A DNA stretch of 64,000 nt from Acidobacteriota bacterium (GTDB lineage: Bacteria; Acidobacteriota; Terriglobia; Terriglobales; Acidobacteriaceae), in assembly GCA_021793405.1 (NCBI GenBank), contig JAJYSV010000015.1:1-64000 (forward strand). Direction: 5' to 3'. Below, piece after piece: positions 1 to 64,000 of the stretch. Within the stretch, counting starts at the first letter, position 1. Each line of letters opens with the position of its first letter. The notes beneath the pieces were generated by a model. That model was not told where the DNA came from and did no database searches. It worked only from the letters and a program-made list of their open reading frames with translations. Position numbers and translations under genes: made by a program.

Positions 1-132
1 TCCTTGTGGGCCACGCATGACCATATGAACGCCCATCCCGCCGTCGTATAAATTGCATTTCATCTTGGGGAAAGCGATCCCGTGATCGGTGGTCGAAATG
101 ACAAGCGTATTTTCAGCCAGTCCTGCCCAGGT
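1..132 (-). pseudogene. Sulfatase fragment, cut by window edge
   Basis: Read on the minus strand, the first 132 bases give residues such as [14 protein letters not shown] followed by [15 protein letters not shown]. This is the metal-site and substrate-pocket region of type I sulfatases (arylsulfatase family), in which a TDHG/SDHG motif binds the active-site metal. The frame is closed upstream by an in-frame TGA at 133-135, and the 80 codons beyond that stop do not look like a sulfatase. The visible piece is therefore probably the remnant of a disrupted gene, whose C-terminus would lie to the left of the window. An intact gene joined through an assembly error cannot be excluded. Confidence 0.6.
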
Positions 133-237
133 TCACGATGCAGCTTCAACTGAATCGTCTGATGGATGAACTCGTAGAGCACTCATGGCTTGACAACCTT
201 TCGCGCGCCGCTCAGGAGGCCGACTAGAGGACGATGA

Positions 238-552
238 GAGAAATGCGAATTCAACGCCAGAAAACCGTTGGCTTGCATGAGAGATGTCGCAGATGAGAAG
301 GCGCTGGAGGCGCAGGCGGCCGGCAAAGCGCTCACCCGCGCTCGCGCGATTGCCTCGCAGATGGCTCAGGGGCTGGGCATTCAACTAGGGGAACTGATCT
401 ACGCAGCAACCAAACCCTTGAGGGTCCTCGAGCGATGATGCGAGCGATGGCGATGGTAGGCGCGCCAGCCGAAGCTCCTCCCGCGCCATTGGCGATCGAG
501 CCGAGCAGGTTGAGCGGTGGCCACGGTGCATGCGGTCTTTGCAATCCAGTAA
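238..552 (+). pseudogene. SIMPL-domain (DUF541) protein, C-terminal remnant with frameshifts
   Basis: Three stretches line up with the C-terminal third of SIMPL-domain (DUF541, oxidative-stress or periplasmic) proteins. From 238 one frame gives DEKALEAQAAGKALTRARAI and then MAQGLGIQLGELIYAA, the helical repeat and the GVKLGKL-like segment. From about 420 a second frame gives GPRAMMRAMAMVGAPAEAPP, the usual proline/alanine linker. From 514 the first frame resumes with AVATVHAVFAIQ and a TAA at 550-552, the typical final beta strand. Two compensating indels are needed to join them, so the gene is dead. The N-terminal half and signal peptide are missing. Recognition rests on remembered family features, not on a search. 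Confidence 0.6.
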
Positions 553-599
553 CAGTGTGGCTCTCCGGCTGCTGCTAACCTTTTCTTAGGAGTAGGAGC

Positions 600-1235
600 A
601 TGCCCGAAGAACAGTATCGTAATTTGAAGCCCTTGCCAGATGCGGAAGCCGCATTTACACGCTGGATCGCGCACCTGGACATTGAATTTACGCGCCATCA
701 CAACCCCGAATTGCTCAGCGAAATTGTCCGCGACGAGCTGCACCAGCTGTATCTGGGCCGCCCGCATGGAGGCAAACTCAACTTCACGATGGTGACGGAG
801 TTGCCGTTCAATGTGCTTCAGTTAACCCTCGATCCGCGCAATATTACGCTGGAGGCGGAATATTACCCCGAAGTGGATGGAGAAAAATACGCCCGCGTCA
901 AGCCACTGATCTGGTTCTGGCGAATGTTCGATCGCTCGCCGGTCGGCCTGAACCATTGGCTCGGATTTCGCTTTCGCGCCATGCTGGGCCGCCACATTTT
1001 CAAACACGTGGGGAACGATGTGAAGATCTTTCACAACATCGAATTCAGCTTCGGGTACAACCTGACAATTGAAGATCGTTGCACAATTCACCAGCACGTC
1101 TTGCTTGACGATCGCAGTGAAATCGTCGTACCCGCGGGATCGTCGATTCCTGACTACGCGCGGGTCGACTCCCGCGCGGGCGATATCAACCATGCCCCCA
1201 CCAGGCTGGATCGGCTTCGCGAAGATCGCGCCTAA
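600..1235 (+). CDS. Hexapeptide (LbH) acyltransferase-like protein, probably C-terminally truncated
   Basis: A 211-residue soluble protein. Residues about 1-130 form a basic, aromatic-rich region with no motif I can name (KPLIWFWRMFDRSP, HWLGFRFRAMLGRHIF). Residues about 135-185 read like left-handed beta-helix repeats of acyl/acetyltransferases (NVE-like turns in GNDVKIFHNIEFSFGYN, then IEDRCTIHQHV). The last 25 residues lose the hexapeptide pattern. Relatives as I remember them continue for several more turns with a trimer-forming tail, so a 3' deletion is likely. The start is well supported by GGAGTAGGAG just upstream. It lies next to two other damaged genes. The acceptor substrate is unknown. 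Confidence 0.55.
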   Translation: MPEEQYRNLKPLPDAEAAFTRWIAHLDIEFTRHHNPELLSEIVRDELHQLYLGRPHGGKLNFTMVTELPFNVLQLTLDPRNITLEAEYYPEVDGEKYARVKPLIWFWRMFDRSPVGLNHWLGFRFRAMLGRHIFKHVGNDVKIFHNIEFSFGYNLTIEDRCTIHQHVLLDDRSEIVVPAGSSIPDYARVDSRAGDINHAPTRLDRLREDRA

Positions 1236-1315
1236 TTTCCTTACAAAACCTTTCGTACATCGGCAATGGGAACCCCGACGAGCGCTGGCTCGCGTGCTAC
1301 CATCGGCAAGGACGC

Positions 1316-2011
1316 ATGAATCTACACGTCGTACTCATCATTTTTCAAATCGTGGTACTACTGTTTGCCATCAGCCTGCACGAAGCGGCGCACGGGTGGA
1401 TGGCCTGGCGGCTGGGTGATCCGACGGCCCGTATGCTGGGCCGCGTGACTTTGAACCCGCTACGCCACATTGACCCGTTTGGCACCGTCCTAATTCCGCT
1501 ACTGTGCGTGTACGCTGGGTTTCCGCTGATCGGCTGGGCCAAGCCCACACCAGTAACCACGCGCAATTTCAAGAATATAAAGCGCGACGACATCCTGACC
1601 ACGCTTGCCGGGCCCGCCAGTAACCTGCTGACCGCGATTGCCGCTACGGTGATCCTGCTGGTGTTGAAGTTCATCAATGCGCCCACGGTGATTTCCGCGA
1701 TGATGGCCGCGCAAATGGGCATGATCGACCCAAACGTCATGAACGCGAGCCCGATCTTGTTCCCAATAACGATGCTGCTTTACTACGCCGTGTTGTTAAA
1801 TCTGATCCTGATGGCGTTCAACCTGATCCCGTTGCCGCCACTGGATGGGAGCCACGTGGTCCGCCACATGCTGCCGTATAACTGGCTGCGCGTATATGAC
1901 TCCATCGGCATGATCGGCCTGATTCTGATCTTCTTTTTTGGCGCACGATTTATTGGCATGATCGTTAGCCCGATGCTATCGGTCTTCAACCACATTCTGC
2001 TCAGCATGTAG
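1316..2011 (+). CDS. Site-2 protease family (M50) zinc metalloprotease
   Basis: A 231-residue integral membrane protein with the HExxH zinc motif at residues 22-26 (HEAAH) inside the first hydrophobic segment. The third-ligand motif is at about 169-180 (NLIPLPPLDGSH, Asp177). At least four further hydrophobic segments follow. This is the short, PDZ-less subgroup of intramembrane-cleaving proteases, related to YwhC/group III S2P enzymes, which cut membrane-bound substrates inside the bilayer. The ATG is preceded by GGCAAGGA. It stands upstream of trpS-scpA-scpB, an association I recall from other bacteria. The substrate cannot be read from the sequence. Confidence 0.9.
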   Translation: MNLHVVLIIFQIVVLLFAISLHEAAHGWMAWRLGDPTARMLGRVTLNPLRHIDPFGTVLIPLLCVYAGFPLIGWAKPTPVTTRNFKNIKRDDILTTLAGPASNLLTAIAATVILLVLKFINAPTVISAMMAAQMGMIDPNVMNASPILFPITMLLYYAVLLNLILMAFNLIPLPPLDGSHVVRHMLPYNWLRVYDSIGMIGLILIFFFGARFIGMIVSPMLSVFNHILLSM

Positions 2012-2368
2012 ATTGCTTCGCGGCAACGAGTCCGCAAGCGGTTGGAAAGCATTGAAATTTTGCCGCGTTGGCATTGCTATATTTCACCTTCTTTTGGTGG
2101 AAGATGAAAGGGAATGCGTGGCTGGATGGAACTGCGCTGGATTATGTATGTGTATGGAAGATTCTTCGCGATCGATTAGTATGGCAAAAGGGGGTGGCAA
2201 GCTCCGCTGCACTGCTCTTCAATGCGCGTCGGCCAACTCCCAACGACTGCTTATAGCCACGCTGAAGGTCTGCCGAGTATCTCCGGACTATCAAAGATGC
2301 GGCTCCAGTATCAATGAGAGCCGTGGTCCACTGTATCTTTTAACCATGCTGGGAAGTATCTGCGTACC
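2012..2368. other. Intergenic region, 357 bp, no supported gene
   Basis: Lies between the site-2 protease and trpS. Open frames run through it on the plus strand, but none shows a ribosome-binding site, domain or family resemblance, and base composition is less GC-biased at third positions than in neighbouring genes. It may carry the trpS promoter. No T-box or attenuator-like structure was recognised. Confidence 0.4.
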
Positions 2369-3436
2369 ATGACGAAACCTATGCAATCGACACCCCAGCA
2401 GAAGCGCGTGCTCAGCGGGATGCGCCCGACGGGTAAGCTGCATCTTGGCAACTACATGGGCGCGCTCTATAACTGGGTACGGCTGCAACGCGACTATGAG
2501 TGTTATTTTTTTATCGCCGACTGGCATGCGCTTACCACGGATTACGCAGATACTTCGTGTGTCAAGAAAAACATCCTCGACGTAGCGCTCGACTGGCTGG
2601 GCGCCGGTCTCGAACCGGAGCGCTCAACGCTGTTCGTGCAGTCCTGGGTACCGCAACACGCGGAATTGCACCTGTTATTTTCGATGATTACGCCGCTGGG
2701 TTGGCTGGAACGTGTGCCCAGCTATAAAGAGCAACAGCAGCAAATCGGCGACGTCGCGGCGGGCGGCAAAGATCTGAGCACTTATGGTTTCCTTGGCTAT
2801 CCACTACTGCAATCGGCGGACATCCTCATCTACCAGGCGGACATGGTTCCCGTGGGTCAGGATCAGGTGGCGCATGTCGAACTGACGCGGGAAGTGGCGC
2901 GACGATTTAACAACTTTTATCCTGCGGAGCCGCTCATCCTTCCCGAACCGCAGGCGTTACTGACGCCTGCGCCCAAGCTGCCCGGCACCGATGGTCGCAA
3001 GATGTCGAAGAGTTACGGCAATACAATAGAACTCGCCGCCCCTGAGCCGGTCATTCGCCAGAAGCTGAAGACCATGGTTACCGACCCGGCGCGAATTCGG
3101 CGCAGCGATCCCGGCAATCCGGATATTTGCCCGGTGTTCGATCTGCACAAGATTTTTTCTTCGTCGGAAACGCAGCAGAAAGTTCGCGAGGGCTGTACCA
3201 CGGCGGCCATCGGTTGCATTGAATGCAAAGGCTGGCTGGCGGACGGTATTGTCGCAGAACTCGCTCCCATCCAGGAGCGCCGGCGCGCGTTCGAAAACAG
3301 TCCGGACCATGTGTGGGAGATTCTCCGCGAAGGTTCGGCTAAAGCGCGAACTCGCGCGGACCAGACCATGCAGCAGGTGCGCGACGCGATGCACTTGCCG
3401 CAGATTGAAACATCTCCAGCAGGCGCAGCACTATGA
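2369..3436 (+). CDS. trpS: Tryptophanyl-tRNA synthetase
   Basis: A 355-residue class I aminoacyl-tRNA synthetase charging tRNA-Trp in the cytoplasm. The HIGH-type ATP motif is at residues 21-29 (TGKLHLGNY) and the KMSKS loop at 211-215 (KMSKSYGN). The tryptophan-pocket context SADILIYQADMVPVGQDQ lies in between. Length is normal for bacterial TrpS. The ATG at 2369 gives MTKPMQST; an internal ATG at 2381 is also possible. The stop codon overlaps the ATG of scpA by four bases (ATGA), so the two are translationally coupled. Confidence 0.98.
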   Translation: MTKPMQSTPQQKRVLSGMRPTGKLHLGNYMGALYNWVRLQRDYECYFFIADWHALTTDYADTSCVKKNILDVALDWLGAGLEPERSTLFVQSWVPQHAELHLLFSMITPLGWLERVPSYKEQQQQIGDVAAGGKDLSTYGFLGYPLLQSADILIYQADMVPVGQDQVAHVELTREVARRFNNFYPAEPLILPEPQALLTPAPKLPGTDGRKMSKSYGNTIELAAPEPVIRQKLKTMVTDPARIRRSDPGNPDICPVFDLHKIFSSSETQQKVREGCTTAAIGCIECKGWLADGIVAELAPIQERRRAFENSPDHVWEILREGSAKARTRADQTMQQVRDAMHLPQIETSPAGAAL

Positions 3437-4443
3437 TGGATTCAGAACAAGCGAACTGCGGAGCGAACGAGGACATGGCCGGCCAGCCCGTTCTGGAACA
3501 CGCAGTTACGCTGCCGTCTGAAGCAGCATCCGGCGAAGCTCGAGGGAAAGGCCCCCAGCAGCTCGACCTGCCGGCCGATCCCCCGTTTGCACTGGAGCAG
3601 AAAAGCAAAGCTGCCGACGCGACGGAACGGGCCGCGGAACGAGCTGCTGAAAAGCGGGCCGCCCAAGAGGAAGCCAATACTTTCCCGTTTGCGGTCACCG
3701 TTGGTCAGGTCTATGACGGTCCGCTTGATCTTCTCCTCGACCTGATTCGTAAGCAAGACATCGACATCTACGACATACCGATCGCCAGGATCACCGGGCA
3801 GTTTCTGGCGTATGTCGAGAATCTGAAGCAGTCGGACGTCGATAGCGCAGGCGAGTTTATCTACATGGCCTCGCTGCTGATTCATATCAAGAGCAAGATG
3901 CTGCTGCCGCGCAGCAGCGACGGCACGATGGATACAGCGGATGAGGATCCCCGCCGGGAGCTGGTTGAGCGTCTGCTGGAACATCAGCGCTTCAAGAATG
4001 CAGCGCAGATGCTGCTGCAAAAGCAGATGCTGGAGGAATCGTCGTGGACGAACCCGGCCATCCGCGAATTTCTGGATGATGCTGGAACCGAGCCGGAGAT
4101 CGCCGCCGACACCGTCGATCTAGTTCGCGTGTTTCGAGAGATTCTCGATCGCGCTCGCCAGCGGCCTGTGTTGAACGTCGACGAAGACGCTGTCACGGTG
4201 GCGCAGATGATCGACTATGTCCGGCGTCGATTGGTTATGGAGGATCGGCCAGTCGCACTGCGACGGCTGCTGCAGCACGTGCAATCGGAGCGGGCATTGA
4301 TCTGCACCTTCCTGGGCTTGCTGGAGCTGGTCCGGCTGCAGGCCATCTTGTTGCGTCAGTCCGGCAGCTTCGGCGAAATCTATATCAAGAAACACGACAA
4401 TTTCGAATCCTCCATGATGGAAGGCCGCGACGACTGGCGTTGA
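3433..4443 (+). CDS. scpA: Segregation and condensation protein A
   Basis: The kleisin subunit of the bacterial SMC-ScpAB condensin, which bridges SMC heads and partners ScpB. The conserved core begins near residue 84 (FAVTVGQVYDGPLDLLLDLI) and continues through LIRKQDIDIYDIPIARI and the C-terminal winged-helix segment (RPVALRRLLQHVQ, then VRLQAILLRQSGSFGEI). The roughly 83-residue N-terminal extension is rich in Ala, Glu and Lys, looks disordered, and is absent from standard ScpA of about 250 residues. The start overlaps trpS by ATGA. A later start near the core would remove the extension, but no equally placed start with a Shine-Dalgarno is obvious. Confidence 0.95.
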   Translation: MMDSEQANCGANEDMAGQPVLEHAVTLPSEAASGEARGKGPQQLDLPADPPFALEQKSKAADATERAAERAAEKRAAQEEANTFPFAVTVGQVYDGPLDLLLDLIRKQDIDIYDIPIARITGQFLAYVENLKQSDVDSAGEFIYMASLLIHIKSKMLLPRSSDGTMDTADEDPRRELVERLLEHQRFKNAAQMLLQKQMLEESSWTNPAIREFLDDAGTEPEIAADTVDLVRVFREILDRARQRPVLNVDEDAVTVAQMIDYVRRRLVMEDRPVALRRLLQHVQSERALICTFLGLLELVRLQAILLRQSGSFGEIYIKKHDNFESSMMEGRDDWR

Positions 4444-4457
4444 AGCCACGTGGAACA
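4442..4457. promoter_or_regulatory. parS-like partial site between scpA and scpB
   Basis: The 16 bases here end in CCACGTGGAACA. This 12-base stretch is identical to the last 12 of the two perfect parS palindromes at 30180 and 30235; the first four positions do not match. The site overlaps the scpA stop and lies in the 46-bp gap before scpB. ParB might bind it weakly, but chance is possible. Confidence 0.3.
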
Positions 4458-4489
4458 ACGATTGGTATCCTAGAGATTCCTGACGCCCA

Positions 4490-5413
4490 ATGAGTTTAAA
4501 AGCCAAAATCGAAGCAGTCATTTATGCGGCGGAGGAACCCATCACGCTGGCGCAGTTGGCCTCCATTTTTTCGGATGAGGTGCTCGCAGCGATGGCCGCA
4601 TCGGGCCTTCCCTTTGACGCAACGCCTCCTGAAAGCGACGAGGCTTCGTCGACCGGGATTGCAGAGTCGGCGGCTTTGCCCGAGGCATCCCCGGATTTAG
4701 AGGCGGCGGTTCCGAACGAAAGTGTTGCAGGCACAGCGACCTCACCTCTGGGACAACCGCCGTTGCCCATGGAAGATGCCGCGATTCGAAAGCAGGCCCG
4801 TCTGCGCGAGCGCGAGATTCGGCAGGCGGTGGAGCAGATAGTCGAAGAGTTGATTGCGGACTATGCCAATGGTGAACGTGGTATGGAGATTCGCGAGATC
4901 GCCGGCGGGTACCGCATGGCAACCAAGGCGGAATATCACGATGCCGTCCGCTCCTTTGTGAAGAGCCTCAAGCCGCAGATGAAGCTCTCTCTTCAGGCAC
5001 TCGAAACGTTGGCGGTCATTGCCTACAAGCAGCCCGTGACAGCACCCGAGATCAGCGAGATTCGCGGCGTCGATACCTCCGGCGTACTAGGCAGCTTGAT
5101 GAGCCGAAAACTGATTACAACGGCCGGGCGCAAACAGGTAATCGGTCGTCCGATTCTGTATAAGACAACGAAAGAATTTCTCCTGCGTTTTGGCCTGAAG
5201 GATGTGAGCGAGCTGCCCAGCATGGAGGAATTTGAGAAAATGGCCGCGGATATGGCTGCAGACATGGCCGAATCGGACCCAAGCGATCCAGAGGCCCTAC
5301 CAACAGGTGCAGGCGTAAATTCAGCGTCCGCGGAGTCTTCTGCAATAGATACAATTACAGAAGAAACGTCCGTGGCCGAGATCGCCCGCGAATCGTCTGG
5401 ATTAGAGCCATGA
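4490..5413 (+). CDS. scpB: Segregation and condensation protein B
   Basis: The ScpB partner of the SMC-ScpAB complex, a dimer of tandem winged helices that stabilises the kleisin. The first winged helix starts immediately (KAKIEAVIYAAEEPITLAQL) and is then interrupted at about residues 32-98 by a Pro/Ala/Ser/Glu-rich insert. The family core resumes with QIVEELIADY and EIAGGYRMATKAEYHDAVR, then LSLQALETLAVIAYKQPVTA and EIRGVDTSGVLGSLMSRKLI. A low-complexity acidic tail follows residue 255. At 307 residues it is about 100 longer than usual. The 3' end overlaps the next gene by ATGA. It lies 46 bp after scpA in one operon. Confidence 0.95.
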   Translation: MSLKAKIEAVIYAAEEPITLAQLASIFSDEVLAAMAASGLPFDATPPESDEASSTGIAESAALPEASPDLEAAVPNESVAGTATSPLGQPPLPMEDAAIRKQARLREREIRQAVEQIVEELIADYANGERGMEIREIAGGYRMATKAEYHDAVRSFVKSLKPQMKLSLQALETLAVIAYKQPVTAPEISEIRGVDTSGVLGSLMSRKLITTAGRKQVIGRPILYKTTKEFLLRFGLKDVSELPSMEEFEKMAADMAADMAESDPSDPEALPTGAGVNSASAESSAIDTITEETSVAEIARESSGLEP

Positions 5414-6417
5414 AACAGGCGAGAGGCGCGGACGAGTCAGCAATTGCAGGTACAGCCGATGGCAAGATTGGGCGCGGAGACAGCAAAGCGGAGCGCCTGC
5501 AAAAGATCCTTGCCAGTGCCGGCGTTGCGTCCCGCCGCAAGGCAGAAGAATTCATCCTTCAGGGGCGCGTCCAGGTAAACGGCCAAATCGTCAACCAGCT
5601 CGGCAGCAAAGCCGACCCCGTCCATGACCATATCCGAGTCGATGGAAAGTTGATCCATCCTGCGGACGAATATCGCTACTACATGCTGAACAAGCCGAAG
5701 CAGTTTGTCACCACGGCAAGCGATCCCCAGGGACGACCCACAGTAATGGAATTCTTTTCACGCATCAAGCTGCGGATGTTTCCGGTAGGTCGACTCGATT
5801 ACCATAGTGAGGGCCTGTTGCTGGTGACCAATGATGGTGAACTGGCGAACGCCCTCACGCGGGCAGCCTCCCACGTACCGAAAACATATCTGGTCAAAGT
5901 GAGCGGCGTACCCAGCGAGGACGCCCTGAATGCGCTCCGGCGCGGCATTTCTATTCCGCTCGGAGATTCCGAATCGAGCCCAGGTCATCGAGGCCGGGAA
6001 GCGCGTGTGCGTACCGCACCTGCCACAGTCCAGCTATTCCGCCAGGGTGAAAATCCATGGTATGAAATCACCATCACCGAAGGCCGGAATCGCCAGCTTC
6101 GCAAAATGTTTGAAGAGATCGGACATCACGTCGAGAAAATTCGCCGTGTGGAATACGGCCCGCTCGTGCTGGATCTGCCTCCTGGCGAGTCGCGCGAGTT
6201 GACTGCGCACGAAGTGCAAGCACTCTATCGCGCCGCCAAACTGTCTGCTCCCGGCATTCGTTCGCAGCGAATCGAAACAAAAACGAGTCCGCGTTCTCGC
6301 TCAGGTGAACATGCGAAAGCTTTGTCTACCTCTTCAACTGATTCGGCTAAGGGCTCCACTCGCAAATTGGCCGCGTCCCGCAAAGGACGCGAGCCCGGAA
6401 CCTCGCATCAACGCTAG
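5410..6417 (+). CDS. rluB: RsuA/RluB-family rRNA pseudouridine synthase
   Basis: A 335-residue enzyme isomerising a uridine in rRNA. The N-terminal S4 RNA-binding domain covers residues about 28-75 (RLQKILASAGVASRRKAEEF). The catalytic motif GRLDYHSEGLLL is at 127-138, with the nucleophile Asp130. The later motif ITEGRNRQLRKMFE is typical of the RsuA/RluB/RluE/RluF group. The last 65 residues are Ser/Lys/Arg-rich and probably disordered. The ATG overlaps the scpB stop. The scpA-scpB-rluB order is common in bacteria and favours RluB (23S rRNA) over RsuA, but the exact target is inferred from synteny. Confidence 0.9.
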   Translation: MKQARGADESAIAGTADGKIGRGDSKAERLQKILASAGVASRRKAEEFILQGRVQVNGQIVNQLGSKADPVHDHIRVDGKLIHPADEYRYYMLNKPKQFVTTASDPQGRPTVMEFFSRIKLRMFPVGRLDYHSEGLLLVTNDGELANALTRAASHVPKTYLVKVSGVPSEDALNALRRGISIPLGDSESSPGHRGREARVRTAPATVQLFRQGENPWYEITITEGRNRQLRKMFEEIGHHVEKIRRVEYGPLVLDLPPGESRELTAHEVQALYRAAKLSAPGIRSQRIETKTSPRSRSGEHAKALSTSSTDSAKGSTRKLAASRKGREPGTSHQR

Positions 6418-6498
6418 AACTACTCTTTTTGCAGGCCGATCGGCTCGCTATACTGGTACAAGAGAGCGAAATCTCGTACGAATTCTCCGGAGCAGAGT

Positions 6499-6969
6499 AT
6501 GGAAAAGGCCACATTTGGAGCAGGATGTTTCTGGGGTGTGCAGGCCTCATTTGATCGGATTCCCGGAGTAATGGAGACGAAGGTAGGCTATGAGGGTGGA
6601 ACTCTCGAAAACCCTACCTATCGAGATGTCTGCACGGATCGGACCGGCCATGCGGAAGTTCTGGAAATCACGTTCGATCCGTCGCGCGTCAGCTATCAGC
6701 AGTTGCTCCTCGCCTTCTTCTCGGAGCATAACCCGACACAGTTGAATCGACAGGGACCCGATCACGGAACGCAATACCGCTCAGTGGTTTTTTATCATTC
6801 ACCGGAGCAGCAGCAGGCCGCGACTGCAACCATCGCTCGCCTCACGGCTGAGCACAAATTTTCCAAACCCATTGTCACGCAGGTCGTTCCCGCAGAGACT
6901 TTCTGGCCTGCGGAAGAATATCACCAGAAATATCTGGAGAAGCGCGGCGCGACCAGTTGCCACATTTAG
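6499..6969 (+). CDS. msrA: Peptide-methionine (S)-S-oxide reductase
   Basis: A 156-residue cytoplasmic repair enzyme reducing methionine-S-sulfoxide in proteins. The catalytic motif GAGCFWG lies at residues 7-13, with the nucleophilic Cys10 (GCFWGVQ). Further family signatures are VGYEGG (29-34), EVLEITFDPS, and HNPTQLNRQGPDHGTQYRS in the substrate pocket. A Cys close to the C-terminus (TSCHI) may be the resolving residue. GGAG lies eight bases upstream of the ATG. It is probably transcribed separately, 81 bp after the pseudouridine synthase. Confidence 0.97.
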   Translation: MEKATFGAGCFWGVQASFDRIPGVMETKVGYEGGTLENPTYRDVCTDRTGHAEVLEITFDPSRVSYQQLLLAFFSEHNPTQLNRQGPDHGTQYRSVVFYHSPEQQQAATATIARLTAEHKFSKPIVTQVVPAETFWPAEEYHQKYLEKRGATSCHI

Positions 6970-7081
6970 ATTGCAGGCCAGTCCTTCCAGCGTCGGGCAA
7001 TTGGATCATCGGTCTTTGGATCTTCGCGCAAAACTCTGCAGCCTTCCCAGACCCCGTCGTCATTCCTCTATATTTGCTATA

Positions 7082-8242
7082 GTGTGCGAAATCCCAACGA
7101 CTACAAGCGCGGTGTCCAGACGTAGCACACTCGGCTCACGTCTACTCGCCGTACAGGCCCTCCGTGCGATTGCTGCACTGCTCGTCGTCTGGGTACATTC
7201 AATCGATGCTTCGCTGTTTTTTGCATTACCGCGACAGAGCAGATTCTTCCACTGGGAAGATTTCGGGGCTTGTGGACTCGATATTTTTTTTGTCATCAGC
7301 GGCTTCATCGTTTCACAGGTAGCGGTTCGGTCGGTAGAGCGAAATACCGCTCATCGATCCGCAGCGGCACGAAAGTTTCTTACCCGGAGAATTACGCGCA
7401 TTTTCCCGCTCTATTGGATTCTGACGCTGGTCTTAGTCTTAGAGCAACAGTACGGCCAGTATGAGGTTCCGTGGCACTCGGTTCACTGGCTACCTACGCT
7501 TCTATTGCTTCCATCGCAGCATTACCTCGGAAACGTTCCGCTGCTCTGGCTCGGCTGGAGCTTGATGTTTGAAATGTACTTTTACCTCATTCTGACGGGC
7601 ATTATGGTCTGGGTACCACGTGCGTTGGTGCGTACTACCTGCATATTTCTGTGCGCCATGGTGATCGTCGGTACGCTGGTTGGCATCCATCGCCCACTGC
7701 TGGTTATCTGGATGAATCCGATCGTCCTGGAATTTGTTTTTGGTTGCAGCATTGGGCTGGTCTTCGCGCATGCTCAGAAAAATGGCAACCGCACGACAAG
7801 TATCGGTCCTTGGCTGGCAGCCATCGGAGCGGTATTGCTGGCCGCAACGATATTTACCGGATACGGCAAGGCGAGTGAGCAAGATTGGATTATGGCGGGA
7901 TATTATTCCTGGCTGCGTGTGGGCGTTTGGGGAGTGCCGTCCGCTCTACTCGTCGCAGGCATGGTCTTCTGGAATCCAGCCATGCGCTCGATGCCGGCGC
8001 GACTTTTGGTCTTTCTCGGCGATGCGTCGTACTCGATTTATCTCTGTACCATTCCGGCGCGCAGTGTCGTGGAGCATTTCTGGCGGATTTTCGGCAGGTT
8101 TGGAGCCGATATCGGGGTACTACTTGGGGCCATGTTCTGCATCATCGTTGGTGTGGTCTGTTATCTATTCATTGAACGGCCACTCATGCGTGTTTTCCAT
8201 AACTGGTACAAGCCGATTCCGCTTCATTCGACCTCGGCATGA
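7082..8242 (+). CDS. Acyltransferase 3 family membrane protein
   Basis: A polytopic membrane protein of the OafA/YrhL acyltransferase-3 family, which acylates sugars of surface polysaccharides or lipids using a cytoplasmic acyl donor. The N-terminal signature AVQALRAIAALLVVWVHSID holds the conserved Arg and His. GLDIFFVISGFIVS, RRITRIFPLYWILTL and WSLMFEMYFYL follow, with about ten hydrophobic helices. The start is uncertain: no ATG lies near the first helix. GTG at 7082 (used here) and GTG at 7112 are the best options, and neither has a clear Shine-Dalgarno. It is convergent with the glycosyltransferase gene downstream. Confidence 0.85.
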   Translation: MCEIPTTTSAVSRRSTLGSRLLAVQALRAIAALLVVWVHSIDASLFFALPRQSRFFHWEDFGACGLDIFFVISGFIVSQVAVRSVERNTAHRSAAARKFLTRRITRIFPLYWILTLVLVLEQQYGQYEVPWHSVHWLPTLLLLPSQHYLGNVPLLWLGWSLMFEMYFYLILTGIMVWVPRALVRTTCIFLCAMVIVGTLVGIHRPLLVIWMNPIVLEFVFGCSIGLVFAHAQKNGNRTTSIGPWLAAIGAVLLAATIFTGYGKASEQDWIMAGYYSWLRVGVWGVPSALLVAGMVFWNPAMRSMPARLLVFLGDASYSIYLCTIPARSVVEHFWRIFGRFGADIGVLLGAMFCIIVGVVCYLFIERPLMRVFHNWYKPIPLHSTSA

Positions 8243-8269
8243 ATAAATAAATTGCATTGAAGAGGGATA

Positions 8270-9742
8270 TCAGCGCGGATTTTTGGGAAGGAGCTGATAG
8301 AGAATGATGCCCGCCCGATTAGTGCGGTCCAGATCGGGAAAAACGGCCCGTTTCACCATGCGGCGCTTTGTACCCACTTCATCCTGGCGCAGCGTAGGGT
8401 CGTGCGTCCAGGTCGTGAACCAACCTGGATGATATACATCGACCTTCTGCGCCAATGGCATGGACCCATCGCTGTCCATGGCTGGGAAGCCGCCGCTCAA
8501 CAACGAAATCTCGTCCGCGCCACGGCCAATCAGCAATTCGTTCGACGCCGAGTTGGCTTGATGTTGTGCGACGATCATCTGCTTGATTCCTACGCTGGCA
8601 TCGACCAGGCTATACCGCGGATGCATTAGATATTCGCCGATCGATGTGATGTTCCACGCTATGGAGACAACGATGCAGCCGACTATCCTGATTCCGATGC
8701 GGCGATGCTGCTGCCACAGCCATTCTGCAAAGATCAGGGCGAGCCAGATCGTGGGGACAATCACCGCAACAAAATATCGCGGCGGTCCGTCGTAGTGGAA
8801 GACGATAAACGCAGCGTATCCGGTCTCCCATAGAAATGCGGTGGTGAAGAGAGTATCGCGCCACAAAAACCGGAGATGCACGATCGCGGCCACAAAGCTT
8901 GCCAATGCCAAGGGAAATAGCACCGGATCGACCCATGTTCCACGAAAGAAAAAGCGCAGCAGGCGAGGTGGAGAATTTTCCAGCTGCCAAAGGGGGTTCA
9001 CCGCCAAAATGATCTGGGCATCTTCGCGGTAGTGAAAAAACCAGATGAGCTTCGCAGTACCAAGCAGAAGGAGAATGGTCCCTAAAGCTGTCGCAATGAG
9101 CTTCCAGCCAGCCAAGCGGCTCGATCCATTCGTTTCTCGATTGCTTGCCCAAATAGGATAGAGAACAGCCGGCAAGACGAACGCTCCCGTCGTTTTTGTG
9201 AGTGTCATGAGGGTAAATGCGACACCGACGGCAACAGCCAGTGCATAATCTCCCGGACGCACGCGACCCGCCAGATAAATGGCGAGCAGCAGAAACATGA
9301 CGAATGCGGGTTCCAGCAACGCGAGGCGCCCAAAGAAAAATCCGAGCGCATTCGCCGCAATCAGGAACGCGGTGACCCAGGCGAACGATTTTGATCGATA
9401 CTGGCGCGATACCGCATACGCAAGCAGGACACTCAACCAGATGCATACCACGGCCAGGGACCGTGCGGCGGTCACGCTGATCCCGGTAAAGTGAAACAGC
9501 AATCCAACCATCAGAGGCCAGACCGGCATAAACACACCGGGATTCCAGCCTCCGGGAATATATGCATGGCCTAAGGTGAAATGCTGCAACGCAGCACCGG
9601 TGTAAAAACCTTCGTCGGTAAACCTGGCGCCATCTTGACTGTAAAACCGGTAATCGGGGAAGTCTGCACGGATATGCCAAAGCCGGAGGGCCAGCAGGCA
9701 CAGTGTCAGCACCAGAAGAACCAGATGCCATCTACGTCGCAT
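8270..9742 (-). CDS. GT39-like (ArnT/PMT) membrane glycosyltransferase
   Basis: A 490-residue protein with an N-terminal helix and about ten further hydrophobic segments. The first periplasmic loop carries acidic residues (YSQDGARFTDEGFYTGAALQ) as in dolichyl/undecaprenyl-phosphate-sugar glycosyltransferases of the GT39/GT83 type, where an Asp in this loop is catalytic. It then reads GWNPGVFMPVWPLMVGLLFH, as in this superfamily. It would transfer a sugar from a polyprenyl carrier on the outer face of the inner membrane. It starts 12 bp after the FAD oxidoreductase gene on the same strand, which suggests a two-gene operon for envelope glycan or glycolipid synthesis. Confidence 0.75.
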   Translation of the reverse strand: MRRRWHLVLLVLTLCLLALRLWHIRADFPDYRFYSQDGARFTDEGFYTGAALQHFTLGHAYIPGGWNPGVFMPVWPLMVGLLFHFTGISVTAARSLAVVCIWLSVLLAYAVSRQYRSKSFAWVTAFLIAANALGFFFGRLALLEPAFVMFLLLAIYLAGRVRPGDYALAVAVGVAFTLMTLTKTTGAFVLPAVLYPIWASNRETNGSSRLAGWKLIATALGTILLLLGTAKLIWFFHYREDAQIILAVNPLWQLENSPPRLLRFFFRGTWVDPVLFPLALASFVAAIVHLRFLWRDTLFTTAFLWETGYAAFIVFHYDGPPRYFVAVIVPTIWLALIFAEWLWQQHRRIGIRIVGCIVVSIAWNITSIGEYLMHPRYSLVDASVGIKQMIVAQHQANSASNELLIGRGADEISLLSGGFPAMDSDGSMPLAQKVDVYHPGWFTTWTHDPTLRQDEVGTKRRMVKRAVFPDLDRTNRAGIILYQLLPKNPR

Positions 9743-9754
9743 GCCGGCTATCTC

Positions 9755-11338
9755 TCATGCCTTTTTTTCTTCGTGATATTCCTGCTCCGTGTTCACAGCC
9801 CACAGGTTGGATTTGTCATGTACATCGTTCATGATATTTTCCGCCGCTGCCATTGCGGTCAGCATGGAATGGTCCTGATTGTTGTACTTGTGCATTCCAT
9901 TACGGCCCACAAGGAAAAGATTTTCAAGTTGATCCGTAAATTTTTGGATGACGTCAAATCGATCGTAGGTCCCAAAATATGCCGGATAGGTTTTCGGGAC
10001 GCGCACCACATGACCATCCAGCACGTCGGATTTGCGCAGTATGCCAATTTTTTCCATCTCCGCGACGGCGAACTTCTTGATGTCCTCATCCGACATTTTC
10101 CATAGCGGATCGGTGTCGTTGCAAAAATACTCGAGGCCGATCCACATCTTGGTTGGGTCGGCAACCATCCACGGGCTCCAATTATTGAAGATTTGCAAAC
10201 GACCCACAGTGACGTCCGGTTCTTGAATATAAATCCAGGTATCCTTCAACGGGTTGCCATCCGGCTCCGTCACCAGCAGCTTATTCACTAAAAGCCCCAC
10301 GGTAATGAAATCTCGATAAATCAAGCCTTCGCTCACCTCCTTCACATCCGCCGGTATGGGGCATTGCAGGCTGCGAATCAGATGTTGAATGGGCATGGTG
10401 GAGATCACATAGTGGGCCGGATAGACGTGGGTCTTTCCTTCAGCATCGATCGCTACAACTTCGGAAATCTTGTCTCCCTCGACTCGAAGTTCTGTCACGC
10501 GCGTCTGCATATGCAGTTCGCCGCCATTCTTCTGTATCATCGACGCCACATGTTCCCAAAGCTGACCGGGGCCAAATTTTGGATACAGGAAGCGCTCGAT
10601 CAGGGAAGTCTCCACTCCCTTCTGGCTCAGGTCGCCGGCATTCTTTTTTGAACCGGAGAAGGTTTGTTTCACAAAATGCTTGACCGCACTGGTCAGCGAC
10701 AGGCCCTTGATGCGCTGCGCTCCCCATTCCGCGCTGATGTGCCGAGGATGCACACCCCAAACTTTTTCCGTGTACGACTCGAAGAACAATCCGTATAGCT
10801 GCTTGCCAAACCGGTTGACAATGAAGTCTTCGAGAGATGTTTCCGGCCTTCGTTGAAAACCACGCGCGCGCAGGTAGCTGAACCCGACCTTCACGGTGCG
10901 TGGCAACCCCAGCCCGCGCAGCGTTTCTGGAGTCAACTTGATGGGATAATCGAAAAACTTCCTTAGAAAATAGATCCTGCTTTTGCGCGGGCGCACCAGC
11001 ATCACCAGATCATCGCGTTCCGGGTCCAGGCTGCGCTCGCCAGAACGGATCGTCCGCTGCTTGTTTTGATAGCTGATGGGAATCGCGCCGCCTGCGCCAT
11101 CGACTGTGGCCGCGGGCATCACATCCAGCCACCATTCCATGACCCGATCGGATTTGGAAAAGAAGCGGTGGCCGCCAATATCCATCCGGTTGCCCTTGTA
11201 ACGGATTGTCCGGGAAATTCCGCCGATTTCGTTCGTCGCCTCCAGCACAATGGGATGAATATCCGAATGCCGCTGCAATTCCAGGGCGGCAGTCAGGCCG
11301 GCTGGTCCGGCGCCGATAATAATCGCTGTCTTGATCAC
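9755..11338 (-). CDS. FAD-dependent amine-oxidase-like oxidoreductase (possible UDP-sugar mutase relative)
   Basis: A 527-residue flavoprotein. The N-terminal dinucleotide-binding motif is [17 protein letters not shown], followed by the second FAD contact EIGGISRTI and [13 protein letters not shown], as in amine-oxidase-type and UDP-galactopyranose-mutase-like proteins. The C-terminal FAD contact reads [21 protein letters not shown] place the start at GTG 11338, because GGAG sits nine bases upstream and the Rossmann strand starts two residues later; the open frame extends to 11428. Pairing with a GT39-like transferase suggests that it prepares or modifies a sugar or lipid precursor. The substrate is not determinable. 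Confidence 0.85.
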
Positions 11339-11528
11339 GCAAACTTCTCCGGCATTTAAGTTGAAATCAATGCCATTGTCTCGTATTCGCTCGAAAAGGG
11401 ACAATGCTTTCGAGAACTGTCCCTCCAACGGATGGCGTCGGGTGGGATAGAACCATGACTTCCAATGCCGGAAACCGATTGGACGATGCTATTCTGCCGC
11501 ATGAGCATCGCAGAGGCTGAAACCAACT

Positions 11529-12680
11529 GTGGGGAACATCGAAATCTCCTTCACTACCACCAATAGTCCGGCGCGACGAATCCTGGAACTCGACGGACTG
11601 CGGGGCATCGCCATTGCGCTGGTGCTGATGCGCCACTACATCCATCATCCAACCCTGCTTCTTCTAGGACCGCAGTGGGGGTGGATGGGGGTCAACCTTT
11701 TTTTTGTACTTTCGGGATTTCTGATCACTTCGATTCTGCTCCGCCTGACCGACCAACCCGGTGCATTGAAGGTTTTCTATGCTCGGCGCTCCTTGCGCCT
11801 GTTTCCTCTCTACTTTCTTGCACTGCTGGTCTACTTCGTGGCCTCGGCAAGCGTGGGAACTCCGCAGCCACCTAGGACTGTCTTGTTGTATATAAGTTTC
11901 TTACAGGCGTTTCTGCCACCGCTGATTACCCATCTCAAGATCGTGCCACATCCCGACTGGGTGGTGATGGGTTTTGGCGTTCTGTGGTCCTTATCGGTGG
12001 AAGAATATTTCTACATTCTCTGGGCCCCCCTGGTCGCATTCACTCGCGCGCGTCGTGGCCCGCTCCTTATCATCTTGGCGCTCATTCTTTTGCTGACGCC
12101 CTGGGCCCGTTATTTTTATCCAGACCCCAAAGGCGGTCAGGAGTTGTTCCTGGCGCAGATGGATTCACTCGCCGCCGGATGCCTGGTCGGCATCGTGTGG
12201 CAGGACCATGGCCCCCGCTGGCGGACCCATCTCCAGCGCCACGCGCCTCGGCTGTATGGATGCGTTGCAGCGCTAATCGCGTTGGCCGTCTGGATCGATT
12301 TTGCCACCGGCATCACCAAGCGAAGCGTCTTCGACCAGCGCATTTTCAACGCCACCGACTACACCGTACTCTGGTTGGCATGGTCGCTCTGGCTGCTCGT
12401 CACACTGGCGGTCAGCGGTACTTCGGGAATGCTGCCAAGCGTGCTGCGTCTGCCCTTACTCCGCTGGCTGGGCAGGATCAGCTATTGCCTGTATGTGGTG
12501 CACTATCCCATCTATCTGGCCCTGCGCAACTATATGCCGCACAGTGCTGCCCTCATCGCGGGCTTGGTCGCTTCTCTGGGAATCTCAGCCCTTTCGTGGC
12601 GATATTTTGAAGGTCCGATTGCGCGCTGGAAGCAGCACGCATTTCGCTATCCCATGACCTCCCAGCCGGAAGCACCTTGA
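11529..12680 (+). CDS. Acyltransferase 3 family membrane protein
   Basis: A second OafA-like acyltransferase-3 protein, 383 residues. The signature LELDGLRGIAIALVLMRHYI holds the conserved Arg-His pair, then WMGVNLFFVLSGFLITSILL, YARRSLRLFPLYFLALLVYF and VLWSLSVEEYFYILW. About ten transmembrane helices follow. The start codon is GTG at 11529. The gene is divergent from the FAD oxidoreductase, separated by 190 bp that must hold both promoters. With the acyltransferase at 7.1 kb it brackets the glycosyltransferase/flavoprotein pair, which fits decoration of a surface glycan. Confidence 0.88.
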   Translation: MGNIEISFTTTNSPARRILELDGLRGIAIALVLMRHYIHHPTLLLLGPQWGWMGVNLFFVLSGFLITSILLRLTDQPGALKVFYARRSLRLFPLYFLALLVYFVASASVGTPQPPRTVLLYISFLQAFLPPLITHLKIVPHPDWVVMGFGVLWSLSVEEYFYILWAPLVAFTRARRGPLLIILALILLLTPWARYFYPDPKGGQELFLAQMDSLAAGCLVGIVWQDHGPRWRTHLQRHAPRLYGCVAALIALAVWIDFATGITKRSVFDQRIFNATDYTVLWLAWSLWLLVTLAVSGTSGMLPSVLRLPLLRWLGRISYCLYVVHYPIYLALRNYMPHSAALIAGLVASLGISALSWRYFEGPIARWKQHAFRYPMTSQPEAP

Positions 12681-12721
12681 TCGCGATATCGCGACCAAGG
12701 CATTGTGCACTGCCGCCGCGA

Positions 12722-13828
12722 TTATTCATAAGCCAGAGCGTCGATAGGATCTTTTCGCGCCGCTTTGTATGCCGGATAGATGGCACCAATCAATGCGCTG
12801 ACCAGCGACAGAATGGTGGCCCATAGTATCCAGTGCGCTGTAATGGGAAATGCGATGGTGGGGAACCTAGAAGTCACTACAGCGCGAGCAACATAGCTGA
12901 GCAGGATGCCCAGGACGATGCCTCCCACAGCCAGCATTCCGGTCTCCCGCAGGATGGCCGAAACAATGTAGGGCTTCGATGCTCCCAGGGCTTTCAGCAC
13001 GCCAATCTCGCGCGTCCGCTCCATCACGGCCAGATACATGGACTGAAAAATGACCAGGAAACCGATAATGCACGCGATACCAATGACGGTATTGATTGCC
13101 GGGGCGACACCAGGCAGCCGTTCCGGGGTTACCTGGGAGACGATTTCCTGAATCGTCTGCACCTGGTAGCCTTTCATGCCGGGCGTATTGTGGATCTCCT
13201 GTTCGACCAACGCAGCATTGCTCATCTGATCCAATTTCAGGTAAAAGAACGAAGCTTTACCCTCCGATCCCATCAACTGGTCCAACGTCGTGAGTGGAAT
13301 AAACTTTCGGCCGCCTTTGCCGTGCTCCACAACGCCACAAATCCGAAACTGATGATTCATGATGGAGATTTCATCGCCCACTTTGTAGGCTCCCTTGCCG
13401 CTGCGCGCTTCGACGTCGTCCACAATCACATCGAAAGGATGCTGGAAGGGGCCCCCGGAAAGAAAAACAAAAGGCTTCAAAGCATTAAAGCTTTCGTAAT
13501 CGATGCCGAAGATGTTTTCAAGCGACTTACCCACTGTGAGTTGCACAGTCACGGGGGCGGCGACGGTGACATGTGGCAGACCTGCAAGCACGTTGGCGAC
13601 TTTCGCCGACACTGGCGCTCCGCTGACGCCAACCATGAAGGACGTATTGGCGGGCCGCACCATCAGGTCCGCGCCGATGCCATTGGTGCGGGCTTTGGAG
13701 TCGTTTGAGAATCCGAGCATGATGGCGGTCACAGAGATGATCATGACCACTTCAATAGCGACGGCAGTCAGGCTGAGAAGCGAGCGAAGAGGTCGGTAGA
13801 CAAGGTTTCCGAAGATGAGTTTATTCAT
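12722..13828 (-). CDS. ABC transporter permease, MacB/FtsX type
   Basis: A 368-residue permease: one N-terminal helix (PLRSLLSLTAVAIEVVMIIS), a periplasmic domain of about 220 residues, then three C-terminal helices. The coupling motif MERTREIGVLKALGASKPYI and the closing YPAYKAARKDPIDAL are characteristic of the FtsX/MacB superfamily, which drives lipoprotein release, export or mechanotransmission with a cytoplasmic ATPase. The start MNKLIFGNLVY at 13828 is chosen over an upstream frame extension. No ATPase gene lies beside it in this window, so it is an orphan permease here. Confidence 0.88.
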   Translation of the reverse strand: MNKLIFGNLVYRPLRSLLSLTAVAIEVVMIISVTAIMLGFSNDSKARTNGIGADLMVRPANTSFMVGVSGAPVSAKVANVLAGLPHVTVAAPVTVQLTVGKSLENIFGIDYESFNALKPFVFLSGGPFQHPFDVIVDDVEARSGKGAYKVGDEISIMNHQFRICGVVEHGKGGRKFIPLTTLDQLMGSEGKASFFYLKLDQMSNAALVEQEIHNTPGMKGYQVQTIQEIVSQVTPERLPGVAPAINTVIGIACIIGFLVIFQSMYLAVMERTREIGVLKALGASKPYIVSAILRETGMLAVGGIVLGILLSYVARAVVTSRFPTIAFPITAHWILWATILSLVSALIGAIYPAYKAARKDPIDALAYE

Positions 13829-14138
13829 AAGGTTGCAACAACAACGACCACCCAATGGGCCCATTCAAGAAGGGTGTCTCAGGTCGTTCGCCGAAAGGAG
13901 AAAGGCGCGCTATGACGCCGCTTCCATTATATCTACTCGCCCAAATGATCGCTTTTGGTCGCGTAATGCACTAAAAATCAACCTATGGCAATCGGTACTA
14001 TGCAGATACGTAGGGGCCACTTGAAGGCCCGATCGCGGCCCATTTGATTTGACTCGCATATGGTGCAGGAATAATCTGCAAGCACCGAATAATCAAGGCA
14101 ATGAACGAGATAGTCCTGTGACTGCTGGCACGACATCC
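13829..14138. other. Divergent intergenic region, about 310 bp
   Basis: This region separates the minus-strand permease from the plus-strand RodZ-like gene and presumably holds both promoters. No conserved open frame or RNA structure was recognised. In-frame extension of the downstream gene to a TTG/GTG start inside this stretch is possible but unsupported. Confidence 0.35.
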
Positions 14139-14675
14139 ATGGAACACTTCGGAGAAGCACTTCGCTGCGAACGGCAACGGCGTTCTGTCAGTCTGGAGGA
14201 TATTGCCCAGACGACGAAGGTGACTGTCCGTAGTCTGCAGGCGTTGGAGTCCGAGGCATTCGATCAGTTGCCTGGTGGAATACTCAGCAAAGGTATCGTG
14301 CGCAGTTATGTCCGCTGTCTCGGCCTGAATGAAAGTGAATGGGTGGAACGTTTTCTGGATGCCAGTGGGCAAAAGAGTCTACCTATCGCGGCCAACGACA
14401 GGGACTGGGCTGCATTCGCGCTCAATGTTTCCAGCACCAGGGACGAGGAAATTCAAAATCCAAAACTGCGGTGGGCCGGCGTGGTGGGCCTGCTGCTATT
14501 GCTGGCCGGACTGGGTTGGGCTGTCTGGGGTTATGTCCATCAGCGCATGACGGCGTCGACCATCTCTTCGGCAACACACTACGCTGCATCTTTCGTGAGC
14601 CCGACGCAAGCCACGCCTCGTGTCGAACCCCTGCCGATTCAGAACCATCACCATCGCTCCCATTCACTGCCGTAA
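14139..14675 (+). CDS. RodZ-like HTH membrane protein
   Basis: A 178-residue protein. An N-terminal Cro/CI-type helix-turn-helix (FGEALRCERQRRSVSLEDIA, then KVTVRSLQALESEAF and LPGGILSKGIVRSYVRCLGL) is followed by one transmembrane helix (WAGVVGLLLLLAGLGWAVWG) and a short periplasmic Ser/His/Pro-rich tail. This is the layout of RodZ, which ties MreB to the membrane. The usual long periplasmic domain is absent, so this may be a reduced RodZ or a relative. The ATG at 14139 gives the canonical start just before the HTH; GTG at 14118 is an alternative. Confidence 0.75.
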   Translation: MEHFGEALRCERQRRSVSLEDIAQTTKVTVRSLQALESEAFDQLPGGILSKGIVRSYVRCLGLNESEWVERFLDASGQKSLPIAANDRDWAAFALNVSSTRDEEIQNPKLRWAGVVGLLLLLAGLGWAVWGYVHQRMTASTISSATHYAASFVSPTQATPRVEPLPIQNHHHRSHSLP

Positions 14676-14870
14676 TCGGCACGCCATGGGCCCATCTTCC
14701 CCGTTGGCTGAGGTTCTATTGCCCCTCCGATTTCAACATTTGTTAGCCTATAGGAAGCGGTCTTTGTTTCGTTTTCCCTATGGTGCGTCTCATGCGCTAG
14801 TGGGGTTCCAAGACCGCATCGGCTGCAGTCCAGGTTGCACAGCGAGGCAGTAGTCGTACCAGGAGGAATT

Positions 14871-16049
14871 TTGCCAACACAAGATCGTTTGTTATTCACC
14901 TCGGAGTCCGTGACTGAAGGACATCCAGACAAAATTGCAGATCAGATTTCAGACGCCATTCTGGATGCATGCATGGAGCAGGACCCGTTCAGCCGGGTTG
15001 CGTGCGAAACCCTGACCGCAACCGGACTAGTGGTGATTGCCGGAGAAATCAGCACCCGTGCTTATGTGGATTTTCAATCCCTGGTGCGTGGCGTCGTCGC
15101 TTCCATTGGGTATGACAATGCCGTTTATGGTTTCGACTCCAACACCTGCGCTGTAATTTCGAGCATTAACAAGCAATCTGGCGACATCGCGATGGGTGTT
15201 GATACCGGCGGTGCTGGCGACCAGGGCATGATGTTTGGGTACGCGACCGATGAGACACCCGAGCTGATGCCGATGCCCATATCGCTGGCTCACAAGCTTA
15301 CCCGGCGTCTTTCCGAGGTGCGCAAGTCCGGCCAACTCAGCTACCTCCGACCGGATGGCAAAAGCCAGGTTACGGTCGAATATAACCGAGAAGGCAAACC
15401 CGTTCGCGTCGATGCTGTTGTCATTTCCACACAGCACGCGGAAAGCATCTCGAACGAAGAATTGCGCGCCGACATCCTCCAGCATGTCATTCAGGCGACT
15501 GTCCCGGCAGAACTCCTGGATGAGGACACAAAATACCATATCAATCCGACTGGGCGTTTCGTGATCGGCGGACCCATGGGCGACACCGGCTTGACGGGGC
15601 GCAAAATCATTGTGGATACCTACGGCGGCACCGGTCGTCATGGTGGCGGCGCATTCAGCGGCAAGGACCCGACCAAGGTCGATCGCTCGGCGGCGTACAT
15701 GGCGCGCTACATTGCCAAGAACATCGTTGCCGCTGGTTTGGCCAGCCGTTGCGAAGTGCAATTGGCATACGCCATCGGCGTCCCAGAACCGGTCAGCGTG
15801 CTGATCGATGCCTTTGGAACCGGAACGGTCTCGGTCGAGAAACTGCAGCAGCTCGTCCGCAAGAACTTCCATCTCACGCCACGGGGTATCATCGAAAGTC
15901 TAAATCTTCGCCGACCCATCTATCGCAAGACGGCTGCTTATGGTCACTTTGGTCGCAACGATCCAGACTTTACGTGGGAAGCGACCGATAAGGCCGCCAC
16001 GCTGCGGGAACAGGCGAACGTCAAGGAAGCTGCCCTCGCCAAGAAGTAA
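14871..16049 (+). CDS. metK: S-adenosylmethionine synthetase, TTG start
   Basis: A 392-residue enzyme making S-adenosylmethionine from methionine and ATP. Signatures: [20 protein letters not shown] at the N-terminus (residues 9-28), [18 protein letters not shown] and [20 protein letters not shown], the loops binding ATP and triphosphate. The gene seems to begin at TTG 14871: AGGAGG lies four bases upstream, the family's N-terminus starts here ([13 protein letters not shown]), and the next in-frame ATG is inside the conserved domain. A perfect terminator follows. The roughly 190-bp leader was inspected for SAM riboswitch cores and none was recognised. Confidence 0.98.
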
Positions 16050-16067
16050 GTAGCCAATGGTTGAAAC

Positions 16068-16096
16068 AAAGGGCAGGCTCCAGCAGCCTGCCCTTT
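16068..16096. terminator. Intrinsic terminator after metK
   Basis: A perfect 12-bp inverted repeat (AAAGGGCAGGCT and its complement) with a five-base loop begins 18 bases after the metK stop. It ends in TTTCT on the plus strand, as expected for a Rho-independent terminator. Confidence 0.9.
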
Positions 16097-16184
16097 CTGC
16101 TGCGTGGAGACGCACGCATTATTTTCTTTTGGCCGCAAGATTCGGATAGCCAGCGGCGTGAGGACAGTGCCATCCTGATTACCT

Positions 16185-17252
16185 ATGCCAGCGTTCTACA
16201 CAGAATTTGCCTGGAACCATGTCCGGACACACGATCCCAGGGGGGATGGCAAATTTGTCTATGCCGTCCGCAGCACGGGGATTTACTGCCGACCTTCCTG
16301 CCCAAGCCGCAGACCGGCACGGAAGAATGTCGTCTTTTATCGCACAGCTTTCGAAGCCCGCGCGGCAGGATATCGTGCCTGCAAGCGTTGCCAACCTGAC
16401 TCCGCTCACCCTCAAACGTTGTTGATCGCATCGGCCTGCCGCTATCTCGACCGGCCTCGAGAGAAAGCTCCTAGCTTACTTGAGTTGGGCGCAGCTATTG
16501 GAATGAGTCCATACTCTTTACAACGCCTGTTTCGTCAGGTTCTCGGCATTACTCCCCGTCAATATATGGCTGCTCGGCAAACCAAACGGCTGCAACATGA
16601 GTTGGCCACTGCCACGTCTGTCACTTCGGCTATGTATGAAGCTGGATATGGATCATCGAGTCGCGTTTATGAACATGCTGAGAAGAAATTTGGAATGACG
16701 CCAAACACCTATCGCAGGCGCGGTGCCGGACAAGAGATTCGGTATACTACCGCCGCCTCTAGGTTAGGCCGCATTCTGGTGGCGGCTACCGATCGCGGAT
16801 TGTGTTCTGTTGCTTTTGCGGATACGGAGGAACAACTGATCACAGATCTGGATCGCGATTTTGCATACGCCCATCGTCAACGTGACGACGAAGCATTGAC
16901 CCCCAGGCTATCCGCCGTGCTGGCGCGGCTTGAAGAGCATCCGATCGGTGCTACATTGCCTCTCGATGTACGCGCCACAGCATTCCAGCAGCGGGTTTGG
17001 GACGCGCTGCAACAGATACCACGCGGCGAGACCCGGTCCTACGGCGAAATCGCCGAAGCTCTCGGGCAGCCGACTGCAGCGCGAGCGGTGGCTCGCGCAT
17101 GTGGCCAAAATCCAGCGGCCCTAATCATTCCGTGCCATCGCGTCGTCGGGAAAGACGGACGACTCACCGGTTATCGCTGGGGTTTGGAGAGGAAGAAAGA
17201 TCTGCTAGCTTTGGAACGTAATTCGTACTTCTTTGCCCCGCCGAAGAAGTGA
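16185..17252 (+). CDS. ada: Bifunctional Ada: methylphosphotriester/O6-methylguanine repair and AraC-type regulator
   Basis: A 355-residue suicide repair protein and activator of the adaptive response. The N-terminal Ada zinc domain has its four cysteines at 35, 39, 66 and 69 (GIYCRPSC, CKRCQ); Cys35 would accept methyl from phosphotriesters. An AraC-type HTH follows at about 95-180 (SPYSLQRLFRQVLGITPRQY). The C-terminal methyltransferase domain has PCHRV at 316-320 with acceptor Cys317, preceded by RSYGEIAEALG and the ARACGQNP turn. It is complete in length and order. It may activate its own promoter once methylated. It sits between two S-adenosyl-cycle genes, though no functional link need be implied. 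Confidence 0.96.
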   Translation: MPAFYTEFAWNHVRTHDPRGDGKFVYAVRSTGIYCRPSCPSRRPARKNVVFYRTAFEARAAGYRACKRCQPDSAHPQTLLIASACRYLDRPREKAPSLLELGAAIGMSPYSLQRLFRQVLGITPRQYMAARQTKRLQHELATATSVTSAMYEAGYGSSSRVYEHAEKKFGMTPNTYRRRGAGQEIRYTTAASRLGRILVAATDRGLCSVAFADTEEQLITDLDRDFAYAHRQRDDEALTPRLSAVLARLEEHPIGATLPLDVRATAFQQRVWDALQQIPRGETRSYGEIAEALGQPTAARAVARACGQNPAALIIPCHRVVGKDGRLTGYRWGLERKKDLLALERNSYFFAPPKK

Positions 17253-17260
17253 TACGCTAA

Positions 17261-18625
<1,365 letters not shown>

Positions 18626-18646
18626 ACTTACGCAGACTGTCAGAAG

Positions 18647-18678
18647 AAAAATGCCTTCGCATAGCGGAAGGCATTTTT
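18647..18678. terminator. Bidirectional terminator between ahcY and the lipoprotein gene
   Basis: A perfect 12-bp inverted repeat (AAAAATGCCTTC and its complement) with an eight-base loop. It has an A-run on one side and a T-run on the other, and sits between convergent genes, so it can terminate both. Confidence 0.92.
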
Positions 18679-18704
18679 CGTTATCGGATTCAGGGCGACT
18701 GCAA

Positions 18705-19454
18705 CTACATGGTTGTGCCTGTTCCTATGGGATCATTCACAATCAGCACGCCGTAATTGGTCGCTCCAGAAGTAGGGGGATCGAGGAAAAAGACCGAGTA
18801 AATCTTTCCTGCAGCCGGCGTAAATGCTTTTGAAGCCAATACCACAGAAGTATTGCCATGCGGCGTAACCTGCACTTCCAAGGTCCCCGGGGCCTCTTGT
18901 AAATATGGGGATGTTACCCGCTGAAACTGCATATTTCCCACCACGGGCGAGCCGCTGATGCCAGCCCCTAATGCCGTTATATATACATCCACAGCTCCAG
19001 CGGATGTTGAGGTATCCATTACGCGCAATTTATAGTCTCCACTCTGGGGAGCAGTATCGTCGTCGGTGAGCGTCTGAAATTGTATGGCGGGTGCGGGGCT
19101 CAGCGTCACGACGGTGTAGTAGGCGTTTGCCGCGAATGTTTGCGTCGTGGAAACAAGCTTGTTACCCGGCGTCGTGAAAGCGACCAGGGATTGATTCGTC
19201 CCCGCGGCGACCTTCCGATAATTGCCAGAAGAGTCGTTCGTCGCATATTGCCCCTTCGGCTGCACGCCTTCCGTACCGAATGGCAAGCTGGATGCGATCC
19301 CGGTTTGGCCGATCTGGATGGAGAAGTTGCCCGTTAATCCCTGCGATGCATTCACTGCGCGTACATTGGTGGTGCTGGTGCTGCCGCAACCCAACATAGC
19401 GAGAGATGCAGATAGGGAAAGAATTCCGCAGAAACCGCGCCACTTCGAATACAT
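18705..19454 (-). CDS. DUF4397-like exported lipoprotein
   Basis: A 249-residue protein with a signal peptide ending in a lipobox-like SLAMLGCGS, so it is probably lipidated at that Cys and anchored in the envelope. The mature part contains two repeats of the form NVRAVNASQGLTGNFSIQIG and GDYKLRVMDTSTSAGAVDVY, each followed by beta-rich segments. This resembles the DUF4397 domains of secreted proteins, whose function is not established. The start at 19454 is preceded by AAGGAG. An upstream in-frame extension to 19484 has no signal character. It is monocistronic and convergent with ahcY. Confidence 0.75.
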   Translation of the reverse strand: MYSKWRGFCGILSLSASLAMLGCGSTSTTNVRAVNASQGLTGNFSIQIGQTGIASSLPFGTEGVQPKGQYATNDSSGNYRKVAAGTNQSLVAFTTPGNKLVSTTQTFAANAYYTVVTLSPAPAIQFQTLTDDDTAPQSGDYKLRVMDTSTSAGAVDVYITALGAGISGSPVVGNMQFQRVTSPYLQEAPGTLEVQVTPHGNTSVVLASKAFTPAAGKIYSVFFLDPPTSGATNYGVLIVNDPIGTGTTM

Positions 19455-20057
19455 AATCGATCTGCTCCTTGGGGAGGGCCTCAAATTTCATCGCCCATTG
19501 CAATTGTCACGCAGGTCGCTGGCTCATATATGGAGGCTGCCGTCGCCTAGCGAACCGCGCTCTTCCCCCGGCGGGCGGCCCAGGGGAGTTTGTTTCGGCG
19601 TTGCTGTATCGCAAAGATGCCAACCACTATAACGAGTTTGCCGGTTCCTGCCAACTTTTTCAATCGGATAATCACAGACGTCTACGATCTGTCACTCTAT
19701 TGCATCGCCGATAGGATTACTAAAGTGAGTCAGGAATGCCAGTATGCTCCGCAAATCGTATTGAGGCAAGCCCCTGATGCGTTCCTGAGCAATGTTGGCC
19801 GAAGAAGTTTTCCGCCATTCCTTCACGCAATCCGCCAACCACAGATGCAGGCACCATCTGGATGTCAACAGTTACCGGGGCATCCATCCGCGCAACGTTA
19901 CTTATGCGGCTAAGTCTCCACCGCCTGTACAACTGCATCGCTGCTTTCATGCACCGGCGTGGTCAAGTCAAAGACACTTACCTGCTTGACGGCCTCAGCG
20001 AAGGTGGTGCAAATATGATTCCCTTCCTGGCCGGTGATTATCTTGGCCGCCTTATCA
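19455..20057. other. Non-coding or degraded region left of the IS element, with a short coding-like fragment
   Basis: About 600 bp without a supported complete gene. On the minus strand, 19910-20057 is open and protein-like (KAAKIITGQEGNHICTTF, then AEAVKQVSVFDLTTPVHE, stop TAG at 19910-19912). It runs straight into the left end of the IS element, where the frame continues only into an ATG within the inverted repeat. This may be the tail of a gene truncated by the insertion or an associated deletion. Its family was not recognised. The rest shows nothing. Confidence 0.35.
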
Positions 20058-20083
20058 GGGTCATAACTACCATGACTCATCAA
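20058..20083. repeat. Left inverted repeat of the IS1595-family element
   Basis: It begins GGGTCATAACTACC and contains TGACTCATCAA. It matches the complement of the right end at 22 of 26 positions by hand alignment. Confidence 0.8.
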
Positions 20084-20126
20084 CTAGGGGTGCCTTATGA
20101 TGAGTTTGCCAATCGAGGGCATAGTC

Positions 20127-20522
20127 ATGAGTCAGTACCGCCGCGTATTCTCAGAGGGTCTATTGGAGATATACCCGGTGTGTGCTGGCCTTCGTAAGAG
20201 GGCAGACCTCTTTTTAAGAGTCAATGAGCCGGAGAAAACCGACCGAAGCAAGTTAATTTTCTATCTCTTGATGGCAGTTGTATGCACCGTTCTGCGCACT
20301 CCAAAGGCACGAATTCCCAGATTGAAATCACTGGTTGTCGATTCCATAACTGATGCACATTTTGGATCGGCTCTAAGCGTTGTTCGAAAGATATACGAGA
20401 ATCGCGGTGCCTCTGACAGGGCGGCTAAAGGGCCAGATATGGTTGCCGACCTGAGAACAGAAATGCGTCGTATATACGGGCAGGGACGTAAAATCAAAAC
20501 AGCATCGCCGGGCGCGGACTAA
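20127..20522 (+). CDS. IS passenger protein of unknown function
   Basis: A 131-residue protein with no motif I recognise. It is basic and helical, with one hydrophobic stretch (KLIFYLLMAVVCTVL) in the middle and a basic C-terminus. ATG 20127 (MSQYRRVFSEG) is preceded by GAGGG; two in-frame ATGs at 20097 and 20100 would lengthen it. It lies wholly inside the IS1595-family element, on the strand opposite the transposase, and is followed after 14 bp by a second passenger gene. IS1595 elements often carry such genes; the role here is unknown. Confidence 0.55.
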   Translation: MSQYRRVFSEGLLEIYPVCAGLRKRADLFLRVNEPEKTDRSKLIFYLLMAVVCTVLRTPKARIPRLKSLVVDSITDAHFGSALSVVRKIYENRGASDRAAKGPDMVADLRTEMRRIYGQGRKIKTASPGAD

Positions 20523-20536
20523 AATGGAGGAGAAAA

Positions 20537-20734
20537 ATGAAACATTCCGCAGAATACGAACGTTTTACAGCACTCGTGGATCGCGTTATTGCGGTTCCAC
20601 ACAGCGTCATAAAACAGCGCTTGGACGAGCATCGCAAAGAAGCTGCCAACAATCCGAATCGCCCCGGTCCAAAACCGAAACGAAAAGCCGTCAAGCCTTC
20701 CGCTTCGGCCCCCGAAGCAGCCGACCGCGACTAG
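20537..20734 (+). CDS. Small IS1595 passenger protein
   Basis: A 65-residue, highly charged protein (KHSAEYERFTALVDRVIAV, then a Pro/Lys/Arg-rich tail GPKPKRKAVKPSA). A strong GGAGGAG stands just before the ATG. As I remember, proteins of this type occur beside IS1595-family transposases and may be a small DNA-binding or accessory factor; no function is proven. Its stop codon TAG and the transposase stop on the other strand share the palindrome CTAG, so the two genes converge with a four-base overlap. Confidence 0.65.
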   Translation: MKHSAEYERFTALVDRVIAVPHSVIKQRLDEHRKEAANNPNRPGPKPKRKAVKPSASAPEAADRD

Positions 20735-21675
20735 TTGATCGTCGGTTTTTCTTCCACCTTGCCGGTGACTTCAGCCCACGTCAAACGCTTTCCAACGATC
20801 TGGCGGACTGCCAGATCAAAGCGGTCACTGTCATTCATGTTCTTGCGGTTGTTGTAGCGGAAAGGCTGCTCCTCCAAATAGCGGAAAAGGTGAAACGGCT
20901 CAACACTGATATACGTTCCGCCGATGCCGCGCTTCAACAAACTCCAAAAGTTCTCCAGACCATTAGTGTGGATGCTTCCATTGACGTATTCAACGGCATG
21001 GTCAACGACCATGTGCGCATAGTCAATGTCGAGTCCGTTGTAAGAGGGCAACGCATCCGTATAGAGAGCGGAGCCTGCTTCCACATGCTTCTTAACCTCA
21101 GAGTGCAACAGAGTACGCTTGCGGTTTGCAATGACCTTCGCGCGAATCTTTCCGCCGCGCTCCAGCATTCCCATAACCGCAGTCTTGTCTTTGCCGCCCG
21201 TGCCGGTGATACGCCGCTCCCGCTAGCTGGCGTGCATATTCCTTGCCTTGCCGCCGATGAATGTTTCGTCCACTTCGATTTCGCCGGACAGCTTGCCGCC
21301 AGTATCACCTTGCAGTGCGAGACGGATTCGCTGAAGCATGAACCACGTGGACTTTTGGCTAATGCCAGTGGCGCGGCTAATCTCATAACTAGACACGCCG
21401 TTCTTGCAGTTAGCAAGCATCCACATCGCAAGCAGCCACTTATCAAGGCTAATCGGAGAATCCTCGAAAATGGTTCCGATCTTAATGCTGAACTGAGCCT
21501 TCGGATGCCGCGTCTTGCATTGCCACACGCGACGCATCGGCATGTAAGAGACGTTGGCAGAGCCACAGATAGGGCACGTCACTCCATCTGGCCAACGGCG
21601 AGCCACAAGGTAGCTGATGCAGTTGTCAGCATTTGCGAAGTAAACAATGGCGTCTTGAAGCGTCTTCGGTTCCAT
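20731..21675 (-). pseudogene. IS1595-family (ISXO2-like) transposase with in-frame amber stop
   Basis: Reading through one TAG at 21223-21225 restores a 314-codon DDE transposase. The N-terminal zinc ribbon has Cys34/Cys37 (CPICGS) and WQCKTRH. The first catalytic Asp is in EVDETFIGGKARN (Asp136), the second in YTDALPSYNGL and the final acidic residue in NGLENFWSLLKRGI. The codon hit by TAG stands where I expect Lys or Arg (NMHAS-stop-RERRITGTGG), so AAG to TAG is likely. Frame is kept on both sides and codon usage is normal. Unless suppressed, the product stops before two of the three catalytic residues and is inactive. Confidence 0.9.
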
Positions 21676-21698
21676 GACTCAACAATAGAGGAAATTGC

Positions 21699-21724
21699 TT
21701 GATGAGTCAAGTTAATTATTACCC
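21699..21724. repeat. Right inverted repeat of the IS1595-family element
   Basis: On the complement it begins GGGTAATAATTAAC and contains TGACTCATCAA, pairing with the left end at 20058. Confidence 0.8.
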
Positions 21725-21735
21725 TCATTAGGTTT

Positions 21736-24222
21736 ATGTTCGGAATCGCAGGAGTAGAAGAATTGTCCAGAAAGTTTGCTCGTCTAAGTCAGATATCTCG
21801 AAGAGATTTCATCCGCGATTGCGCAGCCACAGCAGCCACCCTGACGTCCGTTCCGATTCTCGGGGGCTGGGGCAAGAGCAGCGACTCGATTGCCGGAACA
21901 AGTGGGCCCGCGCGCCACTCGCTCTCTTTGGATCGAGATTGGTTTTTCGGGGGTAAGTTCGATGCCACAGCCTTGGAGTCAGGATTCAATGACAGCGCGT
22001 TTACCCGAGTCGTGTTGCCGCATTGCGTAACTCCGCTTTCCTGGCAAAACTGGGATCCTGTGAGTTGGGAGGATGTGTGGATCTATCGACGCCATTTCGC
22101 GATGCCACCTGAATTCAGCGGTCAGCGGGTCTTTCTGCATTTCGATAGGATCATGGCTGCTGCGGATCTGGTAGTGAACGGCCATACTCTGCCGCAACAT
22201 TCGGGCGGGTTTTTGCCATTCGAGCGGGAAATCACCAGCCTTATCGAAGAAAGAAACGTACTTGCCGTTGCGGTGGATTCGCGCTGGGAAAGCATTCCCC
22301 CAGCAGGTTCTCCCAAAGGCCCTGTTTCCGTCGATTACATGCTGCCCGGAGGCATGAATGGCTCGGTGAACCTTCGCATTGTGCCCCAGGTATTCCTCAG
22401 GGATGTCTTTGCCAAACCAGTGAATGTGCTCGCCTCCGACCGGCGACTGGAAGTCATATGTACAGTCGATGCGGGGGTGCCTTTGACACGTCCCAGTCGC
22501 GTGGTGGCATGCCTCCGGGATGGGGCGCGAGTGGTCGCGAGGGCATCGAAGAGCGTAAGCCTGGAAACTGCCGGAGAAAGAGAAGTATTGCTGAGTTTAG
22601 GTGACCTGGGGAACATCCGGCTGTGGGATGTGTCCACCCCCCATCTCTATTCCCTCGTCGTTACGTTATTCGCAGACGACAAGCCGGTGCATGACTATCG
22701 GATTCGGGTCGGATTTCGCGATGCGCGATTTGAAGTCGACGGTTTTTTTCTGAATGGCCATCGATTCCGGATATTCGGATTGAATCGGCATGAACTCTAT
22801 CCTTATGTCGGTTTTGCCGCGCCCCCGCGGCTATTGCGCAGGGATGCCCAAATTCTCCGCCACGAATTCAATTGCAATATGGTCCGGTGTTCCCACTATC
22901 CGCAATCGGAGGCGTTTCTCGATGCGTGTGACGAACTTGGAATGATGGTTTGGGAGGAACCTCCGGGTTGGCAATACATTGGCAATGAAACCTGGCAAGA
23001 TCTGACCGTCAGGGATGTCAAAGCAATGGTGCGTCGGGACCGCAACCATCCTGCGATCGTCATCTGGGGCGTCAGGATTAATGAATCTCGCAACGATCCC
23101 GACTTCTATAAGCGCACGCGAGACGCAGCAAACGCACTTGATAGTTCGCGGCCTACTTCCGGGACCATGACTCCGTCTTCGCTGAAGACCTGGCGCGAGG
23201 AGTGGCATCAGAATGTGTTTGCGTTCGATGATTATCATGCAGCGCCGGACGGCAGTGTGGGGATACGCGAGCCGCTGCCGGGAGTGCCATATTTCATCAC
23301 AGAGACGGTAGGTCAATTCAATTACGAGCGCGGTCGCGGTTTCGATAGTGTGTATCGCCGGGGAGGAGACCTGAAGCTCCAGCAAGACCAAGCGCTTTTC
23401 CATGCCCAGGCGCATGACCGAGGCGCGGATTATCCACGGATTGGAGGGGTGATCGCCTGATGCGCATTTGAATACGCCAGTCTTCTCCACTCGTATAACG
23501 GAGTGAAGTGTCCAGGGGTTGCGGACGTTTTCCGCATTCCGAAACTTGGTGCATCGTTCTATCGCGCGCAAGTTGATCCCAAAATCCGATCAGTCATCGA
23601 GCCGAATTTTTACTGGGACTTCGGTTCCCATTCACCATCCGGACCTGGTGAACGGGTCGCTATCTTCTCAAATTGCGATCGGCTGGAATTGTCGATCGAT
23701 GGCCGCAAGCACGCGACTGTTCGTCCGGATCGAGCTGGATTTCCTCATCTGAAATATCCCCCATTTTTCGTCAATTTGATCGCGGATGGTTCTGGCAAGC
23801 CGGAGCTGCGTATCGACTGGTATGTGGGTGAAAAGTTGGCGTTGTCGCGCTCTTTTTCATCCGACAGGACTTCGGATCGACTCTGGTTACAGGCAGACGA
23901 CAAGGAATTGGTAGGAGACGGATCGGACGCAACTCGGCTGGCGTTTGGAGTTGTCGACAAATTTGGCGCTTCACGCCCCTATGCTGGCGGCGAAGTTCGC
24001 ATGCAGATTTCGGGTCCGGGAACGATTGTGGGCGACAACCCGTTTCAGTTGGCCGACAGCGGAGGTGCTGGCGCGGTATGGATCCGGGCAGCGGCGCGCG
24101 GTGCCGGCAAAATTCGAGTGGAAGCTCATCATGGCGCACTGGGTACAAGATCGGCAGAAATTCAGGTTAGACCTGCCCACGATGAGGTGGTTCCCTATAA
24201 AGGTGAAGCGGTCTCGCCATAA
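21736..24222 (+). pseudogene. Glycoside hydrolase family 2 enzyme, Tat-exported, interrupted by in-frame TGA
   Basis: With TGA at 23458-23460 read through, this is an 828-codon GH2 protein. The Tat signal is at residues 21-45 (SRRDFIRDCAATAATL). The sugar-binding jelly-roll follows at about 60-220, then the Ig-like sandwich and the TIM barrel (IFGLNRHELYPYVG). The acid/base Glu450 is in IVIWGVRINES and the nucleophile Glu523 in YFITETVGQ. The stop replaces what should be Trp (GGVIA-stop-CAFEYASLLHSYNG), TGG to TGA. The rest (KCPGVADVFRIPKLGASFYR onward, then Ig-like domains) stays in frame to 24222. The piece before the stop keeps both catalytic residues but loses the barrel end. The IS element abuts its 5' end, so its promoter may be lost. 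Confidence 0.88.
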
Positions 24223-24500
24223 CTTGCCCGCTCGGGAAGTATCTCGATCAGGGTGCGCCCAAAGGTGTATCGTAGTCTTCGTGTCTTGAGCCAAATGTGG
24301 CAATGCGACTGGCTGCCTTGCGACTTTCATATATGGCAGGCGTTCATTTCTACAGTATTTGACTCTGACCCAGGGAAATCCTGCGCATGCCGCAACCCGG
24401 CATCCTTCGACATACATCGAAGCGCCCACGGTAGCGCAGCCTTCAGTAGCACATATTCATGGCGCAATACACAAGACAAGACACCCTATCAGGAGACAGC
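24223..24500. other. Intergenic region before the GH92 gene
   Basis: 278 bp with no supported gene; only an AGGAGA ribosome-binding site for the downstream gene at its right end is clear. It probably contains that gene's promoter. Confidence 0.4.
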
Positions 24501-26966
24501 ATGTCAAACAGAGGTGGTTCGTTTCATATTGATAATTTATCGATCTGCAAACTGTTTCGGAATACAGCCGCGCAGGTGCACACTACGCCAGCCGAGGTTC
24601 AAGATCTCGAGAGGCGACCCAAATTCTCCCGCGTTCCGCCTTCGGCCATTCATCGTGGAGCGAATTTTCTCGGGCTAGCTATGCGGGCCATGATTATGCT
24701 CGGCTTTTTGTCGTTTTTGACAGGAAAATTGGCCGCACAAAACACAGGCGCAACAGGGCTATCCGTCAGCGTCAATCCATTGATAGGCACCGACCGCGGG
24801 CCGGATGGCAACATCAATCTGTTTCCGGGAGCCACGGTACCCTTTGGCATGGTGCAACTCAGCCCGGACACCGAAAGCAAGGGGTATGGCTACCACTATT
24901 ATCAGGACACGATCCAAGGATTCAGCATGACCCACATGAGCGGCCCGGGCTGCCCGAACGATGGAGAAGTGTTCTTTACTGGAACCACCGGCCCTGTCCT
25001 GACGCAGGTCAGCGATTTCCAATCGCCATACTCCCACGACAGGGAATCGGCTGCGCCGGGATATTACCAAGTGAACTTAGCGCGCTGGAATGTGAATGCT
25101 GAACTGACCGCGACGGATCATACAGGCATGGCGCAGTTTTCGTTCCCGGCGGGAAAACCGGCGAACATCCTGGTTCCGATCAGCCATACGCTGAATGACA
25201 CGGCAGCTGCGTATGTGCGAGTGGTGAATGATCGCCAAATCGACGGCTATGTGGTGAACCATATTTTCTGCGGCAAAAAACAAACCTACAAAGTTTATTT
25301 TGTGATGACCTTCGACCGCCCGTTTGCCAAATTTGGCACCTGGAACAGCGATCAGTATGACGGTCCAGGCAAACTTGCAGATGGGAATCGCACCGAGACC
25401 CAAACCAGTCACGACCAATGGGTTGGCGCATATGCCACCTGGCCAGCTTCGGACCATCCGCAGACCATCGTTGCAAGAATCGGAATTTCCTACGTGGACC
25501 CAGCCGGCGCGGAGAACAATCTAAAAACAGAGGCGGCCGGCAAGAGCTTTTCTGAGATCCGAACGCAGGCCAACGCAAAATGGAACAAGGCACTCAACGT
25601 GATCGATGTCTCGGGAGGCACCCCCGCGAACCGCAGGGTGTTCTATACCGGTCTCTACCACAGCCTGCTGATGCCGAGCATTTTCAGTGATGCCGATGGA
25701 CGCTATCTCGGGTTTGACAAACAAATTCACCGGGTCGCTCCCGGGCATCTGATTTATGGAAATTACTCAGACTGGGATATCTATCGCAGTGAAATGCCGC
25801 TGCTGGCGCTGATTGAGCCGCGGCGGATGGAGGATATGGCGCAATCCGTTGTGCTGATGTACCAGCAGGGAGGCTGGGTTGGACGCTGGCCAGCGATCAA
25901 CATCTATACCAATGAGATGGCAGGCAGTCCGCTGACCATCATCGTATCCACGGCATGGCTGGATGGCTTGCACGGATTCGATATCAACGATGCATGGAAG
26001 GGGATGCTGCTCGATGCGACGCAGGCTCCTCCGCCAGACGCCCCTTACAAAGGCGAACTCGGCATCGACTGGATCAACAAAATCCACTACGTCCCCAACG
26101 ACAAAATCGACTACGGCTCTGTCTCGCAGATTCAGGAAGACGCCATTGCTTATGCCTCGCTCTATCGGCTGGCGGTGAAACTGGGCAAGACAGACGATGC
26201 GAAAATGCTGTATCAGCGCACGCTCTACTATCGGAACGTTTTTAACCCCCAGGACCGATTCTTCCGCCCGCGCAATGCGGATGGCCAGTGGGTCGCGGAT
26301 TTTGATCCTACCCAAGGAGGCCACGGCTTTATTGAAGGCTCGGGCTGGCAGTACCAATGGCTGGCGCCGATGGACATGACCGGGCTCATTCAGGCTGTGG
26401 GTCCAGACCTCTTCAACCAGCGGCTCAGTGAATTCTTCAACTATCCGAAGGCTGGCACCTCTGGCCGGTATTACACCCCCTATAACGAGACTGATCTGGA
26501 AGCTCCATTCGAATTCAATTTCTCCGGCAAACCATGGGAGAGCCAACGCACCGTCCGCCGCGCATTGAGCGAGGTGTATACTGACACTCCCGATGGTATT
26601 CCGGGCAATGACGATTGCGGCGAAATGTCTTCCTGGGCAGTGATGAGCATGATGGGGATCTATACGGTAGACCCGGCCAGCCTGGCTTACGAACTAGTCA
26701 GTCCCGTTTTTCCCAAAGTCGTCATCCACCTGCGTGCTCCGTATGCAGGCAAGACATTCGCCATCGAAACGACTGCCAATCCGGAGGCGACTCCTTATAT
26801 CCAAAGCGCGCAGCTCAACGGGCATCCCCAACAGCGTAACTGGATTACATTCCAGGACATGACCAATGGTGGCACATTGCATTTCACGCTCGGCTCTAAC
26901 CCCAATCATTCGTGGGGCTCGGCCGCTAAGGACATACCTCCGTCGTTAAGCGATGAGCAACCATAA
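24501..26966 (+). CDS. Glycoside hydrolase family 92 (alpha-mannosidase type)
   Basis: A secreted GH92 enzyme, a calcium-dependent inverting exo-alpha-mannosidase family. Conserved blocks: VNPLIGTDRGPDGNINLFPG, ATVPFGMVQLSPDTESKGYG, GFSMTHMSGPGC, GNYSDWDIYRSEMPLLALI, and near the end GIPGNDDCGEMSSWAVMSMM. The start at ATG 24501 has AGGAGA five bases upstream, but adds about 60 residues before a classical signal peptide (MRAMIMLGFLSFLTGKLAAQ). A start at ATG 24681 would give the usual length of about 760. It follows the broken GH2 gene in the same direction, suggesting a former glycan-degradation cluster. The exact linkage cannot be told. Confidence 0.95.
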   Translation: MSNRGGSFHIDNLSICKLFRNTAAQVHTTPAEVQDLERRPKFSRVPPSAIHRGANFLGLAMRAMIMLGFLSFLTGKLAAQNTGATGLSVSVNPLIGTDRGPDGNINLFPGATVPFGMVQLSPDTESKGYGYHYYQDTIQGFSMTHMSGPGCPNDGEVFFTGTTGPVLTQVSDFQSPYSHDRESAAPGYYQVNLARWNVNAELTATDHTGMAQFSFPAGKPANILVPISHTLNDTAAAYVRVVNDRQIDGYVVNHIFCGKKQTYKVYFVMTFDRPFAKFGTWNSDQYDGPGKLADGNRTETQTSHDQWVGAYATWPASDHPQTIVARIGISYVDPAGAENNLKTEAAGKSFSEIRTQANAKWNKALNVIDVSGGTPANRRVFYTGLYHSLLMPSIFSDADGRYLGFDKQIHRVAPGHLIYGNYSDWDIYRSEMPLLALIEPRRMEDMAQSVVLMYQQGGWVGRWPAINIYTNEMAGSPLTIIVSTAWLDGLHGFDINDAWKGMLLDATQAPPPDAPYKGELGIDWINKIHYVPNDKIDYGSVSQIQEDAIAYASLYRLAVKLGKTDDAKMLYQRTLYYRNVFNPQDRFFRPRNADGQWVADFDPTQGGHGFIEGSGWQYQWLAPMDMTGLIQAVGPDLFNQRLSEFFNYPKAGTSGRYYTPYNETDLEAPFEFNFSGKPWESQRTVRRALSEVYTDTPDGIPGNDDCGEMSSWAVMSMMGIYTVDPASLAYELVSPVFPKVVIHLRAPYAGKTFAIETTANPEATPYIQSAQLNGHPQQRNWITFQDMTNGGTLHFTLGSNPNHSWGSAAKDIPPSLSDEQP

Positions 26967-27271
26967 TTTTCGAGTGCATGGCATCCGCTGGAGATGAATC
27001 TTCGGGAAATGGCGGCTTGCCAACGGGTCCGTGCTATTGTGTCGCGGACCCATTGGCGAGGATTGATCGGCGGTCGGACCCAGATTTCACTTCAGGTCGG
27101 TCCCCGGATTCCACAGCTATCCTCCGTCGAATGATGTGAGGTCTCGAACTACCGCCACGGGGAAGGAAAGCCTGTGGCGATATGCTGATGCAGCGACAAC
27201 TCCAAGTCCGTTCGCGGATGAAACCTTGAGCTATCCAGTATTTCGTGGCCTGATGGGCGAACCTTGACGCT
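26967..27271. other. Intergenic region with repeated GGTCC motifs
   Basis: 305 bp between the convergent GH92 and methyltransferase genes, with no supported coding frame. Apart from the hairpin at its start, CGGACC/GGTCCG-type hexamers recur four times within about 100 bp, so the RNA could fold further. No match to a known RNA family was recognised. Confidence 0.35.
27020..27056. terminator. Hairpin after GH92, possible terminator
   Basis: CCAA-C-GGGTCCG pairs with CGGACCC-A-TTGG around a 13-base loop, 53 bases after the GH92 stop. No T-run follows, so termination is uncertain. Confidence 0.4.
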
Positions 27272-28003
27272 TCATACAGCGTCAGGCACGGAAGGCCCCA
27301 AAAACGCTCGCAGCATCATGGAGATGCCAAGGGAGATCAATACGCCTTGAATGAGAATAGTCACGTTATATCGATCGGCAAACGCCAGATACGTGACCAC
27401 CACACCCCAAATGTGAACTTCTCCCATAAATGCTTGTATCCAGCGTGTCTGGTCCGCGCCTGCGGGAACGCGGGGCGAAATGGCCGGAAAGAAACGGGGC
27501 ACCGTGAGCACATACGCGGCGTACGCTTCTCCGCGTTCTGTAGCGAGGTTACGTTCCTCGGTACGGATCAGCACCATGATCAGCACCGTCACGGCAATGA
27601 CGACGAAAAGTGCGCCGAGGGGAGGCATCAGAATCGCCACAGCCAAGGTATACAGCCACAGCCCCATATACAGAGGATTCCGGACATATCGATAGGGGCC
27701 ATCGGCGACCACCCGCTCCGCGTGCAGTTCCGTGTCATGGACCACGGGACTTCCCAGATAGGCCGCTGCCCAGGTGCGCAGCAAGGCGGCCAACAACGCC
27801 AATAAAATGGCGAGGCCCATGACCAGCATGGTGGATGTGGCCATAGAAACAGTGCCCCGGCTGGCCAGCACGCCAGAGAGCCAAAGCCATGTAGACGCCG
27901 GATGTGCACCTTGCAGCCGATCGAGCGGCGCCCAGAATCCACAAATAAAGATGATAATCAGCGCCGACCTGCGATAGCGAAACAGCCATTCAGAAAGTGT
28001 CAT
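27272..28003 (-). CDS. Isoprenylcysteine carboxyl methyltransferase (ICMT)/PEMT-like membrane protein
   Basis: A 243-residue membrane protein with about six hydrophobic helices. The diagnostic block of the ICMT/phospholipid-methyltransferase superfamily is present: VVADGPYRYVRNPLYMGLWL, then RTEERNLATERGEAYAAY and PRFFP, which form the S-adenosylmethionine site. In bacteria these proteins methylate lipids or unknown small acceptors; the substrate is not predictable. It lies 15 bp after parB on the same strand, so it is probably co-transcribed with parAB, although a functional link is not obvious. Confidence 0.82.
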   Translation of the reverse strand: MTLSEWLFRYRRSALIIIFICGFWAPLDRLQGAHPASTWLWLSGVLASRGTVSMATSTMLVMGLAILLALLAALLRTWAAAYLGSPVVHDTELHAERVVADGPYRYVRNPLYMGLWLYTLAVAILMPPLGALFVVIAVTVLIMVLIRTEERNLATERGEAYAAYVLTVPRFFPAISPRVPAGADQTRWIQAFMGEVHIWGVVVTYLAFADRYNVTILIQGVLISLGISMMLRAFLGPSVPDAV

Positions 28004-28018
28004 GCGACTCAGGTCACC

Positions 28019-29002
28019 TTATACGGCCGCGCCCAACGCCGTTAAGAGGGCATCGAAGTCTTCCAGTCCCGAATATTCAATCACGACTCGACCCCTGCCT
28101 TGCTTATCCTCGATGCGAACCTTAAGTCCAAGCTGGCGTTGCAACCTTTCCTGAGCTTCACGGACATTAGGATCTAGGGGTGGAATGTTCGCCTTCTGTT
28201 CGCTATTTCTGCCTTTCTTTTCTGGATTCATCAGGCCTTGCACGTAGGTCTCTGTTTGTCGAACCGACATTGCCAATGCCATTACCTTGCCCATGGCTTT
28301 CAAGATCCTTTCAGCGGAATCCAGTGCCAGCAGCGCACGAGCATGGCCAAAGCTAAGTTCGCCTGTTTCCACTTTCCCCTGGACCTCGACCGGGAGACGC
28401 AGGAGACGAAGAAAATTGGCCACAGTCGCACGATCCTTGCCTGTGCGCTGGGCGACCTGCTCCTGCGTCATTTTGAAGTCTCGGCTAAGTCGGTCATAAG
28501 CACGCGCCTGTTCCATTGGGTTCAGATCGGCGCGCTGGAGATTTTCGACGATAGTCATTTCCATGGCCTGCTCGTCGGAAACCTGGCGCAGGATGGAAGG
28601 TACGGTGGTCTTTCCGGCCTTTTCTGAAGCGCGCCAGCGACGCTCGCCGGCAATCAGTTGGAAACGACCATTGGGAAGCGGGCGCACGATAATCGGCTGG
28701 ACGACGCCATTAGCTGTGATTGATCGAGCCAGTTCGTCCAATTTCTCCGGATCGACGCGCATTCGGGTCTGGTACGGATTGGCGTCGATCTGAGCGACAG
28801 GAATGTCACGGGGCGTGCCAGCTGGCTGCGAGACAAGAGAAATGTCGCCGTCATGCGTGGTCGTTCTTGCTGCCAACATTTCTTCCCGCGGACCTGTTTG
28901 CGCCGGGGCATGTGTGGACAGAAGCGATTCCAAGCCTTTGCCCAGGGCGCGGCGCTTAGGAGGCTCAATTTTAGTGGGATTCTTTACTTCTATTCGAGAC
29001 AT
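28019..29002 (-). CDS. parB: Chromosome-partitioning protein ParB
   Basis: A 327-residue ParB/Spo0J-type CTPase that binds parS, spreads along DNA and loads SMC. The N-terminal ParB/sulfiredoxin-like domain has IPVAQIDANPYQTRMRVD and the CTP-binding GERRWRASEKAG. The HTH follows (EQVAQRTGKDRATVANFLRL), with LSFGHARALLAL, and a C-terminal dimerisation domain (RVVIEYSGLEDFDALLTAL). The N-terminal ALGKGLESLLS motif is where ParA ATPase is stimulated. The start at 29002 follows GGAGAG; an upstream frame extension to 29038 is less likely. It lies 97 bp after parA. The two parS sites lie upstream of parA. Confidence 0.97.
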   Translation of the reverse strand: MSRIEVKNPTKIEPPKRRALGKGLESLLSTHAPAQTGPREEMLAARTTTHDGDISLVSQPAGTPRDIPVAQIDANPYQTRMRVDPEKLDELARSITANGVVQPIIVRPLPNGRFQLIAGERRWRASEKAGKTTVPSILRQVSDEQAMEMTIVENLQRADLNPMEQARAYDRLSRDFKMTQEQVAQRTGKDRATVANFLRLLRLPVEVQGKVETGELSFGHARALLALDSAERILKAMGKVMALAMSVRQTETYVQGLMNPEKKGRNSEQKANIPPLDPNVREAQERLQRQLGLKVRIEDKQGRGRVVIEYSGLEDFDALLTALGAAV

Positions 29003-29099
29003 ACGGCGAAACTCTCCATACAGAAATCCATTTTTCATCAGAACTCAATTGCGGACACAGCGCTGTCGTCCGGCTAACACATGCCAAAAATCAAATAAA

Positions 29100-29948
29100 T
29101 CAGGTATAGGGCCAGAACCGGACCTTCGCTCCGTCTTGAGACCGCTTGGCTGCTTCCCGGCGTGCTTTTTCCCGCGGGCTTTCAATCTTGTTGCGCAGCA
29201 GAATCTCCCGAGCGAGTTCCATATAGCTTTCAGCACCGCGAGAGCGTGGCTCGTAAATCTGGACTGGCTTGCCATGGCTGGGCGCTTCTGCCAGCCGAAT
29301 ATTTCGCGGGATCGCCGTTTTCAACAGCTTGTCGCCAAAAAACTCTCGGAGATTCTCCGTCACCTGCTGCGCCAGGTTGGTCCGCTCGTCGTACATTGTC
29401 AGGACCACTCCCTCGATAACGAGTTCTGGGCGAAAGCCATCCCTGACACGATTGAGTGTCTGAACCAGCTCACTGACACCCTCCAGGGCAAAATATTCCG
29501 CTTGCATGGGGATCAGAAGGGAATCCGCGCAGACGAGGGCATTCAGGGTCAGCAGGTCAAGCGCCGGGGGGCAGTCAAGAACGATGAGCTGCTCCGGTCC
29601 ATCGTATTTTGCCAGAGCCTTTTGCAGCCGATAGGCACGATCTTCGGCCTGTACAAGTTCGACATTGGCGCCAATCAGATGTTTACTGCTGGGAAGCAGT
29701 TTCAGATTTTCCACGCCAGAATCGATGGCCGTCTCTGCGACAGTGGATTCGCCAATTAGGACGTTGTAGGTGGAAGAACGATCTTCATCCCGGGCGAACC
29801 CTAGCCCGCCGGTTGAGTTCGATTGAGGATCGCAGTCGATGAGCATACATGGGATGCCTTCGAGCGCAAAACCTGCCGAAAGATTGATCGAGGTAGTTGT
29901 CTTGCCCACTCCACCTTTTTGATTAACGACGGCAATGATTTTTCTCAT
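29100..29948 (-). CDS. parA: Chromosome-partitioning ATPase ParA/Soj
   Basis: A 282-residue deviant-Walker ATPase. The Walker A motif KGGVGKTT is at residues 11-18 (IIAVVNQKGGVGKTTTSINL), with the signature lysine for sandwich dimers. Then come MLIDCDPQSNSTGGL (A'), the Walker B region LIVLDCPPALDLLTLNAL, and LTMYDERTNLAQQV. It drives segregation of ParB-parS complexes over the nucleoid. Start chosen at ATG 29948 immediately before the P-loop strand; a 14-residue upstream extension exists. No strong Shine-Dalgarno is seen. The first gene after the parS region, in the classic rsmG-parA-parB order. Confidence 0.97.
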   Translation of the reverse strand: MRKIIAVVNQKGGVGKTTTSINLSAGFALEGIPCMLIDCDPQSNSTGGLGFARDEDRSSTYNVLIGESTVAETAIDSGVENLKLLPSSKHLIGANVELVQAEDRAYRLQKALAKYDGPEQLIVLDCPPALDLLTLNALVCADSLLIPMQAEYFALEGVSELVQTLNRVRDGFRPELVIEGVVLTMYDERTNLAQQVTENLREFFGDKLLKTAIPRNIRLAEAPSHGKPVQIYEPRSRGAESYMELAREILLRNKIESPREKARREAAKRSQDGAKVRFWPYT

Positions 29949-30179
29949 GGGCTGAGCCGGTAGGGTATCGAACGAAGTGGGTTCGCGCAATTGGCTTGGC
30001 TGTGCATTTCCGGGACAAATCTGTGGAAGACTTACGAAGGTAACTCGACGGCCTCAGGTATGCACTGTATTTGGTAGGGTTTAGGCGAATTAGGCAAGCG
30101 GGCAAAAAGATTTGTCGCTCGGCGTTTACGGTGGAAAACTTTTATCCAAAGTATGTTGAAAGATAAGAGGCGGGGAGGT

Positions 30180-30195
30180 TGTTCCACGTGGAACA
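30180..30195. promoter_or_regulatory. parS site 1
   Basis: TGTTCCACGTGGAACA is a perfect 16-bp palindrome. The consensus from other bacteria is TGTTTCACGTGAAACA, so only the two symmetric positions flanking the CACGTG core differ. It lies 232 bp upstream of the parA start and is the expected binding site of the neighbouring ParB. Confidence 0.95.
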
Positions 30196-30234
30196 TTGGT
30201 GCCGAATGCAGCCAGTCTGGATAGGTGAAGACGA

Positions 30235-30250
30235 TGTTCCACGTGGAACA
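30235..30250. promoter_or_regulatory. parS site 2
   Basis: An identical 16-bp palindrome to the one at 30180, 55 bp centre to centre. Paired parS sites beside parAB are common and nucleate the ParB complex. Confidence 0.95.
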
Positions 30251-30301
30251 CTTGGGTCTCGCTGCGGGATTCTTGAAATCTGTCCGAGTAGTGGGACGGA
30301 T

Positions 30302-30970
30302 TCATCGGCTGCGATATCCCAGCAGAAGGATGCGCTGATTCGTTGTCGGGACCGGTTCCGGCGGTAGCCAGTCGATGGCCGATAGCAGATCGCAAATCTG
30401 CTCCACTTCTGGCAGCGAAGTCAGGATCATGCACCAACCTTTTTGCCCTGACCGCGGCGAATGAACGCGAGGCAGGGCAGACTTCAGTGCGTCCGTCATT
30501 TTGTCGACCGCACGAAGCGCGACTAGGTCGAAGCTGTAGGCATCCGGCAAATTTTCCACACGCCCTGGATAGACGGTTGCCCGACTGAGGCGAAGTTCGC
30601 GTACTACCTCCCGCAAAAAGGCCGCTTTTTTCTTTTGGGACTCGCCAAGCGTTACCCTGAGGTCTGGACGCGCGATCTGAATCGGGATCCCGGGGAGTCC
30701 GGCACCGGAACCGAAATCCAGCACGGACTCCACATGCTTGGGGATCCGCTGTGCAGCACGCAAGCACTCCGCCAGATGCAAATCGATCAGAACTTCAGGA
30801 TCGCGCACAGCACTTAGGCTAATCCGCCGATTCCACCGGTAAAACAGATCGACATACTGAGCCAGCAGGTCATAACTTCCGGATGGCAACGGGTGAACCA
30901 GCATGGGTGCCACGCGAGATTCTATTTCGGCTGGTCCGCGTGGGTTCACAGATACGCTTTTGACGGTCAT
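30302..30970 (-). CDS. rsmG: 16S rRNA (guanine-527-N7)-methyltransferase RsmG
   Basis: A 222-residue methyltransferase (GidB). Signatures: YVDLFYRWNRRISLSAVRDP, HLAECLRAAQRIP, the S-adenosylmethionine motif VLDFGSGAGLPGIPIQIARP, then ESQKKKAAFLREVVRELRL and VALRAVDKM. It makes m7G527 in 16S rRNA; loss in other bacteria gives low-level streptomycin resistance. It begins eight bases after the amidotransferase gene and is the last gene before parS-parA-parB. The usual partner mnmG (gidA) is not adjacent in this window. Confidence 0.96.
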   Translation of the reverse strand: MTVKSVSVNPRGPAEIESRVAPMLVHPLPSGSYDLLAQYVDLFYRWNRRISLSAVRDPEVLIDLHLAECLRAAQRIPKHVESVLDFGSGAGLPGIPIQIARPDLRVTLGESQKKKAAFLREVVRELRLSRATVYPGRVENLPDAYSFDLVALRAVDKMTDALKSALPRVHSPRSGQKGWCMILTSLPEVEQICDLLSAIDWLPPEPVPTTNQRILLLGYRSR

Positions 30971-30978
30971 GAGGAAGC

Positions 30979-31764
30979 TTAGCCGAGCGAGTCGGTGATT
31001 GCCCGTGGTTGCCAGGCGGATGCAGCTTCGACGAAGCGTTGGAACACAAGCTGGCTAGCGAAACTCGTTTCCATGCTGCGCTCCGGGTGCCATTGCAGAC
31101 CGAGGACAAAATGGCCGGGCTGCTGGCCCTCGATCGTCTCCACCACCGCATCCTGCGGGCACCGGGCCGTTACTCTCAAACCATCACCCACAATACCGAT
31201 GGCCTGGTGATGACTCGAATTCACGGGCAGGCGCAGGAAATCCGCAGTGTGCGTCACTTCGTCGCTCACGCCGACGATCTCTGCCAAGTGGGAATCCGGG
31301 TCAATCAGGACAGAATGGGCGACTGCCACGCTTCCGCCAGCGCGATGATTGACGGGCACCTGCATTAAATGCTGCACCAGCGTGCCTGTTCGCCAGCAGT
31401 TCAAGGACTGCGTTCCGTAGCAGATGGTAAGCAGTGGTTTGTATAGGCTGTGAGCATCTTGGAGCAGTAATTCGTCTACATTTTCCCGCGCAAGATCGGC
31501 TTCCGCGGTTTCAGGCTGCCGTGGCTGCCCGTATTTCGCTGGATTCATATCTGCGGGGCTGCCCGGTAGCAGAATCCCCTGACAGCTTGTTGCAAGCTGT
31601 GCAATCGCGGTGGGATCGAGAGTGAGCGGGATCTCGACCGGTTCTCCTCCAGATTGAGCGATGGCAGCGGCGTATTGCGGCCATGCGCGCTGGTTATACT
31701 CCGTCTGAGCGAGGGTGGGCGTTGGAATTCCGATACGTGGCCGGTTGTAAGTTTTTTCCGTCAC
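30979..31764 (-). CDS. Class I glutamine amidotransferase, peptidase C26 (PuuD-like)
   Basis: A 261-residue protein of the gamma-glutamyl-gamma-aminobutyrate hydrolase family. The nucleophile elbow is LLTICYGTQSLN, with Cys followed by Tyr, and GLQWHPERS supplies the catalytic His and Glu. The oxyanion region ILLPGSPADMNPAKY is intact. Family members cleave gamma-glutamyl amides, as in putrescine use, but there are no other puu genes nearby, so the substrate is open. The start is GTG 31764: GAGGA precedes it and its GTGA overlaps the stop of the acyltransferase gene. Confidence 0.85.
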   Translation of the reverse strand: MTEKTYNRPRIGIPTPTLAQTEYNQRAWPQYAAAIAQSGGEPVEIPLTLDPTAIAQLATSCQGILLPGSPADMNPAKYGQPRQPETAEADLARENVDELLLQDAHSLYKPLLTICYGTQSLNCWRTGTLVQHLMQVPVNHRAGGSVAVAHSVLIDPDSHLAEIVGVSDEVTHTADFLRLPVNSSHHQAIGIVGDGLRVTARCPQDAVVETIEGQQPGHFVLGLQWHPERSMETSFASQLVFQRFVEAASAWQPRAITDSLG

Positions 31765-32678
31765 AGGGTCCTCGAGTGCGGAGTCGCCGTCTCGCAAGGA
31801 CTAACAGTATCCGTCCCCGCGTACCGCTGGTACATTGCCGATATAGTATCGCGAATGCGCTCGGTGAGGGTATCCGCCATTTTGCTGGTATACCCGGAGG
31901 TCGTAATTGGCGCGCCGACGATCAGCAGCAACGGCCGGGGATGCAGATGATAGGTATGCATGGGCATCAACTCGTGCGTGCCTACCAAGGCCATTGGAAC
32001 AACGGGTACTTGTGCCCGGATGGCCATATAGGCAGGGCCACTCAGAAATGAATGGAGTTGTCCATCGAGGGAGCGACCGCCCTCAGGAAAAATGACCAGC
32101 GGCATGCCTGCTCGCAGGGCCTGGACGCCGCGATTCAAACTGCCGAGTGACGAGCGCAAATGGCTGCTGTCCACGGGAATCTGGCCGGAGCGTTGTAAAT
32201 ACCAGCCTATAAAAGGAATCTTGAACAGATCATGCCGGGCCAAGATGCGAAACTGGAATGGCAGTTTGCTCAGCACCACCGGCGTATCCATGTACGACAG
32301 GTGATTGGAAACATACACGGCCGTGTGCGCTTTCTGAAAATTCTCCGCGCCAATCACGCGGACCGGGCAAAGCGCAATGCGCAGCAGAACTCCAGCCCAC
32401 GCTTGAGCAATCGAGTGCTGAATGCGCCCACTGCCATCGAAAATGGAAGTCAATAAGGCGAGGCTGCCAAACGCAGCCGTAGCCAGCAAAAACAACGGTA
32501 CCAGCACGAGATAGGTCAACCAACGAAAAAATTGGCTGTGACGTGTTATGTCAGGACATTCCAGGGGGGGCGGAGCCGATGGTACGGAGAGCCGAACGGC
32601 CGAGGAGTGGACGCCCAGTTCTCCATCCTTCACCAGTGGATGGGCGATTGGCTCAACATCTTCCGGCCTTGTTGACAT
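31761..32678 (-). CDS. plsC: 1-acyl-sn-glycerol-3-phosphate acyltransferase (PlsC-like)
   Basis: A 305-residue acyltransferase for phosphatidic acid synthesis at the inner membrane. A hydrophobic helix covers about 53-80. The catalytic HX4D motif lies at 125-131 (NHLSYMD) and the glycerol-phosphate-binding block at 197-203 (FPEGGRS), with PVVPMALVGTHELMP downstream. A 50-residue Pro-rich N-terminus precedes the first helix. It starts three bases after folC and overlaps the amidotransferase by four bases, in a folC-plsC-amidotransferase-rsmG operon. Confidence 0.92.
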   Translation of the reverse strand: MSTRPEDVEPIAHPLVKDGELGVHSSAVRLSVPSAPPPLECPDITRHSQFFRWLTYLVLVPLFLLATAAFGSLALLTSIFDGSGRIQHSIAQAWAGVLLRIALCPVRVIGAENFQKAHTAVYVSNHLSYMDTPVVLSKLPFQFRILARHDLFKIPFIGWYLQRSGQIPVDSSHLRSSLGSLNRGVQALRAGMPLVIFPEGGRSLDGQLHSFLSGPAYMAIRAQVPVVPMALVGTHELMPMHTYHLHPRPLLLIVGAPITTSGYTSKMADTLTERIRDTISAMYQRYAGTDTVSPCETATPHSRTL

Positions 32679-32681
32679 TCT

Positions 32682-34043
32682 CTACCCCTTAGCTCGCTGG
32701 GTCAGGAGAGACTCCCGCACCGCCCCGATAAGATATACAGAACCGGCACAGACGATCAGGCCGTCCGGCGGGGTTTGACGGTGGGCCAGTTCCATACCTG
32801 CAACTGGCGAAGCCACGCTTTCGGGCTCCGTTCCAAGCGATCGGGCAACAACTTCCAGATCTTGCAAAGCAGCTGTTCGCGGCGAATGGACTGTTGTGAG
32901 GATGACACGATCAAAGACTGGAAAGAGTATCTGCGCCATTTCCTCGAAGGCCTTGTCTCGCAGGCAACCGAAAAGCAGGGTTTTTGGCGTACACGTCAGG
33001 GCGGCCCAGTTGCTTAGCGCCGAGCGTAGCGTCCAGGCTCCGGCAGGGTTGTGCGCCACGTCGAGCAGGACTGCTGGATGCGCACCTGTTTTGGGGAAAA
33101 GCTCAAGGCGGCCCGGCCAACTTACGCTACGAATTCCTTCGGCGATATGCGACGCCTCAATATTGTAACTCTTATTGTTACATAGCTCACAAGCGGCAGC
33201 TACGGCCAGTGCCGCATTGCGATGTTGGTGCGTTCCGACCAGCCCCGGTAACAGTTCCACGGATTCTCCGGAAATGGTCACGGAGTAGGGTCCGATAGGA
33301 TACTCCCCAGCGGAGCGGCCGGGCGGCATGTAGGGGACGGCGCTGATTGCTTTGACGCTGAGGGCAAGCGCGACTTCCCCAATCGCCTGATTGGCGTCAG
33401 TGTGTTGCGGTAATGTGACGAGCACACCATTTTTCCGCAGAATACCTGCTTTTTCGCGCGCAATGGCGTCGATGGTAGTGCCCAGCCATTCGGTGTGATC
33501 CAAGGAAATATCGGTAATGACGGAAACCAGAGGTTCAACAATATTGGTGGCGTCGAGTCGTCCACCCATGCCCACCTCGAGCACCGCGAGATCAATCCCA
33601 TGCTCGGCAAAATAGAGGAAGGCGAGAGCCGTCATCGTTTCAAAAAAACTGGGATGTTGTGGCAGGCGGCCTTGGCGCACCAGTTGGGTACCGGTTTCGT
33701 CCACGCGGAAATAGAGGCGCGCAAAATCATCGTCCGAGATGGTCGTGCCGTTGATCTGAACGCGTTCATTGACGCGCGCGAGATGTGGGGAGGTGTAGAG
33801 CCCAGCGCGATAGCCGGCAATCCGAAGGATGCTCGCAAGCATCGCCGACGTCGAACCTTTGCCGTTCGTACCAGCAACGAGGACGCTGGGAAATCTGGTC
33901 TCTGGCTGGCCAAGCGCGGCCATGAGGCTACGCATCTCTGCCAAATCGAATTTACGGTGGACTATGTTCGCAACATCCGCGGTGGCGTGAGCCAGTTCGT
34001 GCCCTCGTGCATACAAACTCTCCACGGCCTGTGCATACGACAT
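32682..34043 (-). CDS. folC: Dihydrofolate synthase / folylpolyglutamate synthase
   Basis: A 453-residue Mur-ligase-fold enzyme adding glutamate to dihydropteroate and then to folates. The P-loop is VLVAGTNGKGSTSAMLASI, followed by GYRAGLYTSPHLARVNERVQ (the family-specific SPHL block), EVGMGGRLDATN and DHTEWLGTTIDAIAREKAGI. The C-terminal ligase domain carries LLDVAHNPAGAWTL. The start at 34043 (MSYAQAVESLYARG) is preferred to an upstream frame extension to 34082. The first gene of a minus-strand operon, divergent from the metallophosphoesterase. Confidence 0.96.
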   Translation of the reverse strand: MSYAQAVESLYARGHELAHATADVANIVHRKFDLAEMRSLMAALGQPETRFPSVLVAGTNGKGSTSAMLASILRIAGYRAGLYTSPHLARVNERVQINGTTISDDDFARLYFRVDETGTQLVRQGRLPQHPSFFETMTALAFLYFAEHGIDLAVLEVGMGGRLDATNIVEPLVSVITDISLDHTEWLGTTIDAIAREKAGILRKNGVLVTLPQHTDANQAIGEVALALSVKAISAVPYMPPGRSAGEYPIGPYSVTISGESVELLPGLVGTHQHRNAALAVAAACELCNNKSYNIEASHIAEGIRSVSWPGRLELFPKTGAHPAVLLDVAHNPAGAWTLRSALSNWAALTCTPKTLLFGCLRDKAFEEMAQILFPVFDRVILTTVHSPRTAALQDLEVVARSLGTEPESVASPVAGMELAHRQTPPDGLIVCAGSVYLIGAVRESLLTQRAKG

Positions 34044-34125
34044 GGTTTGATTGTAAAAGAGAGTGCGATTTGGCACCGTCATTTGTGCAATATGTTCTCG
34101 TTCTCAATGCTTTATTCTATGGTCA

Positions 34126-35010
34126 GTGGCTGACAATCCCCAACCTCGCATCACCAGACGACGTTTTCTTCAGATTTCCGGCCTGGGAGCGGCCGGCGTA
34201 CTAGGGTATTCCAGCGAATACGAACGACATCATCTTGAAATCACGCATCGCACGGTCGAGCTCGCGCGACTGTCTCCCACGCTCGACGGGCTGCGCGTCG
34301 CCCAACTTTCCGACTTTCACTACGAGCAGTACACCGAGTCGTTTTTTGTTCGGCAGGTCGTGGATCAGGTGAATCGTTTAGCTCCGGACCTGGTTCTGAT
34401 AACGGGCGATTATGTGAGCGAAGGGCCGATGCCGTCGGCATTTGGCGCACATAGCAGCTATCCCTGCGCGGAGATCCTCGCTGGTATCCATTGCTCGCAG
34501 CGATGGTGCGTGCTGGGCAATCATGACGTCACCGTGGGAGCCGCCATCGTTACGGACGCGTTGGAAACGCATGGGCTGCCTGTGCTGGCAAACGCACATG
34601 TCCCCTTTGAGCGGGACGGCGCGCGGCTGTGGATCGCGGGAGTGAAAGATATCGGCAGGAGTGACCCGGACCTCCACCAGGCCGCGCCGCACGGATTGCA
34701 GACGGCGAAAGAGCCGGTGATTCTGCTGGCGCACGAGCCCGACTATGCCGATGATGTTATAAAGCGCGGTGGTATCGACCTGATGCTTTCTGGGCACACA
34801 CATGGCGGCCAGGTGCGCCTGCCTTTTGTGGGCGCACTGTACACTCCACCGCTGGGTCGCAAATATGTGGAGGGTCTCTTTCATCTGGAGAACGGTTTGC
34901 AACTGTATGTGAACCGCGGCATCGGCGCTGTAGGGGTACCATTTCGTTTCGACTGTCGTCCCGAGCTGACCTTACTGACGCTGCGGAGTTCTCAAAAAGG
35001 TGAAGCATGA
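34126..35010 (+). CDS. Tat-exported metallophosphoesterase
   Basis: A 294-residue binuclear metallophosphoesterase of the YkuE/YaeI-like group. The N-terminal Tat signal reads TRRRFLQISGLGAAGVLG. Metal-binding motifs run in order: VAQLSDFHYEQ (DxH), LVLITGDYVSEG (GD), WCVLGNHDVTVG (GNHD), LAHEPDYAD and LSGHTHGGQVRLP (GHTHGGQ). Such enzymes hydrolyse UDP-2,3-diacylglucosamine or other phosphoesters at the membrane; the substrate is not clear. The start is proposed as GTG 34126, with a short n-region before the RR motif; the open frame extends to 34063 and no Shine-Dalgarno is decisive. Confidence 0.9.
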   Translation: MADNPQPRITRRRFLQISGLGAAGVLGYSSEYERHHLEITHRTVELARLSPTLDGLRVAQLSDFHYEQYTESFFVRQVVDQVNRLAPDLVLITGDYVSEGPMPSAFGAHSSYPCAEILAGIHCSQRWCVLGNHDVTVGAAIVTDALETHGLPVLANAHVPFERDGARLWIAGVKDIGRSDPDLHQAAPHGLQTAKEPVILLAHEPDYADDVIKRGGIDLMLSGHTHGGQVRLPFVGALYTPPLGRKYVEGLFHLENGLQLYVNRGIGAVGVPFRFDCRPELTLLTLRSSQKGEA

Positions 35011-35067
35011 GGTGTTGCGACTAAAGGGTAAGGCGCAGGGACTGCGACTTGTTTGGGGGAAGAGCCA

Positions 35068-36339
35068 ATGAAGCTCGCCGTAGCATTCGGCAAACAGGGC
35101 TTGATTCTCACGTTGCCGCACGGGCCGCATTACGAAGTCTTGAAGGCCCGCTCCGCATCTCCGGTGGCGGATGTACGCCGAGCCTTAGACGCCGCCCTCG
35201 ATGCCCCCCTCGGATGCCTGCCGCTGACGGAGCTTGCGGCCGGGAAAAGAAGCGCTGCCATTTCGGTTTGCGACATTACGCGACCCGCACCAAATTCCAT
35301 CACATTGCCTCCGCTGCTGGCTCGACTGCATCGAGCTGGCATTGCGCCGGAGAATGTGACGCTCTGCATCGCAACTGGACTCCACCGCGCGGCGACGGAC
35401 GAGGAGCTGCGGACCATCCTGGGACCGACGATTGCGGAAACCTACAAGATCGTCAATCACGATGCGAGGGACCTGGAATGCCACCGCTTTTTGGGGGCGA
35501 CGATGCAAGGCACGCCGGTCTATATCGATGAACGATTTATGTCAGCGGACCTGCACATTACACTTGGATTCATTGAACAGCACTTGATGCTGGGGTTTTC
35601 TGGCGGCCGCAAATTGGTTGCTCCCGGACTGGCGGCGCAGGAGACCATCAAGGTCCTGCATTCGCCCCGATTTATGCGAGAGAGCAACGCAACGGAAGGA
35701 TCGATCTGCGAGAATCCGTTGCATACGGAGTTATTGGAAATCGCGCGCATGGTGCGTCACGATTTCATCCTCGATGTGACGTTGACCCGGACACGTGAGA
35801 TCTCCGGGGTCTTCGCCGGGGACCCAGTGGCAGCCCATGCCGCTGGGGTGGAATTTCTGCAGAACTCGTCGATAGAGTACCTGCCTGAGTATGTCGATGC
35901 CGTGATTACGACGGCTGCCGGTTATCCACTGGATCTGACTTTCTACCAGACCATCAAAGGAGTGACCGCCGTGCAGCACATCCTGAAACCCGGCGGGAAA
36001 ATTCTTATCCTCAGTGAGTGCGCCGAAGGCGTCGGCTCTCCGGAGTTTGCAGCGATGCTTCGTGCATATTCGGGACCTCAGGCCTTTCTGGACCGAATCG
36101 AAGAAGCGCCGGTCGAGGTCGATCAATGGCAGCTGGAGAAGCTTGCGCTCGTGGCTCGCAAGCACTCCATTTTGTTCTACACGCCGGGACTAACGAGTAA
36201 AGATATGGGCGCATTGGGGCCGCACTGTTTCTCCAGCGCGGAGACGGCGGTGGCGAATCTGCTGAGCGGACTGCCTGAGAACTCACGCGTCGCCGTGATC
36301 CCCGAGGGCCCTTACACGTTTGCGAGAGTGCGCGAGTAA
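35068..36339 (+). CDS. LarA-family (nickel-dependent lactate racemase-like) protein
   Basis: A 423-residue protein of the LarA family. The N-terminal domain starts KLAVAFGKQGLILTLP. The conserved block AAISVCDITRPAPNS and the His-rich stretches ATGLHRAATDEE and KIVNHDARD follow, with GFIEQHLMLGFSGGRKLVAP as in LarA. LarA uses a tethered nickel-pincer cofactor built by LarB, LarE and LarC; none of these is in this window. Other LarA relatives isomerise other 2-hydroxy acids, so the substrate is unsettled. ATG 35068 is preceded by GGGGGAAGAG; an upstream TTG at 35053 is possible. Confidence 0.88.
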   Translation: MKLAVAFGKQGLILTLPHGPHYEVLKARSASPVADVRRALDAALDAPLGCLPLTELAAGKRSAAISVCDITRPAPNSITLPPLLARLHRAGIAPENVTLCIATGLHRAATDEELRTILGPTIAETYKIVNHDARDLECHRFLGATMQGTPVYIDERFMSADLHITLGFIEQHLMLGFSGGRKLVAPGLAAQETIKVLHSPRFMRESNATEGSICENPLHTELLEIARMVRHDFILDVTLTRTREISGVFAGDPVAAHAAGVEFLQNSSIEYLPEYVDAVITTAAGYPLDLTFYQTIKGVTAVQHILKPGGKILILSECAEGVGSPEFAAMLRAYSGPQAFLDRIEEAPVEVDQWQLEKLALVARKHSILFYTPGLTSKDMGALGPHCFSSAETAVANLLSGLPENSRVAVIPEGPYTFARVRE

Positions 36340-36516
36340 AAAGCCACTCACCCATGCACGCCAAGCACCAGGCTGCCAACCAAGACTATCAACGCCCAGT
36401 GTCGCCGAGAACGCGCCGAACAGGTCGCTGTCCGGAGGGCTGCGGATCATCTCCTCTGCGCATGGCATGGTCAGGCGCCAATGGGACGATACACTCCGGG
36501 CGGGAGCGTGCGACAA

Positions 36517-36816
36517 ATGATTCTGCACATTCATGCACCGAATCCGCTGATTGCGATCGGAGTGTTGGCATCGACCGCTGCCACCGATGCCGTCTACGTT
36601 TTGTTTAGCGCAGCTGTTACGGCTCGACGCCGCGGCGTTGCAGCTAGTTGGAGCAGCCTTTGGTACCTGCTAGCGGCGTTCGCGGTAATCAGTTATACCG
36701 GCAACGCCGTGTACGTTTTGTTTGCTGCGGCGGGATCGTGGTTGGGCGCGTCTGGAGCGGCGACGTGGCTCGGGACGTCCGACCTGAGGAATGCAACCGG
36801 AACTCCGAAAGCATAG
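36517..36816 (+). CDS. Small membrane protein of unknown function
   Basis: A 99-residue protein with two or three hydrophobic helices. The phrase AVYVLF occurs twice, in TAATDAVYVLFSAA and YTGNAVYVLFAAAGSW, once in each half, around a basic turn (TARRRGVAAS). That suggests an internal duplication of a helix. ATG 36517 gives the clean start (MILHIHAPNPLIAIG), with GGGAG upstream; the frame is open back to 36481. I recall similar uncharacterised proteins in acidobacteria but no function. It stands alone between larA and a secreted protein. Confidence 0.6.
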   Translation: MILHIHAPNPLIAIGVLASTAATDAVYVLFSAAVTARRRGVAASWSSLWYLLAAFAVISYTGNAVYVLFAAAGSWLGASGAATWLGTSDLRNATGTPKA

Positions 36817-37107
36817 TTTCCTTCGATACGTGTTGCGGTCAGGGCCGAAGCAAGCTTTGTGTCGTCCTTTGCAATAGTGCAAGGGATGCGGCAAATGGCG
36901 CACGAGAGACGCGATTTTCTGGAGAATTCTTCACTTTATGGTTGCGTATTGTTGCGGGTAGGGGGTATGTTTGTCCTCACCCACGAACGAACGACGGTAT
37001 CTTCCAGATGGCACATGTCCCATGCCGGTTTCTGGCCAATATCCCCCTATCGCACGACATTCCCGGCAAATAGCAAAATTCCGTCACGCCAAGGAGGCAA
37101 GAACTTC

Positions 37108-37950
37108 ATGAAAAAACATTTTGTTAGTACATCAGCATTGTGTCTGCTGTCCGCAGGATTCGTTCTTACAGGGTTGAGTTCGGCGACCGCGCAGGATCAA
37201 AAGGGCGGAGTGACCCCTCCTCCCAATGTACTGGCGATCGGAGTCGAGTTTCCCAAGCTGGGCCTGGCTCCCGGCGCCCACGTAAAAACTGAGAGCGAAT
37301 TTGTTCAGGCCTACAGTGCCGCACATTGGTCGGAACACTACCTGACGCTGGTAGCTATTTCCGGAACCCCCAGGACGGTGTTCTTAGAGAGGTACGATTC
37401 TTTTGCGGCAATCCAGGAGAATCACGAGGCCCTGCAGAAGAACCCTTCACTGATGGCGGCTCTGCAGAGCGCAGCCTCGGACGATGGCAAGTTGCTAAAG
37501 TCGCGATACAGCAGCACGTTTGTCTACCGCGACGACTTGAGCATGCGGGCACCGGTCGATATGTCGCAGATGCGCTTCATGGAGATCACTATCTTCGATG
37601 TTCAGCCTGGGCACGGACACGATTTCGTGACGCTGACTAAGATGTACCAGGACGCCTGGAGCAAGACCCCGAACGCACACTGGGCCACGTTCGAGGAACA
37701 GTATGGCCCCCACGGCGACAGATACATTGTTATTTCGCCGATGAAGTCGCTGGCGGAAGCTGACCAGGAGTTGATGGACGACAAGAAAATGGACGCTGGC
37801 ATGAGCACGGAGGACAAGAAGAAGATGTCGGATCTTTTTGCGTCCACGGTAGCGTCGGACCAGACGAATCTGTTCGCAATCAGTCCCAAGATGAGCTACG
37901 TGCCGGACAGTTGGAAAGAAAGTTCACCCGATTTTTGGGGCAAAAAGTAA
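37108..37950 (+). CDS. Secreted protein of unknown function
   Basis: A 280-residue protein with a clear signal peptide (MKKHFVSTSALCLLSAGFVL, cleaved after SSATA-Q). The ATG is preceded by AAGGAGG. The mature part has two similar halves, each with an HWxxxYLTLVAISGTPRTVF- or MRFMEITIFDVQPGHGHDFV-like beta strand and a long helix. This arrangement recalls a dimeric alpha-beta barrel such as NIPSNAP or ABM domains, but that is a guess. No catalytic motif is seen. It ends with a perfect 14-bp terminator and is monocistronic. Confidence 0.7.
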   Translation: MKKHFVSTSALCLLSAGFVLTGLSSATAQDQKGGVTPPPNVLAIGVEFPKLGLAPGAHVKTESEFVQAYSAAHWSEHYLTLVAISGTPRTVFLERYDSFAAIQENHEALQKNPSLMAALQSAASDDGKLLKSRYSSTFVYRDDLSMRAPVDMSQMRFMEITIFDVQPGHGHDFVTLTKMYQDAWSKTPNAHWATFEEQYGPHGDRYIVISPMKSLAEADQELMDDKKMDAGMSTEDKKKMSDLFASTVASDQTNLFAISPKMSYVPDSWKESSPDFWGKK

Positions 37951-37973
37951 ACTACTCAAGAACGATGCAGAGT

Positions 37974-38006
37974 TTGGGCGGGTGAAGCGATCCTTCACCC
38001 GCCCAA
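37974..38006. terminator. Strong hairpin terminator
   Basis: A perfect 14-bp stem (TTGGGCGGGTGAAG and its complement) with a five-base loop, 23 bases after the secreted-protein stop. The downstream T-run is weak. Confidence 0.8.
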
Positions 38007-38039
38007 CCAGTTTGTATTGTGGCCTGTCAACCCATTTCC

Positions 38040-39392
38040 ATGACCCCACAGAAAATCGTAGCTCGCCTTCACAACACACCGTTGCATACGGATAACCAGC
38101 TCAAGCGGGTCATTGGCCCATGGGGCCTTGGGGCGACAGCAGTCAACAACGCGGTGGGTGCCGGAATCTTCGTCTTGCCGGCGCTTGTCGCCGCCATCCT
38201 GGGACCGTCGGCGATTCTGGCCTACTTCGTTTGCGGACTGGCCGTGGCTCTCGTACTCACCTGTTATATCGAGATCGGCAGTTTCGTCCACCGCTCCGGA
38301 GGTGGTGTCGCGTACATCGAGGAGGCCTTCGGGCCGATGATGGGCTTTCTCGCATGGGTGCTGTACTCGGTGGGGTTTGAGGTGGTTGCCAATGCGGCGC
38401 TTGGCGCCGTCCTCGTGGACTCCGCGGCCACCGTCATGCCTCTACTCGCGCGCGGCGCGCCCCGCGTCATCGCGCTGTTCGTTTTATTTGGAGGATTGGC
38501 CGTCGTGAACATCTGCGGAGTTCGCCACGGAATACGGATCTCTGTGGCTTTGACGATCGCCAAGCTGCTTCCGTTGCTGTTTGCCATTGTTGCGGGAATA
38601 CTTGTGATGCACTGGCATGAATTGCAATGGGTAGGATGGCCTTCAGCGAAAAAATTAGGCGAGGCATCGCTGACGTTGTTCTTTGCATTCCAGGGCATCG
38701 AAGAGGCGCTGGCGCCCAGCGCGGAGATTCGCGATCCTGCGCGCACTGTGCCTAGGGCAATGTTTGGCGCGACAGGCGCGCTGATCGTTCTCTATGTCGC
38801 ATTGCACGTGGTCAGCCAGGGTGTTCTGGGCGACGAACTCGCGTACCAGACGACCGCACCGCTGGCGGCCGTCGCCGGACGAATCATTGGAGTTGCCGGC
38901 AGAACACTAATCCTGGCTGGCATCGCTGTATCAATCTTCGGGTCGTTAGCTGGCGGAGTCCTGTCTGCACCGCGTGCTTTCTTTCTGGCGGCGGAGGACG
39001 GAATGCTTCCGATGGCTCTCGCGCGGGTACATCCCCGATTCCATACCCCGTACGTTGCGATCCTGGCGGTGGCCGCTTTGATGTTTTTGCTGGCTGTTTC
39101 GGGCGAATTCAAGCATCTTGCGGTCATGTCCAGCGCATCGATCTTGTGCGTCTATCTCGCCGTATGCTTGGGCGCATTAAAGCTGCGTTACACGCGCGAC
39201 CGGGAGCCCGGGGCATTCCGCGCGCCTAGCGGCCCAATGGTTGGGATTCTCGGTTCGGCGGTTGTGGTGTGGCTGCTGTCTCACTCGAACAGAGACGAAG
39301 TTGGTGCCCTGATGGGTACCGCGGCGGTAGCGATCGCGTACTTCATCGCGCGGCGATGGTTCTTGACCCGTGCACCGGCAGCAACAATTTGA
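38040..39392 (+). CDS. APC-family amino acid permease
   Basis: A 450-residue inner-membrane transporter with about 12 hydrophobic helices. Helix 1 carries the unwound substrate-binding motif GATAVNNAVGAGIFVLPALV (G-x-G-I-F), and helix 6 FFAFQGIEEALAPSAEI, both typical of the amino acid-polyamine-organocation superfamily. The charged loop RDPARTVPRAMFGATG is also conserved. The specificity cannot be told. ATG 38040 is chosen over a GTG at 38019; the transcript starts just beyond the upstream terminator. It is convergent with accD, 15 bp away. Confidence 0.93.
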   Translation: MTPQKIVARLHNTPLHTDNQLKRVIGPWGLGATAVNNAVGAGIFVLPALVAAILGPSAILAYFVCGLAVALVLTCYIEIGSFVHRSGGGVAYIEEAFGPMMGFLAWVLYSVGFEVVANAALGAVLVDSAATVMPLLARGAPRVIALFVLFGGLAVVNICGVRHGIRISVALTIAKLLPLLFAIVAGILVMHWHELQWVGWPSAKKLGEASLTLFFAFQGIEEALAPSAEIRDPARTVPRAMFGATGALIVLYVALHVVSQGVLGDELAYQTTAPLAAVAGRIIGVAGRTLILAGIAVSIFGSLAGGVLSAPRAFFLAAEDGMLPMALARVHPRFHTPYVAILAVAALMFLLAVSGEFKHLAVMSSASILCVYLAVCLGALKLRYTRDREPGAFRAPSGPMVGILGSAVVVWLLSHSNRDEVGALMGTAAVAIAYFIARRWFLTRAPAATI

Positions 39393-39407
39393 GCACACAG
39401 AATCTGT

Positions 39408-40253
39408 TCAGCTTGCTGGCTGCATGAAGTCGAGAGCGCGGATGAGATACGGCTTCAGTTCTCTGCGCGGGACAATGGCGTCGAGCATTCCGTGCTCAAG
39501 TAAAAACTCTGACCGCTGAAAGCCTTCCGGCAGTTTCTGGCGAATCGTCTGCTCAATGACCCTCGGGCCGGCGAAGCCGATTAGCGCCTCGGGCTCGGCT
39601 ACGTTAAGGTCCCCCAACATGGCAAAGCTGGCCGTGACTCCGCCGAATGTCGGATTCGTGAGTACGGAGATGTACGGAATTTTCGCGTCATCCATCAGCG
39701 CCAGGCGCGCAGATATTTTCGGCAATTGCATCAGGCTGACGATGCCTTCCATCATGCGCGCGCCTCCGGATGCGGCGATGACAATGAGCGGGTGACGAGT
39801 ATCCAGCGAGTAATCGGCGGCGCGGGCAACGGTTTCGCCAACCACTGCGCCCATGCTGCCACCGATAAATGCATATTCCATCGCGCTGAGTACGACAGGG
39901 TGCGGGCCGAGCTTGCCCAAAGCCGTCAGGATGGCGTCATTCAACCCCGTTTCCACCTGTGCCTTGTGGAGGCGGTCCTTGTAGGGCTTCAGGTCTGTGA
40001 AATCAAGAGGATCTGTCGAGCGCAGTTCGGTATCGACCAAGCGATAGCCGGGTTCGAGCAAGCTATCGATCCGCGCTTTTGCCGACAGCTTGAAATGTTT
40101 GCCGCACTTTGGGCAGACATTGAGGTTGGATTCCAGATCGGCTTTCCAGATGGTCTGGTTGCAGCCGTCACACTTAGTCCACAGGCCTTCTGTGCGGACG
40201 TTCTTTTCCGGCGCGGCTTCGATCTCGTTTTCGTTGCGTTTAAACCAGGACAT
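39408..40253 (-). CDS. accD: Acetyl-CoA carboxylase carboxyltransferase subunit beta
   Basis: A 281-residue subunit that with AccA transfers carboxyl from biotin to acetyl-CoA in fatty-acid synthesis. The N-terminal zinc ribbon has its cysteines at 28, 31, 47 and 50 (CDGC, CPKC). The crotonase-fold domain follows, with MEYAFIGGSMGAVVGETVAR, IVIAASGGARMMEGIVSLMQ (oxyanion hole glycines) and NPTFGGVTASFAMLGD. Normal length. It lies 44 bp downstream of the corrinoid adenosyltransferase on the same strand. Confidence 0.98.
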   Translation of the reverse strand: MSWFKRNENEIEAAPEKNVRTEGLWTKCDGCNQTIWKADLESNLNVCPKCGKHFKLSAKARIDSLLEPGYRLVDTELRSTDPLDFTDLKPYKDRLHKAQVETGLNDAILTALGKLGPHPVVLSAMEYAFIGGSMGAVVGETVARAADYSLDTRHPLIVIAASGGARMMEGIVSLMQLPKISARLALMDDAKIPYISVLTNPTFGGVTASFAMLGDLNVAEPEALIGFAGPRVIEQTIRQKLPEGFQRSEFLLEHGMLDAIVPRRELKPYLIRALDFMQPAS

Positions 40254-40297
40254 GCTTCATCCATCCTGAACTGTGATTTCGCTGAGTTGATCGGGAT

Positions 40298-40834
40298 TCA
40301 GTACTCAATTCCACGTTGGGCCAAAATTCCCTTCTGATAGGCATGTTTCACTTCGCGCATCTCGGTGACGGTGTCGGCGATTTCGACCAGGCTTGGGTGC
40401 GCGTTGCGACCAGTCAGGATTACATGGACCATCTCCGGCTTCTGCCGCAGCGTTTCCACCACCCGGGTCGGATCCAGCATGTTATAGCTGATGGCGTAGT
40501 TAATTTCATCCAGCACAATCATGTCCCAGTCGCCGGAAAGGATGGCCTGCCGCGCTTCGTCCCACGCGGCTTCCACCATGCGGATGTCCTCCGGATCAGT
40601 TTCCGCGCCGCCGATCTTCACGAAGCCGCGGCCCATCTGCTTCATCACCCATTTGCCGCCGAAGGCTTCCACAGCGTCGAGTTCGCCATAATGCCACGAG
40701 CCTTTCAGAAATTGCAGCATCAGCACACGCATTCCATTGCCGACAGCACGCAGTGCCGTGCCCATGGCGGCGGTCGTTTTCCCTTTGCCCGGTCCGGTAT
40801 TAATCAGAATCAGCCCGCGTCTTGCATCCGTCAT
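40298..40834 (-). CDS. cobO: Cob(I)alamin adenosyltransferase (CobO/BtuR type)
   Basis: A 178-residue ATP:corrinoid adenosyltransferase making adenosylcobalamin. The P-loop GPGKGKTT is at residues 14-21 (NTGPGKGKTTAAMGTALRA), in the reversed-ATP binding form of the CobA/CobO fold. MLQFLKGSWHYGELDAVEAF, VLDEINYAISYNMLD and VILTGRNAHPSLVEIADTVT complete the family profile. No other cobalamin gene is in the window; it may serve salvage for B12-dependent enzymes elsewhere. Confidence 0.95.
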   Translation of the reverse strand: MTDARRGLILINTGPGKGKTTAAMGTALRAVGNGMRVLMLQFLKGSWHYGELDAVEAFGGKWVMKQMGRGFVKIGGAETDPEDIRMVEAAWDEARQAILSGDWDMIVLDEINYAISYNMLDPTRVVETLRQKPEMVHVILTGRNAHPSLVEIADTVTEMREVKHAYQKGILAQRGIEY

Positions 40835-40943
40835 GACGATTCTCGATGTGTACTGTTATGCCACAATCCGCACCACCCTTTTCGATTGGTGGCGCAGTTG
40901 AAAGTCTAAGGTGAATTTCTCGCGTGGAAAATCTACCCACTCG

Positions 40944-41417
40944 TCAATGTCCCAAATGATACGGATGTCCCTCGACGATGGTAAACGCGCGATAGATCTG
41001 TTCAGCTAACACCACAGCGGCGAGTTCGTGTGGCAACGTCATTGGCCCCAGCGAAAGCACCAGCCAGTCGCGGCGGCTGGTTGCTTGTCGCAGCACGGCT
41101 TCCGACCAGCCATCCGCCGGTCCCACGGCGAACGTGAATTGTTGAATGCCCGCGTCTCGCTCTCTTTGCAGCCATTGGGCAAAGGTTTCCGAAGACCAGG
41201 TGCGGCCGCGATGATCCAGCAACACAAGCATGGAACGGGCATGGCTCGCTCGGTCCCATGCAGCAAAAAATTTTTCCTCGGACGCGTAACGCTCCGTCTG
41301 GCATCCGCAATAACGCGTAATGCGCTGGCAATAGCTGGCATACATTTCCTCTGCGGAGGCATACTTGCCCGTGGTCCTTCGCCCGAGGGTGACGAGTTGA
41401 ATTTCCATCCTCCCCAT
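40944..41417 (-). CDS. rlmH: 23S rRNA (pseudouridine-1915-N3)-methyltransferase RlmH
   Basis: A 157-residue SPOUT-class (knotted) methyltransferase acting on helix 69 of the 70S ribosome. Signatures: EIQLVTLGRRTTGKYASAEE at the N-terminus, MLVLLDHRGRTWSSETFAQW, FAVGPADGWSE (cofactor loop) and the C-terminal LPHELAAVVLAEQIYRAFTI, ending GHPYHLGH. Length is normal. ATG 41417 is used; an ATG three codons later has the GGGGAGG motif directly against it and is less plausible. Confidence 0.95.
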   Translation of the reverse strand: MGRMEIQLVTLGRRTTGKYASAEEMYASYCQRITRYCGCQTERYASEEKFFAAWDRASHARSMLVLLDHRGRTWSSETFAQWLQRERDAGIQQFTFAVGPADGWSEAVLRQATSRRDWLVLSLGPMTLPHELAAVVLAEQIYRAFTIVEGHPYHLGH

Positions 41418-42156
41418 ACTCTACTGGACTTTGCGGTGTCGATGCAGGCCGCGTCGACGATGGAATCTATGGAGGAATCAGAACAGCCTCAGTTCAGCTG
41501 CGGGAGAACATACATCTTGCGCGGCTGGAGCGATCCCAGCTTGTGCTCGGCAAGCTCGCGCCGGAGACTTTAAACACTTAGAAATATTTTTCTACTGTTT
41601 TTCATATTTATGTTTCTTTAATTTCATACGGCACGGCGAGCGGGCTGCCAGGATAGATTCGTAAGCCGATGATTTCTAGTAGTTTGACTCTGGCCCGCCA
41701 ATTGCTATCAATCTACTGTTACGGGTGAATCCGCAACTTAGCGCACCTAATCCCGCCCGCTCAAGCTCCAAGGGGGCTTTCGATTTTCCAGAAATCTAAG
41801 TGACCCACATCACGGTGGATAGGAAAAAGAAATTGTACCGTGTGGGAAGACGGTTCTTAGCCTAGCAACTGCTATAAAACGCTGAGGTCTTCAAACTAGG
41901 CCCGCACGGTCTGTCTTCCGTACGTGTATTTATTTGCATTATTTAGGCTTACTCGCTATTTTCTGATGAACATCCGTTGCAATGCAGTTGCACGGACCAC
42001 AATTGTAGCCCGCCTAAAGTCAGACCGAAAGTTCGAAAGCCGGGGAAAAGTCTACGACCTAATAAGGGGGATTCGATGCCATCTAACCTAGTCGCCCGAA
42101 TTCAGAAATGGGCTCAACCAGCAGACACCTTGTTGCCAATACGTTCCGGAGGCTCC
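41418..42156. other. Long intergenic/leader region before the TonB-dependent receptor
   Basis: About 740 bp, AT-richer than its surroundings from 41580 to 41960. No convincing gene is seen. TTGACT at 41684 and TATCAA at 41706, 16 bp apart, could be a sigma-70 promoter far upstream of the receptor. An alternative receptor start, ATG 42076, has AAGGGGGA six bases upstream. The stretch 41440-41580 is open in one frame (VQLRENIHLARLERSQLVLG) but has no start or family match. Confidence 0.4.
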
Positions 42157-45100
42157 ATGAAGATGCGGTCGAAGTTCCTTGTCCTTTCCGTGCTGTTAAT
42201 GGCTGGCATCTTCTCTCTACCTCGTCGCGCGCAGGCCCAGAACGTCTATGCGGCAATCCACGGCTCGGTCAAAGATTCTACCGGCGCGGTGGTTCCTGGC
42301 GCCACGGTGACGGCATTGAATACAAGCACCGGCATCTCTACGACCGCAACTACCGACGGCAGCGGATACTACATCTTCCCGCAGTTGCACATTGGCGGCC
42401 CCTATACGGTGACTGTCAGTAAGGGCGGATTCCAGGACTTCCAGTCCACGGGCTTGATGCTGAACGTCAATGCGAACCGCGACGTGGACGCGGTCATGAC
42501 GGTTGGGGCGACCTCCCAAACGATCCAGGTAAAGAGCGCGGCTGTCCAAGTGGAGACCTCCGACACGCAGCTAAAGACGATCGTTGGCGCGAAAGAACTT
42601 GAACAGCTTCCGCTACTCGGGCGCGATCCTGTAAGTCTGATGAAGACAAGTCCGGGTGTCGTGGAGTCCTCAGATCGCTTCGGAACTTTTTCCGCCAACG
42701 GTGGCCAGACGCAAATGAACTCGTACCTGCTGGAGGGAACGGACATCAACGATGGTCCCTTGCAGAGCGCGGGCATCACCCCCAACCCCGACGCGCTGGC
42801 GGAAATTAACATTGTCACCAGCACGCTGAATCCGGAATTCAGCCGCAACTCCGGCGCGATCGTCAATGAAGTTCTGAAGAGCGGCACCAACCAATTCCAC
42901 GGAAGCGGATTCGAATTCTATCGCGATACCTTCCTGAACAATGGTAACTATTTCTCAAAGACTAGACCGAAGTACCATCAAAATCTGTTCGGTGGCACCC
43001 TAGGCGGTCCGATCTTCAAGAATCACACATTCTTTTTCCTCGCCTACCAAGGAGTGCGCAGAGGCAATGGCACCACGACCAACACCCGCGTGCCTGATGC
43101 TGGCGAGATCGCGAGTGGCAACTTCAGCAACGACGCTAACCAGCAGTCGGGTGGAACGAACGGTACTGCGGGCCTTTCGACCGCGCCCATTCCATTTAAC
43201 ATCCAAGGACCGAACGGCCTTTGTGTTGCAGATCCTACCGCAACGACTCCAGAAACCTGGGCCGATTGCTTCCCTGCCGGGAGTCCGGTCGTGATACCAA
43301 TCTCATCCTATAACCCCATTGCTGCGAGTCTCGCCAGTACTTATGTGCCCGCTCCAAACACCACACTCGGTGGCAACGCGTACTACACCTTCAACTCGGC
43401 CAACACTCTAAAAAGCGATCAGGGTATCATCCGCATCGACGAACAATTGACCCACGACGACACTCTCTGGGGTTCCGTGATTTTCCAGTCGACCCCCAGT
43501 TTCAATAGTCTCCCCTTTATCGGAGCCACTCTTCCGGGATTCGCGCAGAACAATGCGCAACACTTTAAAGTCTTCAATGCGTCCTACACGCATACATTCA
43601 ATCCCACGACGTTAAATGAACTCCGCGCCGGCTATTACCGGTTCAACTACGCGGCTGTGGAACCGGCAAAAGTAGTGAATCCCGCTTCTCTTGGGTTTTC
43701 CATCAATCCCCAGGATCCCTCCGCCTCGGGCGTCCCCTTCATGGGCCTCACAGGGCTATTCGACCTTGGGTTCAGCAGGAATGGCCCGCAGCCCCGCAAG
43801 GATGAGAATCTGGACTTTGCTGACAATTTCACGAAAATCGTGGGCAACCATAACATGAAATTTGGCGCCCATGTCGAGAAGTTCGTAGTCAGCAACCCGT
43901 ACTACGCGAACAATAGTGGGAGTTATGGGTTCGCGGGAACTGGGAGCTATAGCTCCGGCGATCCGCTCATCGACTTCCTGATGGGCATTCCCGACTCCTA
44001 TGCCCAAGGAACCGGTGGATTTATTGACGCCAGTTCGTGGGAGCTTTACTTTTACGCCCAGGATAACTGGAAGGTTTCGGATACCTTGACTGTGAACTAT
44101 GGCATCGCGTCCGATACGGAAACGCCCTTTGCGAATACTCAATACGGCGGCCTGGGCATCATTTGCTGGGCGCCGACTGGACAATCGAAGGTGTACCCAA
44201 CCGCGCCTCCGGGACTGCTGTATCCAGGAGACAAGGGATGCAATATCGAGGGCGGCGCAACGACCAAATACGACCACTTCGCGCCGCGTTTGGGATTTGC
44301 CTGGTCTCCGGAATCTGGTCCGAGCATGTTGCTGGGTGCACCGGGAACGCATGCGTTTGCTGTCCGCGGCGGCTTCGGCGTGTACTTCAATCGAGACGCG
44401 GAGGAAGCGCAACTGCAGAACCTGGAAGATCCACCGACAGGTCTGAACTCGCAAGGGGCCACCGATGTCGGAGGCAGCCCGGCCTTCGCCAATCCATATC
44501 AGGATGTTACCGGCGACACATCCGTTTCCGAGCCGAACAAGTTCCCGTTCACACCGCCTGCTCCAGGCTCACCCATAGACTTTGGTGCATTTGAGCCGCT
44601 GGACCTGAACTCCGTAGCGCCTAACTACTCGGTGCCCTATACCTACAACTTCAATCTGAACGCTCAGCGTTCACTGCCCAGCAACATGGTGCTGACGGTT
44701 GGATACGTGGGTTCGATGGGACGGAAACTGGTGCGCGCGTATGAGGCGGACCGGATGACCGTTACAGGGCACGCGGCCTGCTTGGCCGATCCCACCTGCG
44801 TGGCGCACCGCGCCAACTTCCTGTCCTACTATTATCCCAAGTACTTCACCGCCCAAACCAACGGAAGTCCCGTTTACTTTTCGGTGGGCCGGCCGTACAC
44901 GGACGGCGCGTCCAATTACAATGCGCTACAAGTGCAGTTGACCAAGGACACAACCCACGGGCTATATTTCAGCGTGGCCTACACCTACAGCCATGCTCTG
45001 GACAACGCCTCCGGCCTGGAGAGCTCCGGCTTCAACGGCTTCCCTGGCACCAACGGGGTGGGCACCAATTGGGTACCCGGCTTTCAGTACCTGAGCTACG

Positions 45101-45726
45101 GCAACTCCGACTACGATGCCCGGCACCGGTTGGTTATCCTCTACAACTATCAAGTGCCCATCACGGCCGGAATGAACAGCAATCGTATTGTGCGCGAGTT
45201 CGCGGGAGGTTGGCACATTACCGGGATTACGACATTGCAGACAGGATTTCCGGTCACTATCGATGAGACGGGTACCAATAACGCGATGTGGTGCAACGGA
45301 GCAGCGATCAGCTACTATGCCTGCGCTGACGTGCCGGAAACGTCCACGTTCGATATCCCCACCATGAATCCGCGAAAGACCGGAAATTACTGGTTCAATC
45401 CGGCACCGTTTTCCACGGAGCCGATCGGGACCTTCGGCAACACCAAGCGGAACTTCTTCCACGGGCCTGGCTTCAACTACACCAACTTGGAGTTCTATAA
45501 GGACTTCCCGTTGGGAGGACTCAATTCGTCGCGATATATCGAGTTGCGCCTGGAAGCGTATAACGCCTTTAACCATCCGAACTTTGACCAGCCGGATGGA
45601 AACTTCAGCGATGGCCCCACCTTCGGCCAGATCTCGAATGTGATCCAACCGGCCAACAATAATAATGCCAATGGCGATCCGCAACCGGGGCGCGCCATCC
45701 AGCTTGCCGGTAAGTTCTACTTCTAA
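42157..45726 (+). CDS. Oar-like TonB-dependent receptor with carboxypeptidase regulatory-like domain
   Basis: A very large outer-membrane protein (1,189 residues). The signal peptide starts MKMRSKFLVLSVLLMAG and ends at AQAQ. An N-terminal Ig-like carboxypeptidase-regulatory domain follows (AAIHGSVKDSTGAVVPGATV, then SGYYIFPQLHIGGPYTVTVS). A plug-like segment (GRDPVSLMKTSPGVVE, then NGGQTQMNSYLLEGTDIND) and a long beta-barrel follow, ending with an aromatic C-terminus (LAGKFYF) as required for barrel assembly. Such proteins import large oligosaccharides or peptides or act in adhesion; the ligand is unknown. The signal peptide favours ATG 42157 (GGAGG upstream); ATG 42076 is also well spaced. 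Confidence 0.93.
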   Translation: MKMRSKFLVLSVLLMAGIFSLPRRAQAQNVYAAIHGSVKDSTGAVVPGATVTALNTSTGISTTATTDGSGYYIFPQLHIGGPYTVTVSKGGFQDFQSTGLMLNVNANRDVDAVMTVGATSQTIQVKSAAVQVETSDTQLKTIVGAKELEQLPLLGRDPVSLMKTSPGVVESSDRFGTFSANGGQTQMNSYLLEGTDINDGPLQSAGITPNPDALAEINIVTSTLNPEFSRNSGAIVNEVLKSGTNQFHGSGFEFYRDTFLNNGNYFSKTRPKYHQNLFGGTLGGPIFKNHTFFFLAYQGVRRGNGTTTNTRVPDAGEIASGNFSNDANQQSGGTNGTAGLSTAPIPFNIQGPNGLCVADPTATTPETWADCFPAGSPVVIPISSYNPIAASLASTYVPAPNTTLGGNAYYTFNSANTLKSDQGIIRIDEQLTHDDTLWGSVIFQSTPSFNSLPFIGATLPGFAQNNAQHFKVFNASYTHTFNPTTLNELRAGYYRFNYAAVEPAKVVNPASLGFSINPQDPSASGVPFMGLTGLFDLGFSRNGPQPRKDENLDFADNFTKIVGNHNMKFGAHVEKFVVSNPYYANNSGSYGFAGTGSYSSGDPLIDFLMGIPDSYAQGTGGFIDASSWELYFYAQDNWKVSDTLTVNYGIASDTETPFANTQYGGLGIICWAPTGQSKVYPTAPPGLLYPGDKGCNIEGGATTKYDHFAPRLGFAWSPESGPSMLLGAPGTHAFAVRGGFGVYFNRDAEEAQLQNLEDPPTGLNSQGATDVGGSPAFANPYQDVTGDTSVSEPNKFPFTPPAPGSPIDFGAFEPLDLNSVAPNYSVPYTYNFNLNAQRSLPSNMVLTVGYVGSMGRKLVRAYEADRMTVTGHAACLADPTCVAHRANFLSYYYPKYFTAQTNGSPVYFSVGRPYTDGASNYNALQVQLTKDTTHGLYFSVAYTYSHALDNASGLESSGFNGFPGTNGVGTNWVPGFQYLSYGNSDYDARHRLVILYNYQVPITAGMNSNRIVREFAGGWHITGITTLQTGFPVTIDETGTNNAMWCNGAAISYYACADVPETSTFDIPTMNPRKTGNYWFNPAPFSTEPIGTFGNTKRNFFHGPGFNYTNLEFYKDFPLGGLNSSRYIELRLEAYNAFNHPNFDQPDGNFSDGPTFGQISNVIQPANNNNANGDPQPGRAIQLAGKFYF

Positions 45727-45737
45727 TCCTCTCCAAC

Positions 45738-45778
45738 ACAAGAGAAAGGGTGCTCTCCACGAGCGTCCTTTCTCTTGT
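45738..45778. terminator. Terminator after the first TonB-dependent receptor
   Basis: ACAAGAGAAAGG pairs with its exact complement (12 bp), continued inward by GCTC/GAGC, 11 bases after the stop codon. Confidence 0.88.
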
Positions 45779-45821
45779 CCGCACCTCACCTTATTTGAAT
45801 CGAAGACCTCCCTGTTCACTT

Positions 45822-46379
45822 CTATTTCTTAGTAGATTTCTTGGCCTTGCGCGCGGAAGTCTTCTTGATGGCTGTCTTCTTCGCCCTGCCCACGGCCTTC
45901 GATGATGCTCTGGCGGTCACCTTCTGCGGCGTCTTCCTTGCGAGCGTTTTCTTCGCTGCCGTCTTCTTCGCCGCCTTTTTCTTCCGAGCAGCTGTGACTT
46001 TCTTTACCAGCGAAGCCTTCAACTCTTCCAAATCCAGGGGAGTGGCCGTCTTGCGCAGACGCTCAATGTGGTAGAAATCACGTTTCTCTTCGGAGAAGAT
46101 GTGGACGACGAAATCAACGTAGTCGAGAAGAATCCATTCACCCTGGCGGTAGCCTTCAACCGAGTTCGGCGCCGTACCAAAATCCCGCTGCATCCGATCT
46201 TCAATCGCGGTCGCGATGGCCTGGTTCTGGCGGTCGTTGGTACCGCTACAGATCAAAAAATAGTCGGTGAAACCGGAGTCGGCCGGGTCCAGCTCTAGAA
46301 TGCGGATTCGCTCCGCCTTCTTCTCTTCACAGGCCGCTGCGGCGGCCGTCACCATGCGGCGAATTTCAGTTTTCGTCAT
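45822..46379 (-). CDS. rsfS: Ribosomal silencing factor RsfS with lysine-rich tail
   Basis: A 185-residue protein. Residues 1-120 are the RsfS/DUF143 domain that binds L14 and blocks subunit joining (ILELDPADSGFTDYFLICSG, NDRQNQAIATAIEDRM, EGYRQGEWILLDYVDFVVHI). The last 60 residues are a Lys/Ala/Thr repeat region (KKAAKKTAAKKTLARKTPQK) like histone H1 or bacterial AlgP/HU-type tails, absent from typical RsfS of about 110 residues. That tail probably binds RNA or DNA. Third gene of the obgE-nadD-rsfS operon, read on the minus strand. Confidence 0.95.
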   Translation of the reverse strand: MTKTEIRRMVTAAAAACEEKKAERIRILELDPADSGFTDYFLICSGTNDRQNQAIATAIEDRMQRDFGTAPNSVEGYRQGEWILLDYVDFVVHIFSEEKRDFYHIERLRKTATPLDLEELKASLVKKVTAARKKKAAKKTAAKKTLARKTPQKVTARASSKAVGRAKKTAIKKTSARKAKKSTKK

Positions 46380-46505
46380 GCGATCGTGCGTTCTCCTCTG
46401 CGTGCAACTTGCCCAGCATTCATCCTAGACTGTCGGGATCGGGTGTGCCAAAAATTCAGATGGATGGAGTGGAAGCTGATGAGGCACATCGACAGCGACA
46501 TCCCT

Positions 46506-47267
46506 CTAATCGAGCAAAGTTTGCGAGTCGCGAGAGTGATAGATCCGAATCTTGGTAATGTAGGTCCGCACCGGCGCTGGCAGGAACGAGGCTTCAACCC
46601 GTCCCTGATCGAGGGCAGCGCGCAACTCCGTCGCCGAAATATCTTCCTGAATGTGCGGCAAAAACCATACTCGCGTTACGGCCGCATTTGCGTGGTGCAG
46701 TTCCAGACCGCACTCCGCGGGGCGCTCGATTGAATCGGCGATTGCATCATCCACTGTGCCCTCGATGCAATGCCCAACTCGCTTTGCCTTCACCGCGGGC
46801 GGCAGCGCACCCTCCGCGCTGGCAAGGGAAAATCCGGGTCGGGCAGCCACAATCCAATCGGTGAGCGCCAGAAGGCGAGGCGCCTGATGCCAGCGCGCAA
46901 TATCGAGCCAACTGTCAGCCCCCAACAGCGTGAACAGGACAGTCGGCTCAGGCTCCTCCGCCAGTGAGTCACGTAGCCGCGTCAGGGTGTCGACTGTGTA
47001 ATTGGGGCAAACTGCCTCTTCGCTGGTGCCGCGCGGCGCGTCCAAAAGGGAGGGGACAAAGCGTGCATCCGCCTGGGTAGCCAGCACGGTCATCGCGTAG
47101 CGATGCAGGAAATCTGTTGCCGGATAGCGCCCTTTCAACGGCTGGCGGCCGACAGGAGCGAACAGGATACTGTCCAGCGCGAAACGATCCGCGGCTGCTG
47201 TGGCGATCGCGAGATGCCCGCGGTGGGGAGGATCGAAGCTCCCGCCGAAAAAAGCGATGCGCCTCAT
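46506..47267 (-). CDS. nadD: Nicotinate-nucleotide adenylyltransferase
   Basis: A 253-residue nucleotidyltransferase converting nicotinate mononucleotide to deamido-NAD. The ATP motif FFGGSFDPPHRGHLAIA (GSFDPxHxGH, residues 7-18) starts the protein. FTLLGADSWLDIARWHQAPR and the C-terminal VWFLPHIQEDISATELRAAL (ISST-like) complete the site. It is about 40 residues longer than the usual 200-220, because of an extra segment near residues 160-200. It follows obgE by 29 bp and precedes rsfS by 126 bp. Confidence 0.96.
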   Translation of the reverse strand: MRRIAFFGGSFDPPHRGHLAIATAAADRFALDSILFAPVGRQPLKGRYPATDFLHRYAMTVLATQADARFVPSLLDAPRGTSEEAVCPNYTVDTLTRLRDSLAEEPEPTVLFTLLGADSWLDIARWHQAPRLLALTDWIVAARPGFSLASAEGALPPAVKAKRVGHCIEGTVDDAIADSIERPAECGLELHHANAAVTRVWFLPHIQEDISATELRAALDQGRVEASFLPAPVRTYITKIRIYHSRDSQTLLD

Positions 47268-47296
47268 GCGGTATCTTTCATCCCATCCTCGCCAGG

Positions 47297-48328
47297 TCAG
47301 CTAGCTTCCGGCATCGCCGCGCGCAGATCGCGAACACGCTCCGCAAGGGCATACTTCAGCGAGTCGATACCCTCGCCGGTGACTGCGGAAATGGCATAGA
47401 AATCCAGCTTCATGCGCTTCGCCATGGCTTGGAGCTTCCTCAGCTTTTCCGGGTTGGCTACGTCGCATTTGCTGGCAACGACGACTCGCGGCTTCTCGTC
47501 GAGGCCGTGGCCGAAGCTCTTCAGCTCAGCCTCAATCACCTGGTAGTCTTCCACCGGATCGGCGCGGCCGCTGCCATCGGAAATGTCGACAATGTGCGCG
47601 AGCAACCGGGTGCGCTCAATGTGACGGAGGAATTGCGCTCCAAGACCTGCGCCGAGATGTGCCCCCTCGATCAGACCGGGGATGTCGGCGACTACAAAGC
47701 TTTCTTCCTGCGGCCAATCGCCCACGGTTACAACGCCCAGGTTGGGTTCCAGCGTGGTGAACGGATAGTCTGCGATTTTGGGGCGTGCCGCGGAAATGCG
47801 CGCAATCAGGGTAGACTTGCCGACATTCGGATGACCAACAAGGCCGACATCGGCGAGTAACTTCAACTCCAGGCGGACAAGTCGCTCCTCGCCGGCGTGA
47901 CCAAGTTCATGCTCGCGCGGTGCCTGATGGGTGGATGTGGCGAAATGCTGGTTACCGCGGCCACCGCGGCCTCCATGAGCCAGCACAATCCGCTCGTCGG
48001 GGCGCTGAAAATCGTGGATCAACTCGCCGGTCGTGTCGTCGTAAACCACAGTGCCCACAGGGACTTTCAGAATGGTATCCTTGCCCTCGCGACCGGAGCA
48101 ATTTGAGCCCTCGCCGTGCCGCCCTCGTTCAGCTTTGTGCTCGGGATTGAAACGAAAATGCACCAGCGTATTGTGGCGTTGGCTAGCTTCGAGGATGACA
48201 TCGCCCCCGCGTCCGCCATCGCCTCCGGACGGTCCTCCCCGGGGTACAAATTTTTCGCGGCGAAAGGCCATGCATCCGTTCCCGCCATCCCCAGCCTTCA
48301 CCTTGATCCTTGCTTCATCGATAAACAT
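47297..48328 (-). CDS. obgE: GTPase ObgE/CgtA
   Basis: A 343-residue ribosome-assembly GTPase. The glycine-rich Obg fold opens with [20 protein letters not shown] and [19 protein letters not shown]. The G domain has [20 protein letters not shown] (G1), [11 protein letters not shown] (G2), [16 protein letters not shown] (G3) and ASKCDV (NKxD variant: SKCD). No C-terminal OCT extension, as in many Gram-negatives. First gene of obgE-nadD-rsfS, divergent from the second TonB-dependent receptor. Confidence 0.97.
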
Positions 48329-48618
48329 GCGCGTTAATAATCTTCCTGCCGTAAGGGAATCGGGTTACTCTCAGTGTAACGCTCATTCGCAAGAGTTCCC
48401 GTCTTCGAGGTCCGCTACATGGCGGAGTTCGCCCCAGTCATTGAATTCGCCACGCGGAAGATTCCACGGATGGCGAAGGTGGAGGGTCCACGCCGGAAAC
48501 GAAAAGTTGCACGAACTCGGAGATAGTTGAGTTACAGGTTCCCTTGCATTCCTTTCAGTGTCGTCCGCGAAGGCATCCTGAATTTGCCTGAACGGGCAGA
48601 AGGCTTCAGGAGTTTTTC
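48329..48618. other. Divergent promoter region between obgE and a TonB-dependent receptor
   Basis: 290 bp. CAGGAG before the receptor ATG is the only clear signal. No additional gene is supported. Confidence 0.4.
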
Positions 48619-51600
48619 ATGCTGCGCTTGGCTCCTCCCCACGGGCGCGCTTTTGGCGTGTTCTGCCTGGTATTGCTTGCGCTGTTGCCGCTGGCTTTGC
48701 TCTATGGCCAGTCGACTACAGGTGTAATAAGCGGTACTGTCTACGATCCGCAACACGCGGTTCTTACCAATGCGCGCGTGGTTGCCTTAAACGAGGCGAC
48801 GGGTGCCGAATTTATCGGCTACTCCGACAAGAGTGGTAACTATGCGTTGGCAGACCTACCGCCTGGCACATACTCCGTAGATATTAGTGGCGACGCTTTC
48901 ACAGCCTTCACCGCGACTCATGTTGTTGTTGAGCTGGGACGGCGCACGCCACTCAATACCACGTTGCAGATCGGCGCGACTGTCAGCACAATTCAAGTGC
49001 AAACCATCGTGCCATTTATGCAAGCCACCTATCCCTCGCTTGCGACCAACATAACGCAGACAGAATTACAGGATCTGCCTTCCGACAACCGCCGTTGGAG
49101 CAGTTTTGCGTTGTTGACGCCAGGAGTGGTCAGCGACCAGAACGGCAAGGGGCTGTTGAGCTTTCGCGGCATCAGTGTGCTGTTGAATAACAATACGATC
49201 GACGGCGCCGACAATAACGAGGCCTTTTTCTCTGAGGAGCGCGGCGGGACCAGTGCGCCGTATTCCATTAGCATGGCTGCGGTCGAACAGTTCCAGGTCA
49301 ACACTGCGGATTATTCCGCGGAATATGGGCGCGCAGCTGGCGGTGTCATCAATACGGTGACCAAGAGTGGCGCAAACAGTTTTCACGGCGAGGCATTTTT
49401 CTTTGAGCGCAACAGCAGACTTGCCGCCACCAATCCCTACACCACGGTCACCACCTTCAACAGCGCGGAGAGCAATTTCGTCACCAGCGCATTCCGGCCG
49501 ACGGATGTGCGCACACAGGCAGGATTTGCGGTCGGTGGCCCGATCGTTCGAGACCGGCTGTTCTGGTTTTATTCCTTCGACAACGTCACTCGCAATTTTC
49601 CTTCCGTGTCGCGGGTAGGATATCCAACAGCCATTTATGCGCAACCCATCCCCGCCATCCCAACCGGCAATTATCTAGGCTATCCCATCACCTGCTCCAA
49701 CCTGCCGCCGTACAACGCAAGTGGAAATGGCGGTTCGCAGGGTAGCCCTTTCTATGGCAGCGTATTTCAGTTTGAAGCGACGCAAGGCGTGTGTCAGCTG
49801 TATGACAAACTCGATCTGCCATCGTATCAAGCGTCGATACAGCAGTACCAACAGGGCTTGCAGTTGATTGATACCCTGACAGGAACGGCTCCGCGCACCG
49901 GCCACGAGACGCTGAACTTTCCTAAACTCGACTGGCAGATGAACGATCGCAACCATGTGACCTTGTCCTACAACCGGATGAGATGGAATTCGCCGAACGG
50001 AGTGCAAACTCAAAGTTCCACCCAATATGGTGTCAATAGTCTTGGGGATGATTATGTCAGTGTGGACTGGGGCATCGCCCATCTGACCACGTTTCTAACG
50101 GAAAATCTGGCCAACGAAATTCGCGTCCAGGTGGGGCGCGAGCTGGACAGAAGAACAAGCCCCATCCCCGCCGGCGCGGAAGTCCCGTTGGCGCAAAATC
50201 AGTTCGGCCTGGCGCCGGAAATCAGCATTGCCGGCGGTTCCTCGGGGGAGGGCATGGTGTTGGGCAATCCGGCCGGTTTGCCGCGCCCGGAATATCCGGA
50301 TGAACATCGCGCGGAGGTCTCCAATACCCTCTCGTGGGTGCTGGGGAACCATACCTTGAAGATTGGCGCAGATTGGGACCGTAATGAAGACCTGCTCGAC
50401 AATCTGTATGGCGGAGCCGGGACTTATAACTACACATCTTTTGGCAGCTTCCTGGCGGACTATTATCACGCCGTGGATGGTTTAGGGCCTCCGCATTCCT
50501 ATTTCGTGAACGCATATGCGGGCTTTTCGCAAAGCTTCGGTCCAGGGGGATTTTTTATCACCACGAATGACTTTGCCGGATTTGCCGACGACGAATGGCG
50601 AGCATTCCCACGACTGACGCTGACCGCCGGCGCGCGATACGAGTATGAGCGAGTGCCGCGGCCTTTTCTCGTCAATCCACAATTGCCGCAAACCGCAAAC
50701 TATCCGGACGACCGTAATAACATTGCCCCGCGCGCAGGTGTGGCATGGGACATCTTCGGCAGCGGACATACGGTACTGCGCGCTGGATATGGGATGTTCT
50801 ATGGGCGGATAGTGAATGCCACGCTGCATTCCGCTCTTACGTCTTCTGGCTCTCCAGCCTCGCAGCGGACCTATCGCTATTCCTCATCCACGGAATTTGG
50901 CGCTCCACAATTTCCAGGTATTTTCTTCAGCGTGCCCACCGGCGCGGCGCGAGGCGCTTTGCCCAGCGCCTACTACTTTGCCAAGAATTATCAGGCGCCG
51001 GAGACCATGCAGGGCGAACTGACGCTGGAGCAAAGAATCGGCTGGAATACCGTACTCTCGCTCAGCTATATGACCAGCCAGGGTCGAGACTTGCCAAATC
51101 ATATCGATACCAATATCGACAATGCCACCGTTGGCCAGCTGAACTATACGATTGACATTCCCGGACCTGCACTGGGAAAGAAGAGCCCATTGCCGCAAGG
51201 CGCGACCTACACCACACCGCTCTACACTTCTGTACGACCGAACTATCTTTATGGAAATATCACGGAATTGCTTAGCAATGTTAATTCCAACTACAACGCC
51301 GGCGTATTGAGGATTGAGCATCGCACATCGAACGGGATCAGCTTCGGAATGGACTATACATGGGCTCACGCGCTCGACTACAACCAGAATGAATTTCTTT
51401 ATAAGTCGCCGACCAATATCCTGGAGCCAAACAATATGGCGCTGGAATACGGTGACTCCAACACGGATGTGCGTCAGCGGCTGACGGTGCACGCAACCCT
51501 ATGGACAACCTGGCACAGACATGGCTGGCGTGGATACTTGCTGAATGATTATGGTTTTGCTCCCATCGTCGCGTGGCAAACCGGTCTGCCCTATACATTA

Positions 51601-51996
51601 GGTGTGGGAGGTAGCGCGCCGGGGGGTGCATTCTTTGGCATCAACGGAGAAGGTGGACCATCGCGTCTGAATATTCTGCAACGGAACAGTTATCGCTTCC
51701 CATCCACCCAGACCACGAGCTTGCGGGTGACGCGGCGCATTCCGCTACGTGACCGCGCTTATCTGGAGCTGATTGCGGAAACCTATAACCTGACCAATAC
51801 GCAAAATGTCACCAGCATTGATACCCTTGGCTACAATGCCTGCTCGACACCGCTGACGCAGGGCTGCCCCTCGGATTCAACTGCTGCGCATCCCTATCTG
51901 GAATTCAATCCGACCTACGGAGTGACCACGAATGCAAACAGTAACTCCAATTACACGCCGCGGGAAATCCAGTTAGCGATTCGGTTCAAATTTTAA
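48619..51996 (+). CDS. Oar-like TonB-dependent receptor with carboxypeptidase regulatory-like domain
   Basis: A second outer-membrane receptor, 1,125 residues. A signal peptide (VFCLVLLALLPLALLYGQS) precedes the carboxypeptidase-regulatory domain (TGVISGTVYDPQHAVLTNAR, then SGNYALADLPPGTYSVDIS). The plug (SDNRRWSSFALLTPGVVSD, DGADNNEAFFSEERGG, QVNTADYSAEYGRAAGGVIN) and the beta-barrel follow, ending in IQLAIRFKF. ATG 48619 is preceded by CAGGAG. It shares domain order with the receptor at 42.2 kb but aligns poorly in the barrel, so it is not a recent duplicate. It is convergent with the GH172 gene. Ligand unknown. Confidence 0.95.
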   Translation: MLRLAPPHGRAFGVFCLVLLALLPLALLYGQSTTGVISGTVYDPQHAVLTNARVVALNEATGAEFIGYSDKSGNYALADLPPGTYSVDISGDAFTAFTATHVVVELGRRTPLNTTLQIGATVSTIQVQTIVPFMQATYPSLATNITQTELQDLPSDNRRWSSFALLTPGVVSDQNGKGLLSFRGISVLLNNNTIDGADNNEAFFSEERGGTSAPYSISMAAVEQFQVNTADYSAEYGRAAGGVINTVTKSGANSFHGEAFFFERNSRLAATNPYTTVTTFNSAESNFVTSAFRPTDVRTQAGFAVGGPIVRDRLFWFYSFDNVTRNFPSVSRVGYPTAIYAQPIPAIPTGNYLGYPITCSNLPPYNASGNGGSQGSPFYGSVFQFEATQGVCQLYDKLDLPSYQASIQQYQQGLQLIDTLTGTAPRTGHETLNFPKLDWQMNDRNHVTLSYNRMRWNSPNGVQTQSSTQYGVNSLGDDYVSVDWGIAHLTTFLTENLANEIRVQVGRELDRRTSPIPAGAEVPLAQNQFGLAPEISIAGGSSGEGMVLGNPAGLPRPEYPDEHRAEVSNTLSWVLGNHTLKIGADWDRNEDLLDNLYGGAGTYNYTSFGSFLADYYHAVDGLGPPHSYFVNAYAGFSQSFGPGGFFITTNDFAGFADDEWRAFPRLTLTAGARYEYERVPRPFLVNPQLPQTANYPDDRNNIAPRAGVAWDIFGSGHTVLRAGYGMFYGRIVNATLHSALTSSGSPASQRTYRYSSSTEFGAPQFPGIFFSVPTGAARGALPSAYYFAKNYQAPETMQGELTLEQRIGWNTVLSLSYMTSQGRDLPNHIDTNIDNATVGQLNYTIDIPGPALGKKSPLPQGATYTTPLYTSVRPNYLYGNITELLSNVNSNYNAGVLRIEHRTSNGISFGMDYTWAHALDYNQNEFLYKSPTNILEPNNMALEYGDSNTDVRQRLTVHATLWTTWHRHGWRGYLLNDYGFAPIVAWQTGLPYTLGVGGSAPGGAFFGINGEGGPSRLNILQRNSYRFPSTQTTSLRVTRRIPLRDRAYLELIAETYNLTNTQNVTSIDTLGYNACSTPLTQGCPSDSTAAHPYLEFNPTYGVTTNANSNSNYTPREIQLAIRFKF

Positions 51997-52002
51997 TTGA
52001 GC

Positions 52003-53121
52003 CTATTGTGCAGGCACATCCGTATTTCCCGGGCCGCCGACCATCTGCAATTGGGGAAGTCTGTCGCCCACAGGCGGCAGCGGCGGGAAGGGAGCATGCG
52101 GCTCCGCCTGATACCAGTAGGCAACGGAATAATAGTTGTCTGAGCGATTGTTGCCGGTTCCATGCTCAATGGTGGCTTTGAAGGATTTGCTGAAGGGGAT
52201 CGGCGAATCGAGATGAAATCGATAGACACTCCATCGGCCTCCGGCCAGTTCGGGGCCCACCACCGGAGCGCCGTAAAGCTGATAGGAAAAAGGCTTGCCG
52301 CCGAAATCCCATGCTCCCAGGAAGTAATCCTCAGAGCCGGTTCCAGCAATCGATGGCCGCTTCGCTCCGTCCACGAAAAACATGTCGTCGCCTTCGCCCC
52401 ACCAACCGTCCTGGTTCTCCAGCACCGACATGGTAACGCCCACATACTGCCCATGACCTTTGGCCGTCATCCACACGTAATTATCCTGGCCGTACAGATT
52501 GTCTCGATCGCTCACCAACGTATTTTCTTTGGTGAGCCCGCCATGGTTGGGTTGAGCCTGGCGGTATTCGGCGTGGAAATACAGAGTACCGGGGGCGAGG
52601 GGGTGGGAGTACTTTCGATAATCGATGTTGTAATACAGCGAGTTGATGGGGTCTTTGCCTTCGTTGGTCACGGTGATGCGAGCATGCTTGGCAAAAGACA
52701 TAGGGAAAAAGCAATTGAGCGCCTTCACGCTGCCCACGGATAACATTTCCGATTGCCAGTTGTAGTAATACCCCAGGCCCAGGCCAAAAAAATCTCCGAT
52801 CGGAGTTTCCACGCTGGGAGTGGTTTCATTGTCCCAGTACATGCGCAGAACGATGCGTTTCAGATTGTAGGGCTCATTATCCGCAATGGTGAACCAAATG
52901 TGCGAAATCGTCGCAGGTCCATCCGCATCGAGAACGGTAAACGTCGCGCCGGGAGCGATCCTGCGAGAATCCGCATTTCTTCCCGTCGGATCTGCGCTGG
53001 AGGCACGAACCACCGTGTAGGCCTGTTGGCGGGTGAGGTCCGGTTGCCAATTGAGCGCCTGGCCGTGTGCGCCTAAACCAAACGACGCAAGGATGAAAAG
53101 GACAGTGATGAATTTGGACAT
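52003..53121 (-). CDS. Secreted glycoside hydrolase family 172 (DUF2961) enzyme
   Basis: A 372-residue protein with a signal peptide (FITVLFILASFGLGAHGQA). The DUF2961/GH172 fold is visible as GPATISHIWFTI, RMYWDNETTPSVETPIGDFF, SLYYNIDYRKY and the acidic GEGDDMFFVDGAKRP, then GTGSEDYFLGAWDF, which holds the conserved SEDY block. Characterised members act on fructose dianhydrides or arabinofuranosides and form multimers; the substrate here is open. Six bases separate its 3' end from the second receptor. Together with GH92 and GH2 it suggests use of complex plant or microbial glycans. Confidence 0.9.
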   Translation of the reverse strand: MSKFITVLFILASFGLGAHGQALNWQPDLTRQQAYTVVRASSADPTGRNADSRRIAPGATFTVLDADGPATISHIWFTIADNEPYNLKRIVLRMYWDNETTPSVETPIGDFFGLGLGYYYNWQSEMLSVGSVKALNCFFPMSFAKHARITVTNEGKDPINSLYYNIDYRKYSHPLAPGTLYFHAEYRQAQPNHGGLTKENTLVSDRDNLYGQDNYVWMTAKGHGQYVGVTMSVLENQDGWWGEGDDMFFVDGAKRPSIAGTGSEDYFLGAWDFGGKPFSYQLYGAPVVGPELAGGRWSVYRFHLDSPIPFSKSFKATIEHGTGNNRSDNYYSVAYWYQAEPHAPFPPLPPVGDRLPQLQMVGGPGNTDVPAQ

Positions 53122-53228
53122 CGTCAGAATCCGGTGCTCCCTAGATTTCTAAATTTGTGAAGACAAGGGCATCGTAACTCAGTCGACACACCCATGGCAG
53201 GTCCATATTTCGCGATGGAAAAGTAAGA

Positions 53229-55271
53229 TCACAGTTCGACTGATTTTTCCTCCACGAGATTCTTCACCTTCGCAATAAAGTTTTCGAGGGGCATGGAGCC
53301 TCCATCGCCCTTGCCGCGGGTGCGGACGCTGACAGAATTGGCGGCGGCTTCTTTATCGCCCATGACGAGCAAGTACGGAATCTTTTGCATCGTCAGGTCG
53401 CGAATTTTTGCGTTCATTTTTTCATTGCGGTCATCGAGCTCGACCCGCAGGCCCGCTAATTGTAACTGCTGCTGTACTTTTCTCGCGTAGTCGATGTGTT
53501 TCTCACTGATGGGCACCAGGCCAACCTGAACAGGAGCCAGCCACAGCGGGAAAGCTCCGGCGTAATGTTCGATGAGCACACCAAAGAAGCGCTCCACGGA
53601 GCCGAACAACGCACGATGAACCATTACCGGCTGATGACGGTCGCCGTCCTCGCCAACATATTCGAGTTCAAAGCGGGCGGGAAGATTGAAGTCGAATTGC
53701 ACGGTCGAAAGCTGCCAGAGACGGCCGAGAGCGTCGACCAATTTGATGTCGATCTTAGGACCATAAAACGCGGCTTCGCCAACGATGGTTTTGTAAGGAA
53801 TCCCTTTGCGCTGCAGGACCCGTTCAAGCGATCCGATGGCGAGCGCCCAGTTTTCTTCTGAGCCGACAAAGCTGGTTTTATCCTTCGGATCCCAGATGGA
53901 AAGTTCTACTTTGAACTCTGCAAAGCCAAACACCTTCAGCACTTCTTCGGCAAAGTCGATGCAAGCAGAGACCTCATCTTCAATCTGTTCGGGCGTGCAG
54001 AAGATGTGAGCGTCATCCTGGGTAAAGCCGCGCACCCGCAACAGGCCGTGCATAGTTCCGCTGCGCTCATATCGATAGACGTTACCCAGTTCTGCGTAGC
54101 GCACCGGCAGATCGCGATAGCTCTTGGGCGTGTTCTTGTAGATGAGGATGTGGCCGGGGCAGTTCATCGGCTTCAACTGATAGTCGGCATCATCCAGTTC
54201 GATCGGCGTGTACATGTTCTGAGCGTAGAAACCCGCATGTCCGCTGATCTTCCACAGTTCATGACGCATCACATGCGGAGTGAAGACCATATCGTAACCG
54301 CGACGGATACATTCTTCGCGCATCCAGTCTTCCATCAGCTTGCGAATGATGCCGCCCTTGGGATGCCAGAAAACGAGGCCTGGACCGGCGATGTCCTGAA
54401 TGGAGAACAGATCGAGCTGTTTACCAAGCACGCGATGGTCGCGGCGCTGCGCTTCTTCCAGGCGCGCAAAATGTTCGGCCATCTCTTTCTGGGAGAAAAA
54501 AGCGGTCCCATAGATGCGTTGCAGCTGCGGGTTCTTCTCATCACCGAGCCAGTAAGCGCCGGCTATACTCAGAACCTTGAATGCCTTGACGCGGCTGGTG
54601 GAAGGCACATGCGGACCACGGCAAAAATCGACAAACGCGCCGTTTCGATAGAGAGATATATCTTCTCCGGGTGCGGTAAACCGCTCTATGAAGTGCATCT
54701 TCATAAAGTCATTTTCTGCTTTGAAGCGCGCCAGCCCTTCCGCACGCGGCTCCCACTCGCGAACAAACTTTTCGTCGCGAGCAACGATCGCGGCCATGCG
54801 ATCTTCGATCATTTTCAAGTCCTCCGGCGTAAACGGAGTGGGGCGATAAAAGTCATAGAAAAAGCCACTGTCGGTGGCGGGGCCGTGGCCGAGCTTGGTC
54901 TCCGGAAACAACTCCAGTACCGCAGTCGCCATGACGTGGGCAGCGGAATGACGCACGACTTTCAGGGATTCGACATCTTTCTCGGTGAGCAGGCGCAGCG
55001 TGACGTCTTCCTCCAGTGGCGTCGTCAGATCGACGAGGCGTTCGCTGGCGGCATCCTCGGCCTCGTACATGGAGGCTTCATTCGCGGATTCCGTTTCGTT
55101 GGGAGTGGAAGCGCCGATTGCGTGAGTGGGGCGAATCTGCGCGACGACCGCAGCGGCGGCGAGACGGGGTGAGATGCTCGCGGCAATCGATAGAGGCGTG
55201 GTTCCGGCTGGCATGGTGCGGGCGCTGCCATCGGGCAGTTGCACCTGAATGGATTTTGCATCTATGTTCAT
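53229..55271 (-). CDS. thrS: Threonyl-tRNA synthetase with insert in TGS domain
   Basis: A 680-residue class II synthetase. The N-terminal TGS domain (IQVQLPDGSARTMPAGTTPL) is split at about 46-77 by an unusual, acidic Ala/Ser/Glu-rich insert (SANEASMYEAEDAASER) where relatives have a short turn. The editing domain follows (VVRHSAAHVMATAVLELFPE, HFIERF). The catalytic core has the class II motifs (HPKGGIIRKLMEDWMREECI, MNCPGHILIYKNTPKSYRDL, RGFTQDDAHIFC). The C-terminal anticodon-binding domain ends the protein. A single-gene unit, divergent from tspO. No T-box-like leader, as expected outside Gram-positives. Confidence 0.98.
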   Translation of the reverse strand: MNIDAKSIQVQLPDGSARTMPAGTTPLSIAASISPRLAAAAVVAQIRPTHAIGASTPNETESANEASMYEAEDAASERLVDLTTPLEEDVTLRLLTEKDVESLKVVRHSAAHVMATAVLELFPETKLGHGPATDSGFFYDFYRPTPFTPEDLKMIEDRMAAIVARDEKFVREWEPRAEGLARFKAENDFMKMHFIERFTAPGEDISLYRNGAFVDFCRGPHVPSTSRVKAFKVLSIAGAYWLGDEKNPQLQRIYGTAFFSQKEMAEHFARLEEAQRRDHRVLGKQLDLFSIQDIAGPGLVFWHPKGGIIRKLMEDWMREECIRRGYDMVFTPHVMRHELWKISGHAGFYAQNMYTPIELDDADYQLKPMNCPGHILIYKNTPKSYRDLPVRYAELGNVYRYERSGTMHGLLRVRGFTQDDAHIFCTPEQIEDEVSACIDFAEEVLKVFGFAEFKVELSIWDPKDKTSFVGSEENWALAIGSLERVLQRKGIPYKTIVGEAAFYGPKIDIKLVDALGRLWQLSTVQFDFNLPARFELEYVGEDGDRHQPVMVHRALFGSVERFFGVLIEHYAGAFPLWLAPVQVGLVPISEKHIDYARKVQQQLQLAGLRVELDDRNEKMNAKIRDLTMQKIPYLLVMGDKEAAANSVSVRTRGKGDGGSMPLENFIAKVKNLVEEKSVEL

Positions 55272-55362
55272 GGTGGATTCCTACATGATCGCAGATTTCA
55301 GGATAGGTGGTTTGCGCGTTGTCCGTCGAGCGAGCGTCTGGATTCCCAGGTAAGGTGGTTCC

Positions 55363-55857
55363 ATGCATAAGATATCTGGTTTCGGATCACCGGCGGCACT
55401 GATCTTCTGGGTGGGACTGTGCGTCGCTGTAGGGTTGATCTCCGGGCTGCTGACGCGGCGGGCCATCCCGAGTTGGTATGCAAGTCTGCGCAAGCCGTCC
55501 TTCAACCCGCCGAACTGGATTTTCGGGCCGGTGTGGACCATGCTGTACATTTTGATGGGCGTGGCAGCGTGGATGGTGTGGGCGCAGCCGGGATCGCAGC
55601 TGCGGACCTACGCGCTGGCGTGGTTTCTGATCCAACTGGGGCTGAATTTTCTGTGGAGCATGATCTTCTTTCGGTGGCATGCCATTGCGGGCGCGCTGGG
55701 AGAGATCAGCATCCTGTGGCTGGCGATTCTGCCGACGATGGTACTGTTCGGAGAGTTGCGACCGCTGGCGGGATGGCTGATGGCGCCGTATCTGGCCTGG
55801 GTCACCTTTGCAATGATTTTGAATCTGGCAATTTTCCGGCTGAATCGGAACCGGTGA
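55363..55857 (+). CDS. tspO: TspO/MBR-family tryptophan-rich sensory protein
   Basis: A 164-residue five-helix membrane protein. The family core is LRKPSFNPPNWIFGPVWTML, followed by MGVAAWMVW, FLIQLGLNFLWSMIFFRWHA and LMAPYLAWVTFAMILNLAIF. TspO binds porphyrins and, in some bacteria, degrades them or controls their efflux in the light or under oxygen. hemB is about 2.3 kb away, but the genes are not in one operon. AAGGTGG precedes the ATG. A hairpin follows between this gene and the cupin gene. Confidence 0.93.
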   Translation: MHKISGFGSPAALIFWVGLCVAVGLISGLLTRRAIPSWYASLRKPSFNPPNWIFGPVWTMLYILMGVAAWMVWAQPGSQLRTYALAWFLIQLGLNFLWSMIFFRWHAIAGALGEISILWLAILPTMVLFGELRPLAGWLMAPYLAWVTFAMILNLAIFRLNRNR

Positions 55858-55876
55858 ATCTCCCCGTCTAGCTAAG

Positions 55877-55923
55877 CGAATCCTTCGGCAGGCCCAGGCA
55901 AGCCCTGGGCACGCGAAGATTCG
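55877..55923. terminator. Hairpin between convergent tspO and cupin genes
   Basis: CGAATC-TTCG pairs with CGAA-ATTCG, and an inner CCCAGG/CCTGGG stem closes a short loop. It is symmetric, so it can serve both genes; no long T-run is present. Confidence 0.6.
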
Positions 55924-55931
55924 GACGAGCG

Positions 55932-56897
55932 CTAATCGTTATCCCTGTAAAACGTAATGTCGAGGGTGCGCAGATAGGTGTGCAGGCCGGCATCTTGAAT
56001 GGGTGTCAGGTAGGCGCGCTCACCCGACTCATTGCGATGTTCATGCCAATAGCCCGGCGGAGTGACAAAGGCCGCGCCGGATTTCCAGTCGACCCGAGTG
56101 GGATTCTTGATGTGGCCGTCGGAGCCTAATTCCGTGCCGACCAGCGTGTAGCAGCCGGGCTTGGCGTCGATAATCAGGTCCAGCGCGACGGACTGATGGC
56201 GATGCGGCAGCTGGCGGGTATTGGGCTCGATCAGACCATACATGGCCCACAGAACGTGAGTCACGGTCATGGTCTGCATGCAGCCAGGATTGCCGAGAAT
56301 CAGGCTGACGCGGCTGCGGGTGGCGGCCTGGGGGTCGTTGGCGGCCTGCTCCAACGCTTTCGTCAACTCGCTGCGGGAGTAATGGGCGGGAGCGAAGCGC
56401 GGATGGCTGCGCTGCACACCAAGATAGTCGAGCAGCGGCTGATCGTTGACCCAATACAACGCGGAGGTCTCGTGAGCGCGATGCCGCGCGGTGCCGCCGG
56501 GCAGCGTAAAAAAATCTCCCTGCGACCAATGAATTTCGCGATCGCCGACAGTGGATGCGCCGCTACCGCGGATCACATAGAACAGCTCCGAAGTCGAATT
56601 GGCAGAGGTCTCAAGCGTGTCGCCGGCCTCGATGCGCAGGAAGCTGGCGGCGAGCGATGGCGTGCTGGCGGGTGGCGCGCACTTTAGCGCTTTCGACAGA
56701 TCGAGCGGGATGATGCGGCTGGGACCGGTCGCGTACAAGTCAGCGCCGAACTCCGCATAGGGAATCGGCGGGACGCTTCCGGAAGAAACTGGGTCGGCGG
56801 CGGAACTGTACTCAAACATCAGCGCGTTTTGCTCGGCGCTGTTTTCGGTGGCTGGCATAGCGGATGACTTGGTTTCGGGATGGGTGAGCGTGCTCAT
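55932..56897 (-). CDS. Double-cupin (gentisate dioxygenase-like) protein
   Basis: A 321-residue protein with two cupin domains. The N-terminal one has FLRIEAGDTLETSANSTSEL, FYVIRGSGAST and WSQGDFFTLPGGTARHRAHE. The C-terminal one has RQLPHRHQSVALDLIIDAK (HxH) and FVTPPGYWHEHRN. The layout fits gentisate 1,2-dioxygenase or other bicupin ring-cleaving enzymes, which use Fe(II). The second cupin keeps its His ligands while the first lacks the HxH pair, so only one metal site is likely. Start at 56897 (MSTLTHPETK), preceded by GAGGGAA. No aromatic-degradation gene is adjacent, so function is uncertain. Confidence 0.7.
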   Translation of the reverse strand: MSTLTHPETKSSAMPATENSAEQNALMFEYSSAADPVSSGSVPPIPYAEFGADLYATGPSRIIPLDLSKALKCAPPASTPSLAASFLRIEAGDTLETSANSTSELFYVIRGSGASTVGDREIHWSQGDFFTLPGGTARHRAHETSALYWVNDQPLLDYLGVQRSHPRFAPAHYSRSELTKALEQAANDPQAATRSRVSLILGNPGCMQTMTVTHVLWAMYGLIEPNTRQLPHRHQSVALDLIIDAKPGCYTLVGTELGSDGHIKNPTRVDWKSGAAFVTPPGYWHEHRNESGERAYLTPIQDAGLHTYLRTLDITFYRDND

Positions 56898-57067
56898 GGT
56901 TTCCCTCACTGCGGCAGATGTGCCCGCTTAATTTCATTATAGGAACAATTGTGGACTGCGTTCGCGGGACAGCTCCGGGGCAGGGTCCAGGGCACCCGGC
57001 GAATCCGACATTGAGTGAACACGGGAATTTTCAAGCATCGAAACTCGTGGATGGCTACTCCAATTGA

Positions 57068-58090
<1,023 letters not shown>

Positions 58091-58123
58091 GCAAGCTGCA
58101 GCAGGAATCTCGCTCGGCTTCCC

Positions 58124-59113
58124 CTACAGCAGCTTGGCGGCGGCTTGGGCGAAATAGGTGACGATGAAGTCGGCACCGGCGCGGCGGATGGAAACCAAGG
58201 ATTCCAGGATGGCGCGGTCGCGCTCGAGCCAGCCGCGCTCGATGGCAGCGTGTAGCATGGAGTACTCGCCGGAGACCTGATAGGCGCCGAGGGGAACATC
58301 GAAGCGGTCGCGGGCGTCGCGAATGATGTCGAGGTAGGGCATGGCCGGTTTCATCAGGACCATATCCGCGCCTTCGGACAGGTCCAGTTCGATTTCGCGC
58401 ATGGCTTCGCGGCGATTTGCGCCATCCATCTGATAGCTGCGGCGATCGCCGAATTGCGGAGCGGAATCGGCGGCTTCGCGAAACGGGCCATAAAACGCGG
58501 AGGCAAATTTGGACGCGTAAGAAAGGATGGGGGTGTTGGTCAACTCATCCGCATCGAGCGCATCGCGAATGGCGGCCACGCGGCCATCCATCATATCGGA
58601 CGGCGCAACGATATCCGCACCGGCACGGGCGAGTGAAGCGGCGGTTCGGGCAATCAGCTCGACGCTGGAGTCATTTTCAATCTCGTGACCGCCGTTGGCA
58701 GTCTCGCGAACAATGCCGCAATGACCGTGCGACATATATTCGCAAAGGCATACATCGGCAATCAGCAGGGTTGAATCGAGAGCATGTTCGCGCTTCATGG
58801 CGCGCAGGGCCTGCTGGACGATACCATTCTGATCCCAAGCGCCGCTGGCCTGCTCATCCTTGGTGGCGGGAAGGCCGAAGAGCAAGAATCCGCCAATGCC
58901 GAGCTTGGCGGCCTCGGTTGCGTCTTTAATGGCTTCGTCTATCGAGAGATTAAAGACGCCAGGCATGGAGGAGATGGCGCGACGAACGCCTTCACCGGGG
59001 CAGATAAATAACGGGGCAATCAGCGCACCGGGATGCAGCCGGGTTTCGCGCACCAGGGCGCGCATTGGCTCGGACCGGCGCAGACGCCGCATTCGTATCA
59101 GAGGGAAATCCAT
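58124..59113 (-). CDS. hemB: Porphobilinogen synthase (delta-aminolevulinate dehydratase)
   Basis: A 329-residue enzyme condensing two 5-aminolevulinates for heme and corrinoid synthesis. It carries [20 protein letters not shown], the zinc-site cysteines in [36 protein letters not shown], and the two active-site lysines in [17 protein letters not shown] and [15 protein letters not shown]. Length is normal. The start at 59113 ([15 protein letters not shown]) is preferred to a 12-codon frame extension upstream. The three Cys make a zinc-dependent form likely. Confidence 0.97.
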
Positions 59114-59170
59114 GCTGCGTCTGATTCTACCGCCTGAGGTAATCTTCAATCACGCGTACTCGAATTCAGG

Positions 59171-59710
59171 TTAGCTTTGTGGGCCTTGGGTAGACGGCGG
59201 ATATGACTGTCGCTCAGCAGCCAGTTGGGCGTAGTTCTGGTCGGCATTGCGCTCCAACAGAACCCAAAGGGTATAGATCGCCAGGATCGTCCCCAGGATC
59301 GGCTTGATCAACGTCAGCACAGCGATAACGATGGCGAAGATGCGGCCCCAGGGCTGGCGGGTCAGCAAGGCAAACCCAACGGCCAGCGACAATATGGCAC
59401 GCCCGAACACGACGATGGCGATGAAGTGCAGAAGCCACCCGTCGGGATGGAAGGGTGCCATCATCCAGGTATCGGAGCCGCTTGACATCCAATGCCCACC
59501 GCCAAACGCCATGTGGAGAAAGGGTAGGAACAGCAGCCAGGCCAGCACCAAATAGGCGGCGTATGCGGTCCACAAAATGCCCAGCAGATGCACGTGTCTG
59601 GCGACTCGGGAAGCCGGAAGCGGCGGGACGCCGGTGAAGCCGGTCGGCGCTCCGCAATGCGGACAGTGAGGCTGGGCAGCAATCGGTTGACCGCATTGAC
59701 TGCAAAACAT
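59171..59710 (-). CDS. Zinc-ribbon membrane protein of unknown function
   Basis: A 179-residue protein. The N-terminal zinc ribbon has two CxxC pairs (MFCSQCGQPI and HCPHCGAPTG), then come about four hydrophobic helices (LLGILWTAYAAYLVLAWLLF, LLHFIAIVVFGRAILSLAVG, IFAIVIAVLTLIKPILGTIL) and a short polar tail. GGAGG precedes the ATG at 59710; the open frame runs much further upstream but has no start signal. Similar proteins are frequent and uncharacterised. Convergence with hemB leaves only a 57-bp gap. Confidence 0.75.
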   Translation of the reverse strand: MFCSQCGQPIAAQPHCPHCGAPTGFTGVPPLPASRVARHVHLLGILWTAYAAYLVLAWLLFLPFLHMAFGGGHWMSSGSDTWMMAPFHPDGWLLHFIAIVVFGRAILSLAVGFALLTRQPWGRIFAIVIAVLTLIKPILGTILAIYTLWVLLERNADQNYAQLAAERQSYPPSTQGPQS

Positions 59711-60063
59711 GGCTCGCTCCTCCCTTTCTGGATCCTCTGTATCCAGATTGCTGATGAAGATACGCCAGACCTGGCACGAAAGTTCCATTTTTTTCGGACT
59801 CCCGGTCGGGCAATCCGACTTGGCTGCAGTTCTTGCGGGGCCACGATGTGCCGGGCGCGCAACCAGCCCGAGAACTTCCCATCGAAGCGTGATGCAGGTC
59901 ACCCGGCGGCTGTAATCGGTGTCACGGAATTTCCCGAGATGGGAGCGGAAAATGAAGTTCGTGGTCTCGTTGCGTCTGCCTGCACCATGGCTCTTCCCAG
60001 AACAACCCTCGCAGCGGGGCCACAGAAATTCGTGGTCTTGCGCCCGCCACGGAAGGGGATCGT
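59711..60063. other. Divergent region between zinc-ribbon gene and the polyferredoxin operon
   Basis: 353 bp. It presumably holds the promoter of the redox operon that starts at 60064 and that of the zinc-ribbon gene. No conserved frame or known regulatory motif was recognised. Confidence 0.4.
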
Positions 60064-61746
60064 ATGGGTCGACCGAAGTTTGCGAGGCCGCGGATTGTTG
60101 TCTTGCGGCGCGCGTCGCAGATCTTCTTTCTCGCCCTATTTCTGTTCCTTCTCGTCCGGACGCAATTCAATGGAACGATCGGTTCCGGCAGCGACATTCG
60201 GATGCGCTGGCCGGTGCGCCTGTTTTTTGAGCTTGACCCGCTGGCCGCGCTGTCGAACGCGCTGGCGACGCATGCGCTTTATCGAGGCATGCTGTGGTCG
60301 CTGCTGATCCTGCTGCCGGTGATGTTTCTAGGACGCTTCTTCTGTGGCTGGATTTGCCCGTTGGGAACGCTGCACCACTTTTTCGGGAATCTGAAATCCG
60401 AACAAAAGCGCGGGAAACAGTGGGTCGACTCCAATCGCTACAAACCGTGGCAGCGGACGAAGTATGTGATCCTGATCGCAGTGCTCACAGCGGCCGTCTG
60501 TGGCAGCGGCCTTGTGGGCTGGTTAGACCCTTTCAGCATGCTGACGCGGTCGCTGGGGCTTTCCATTGTGCCGGCAGCCAACTATGCGGCCAATGCAGCC
60601 CTGGGGCCGCTGGAACACAGCAGGTTTGGCCTGCTGCAGGCGATTGCGGGCGGGCTGCATGCGGCGCTGGCTGCGACCGTCCTGAATTTCCGCCAGCCGC
60701 ATTTCCGAGCCGGTGTGTTGCTGGGGCTGATCTTCCTGTTTCTGCTGGCGTTGAATCTTCGGGTGACGCGTTTCTGGTGCCGGGCGCTGTGTCCGCTGGG
60801 AGCTTTGCTGGGCGTTGCGTCGCGCTGGTCGATTCTGGGACTGCATAAAGATCCGAAATCCTGCGATCAGTGCAATCGCTGCCTGCTGCATTGCCAAGGC
60901 GGCGACAATCCGATTGGCGGCGTGCCGTGGCATAAGGCGGAATGCCTGATGTGCATGAACTGTGTGGATGTGTGCCCGCACCATGGACTGGAGTTCCAGC
61001 TGTTTCGCAAGGAAGCGGAGGTGGTGGGAGCGAATCTTCCTCGCCGCCGGGCGCTGGCCGCGGTTGCCGCCGGAATCGCTGCGCTTCCGCTGTTGCGCGC
61101 CAATACGGCGCTCGGCAAAAGCCGGGATGCCCACCTGATTCGGCCGCCGGGCGCCCTGGATGAGACCGATTTTCTTTCCCGTTGCATTCGCTGCGGGGAA
61201 TGCATGAAGGTGTGCCCAAACAATTCCCTGCAGCCCACGCTGGCGGAGGCAGGTCTGGAGGGCCTGTGGACGCCTATGTTGACCCCGCGGATCGGATATT
61301 GCGAGCCCAGTTGCGTGCTTTGTTCCGAGGTTTGCCCGACAGGCGCGATCTGGAAGATTACTCCCCAGGAAAAGGGATGGGTGGTCGGACTTGGTGGCCC
61401 CGGAGAACAGACACCGCAGCCGGTGCGGCTGGGCACGGCCTTTTACGACCGCGGTCGATGCCTGCCGTGGGCCATGGCCACCAACTGCATCGTGTGCGAG
61501 GAGTGGTGCCCGGTTTCTCCGAAGGCGATCTATTTGCAGGAGGTTGAGATCATCGATGCCGAAGGCAACAAAAAAGTGGTCAAGCAGCCGCACGTGGATC
61601 CCAGCCGATGCGTGGGCTGCGGGGCCTGCGAATACGCCTGCCCACTGCAGGAGCATCCGGCGGTATACGTGACCAGTATCGGAGAAAGCCGGTCGGCGAG
61701 CAGTCAGATTTTGCTGACCAGGAGAGAGGGAAAAGAGCAGTCATGA
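60064..61746 (+). CDS. NapH-NapG-like membrane polyferredoxin fusion
   Basis: A 560-residue protein. The N-terminal half (to about 260) resembles NapH/CcoG-type quinol-dehydrogenase proteins: four or five helices with the conserved CGWICPLGTLHH and CRALCPLGALL loops. Two [4Fe-4S] ferredoxin sets (CDQCNRCLLHC, CLMCMNCVDVCP) follow. A twin-Arg-like hydrophobic stretch (LPRRRALAAVAAGIAALPLL) precedes a NapG/MauM-like periplasmic part with CIRCGECMKVCP, CVLCSEVCP, CIVCEEWCP and CVGCGACEYACP. NapH and NapG are normally separate proteins; here they appear fused. It should pass electrons from quinol or cytoplasm across the membrane. It overlaps the next gene by four bases (ATGA). Confidence 0.85.
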   Translation: MGRPKFARPRIVVLRRASQIFFLALFLFLLVRTQFNGTIGSGSDIRMRWPVRLFFELDPLAALSNALATHALYRGMLWSLLILLPVMFLGRFFCGWICPLGTLHHFFGNLKSEQKRGKQWVDSNRYKPWQRTKYVILIAVLTAAVCGSGLVGWLDPFSMLTRSLGLSIVPAANYAANAALGPLEHSRFGLLQAIAGGLHAALAATVLNFRQPHFRAGVLLGLIFLFLLALNLRVTRFWCRALCPLGALLGVASRWSILGLHKDPKSCDQCNRCLLHCQGGDNPIGGVPWHKAECLMCMNCVDVCPHHGLEFQLFRKEAEVVGANLPRRRALAAVAAGIAALPLLRANTALGKSRDAHLIRPPGALDETDFLSRCIRCGECMKVCPNNSLQPTLAEAGLEGLWTPMLTPRIGYCEPSCVLCSEVCPTGAIWKITPQEKGWVVGLGGPGEQTPQPVRLGTAFYDRGRCLPWAMATNCIVCEEWCPVSPKAIYLQEVEIIDAEGNKKVVKQPHVDPSRCVGCGACEYACPLQEHPAVYVTSIGESRSASSQILLTRREGKEQS

Positions 61747-62231
61747 AAAAGATGGGAATAAAAACATGGATCGCGCTGCTGTTGGCGCTTGGCCTGGTGG
61801 GCGTGGGGTGCAGAAAAAAGAGCGTGGATCCGTTCCCGCCGACCGGAACGGTGCCGGGCTGGCAGAAGAGCGGAAACCCCCGCACCTTCGCCGCTGCGGA
61901 CCTGTGGCAGTACCTGGACGGAGGAGCAGACCAATACGTAAACGCAGGGGTGGTGACCGCTTCGACCTCCGACTACCAATTCCAGGGAAAGCTGGAGGCG
62001 GTGGTGGACGTATACACATTCAAGGCTGCCGATGGCGCCAGGAAGATCTTCGACACCGAGCCGACGGCGAAGAGCCAGGCGGCGCAGCTTGGCGATGCGG
62101 CGCGTGCCTCCGGACAAAGCGTGGTGTTTCGTCAAGGATCTTATCTGGTGCGGATCACGGCTTATGAGTCCGCACCCTATGTAGCGGAAGCTCTGCTGGC
62201 TCTAGCGCATGGCGTGGAGGGTCGGCTTTAG
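61743..62231 (+). CDS. Small lipoprotein of the redox cluster (DUF6599-like)
   Basis: A 162-residue protein with a signal peptide (WIALLLALGLVGVGCRKKSV) ending in a lipobox-like VGVGC, so it is probably anchored in the inner or outer membrane. The mature part reads LWQYLDGGADQYVNAGVV, VDVYTFKAADGARKIFDTE and GSYLVRITAYESAPYVAEAL. It resembles DUF6599 proteins as I remember them, a family of unknown function. The ATG overlaps the polyferredoxin stop, which implies coupled translation and perhaps a direct partnership. No cofactor-binding motif is visible. Confidence 0.65.
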   Translation: MKKMGIKTWIALLLALGLVGVGCRKKSVDPFPPTGTVPGWQKSGNPRTFAAADLWQYLDGGADQYVNAGVVTASTSDYQFQGKLEAVVDVYTFKAADGARKIFDTEPTAKSQAAQLGDAARASGQSVVFRQGSYLVRITAYESAPYVAEALLALAHGVEGRL

Positions 62232-62269
62232 AAGCAAAGGTAATTGCACAAGCATGGAGGAGGTGCAGC

Positions 62270-63271
62270 ATGAAGAACCGGCGTGAATTTTTGAAAGAGA
62301 TGGCGGCGGGCGCGGCCATTCTGGGAGCAGAGACGAAGTTCACCCTGGGCGCCGTGAAGACCGCAGCCAGGAGCGTAGGGAAGTCGAAAGTAGTGATTGT
62401 GTGCGACGAGAAAGTGCGCACCCCCGGACCGACTCCGGATGGACAGAGGGTCGCGGCCCTGCTGGACCATGCCATGCAAACCTACGCTAACAGCCAGAAT
62501 CCGGTGGACCCCTGGAAGCGACTGGTACGTCCGGGGCAGGTAGTGGGTCTGAAGGTTAACACCATCGCCGGCAAGGGGCTTTCAACGCATGTTTCGCTGG
62601 TGGAGGCGATCTGCGAACGCCTGCAGCAGGCGGGCATCCGCGCCGGCGACATTATCGTCTGGGACCGCACCAATCACGAGCTGGCCAGGGCCGGATACAC
62701 GCTATCCACGGCACCCGGAGGTGTGCGCTGTTTCGGTACGGACTCGGTCGGCTACGAAGACACGCAGTTGAGTTTTGGCCGGGTGAAGACGCAGCTTTCC
62801 AAGATCGTGAACCAGTGCGATGTCATCATCAACGTGCCGATTTTGAAGAATCATAACCTGGCCGGCGTCACCTTTGCGATGAAAAACATGTATGGGGTCA
62901 TCAAGAACCCGAACGCGCAGCATGGCGGCGGATGCAATCCTTACGTTGCCGACCTGAACGCGGTTCCGGAGATTCGGAACAAGGTGCGTTTCGTGGTCGG
63001 CGATGTGATGACGTCGCAGTATGAAGATGGGCCGGGATTCAATCCCGCGTATACGTGGAACTATAACGGGCTGATGGTGGGCGAGGACCGGGTGGCGATC
63101 GATTATACGGGCTGGCAGATTATCAAGCGCAAGCGCGCAGAGATGGGGATGCAAACGCTGGAGCAGGCAGGCACTCCGCCGCTTTACATTGCGACCGCGG
63201 CGGATACGGGACATAGGCTGGGAAGCAACGATCCCGGCCAGATTGCCCTGATCGAGACGACGGTTGCCTGA
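62270..63271 (+). CDS. Tat-exported DUF362 protein
   Basis: A 333-residue protein with a twin-arginine signal (NRREFLKEMAAGAAILGAE) and the DUF362 core: VGLKVNTIAGKGLSTHVSLV, IIVWDRTNHELARAGY, INVPILKNHNLAGVTFAMKN, MYGVIKNPNAQHGG and VGDVMTSQYEDGPGF. Unlike many DUF362 members it lacks its own ferredoxin cysteines, which the neighbouring polyferredoxin may supply. It has a strong GGAGGAGGT ribosome site, 38 bp after the lipoprotein gene. The biochemical role of DUF362 proteins is largely unknown. Confidence 0.85.
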   Translation: MKNRREFLKEMAAGAAILGAETKFTLGAVKTAARSVGKSKVVIVCDEKVRTPGPTPDGQRVAALLDHAMQTYANSQNPVDPWKRLVRPGQVVGLKVNTIAGKGLSTHVSLVEAICERLQQAGIRAGDIIVWDRTNHELARAGYTLSTAPGGVRCFGTDSVGYEDTQLSFGRVKTQLSKIVNQCDVIINVPILKNHNLAGVTFAMKNMYGVIKNPNAQHGGGCNPYVADLNAVPEIRNKVRFVVGDVMTSQYEDGPGFNPAYTWNYNGLMVGEDRVAIDYTGWQIIKRKRAEMGMQTLEQAGTPPLYIATAADTGHRLGSNDPGQIALIETTVA

Positions 63272-63282
63272 AGGAGAGGGCC

Positions 63283-64000
63283 ATGGCTTCGAACAACCCA
63301 AAAATGAGTCGCCGCGAGGCGATGCTCCAGATGCTGCGGCTTGCTGGGACCGGCGCGGGCGTGGCCGCAGCAGCCTTCTGGCTCTCCGAACATAGCACAC
63401 GACCCACCGAGGCGCTGGCCGCCAATGCGAAGCGAGACCACACGGTGAAGTCGAATGCGGCGCTGCCGGAGATGGTGGTGGCTCAGGGGGTCAGTCCGGC
63501 AGGAGACGACCCGCGCGCACTGGTCCGGCAGGCGTTCGCCGACCTAGGCGGCGTCGGGCGCTTTATCGCGCGTCACGATGTTGTGGTGCTGAAGCCGAAC
63601 ATCGCCTGGGACCGCACGCCGGAGCAGGCGGCGAATACCAACCCCGATGTGGTCGCCGAGACGGTGCGGCAATGCTGGCAGGCGGGTGCGAAGCGGGTGA
63701 TCGTCACCGATGTCAGCTGCAATGAGGCAGAACGGTGCTTTCGCCGCTCCGGCATACAGGCGGCGGCGCGGGCGGAGGGGGCGGAAGTCATCCTTCCTGA
63801 CCCGCCGCGATTTCGCGAAGTGGACCTGGGCGGCGTCGTGCTGCAGAACTGGCAGGTGTTCGAGCCGTTTCTGCAGGCCGATAAACTCATTAATTTGCCC
63901 ATCGCCAAGCAACATGCTCTGACGGGCGCCACTCTGGGATTCAAGAACTGGTTTGGCATCCTGGGAGGCCAGCGCAATCGCCTGCATCAACAGATTCATC
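63283..64000 (+). CDS. Second Tat-type DUF362 protein, cut by window edge
   Basis: The first 239 residues of a second DUF362-family protein. It begins MASNNPKMSRREAMLQML, with an SRR motif and a hydrophobic segment (LAGTGAGVAAAAFWLSE), so it is probably Tat-exported. The core shows VVVLKPNIAWDRTPEQAANT, GAKRVIVTDVSCNEAERCFR, LINLPIAKQHALTGATLGFK and NWFGILGGQRNRLHQ, parallel to its neighbour. AAGGAGAGG stands just before the ATG and the gap to the previous gene is 11 bp. The two proteins are only distantly alike and may form a heterodimer. The end lies beyond the window. Confidence 0.85.
   Translation, partial: MASNNPKMSRREAMLQMLRLAGTGAGVAAAAFWLSEHSTRPTEALAANAKRDHTVKSNAALPEMVVAQGVSPAGDDPRALVRQAFADLGGVGRFIARHDVVVLKPNIAWDRTPEQAANTNPDVVAETVRQCWQAGAKRVIVTDVSCNEAERCFRRSGIQAAARAEGAEVILPDPPRFREVDLGGVVLQNWQVFEPFLQADKLINLPIAKQHALTGATLGFKNWFGILGGQRNRLHQQIH

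Follow-up and report, generated by a model that had tools for sequence, protein, structure and literature searches.

A conserved operon joining a NapH-NapG fusion polyferredoxin to DUF362 proteins with a predicted LarA N-domain fold: a possible NPN-based exported oxidoreductase

INTRODUCTION

At the right end of the window (the whole 64,000-nucleotide stretch of Acidobacteriota DNA that was analysed), a polyferredoxin gene is followed by genes for a lipoprotein-like protein and two DUF362 proteins with twin-arginine (RR) signals. A first-pass annotation took these genes for its best candidate for an undescribed system, perhaps one carrying out a reductive reaction on an "unknown cofactor" or substrate. 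Which cofactor might the DUF362 proteins hold, and what would they do with a polyferredoxin as partner?

A related puzzle has been raised elsewhere. LarB, LarE and LarC make the nickel-pincer nucleotide (NPN), the cofactor of LarA (lactate racemase). According to the accessible text of PMC11796402, about 15% of the genomes analysed there carry larB, larE and larC yet lack larA. A further NPN protein is expected, one whose fold in cyanobacteria would differ from that of LarA.

RESULTS

The four genes form a complete operon

The genes are arranged as follows.

Gene A, 60064..61746, + strand: 560 aa, PFD-type polyferredoxin fusing NapH-like and NapG-like parts
Gene B, 61743..62231, + strand: 162 aa, lipoprotein-like signal, DUF6599 (PF20244)
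Gene C, 62270..63271, + strand: 333 aa, RR-signal DUF362 protein, predicted LarA N-domain fold
Gene D, 63283..64000 in the window, ending at 64281 on the contig, + strand: 332 aa, DUF362 protein with an RR signal, at the core of the conserved module

Gene B starts at 61743 with a 4-bp overlap with A, and gaps of 38 bp and 11 bp separate B from C and C from D, just as the annotation had described. Gene D ends 281 bases beyond the window, on a contig of 71,049 bases. The A-B-C-D set recurs in relatives, which rules out a chance grouping; the operon is complete and real. From reading the translations, an apparent proton-pumping pyrophosphatase lies 262 bases after D and is followed by MutS2, which rules out a known terminal reductase directly downstream. 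None was read in the remaining 6.8 kb of the contig, where the annotation had advised looking.

Gene A combines NapH-like and NapG-like parts around an internal RR motif

Protein A contains 29 cysteines and matches both the NapG profile (2.3e-28, 99.0 bits; curated cut-off of 269 not reached) and the NapH profile (5.9e-28, 97.8 bits; curated cut-off of 234 not reached). Together with a reading of the residues, these matches bear out the proposed NapH-NapG fusion with an internal RR motif. Three features were distinguished.

Two CxxCxxCxxxC motifs in the NapH half of A, 60862..60975, + strand: residues 267-304, ahead of the RR; expected to be cytoplasmic by analogy with NapH
Internal twin-Arg and weakly hydrophobic segment of A, 61042..61113, + strand: residues 327-350; putative Tat-dependent TM segment
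NapG-like part of A, 61183..61641, + strand: residues 374-526, with four cysteine sets (374-384, 413-424, 466-482 and 516-526); expected to be periplasmic

The stretch after the RR (residue 327) is weakly hydrophobic, below the threshold of 1.5 and above 0.9, and low hydrophobicity is reported for such Tat-dependent segments in the accessible text of PMC5449189. An RR motif between the FeS motifs was counted in 69 of 71 A proteins, and an RR signal in 83 of 85 D proteins. A screen with a hydrophobicity threshold kept 55 of 71 and 50 of 85, respectively, but was judged too strict by eye, so the motif count was used instead. Tat-dependent insertion of A is putative, by analogy with a NapH-NapG fusion polyferredoxin for which dual Sec/Tat insertion, dependent on Tat, was shown (PMC5449189, as far as accessible). 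Since Tat insertion has already been demonstrated for that relative, the fusion by itself is not new. The annotation missed the LarA fold and the lar-gene link of DUF362 described below.

Gene B encodes a DUF6599 protein

B was predicted to be an exported lipoprotein, and its hydrophobic N-terminus, ending GVGC at C23, agrees with this, though the lipobox-like site is non-canonical. It matches DUF6599 at 6.7e-16. Of 34 B proteins, whose start codons are uncertain, no more than 10 showed a crude lipobox pattern. No mention of DUF6599 was found in the literature searched.

Both C and D belong to DUF362 and have a predicted LarA N-domain fold

The two proteins exceed the DUF362 (PF04015) gathering cut-off of 24 bits: C scored 84.1 (1.8e-23), the window part of D 119.5 (2.6e-34) and whole D 168.2. 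They are the sole DUF362 matches in their own genome at E<=0.001. Their RR signals were recognised by reading, and C and the window part of D have few cysteines and no ferredoxin match among Pfam profiles; on each of these points the annotation was right.

Models were made of C (pLDDT 92.2) and of a relative 79% identical to D (pLDDT 96.8). In a PDB fold search, each model retrieved 19 chains at E<=0.001, and 18 of these carry names of the lactate/malate racemase or LarA-like type. For both models the remaining chain is 4nar, whose title says no more than T. maritima protein; we take it to be a LarA homologue. VIA Z values for LarA-type chains were 14.2-16.0 for C and 15.3-18.0 for the D relative, with the best other rows at 4.7 and 5.6. 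The predicted LarA N-domain fold of C and D is well supported by these models, in C itself and, for D, through its 79%-identical relative. DUF362 and the LarA family share Pfam clan CL0471, and DUF362 serves as an outgroup in LarA work, according to the accessible text of PMC11770544.

The LarA homologue of the same genome was used as a yardstick:

LarA homologue, 35053..36339, + strand: Lar_N plus LarA_C, outside the operon

Neither C nor the window part of D matches Lar_N or LarA_C at E<=1 (Pfam). PDB sequence searches gave two ribosomal-protein rows at E>0.5 for C and none for D, and a global hhalign was uninformative. Against a LarA profile, C reached a score of 46 (E 2.5e-5; 30 column shuffles gave no more than 23.1), whereas D scored 26.6, which is not above the shuffle maximum of 27.2. 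A His-x9-Lys...His set, matched to the LarA catalytic His, the NPN lysine and probably the nickel His, is kept in both proteins; the roles of the LarA residues are those given in the accessible parts of PMC11851776 and PMC12611868.

H195, K205 and H218 of C, 62852..62923, + strand: the first two aligned to the LarA catalytic His and NPN lysine; the third a candidate Ni ligand by position only
H211, K221 and H235 of D, 63913..63987, + strand: the same His-Lys-His set; equivalents invariant in 79 relatives

No variation in the set was seen among 79 D sequences (79 of 81 D fragments; left out were L136, which seems to duplicate L135, and L144 with its run-on frame) or among 16 C sequences (C of the window and 15 of 17 C fragments, without L140 and L144). 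In the C-LarA alignment H195 and K205 pair with the LarA His and Lys; the lysine alignment is significant for K205 and is not significant alone for K221. For the nickel-ligand His, the weak match is the only one to align H235 of D, the C alignment ends ahead of this position, and the spacing from the lysine is 13-14 versus 16. The first catalytic His of LarA has no invariant counterpart in the D or C alignments, whereas the second is aligned.

The D-A module is conserved and is linked to lar genes in several lineages

A conserved D-A module is well supported: among the best 80 of 434 D loci, D and A lie on one strand within 3 kb of each other in 69, in many phyla. The co-occurrence that the annotation proposed to look for is thus real. 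A D-A pair carrying the motif was also found in a Parabacteroides record. C, the second DUF362 protein, was found in Acidobacteriota loci. In the phylum sample an AmmeMemoRadiSam gene neighbours C in 36 of 41 C loci; a search of the genome of the window for its radical SAM family gave nothing at E<=0.001, and it was rejected as part of the window's system.

Six loci (of the best 80 of 434) are linked to lar genes, five of them with LarE, LarC and LarB. In L127, L130 and L144, larE-larC-larB lies upstream of A-B-C-D on the same strand; in L162 and L189, LarB, LarC and LarE adjoin an aldo-keto reductase gene and B-D-A; and in L200, LarE lies by D-A. Ten of the 16 LarB, LarC and LarE proteins were checked, and all ten exceeded curated cut-offs. 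LarA was recognised in none of the 80 loci (best 80 of 434), and a search of the genomes assembled for L144, L162 and L189 did not recognise it there either.

LarC was present in 45 of 50 module genomes, including 21 of the 24 without LarA, or in 39 of 44 and 18 of 21 when the six lar-linked loci are left out. These 50 genomes (from the best 80 of 434 loci) are those of L127, L130, L144-L190 and L200, leaving out L123-L126, L128, L129, L131-L143, L191-L199, L201 and L202; at least 3 are also in the phylum sample, with identical LarC places.

LarC co-occurs with DUF362 in genomes without LarA

Among the LarA-less genomes of the phylum (247 genomes sampled), LarC was found in 53 of 62 with DUF362 versus 14 of 60 without (Fisher test ignoring phylogeny); the 53 genomes belong to 26 families, and the 14 carry LarC without DUF362 or LarA. 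LarA genomes lack LarC about as often as DUF362 genomes do (LarC in 111 of 125 and 132 of 149, respectively). Two of 14 control genomes, Synechococcus elongatus and Haloferax volcanii, have DUF362 and LarC with no LarA match. Other cases count against NPN as the cofactor. Among the controls, Bacteroides has DUF362 without LarC, and in Corynebacterium glutamicum and Methanocaldococcus jannaschii LarC is present with neither DUF362 nor LarA. One genome that is 99% complete (G078) carries the whole set with LarC not found. LarC is missing, too, from two others of its family (G144 and G207) and from G176, G013 and G228 (94-100% complete), all of which encode DUF362 proteins of the C and/or D type. 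Those DUF362 proteins of LarC-less genomes that were read keep the motif.

The genome of the window has LarB, LarC and LarE on another contig (C113), all over cut-offs, in the order larE-larC-larB. Directly upstream are two RR-signal aldo-keto reductases, of the class that adjoins B-D-A elsewhere. As LarA is also present, these genes could be making NPN for it and not for C or D.

DISCUSSION

Proposed mechanism

The LarA fold, the conserved Lys and His and the linkage of DUF362 to lar genes provide a candidate for the annotation's "unknown cofactor": we infer that NPN is rather probably the cofactor of C and D. On the wider proposal, an exported, NPN-based oxidoreductase built on the lactate racemase cofactor domain and coupled to quinone via A, our judgement is evenly balanced. 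D, as the core, and C would fold in the cytoplasm around NPN made by LarB, LarE and LarC, and would leave folded via Tat, as folded cofactor proteins do. They would bring with them the NPN-tethering lysine, one catalytic His and the candidate nickel-ligand His. As they lack the LarA C-terminal substrate domain and a second conserved catalytic His was not found, they would be better suited to one-way hydride transfer than to racemisation. Two electrons would pass via the periplasmic FeS clusters and the membrane part of A to or from the quinone pool, a presumed D-A-quinone flow. B may be an accessory exported protein, perhaps helping to bind the substrate; its role is a guess, as is the substrate itself, an alpha-hydroxy acid or a related alcohol or carbonyl compound. 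Transfer from a hydroxy acid to menaquinone is downhill, and we therefore lean slightly, again as a guess, to oxidation.

Alternative explanations

In the annotation's version, A would pass electrons from quinol or the cytoplasm to the outside, where the DUF362 pair would use them in a reduction; this overlaps with our proposal and differs from it in direction and cofactor. It draws on the NapH and NapG matches of A and on the assignment of NapGH as a quinol dehydrogenase (PMC5449189, accessible text), but a hydride step from quinol to a pincer would probably be uphill. No finding fixes the direction, so a specifically reductive reaction is not supported as stated, and we consider outward reduction possible but doubtful. 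The profile similarity of A would also fit a conventional NapGH-type branch that supplies a nitrate or related reductase encoded at another place in the genome, yet A falls under the NapG and NapH cut-offs and lies next to DUF362 in 69 of the 80 loci (best 80 of 434, found by D), which makes such a branch extremely improbable.

Other readings concern the pocket. The LarA-fold proteins could employ the His-Lys-His pocket for another cofactor or another substrate, with A still exchanging electrons and the lar link reflecting a shared lifestyle. Motif-bearing proteins in LarC-less genomes, the Bacteroidota D-A pair, the want of a conserved first catalytic His, the missing C-domain and the insignificant D-LarA sequence match all point this way; against it stand the physical linkage of larE, larC and larB in loci of four lineages and the LarC co-occurrence in LarA-less genomes, and we regard it as unlikely. 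More improbable still is that C and D are assembly or delivery factors rather than the catalyst, passing for example a pincer or an FeS centre to RR-signal aldo-keto reductases. Aldo-keto reductase genes do occur in 11 of 80 D loci (best 80 of 434), and RR-signal ones lie by larECB in this genome, but none was recognised in the other 69 (best 80 of 434), and the catalytic-type His and the Lys are kept.

Implications

For the larB/C/E genomes without larA (PMC11796402, accessible text), DUF362 is a specific and widespread candidate family, having both the predicted fold of the LarA cofactor domain and the lysine that tethers NPN there. We suggest tentatively, at a little short of even confidence, that DUF362 proteins are the NPN-binding proteins of LarA-less NPN-making genomes and that B-D-A is the first known exported, electron-transport-coupled pincer oxidoreductase with net redox chemistry. 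If so, redox chemistry linked to respiration would employ a nickel organometallic cofactor on the outer side of the inner membrane, and a pincer cofactor would be used for net redox rather than isomerisation. Our literature search found nothing on a nickel-pincer together with ferredoxin and a periplasmic location.

Comparison with known systems

In NCBIfam, C, D and two D relatives match nothing but the Npun_F2552 family (DUF362 model NF052623), which is presumably cyanobacterial. Scores of 27.5 bits for C and 44.6-81.7 for D and the relatives are far below its cut-off of 500 bits.

NapGH, a quinol dehydrogenase involved in nitrate respiration according to the accessible text of PMC5449189, has the same domain content and expected topology as A. 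However, A is a single fused chain below the NapG and NapH equivalog cut-offs, and no NapA was recognised alongside. Closer in architecture is the PFD dual Sec/Tat polyferredoxin (Tooke et al. 2017, PMC5449189), likewise with a NapH part, FeS sets, an internal RR and a NapG part in one chain; its partner is not named and DUF362 is not mentioned in the accessible text, whereas A is paired here with DUF362.

With the LarA racemase family (DUF2088, clan CL0471), C and D share the predicted N-domain fold (Z up to 18), the His-x9-Lys and the following His. They differ from it in lacking the C-terminal substrate domain, in carrying export signals and in having a polyferredoxin as partner, and the first catalytic His was not found in them.

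Operon structure and recurrence of the module

The window ORFs bore out the four genes, and the spacing between them, that the first-pass annotation had described:

60064-61746, + strand: A, NapH-NapG fusion polyferredoxin
61743-62231, + strand: B, DUF6599 protein
62270-63271, + strand: C, RR-signal DUF362 protein
63283 to past the window end, + strand: D, RR-signal DUF362 protein

D was completed on the 71,049-base contig (332 residues, end at 64281). The translations read 3' of D contained no known reductase that would explain the set; they gave an apparent proton-pumping pyrophosphatase followed by MutS2, and we therefore regard the four-gene operon as complete. At E<=0.001, C and D are the two DUF362 matches of the source genome (G000), which measures 4.6 Mb and is 100% complete with 0.85% contamination. 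Among the best 80 of 434 D loci, the nearest named D relatives were Acidobacteria records, 79% identical.

A profile match confirmed A as a NapH-NapG fusion, and its proposed internal twin-Arg was found at residue 327, with cysteine sets on either side. The segment after it is only weakly hydrophobic. Of the 71 A proteins examined, 69 have an RR motif flanked by FeS motifs. Passages of PMC5449189 already describe a dual Sec/Tat polyferredoxin that fuses NapH and NapG, show Tat-dependent reporter translocation for a relative, and report low hydrophobicity for the Tat-dependent segment.

C matches at E<=0.001, including weak ones to other DUF362 proteins, occurred in 85 of the 247 genomes of the phylum sample. 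Co-occurrence of the four genes extended to relatives: among 42 stretches read, the order A-B-C-D was kept in G171, from the same family, the set was rearranged in four genomes (G122, G185, G078, G193), and G231 had it without a recognised B. We also scanned genome contigs with a D profile and used the best 80 of 434 loci, whose titles covered Acidobacteria, Nitrospirae, Nitrospinae, Myxococcales, Deltaproteobacteria, Bacteroidetes, Magnetococcales, Eisenbacteria, Aminicenantes, KSB1 and others. In these 80, 69 loci had D and A at most 3 kb apart and in the same orientation, and A was present anywhere at 71; other partners were a recognised B (27), C (16) and an aldo-keto reductase (11). Given these counts, D-A forms the core, frequently accompanied by B, and C is an extra gene found in the Acidobacteriota loci and one other (L175).

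The same partners have a second arrangement, a DUF362-DUF6599-DUF362 triplet (L107:7765-10375), with no A recognised in the surrounding 18 kb stretch. A Parabacteroides distasonis plasmid record (L203) carries a D-A pair with an internal RR segment and the His-Lys-His motif described below; this Bacteroidota pair is possibly a tractable place for genetics.

Predicted fold and pocket of C and D

DUF362 and the N-domain of lactate racemase (LarA) share a Pfam clan, according to a section of PMC11770544. We modelled C from the window sequence and 15 relatives (pLDDT 92.2). Because the window cuts D, a relative from L124 was modelled in its place with 78 others (pLDDT 96.8). In structure comparison, each model retrieved 19 PDB chains at E<=0.001, 18 of them titled lactate or malate racemase or LarA-like; the other, 4nar, has a title without a function and is presumably a LarA homologue. 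Z against LarA-type chains was 14.2-16.0 for the C model and 15.3-18.0 for the D-relative model; the highest other rows reached 4.7 and 5.6. Alignments of the D-relative model cover the N-domain of LarA and stop near residue 270 or 286; some rows for C extended further. In LarA the N-domain binds the nickel-pincer nucleotide (NPN) and the C-domain binds substrate (part of PMC12611868); C and D are too short for both. Judged from the models, C and D almost certainly have the LarA N-domain fold.

In Isosphaera pallida LarA, Lys183 tethers NPN, His199 ligates Ni, and His107 and His173 are catalytic (passages of PMC11851776). The C-LarA profile alignment (score 46, against <=23.1 in 30 column shuffles) placed H195 and K205 of C on the His173 and Lys183 equivalents. 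The D-LarA alignment gave the same His/Lys pairing, with H235 on the Ni-ligand position, at a score no better than shuffles (26.6 vs 27.2); C and D matched each other at E 3.8e-30. The His-Lys-His motif (H195, K205, H218 of C; H211, K221, H235 of D) did not vary among 79 D and 16 C sequences, and a broader collection of 42 C sequences kept its residues at 98, 100 and 98%. When the 30 DUF362 loci with the best scores in the phylum sample were read, some of them D-type, 29 had K.H-x9-KN..G; the L039 match is spurious. No invariant His stood at the first catalytic position in the D and C alignments; with one catalytic His left, hydride transfer in a single direction would be a better fit than racemisation.

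Linkage to nickel-pincer genes

NPN is made by LarB, LarC and LarE. Three Acidobacteriaceae loci, one of them from a Terracidiphilus record, carry larE-larC-larB upstream of A-B-C-D and in the same orientation; the distance to A is 0.16 kb in L127, 1.5 kb in L130 and 0.26 kb in L144. LarB, LarC and LarE genes adjoin AKR-B-D-A in L162 (Gammaproteobacteria) and L189 (Syntrophaceae), and in L200 (Glassbacteria) D-A is followed by larE. Ten of the 16 Lar proteins at these six loci were checked, all 10 exceeding curated cut-offs; the rest were called by in-house profiles. Since the Acidobacteriaceae loci are one lineage, we counted four lar placements. LarA was recognised in none of the best 80 of 434 D loci; LarA matches were absent from the genome assemblies of L144, L162 and L189 and present in those of L127, L130 and L200. 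LarC was present in 45/50 module genomes and in 21/24 of those without LarA (39/44 and 18/21 when the six lar-linked loci were left out).

In the source genome, contig C113 carries larE-larC-larB side by side. The related features are:

L204:5191-10227 (C113): two RR-signal aldo-keto reductases, directly upstream of larE-larC-larB
Window 35053-36339: two-domain LarA homologue

Given this LarA, the NPN genes of the genome are by themselves no proof that C or D uses NPN. Inspection by eye of the ORFs listed near this LarA gene showed no lar biosynthesis gene. RR-signal aldo-keto reductases precede B-D-A in several other phyla; one of three tested passed the Pfam TAT_signal cut-off.

Across the 247-genome phylum sample, LarC was found in 53/62 genomes with DUF362 but without LarA, versus 14/60 lacking both (Fisher p 3e-12; varying the threshold in nine ways gave 3e-12 to 1e-4, phylogeny ignored throughout). 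The 53 genomes span 26 families. DUF362 was as good a predictor of LarC (132/149 genomes) as LarA (111/125). Of 14 control genomes, five had DUF362, six LarC and four both; Synechococcus elongatus and Haloferax volcanii had both with no LarA match, Bacteroides ihuae had DUF362 without LarC, and Corynebacterium glutamicum and Methanocaldococcus jannaschii had LarC with neither DUF362 nor LarA.

Some carriers lack LarC: the whole set occurs in G078, and DUF362 of C- and/or D-type in G144 and G207 (both of the G078 family), G176, G013 and G228. The motif is kept in the DUF362 proteins read from LarC-less genomes, and also in the Parabacteroides pair. The LarC-less carriers either have another route to the cofactor or have a pocket able to hold something else. 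LarC is missing about as often from LarA genomes; this weakens the objection to NPN without removing it.

Neighbours of C-type DUF362 genes elsewhere

C-type DUF362 genes adjoin an AmmeMemoRadiSam radical SAM gene at 36/41 C loci among L002, L040 and L071-L110, and a Memo-AMMECR1 gene at 23/41. The radical SAM neighbour also occurs in L123, L129, L133 and L138; two calls were checked against TIGR04337. Several of these proteins have a Tat-like N-terminus, and the one fusion checked has a signal-like one. Such N-termini would be unusual in a SAM enzyme. In five genomes (L082, L083, L086, L087, L088) a LarA-family gene adjoins the C/radical SAM/Memo cluster. A recurring neighbour of D and of the radical SAM clusters is a large membrane protein resembling spermidine synthase (L100, L123, L129, L131, L133, L138, L139, L142; the L139 protein was checked).

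Proposed function and comparison with known systems

We propose that C and D take up NPN in the cytoplasm, would then be exported folded via Tat, and, once beyond the membrane, may pass a hydride to or from a substrate, electrons passing through A to or from quinone. Computation shows the fold, residues, module and lar linkage; the cofactor and the electron path we infer. Electron exchange of C/D with A is likely, NPN is modestly favoured as the cofactor of D, and for the whole statement, an exported NPN oxidoreductase coupled to quinone via A, we consider the balance even.

Our searches of the open-licence literature turned up nothing that connects DUF362 with the pincer cofactor. If true, such a connection would answer an open question, raised in part of PMC11796402, on genomes with larB/larE/larC but no larA. 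A shares its architecture with the dual Sec/Tat polyferredoxin described in passages of PMC5449189 and so is not new in this respect. C and D are related in fold to the LarA family, but they fail the LarA sequence-domain test and are without the LarA C-domain, and for these reasons we did not file them as LarA.
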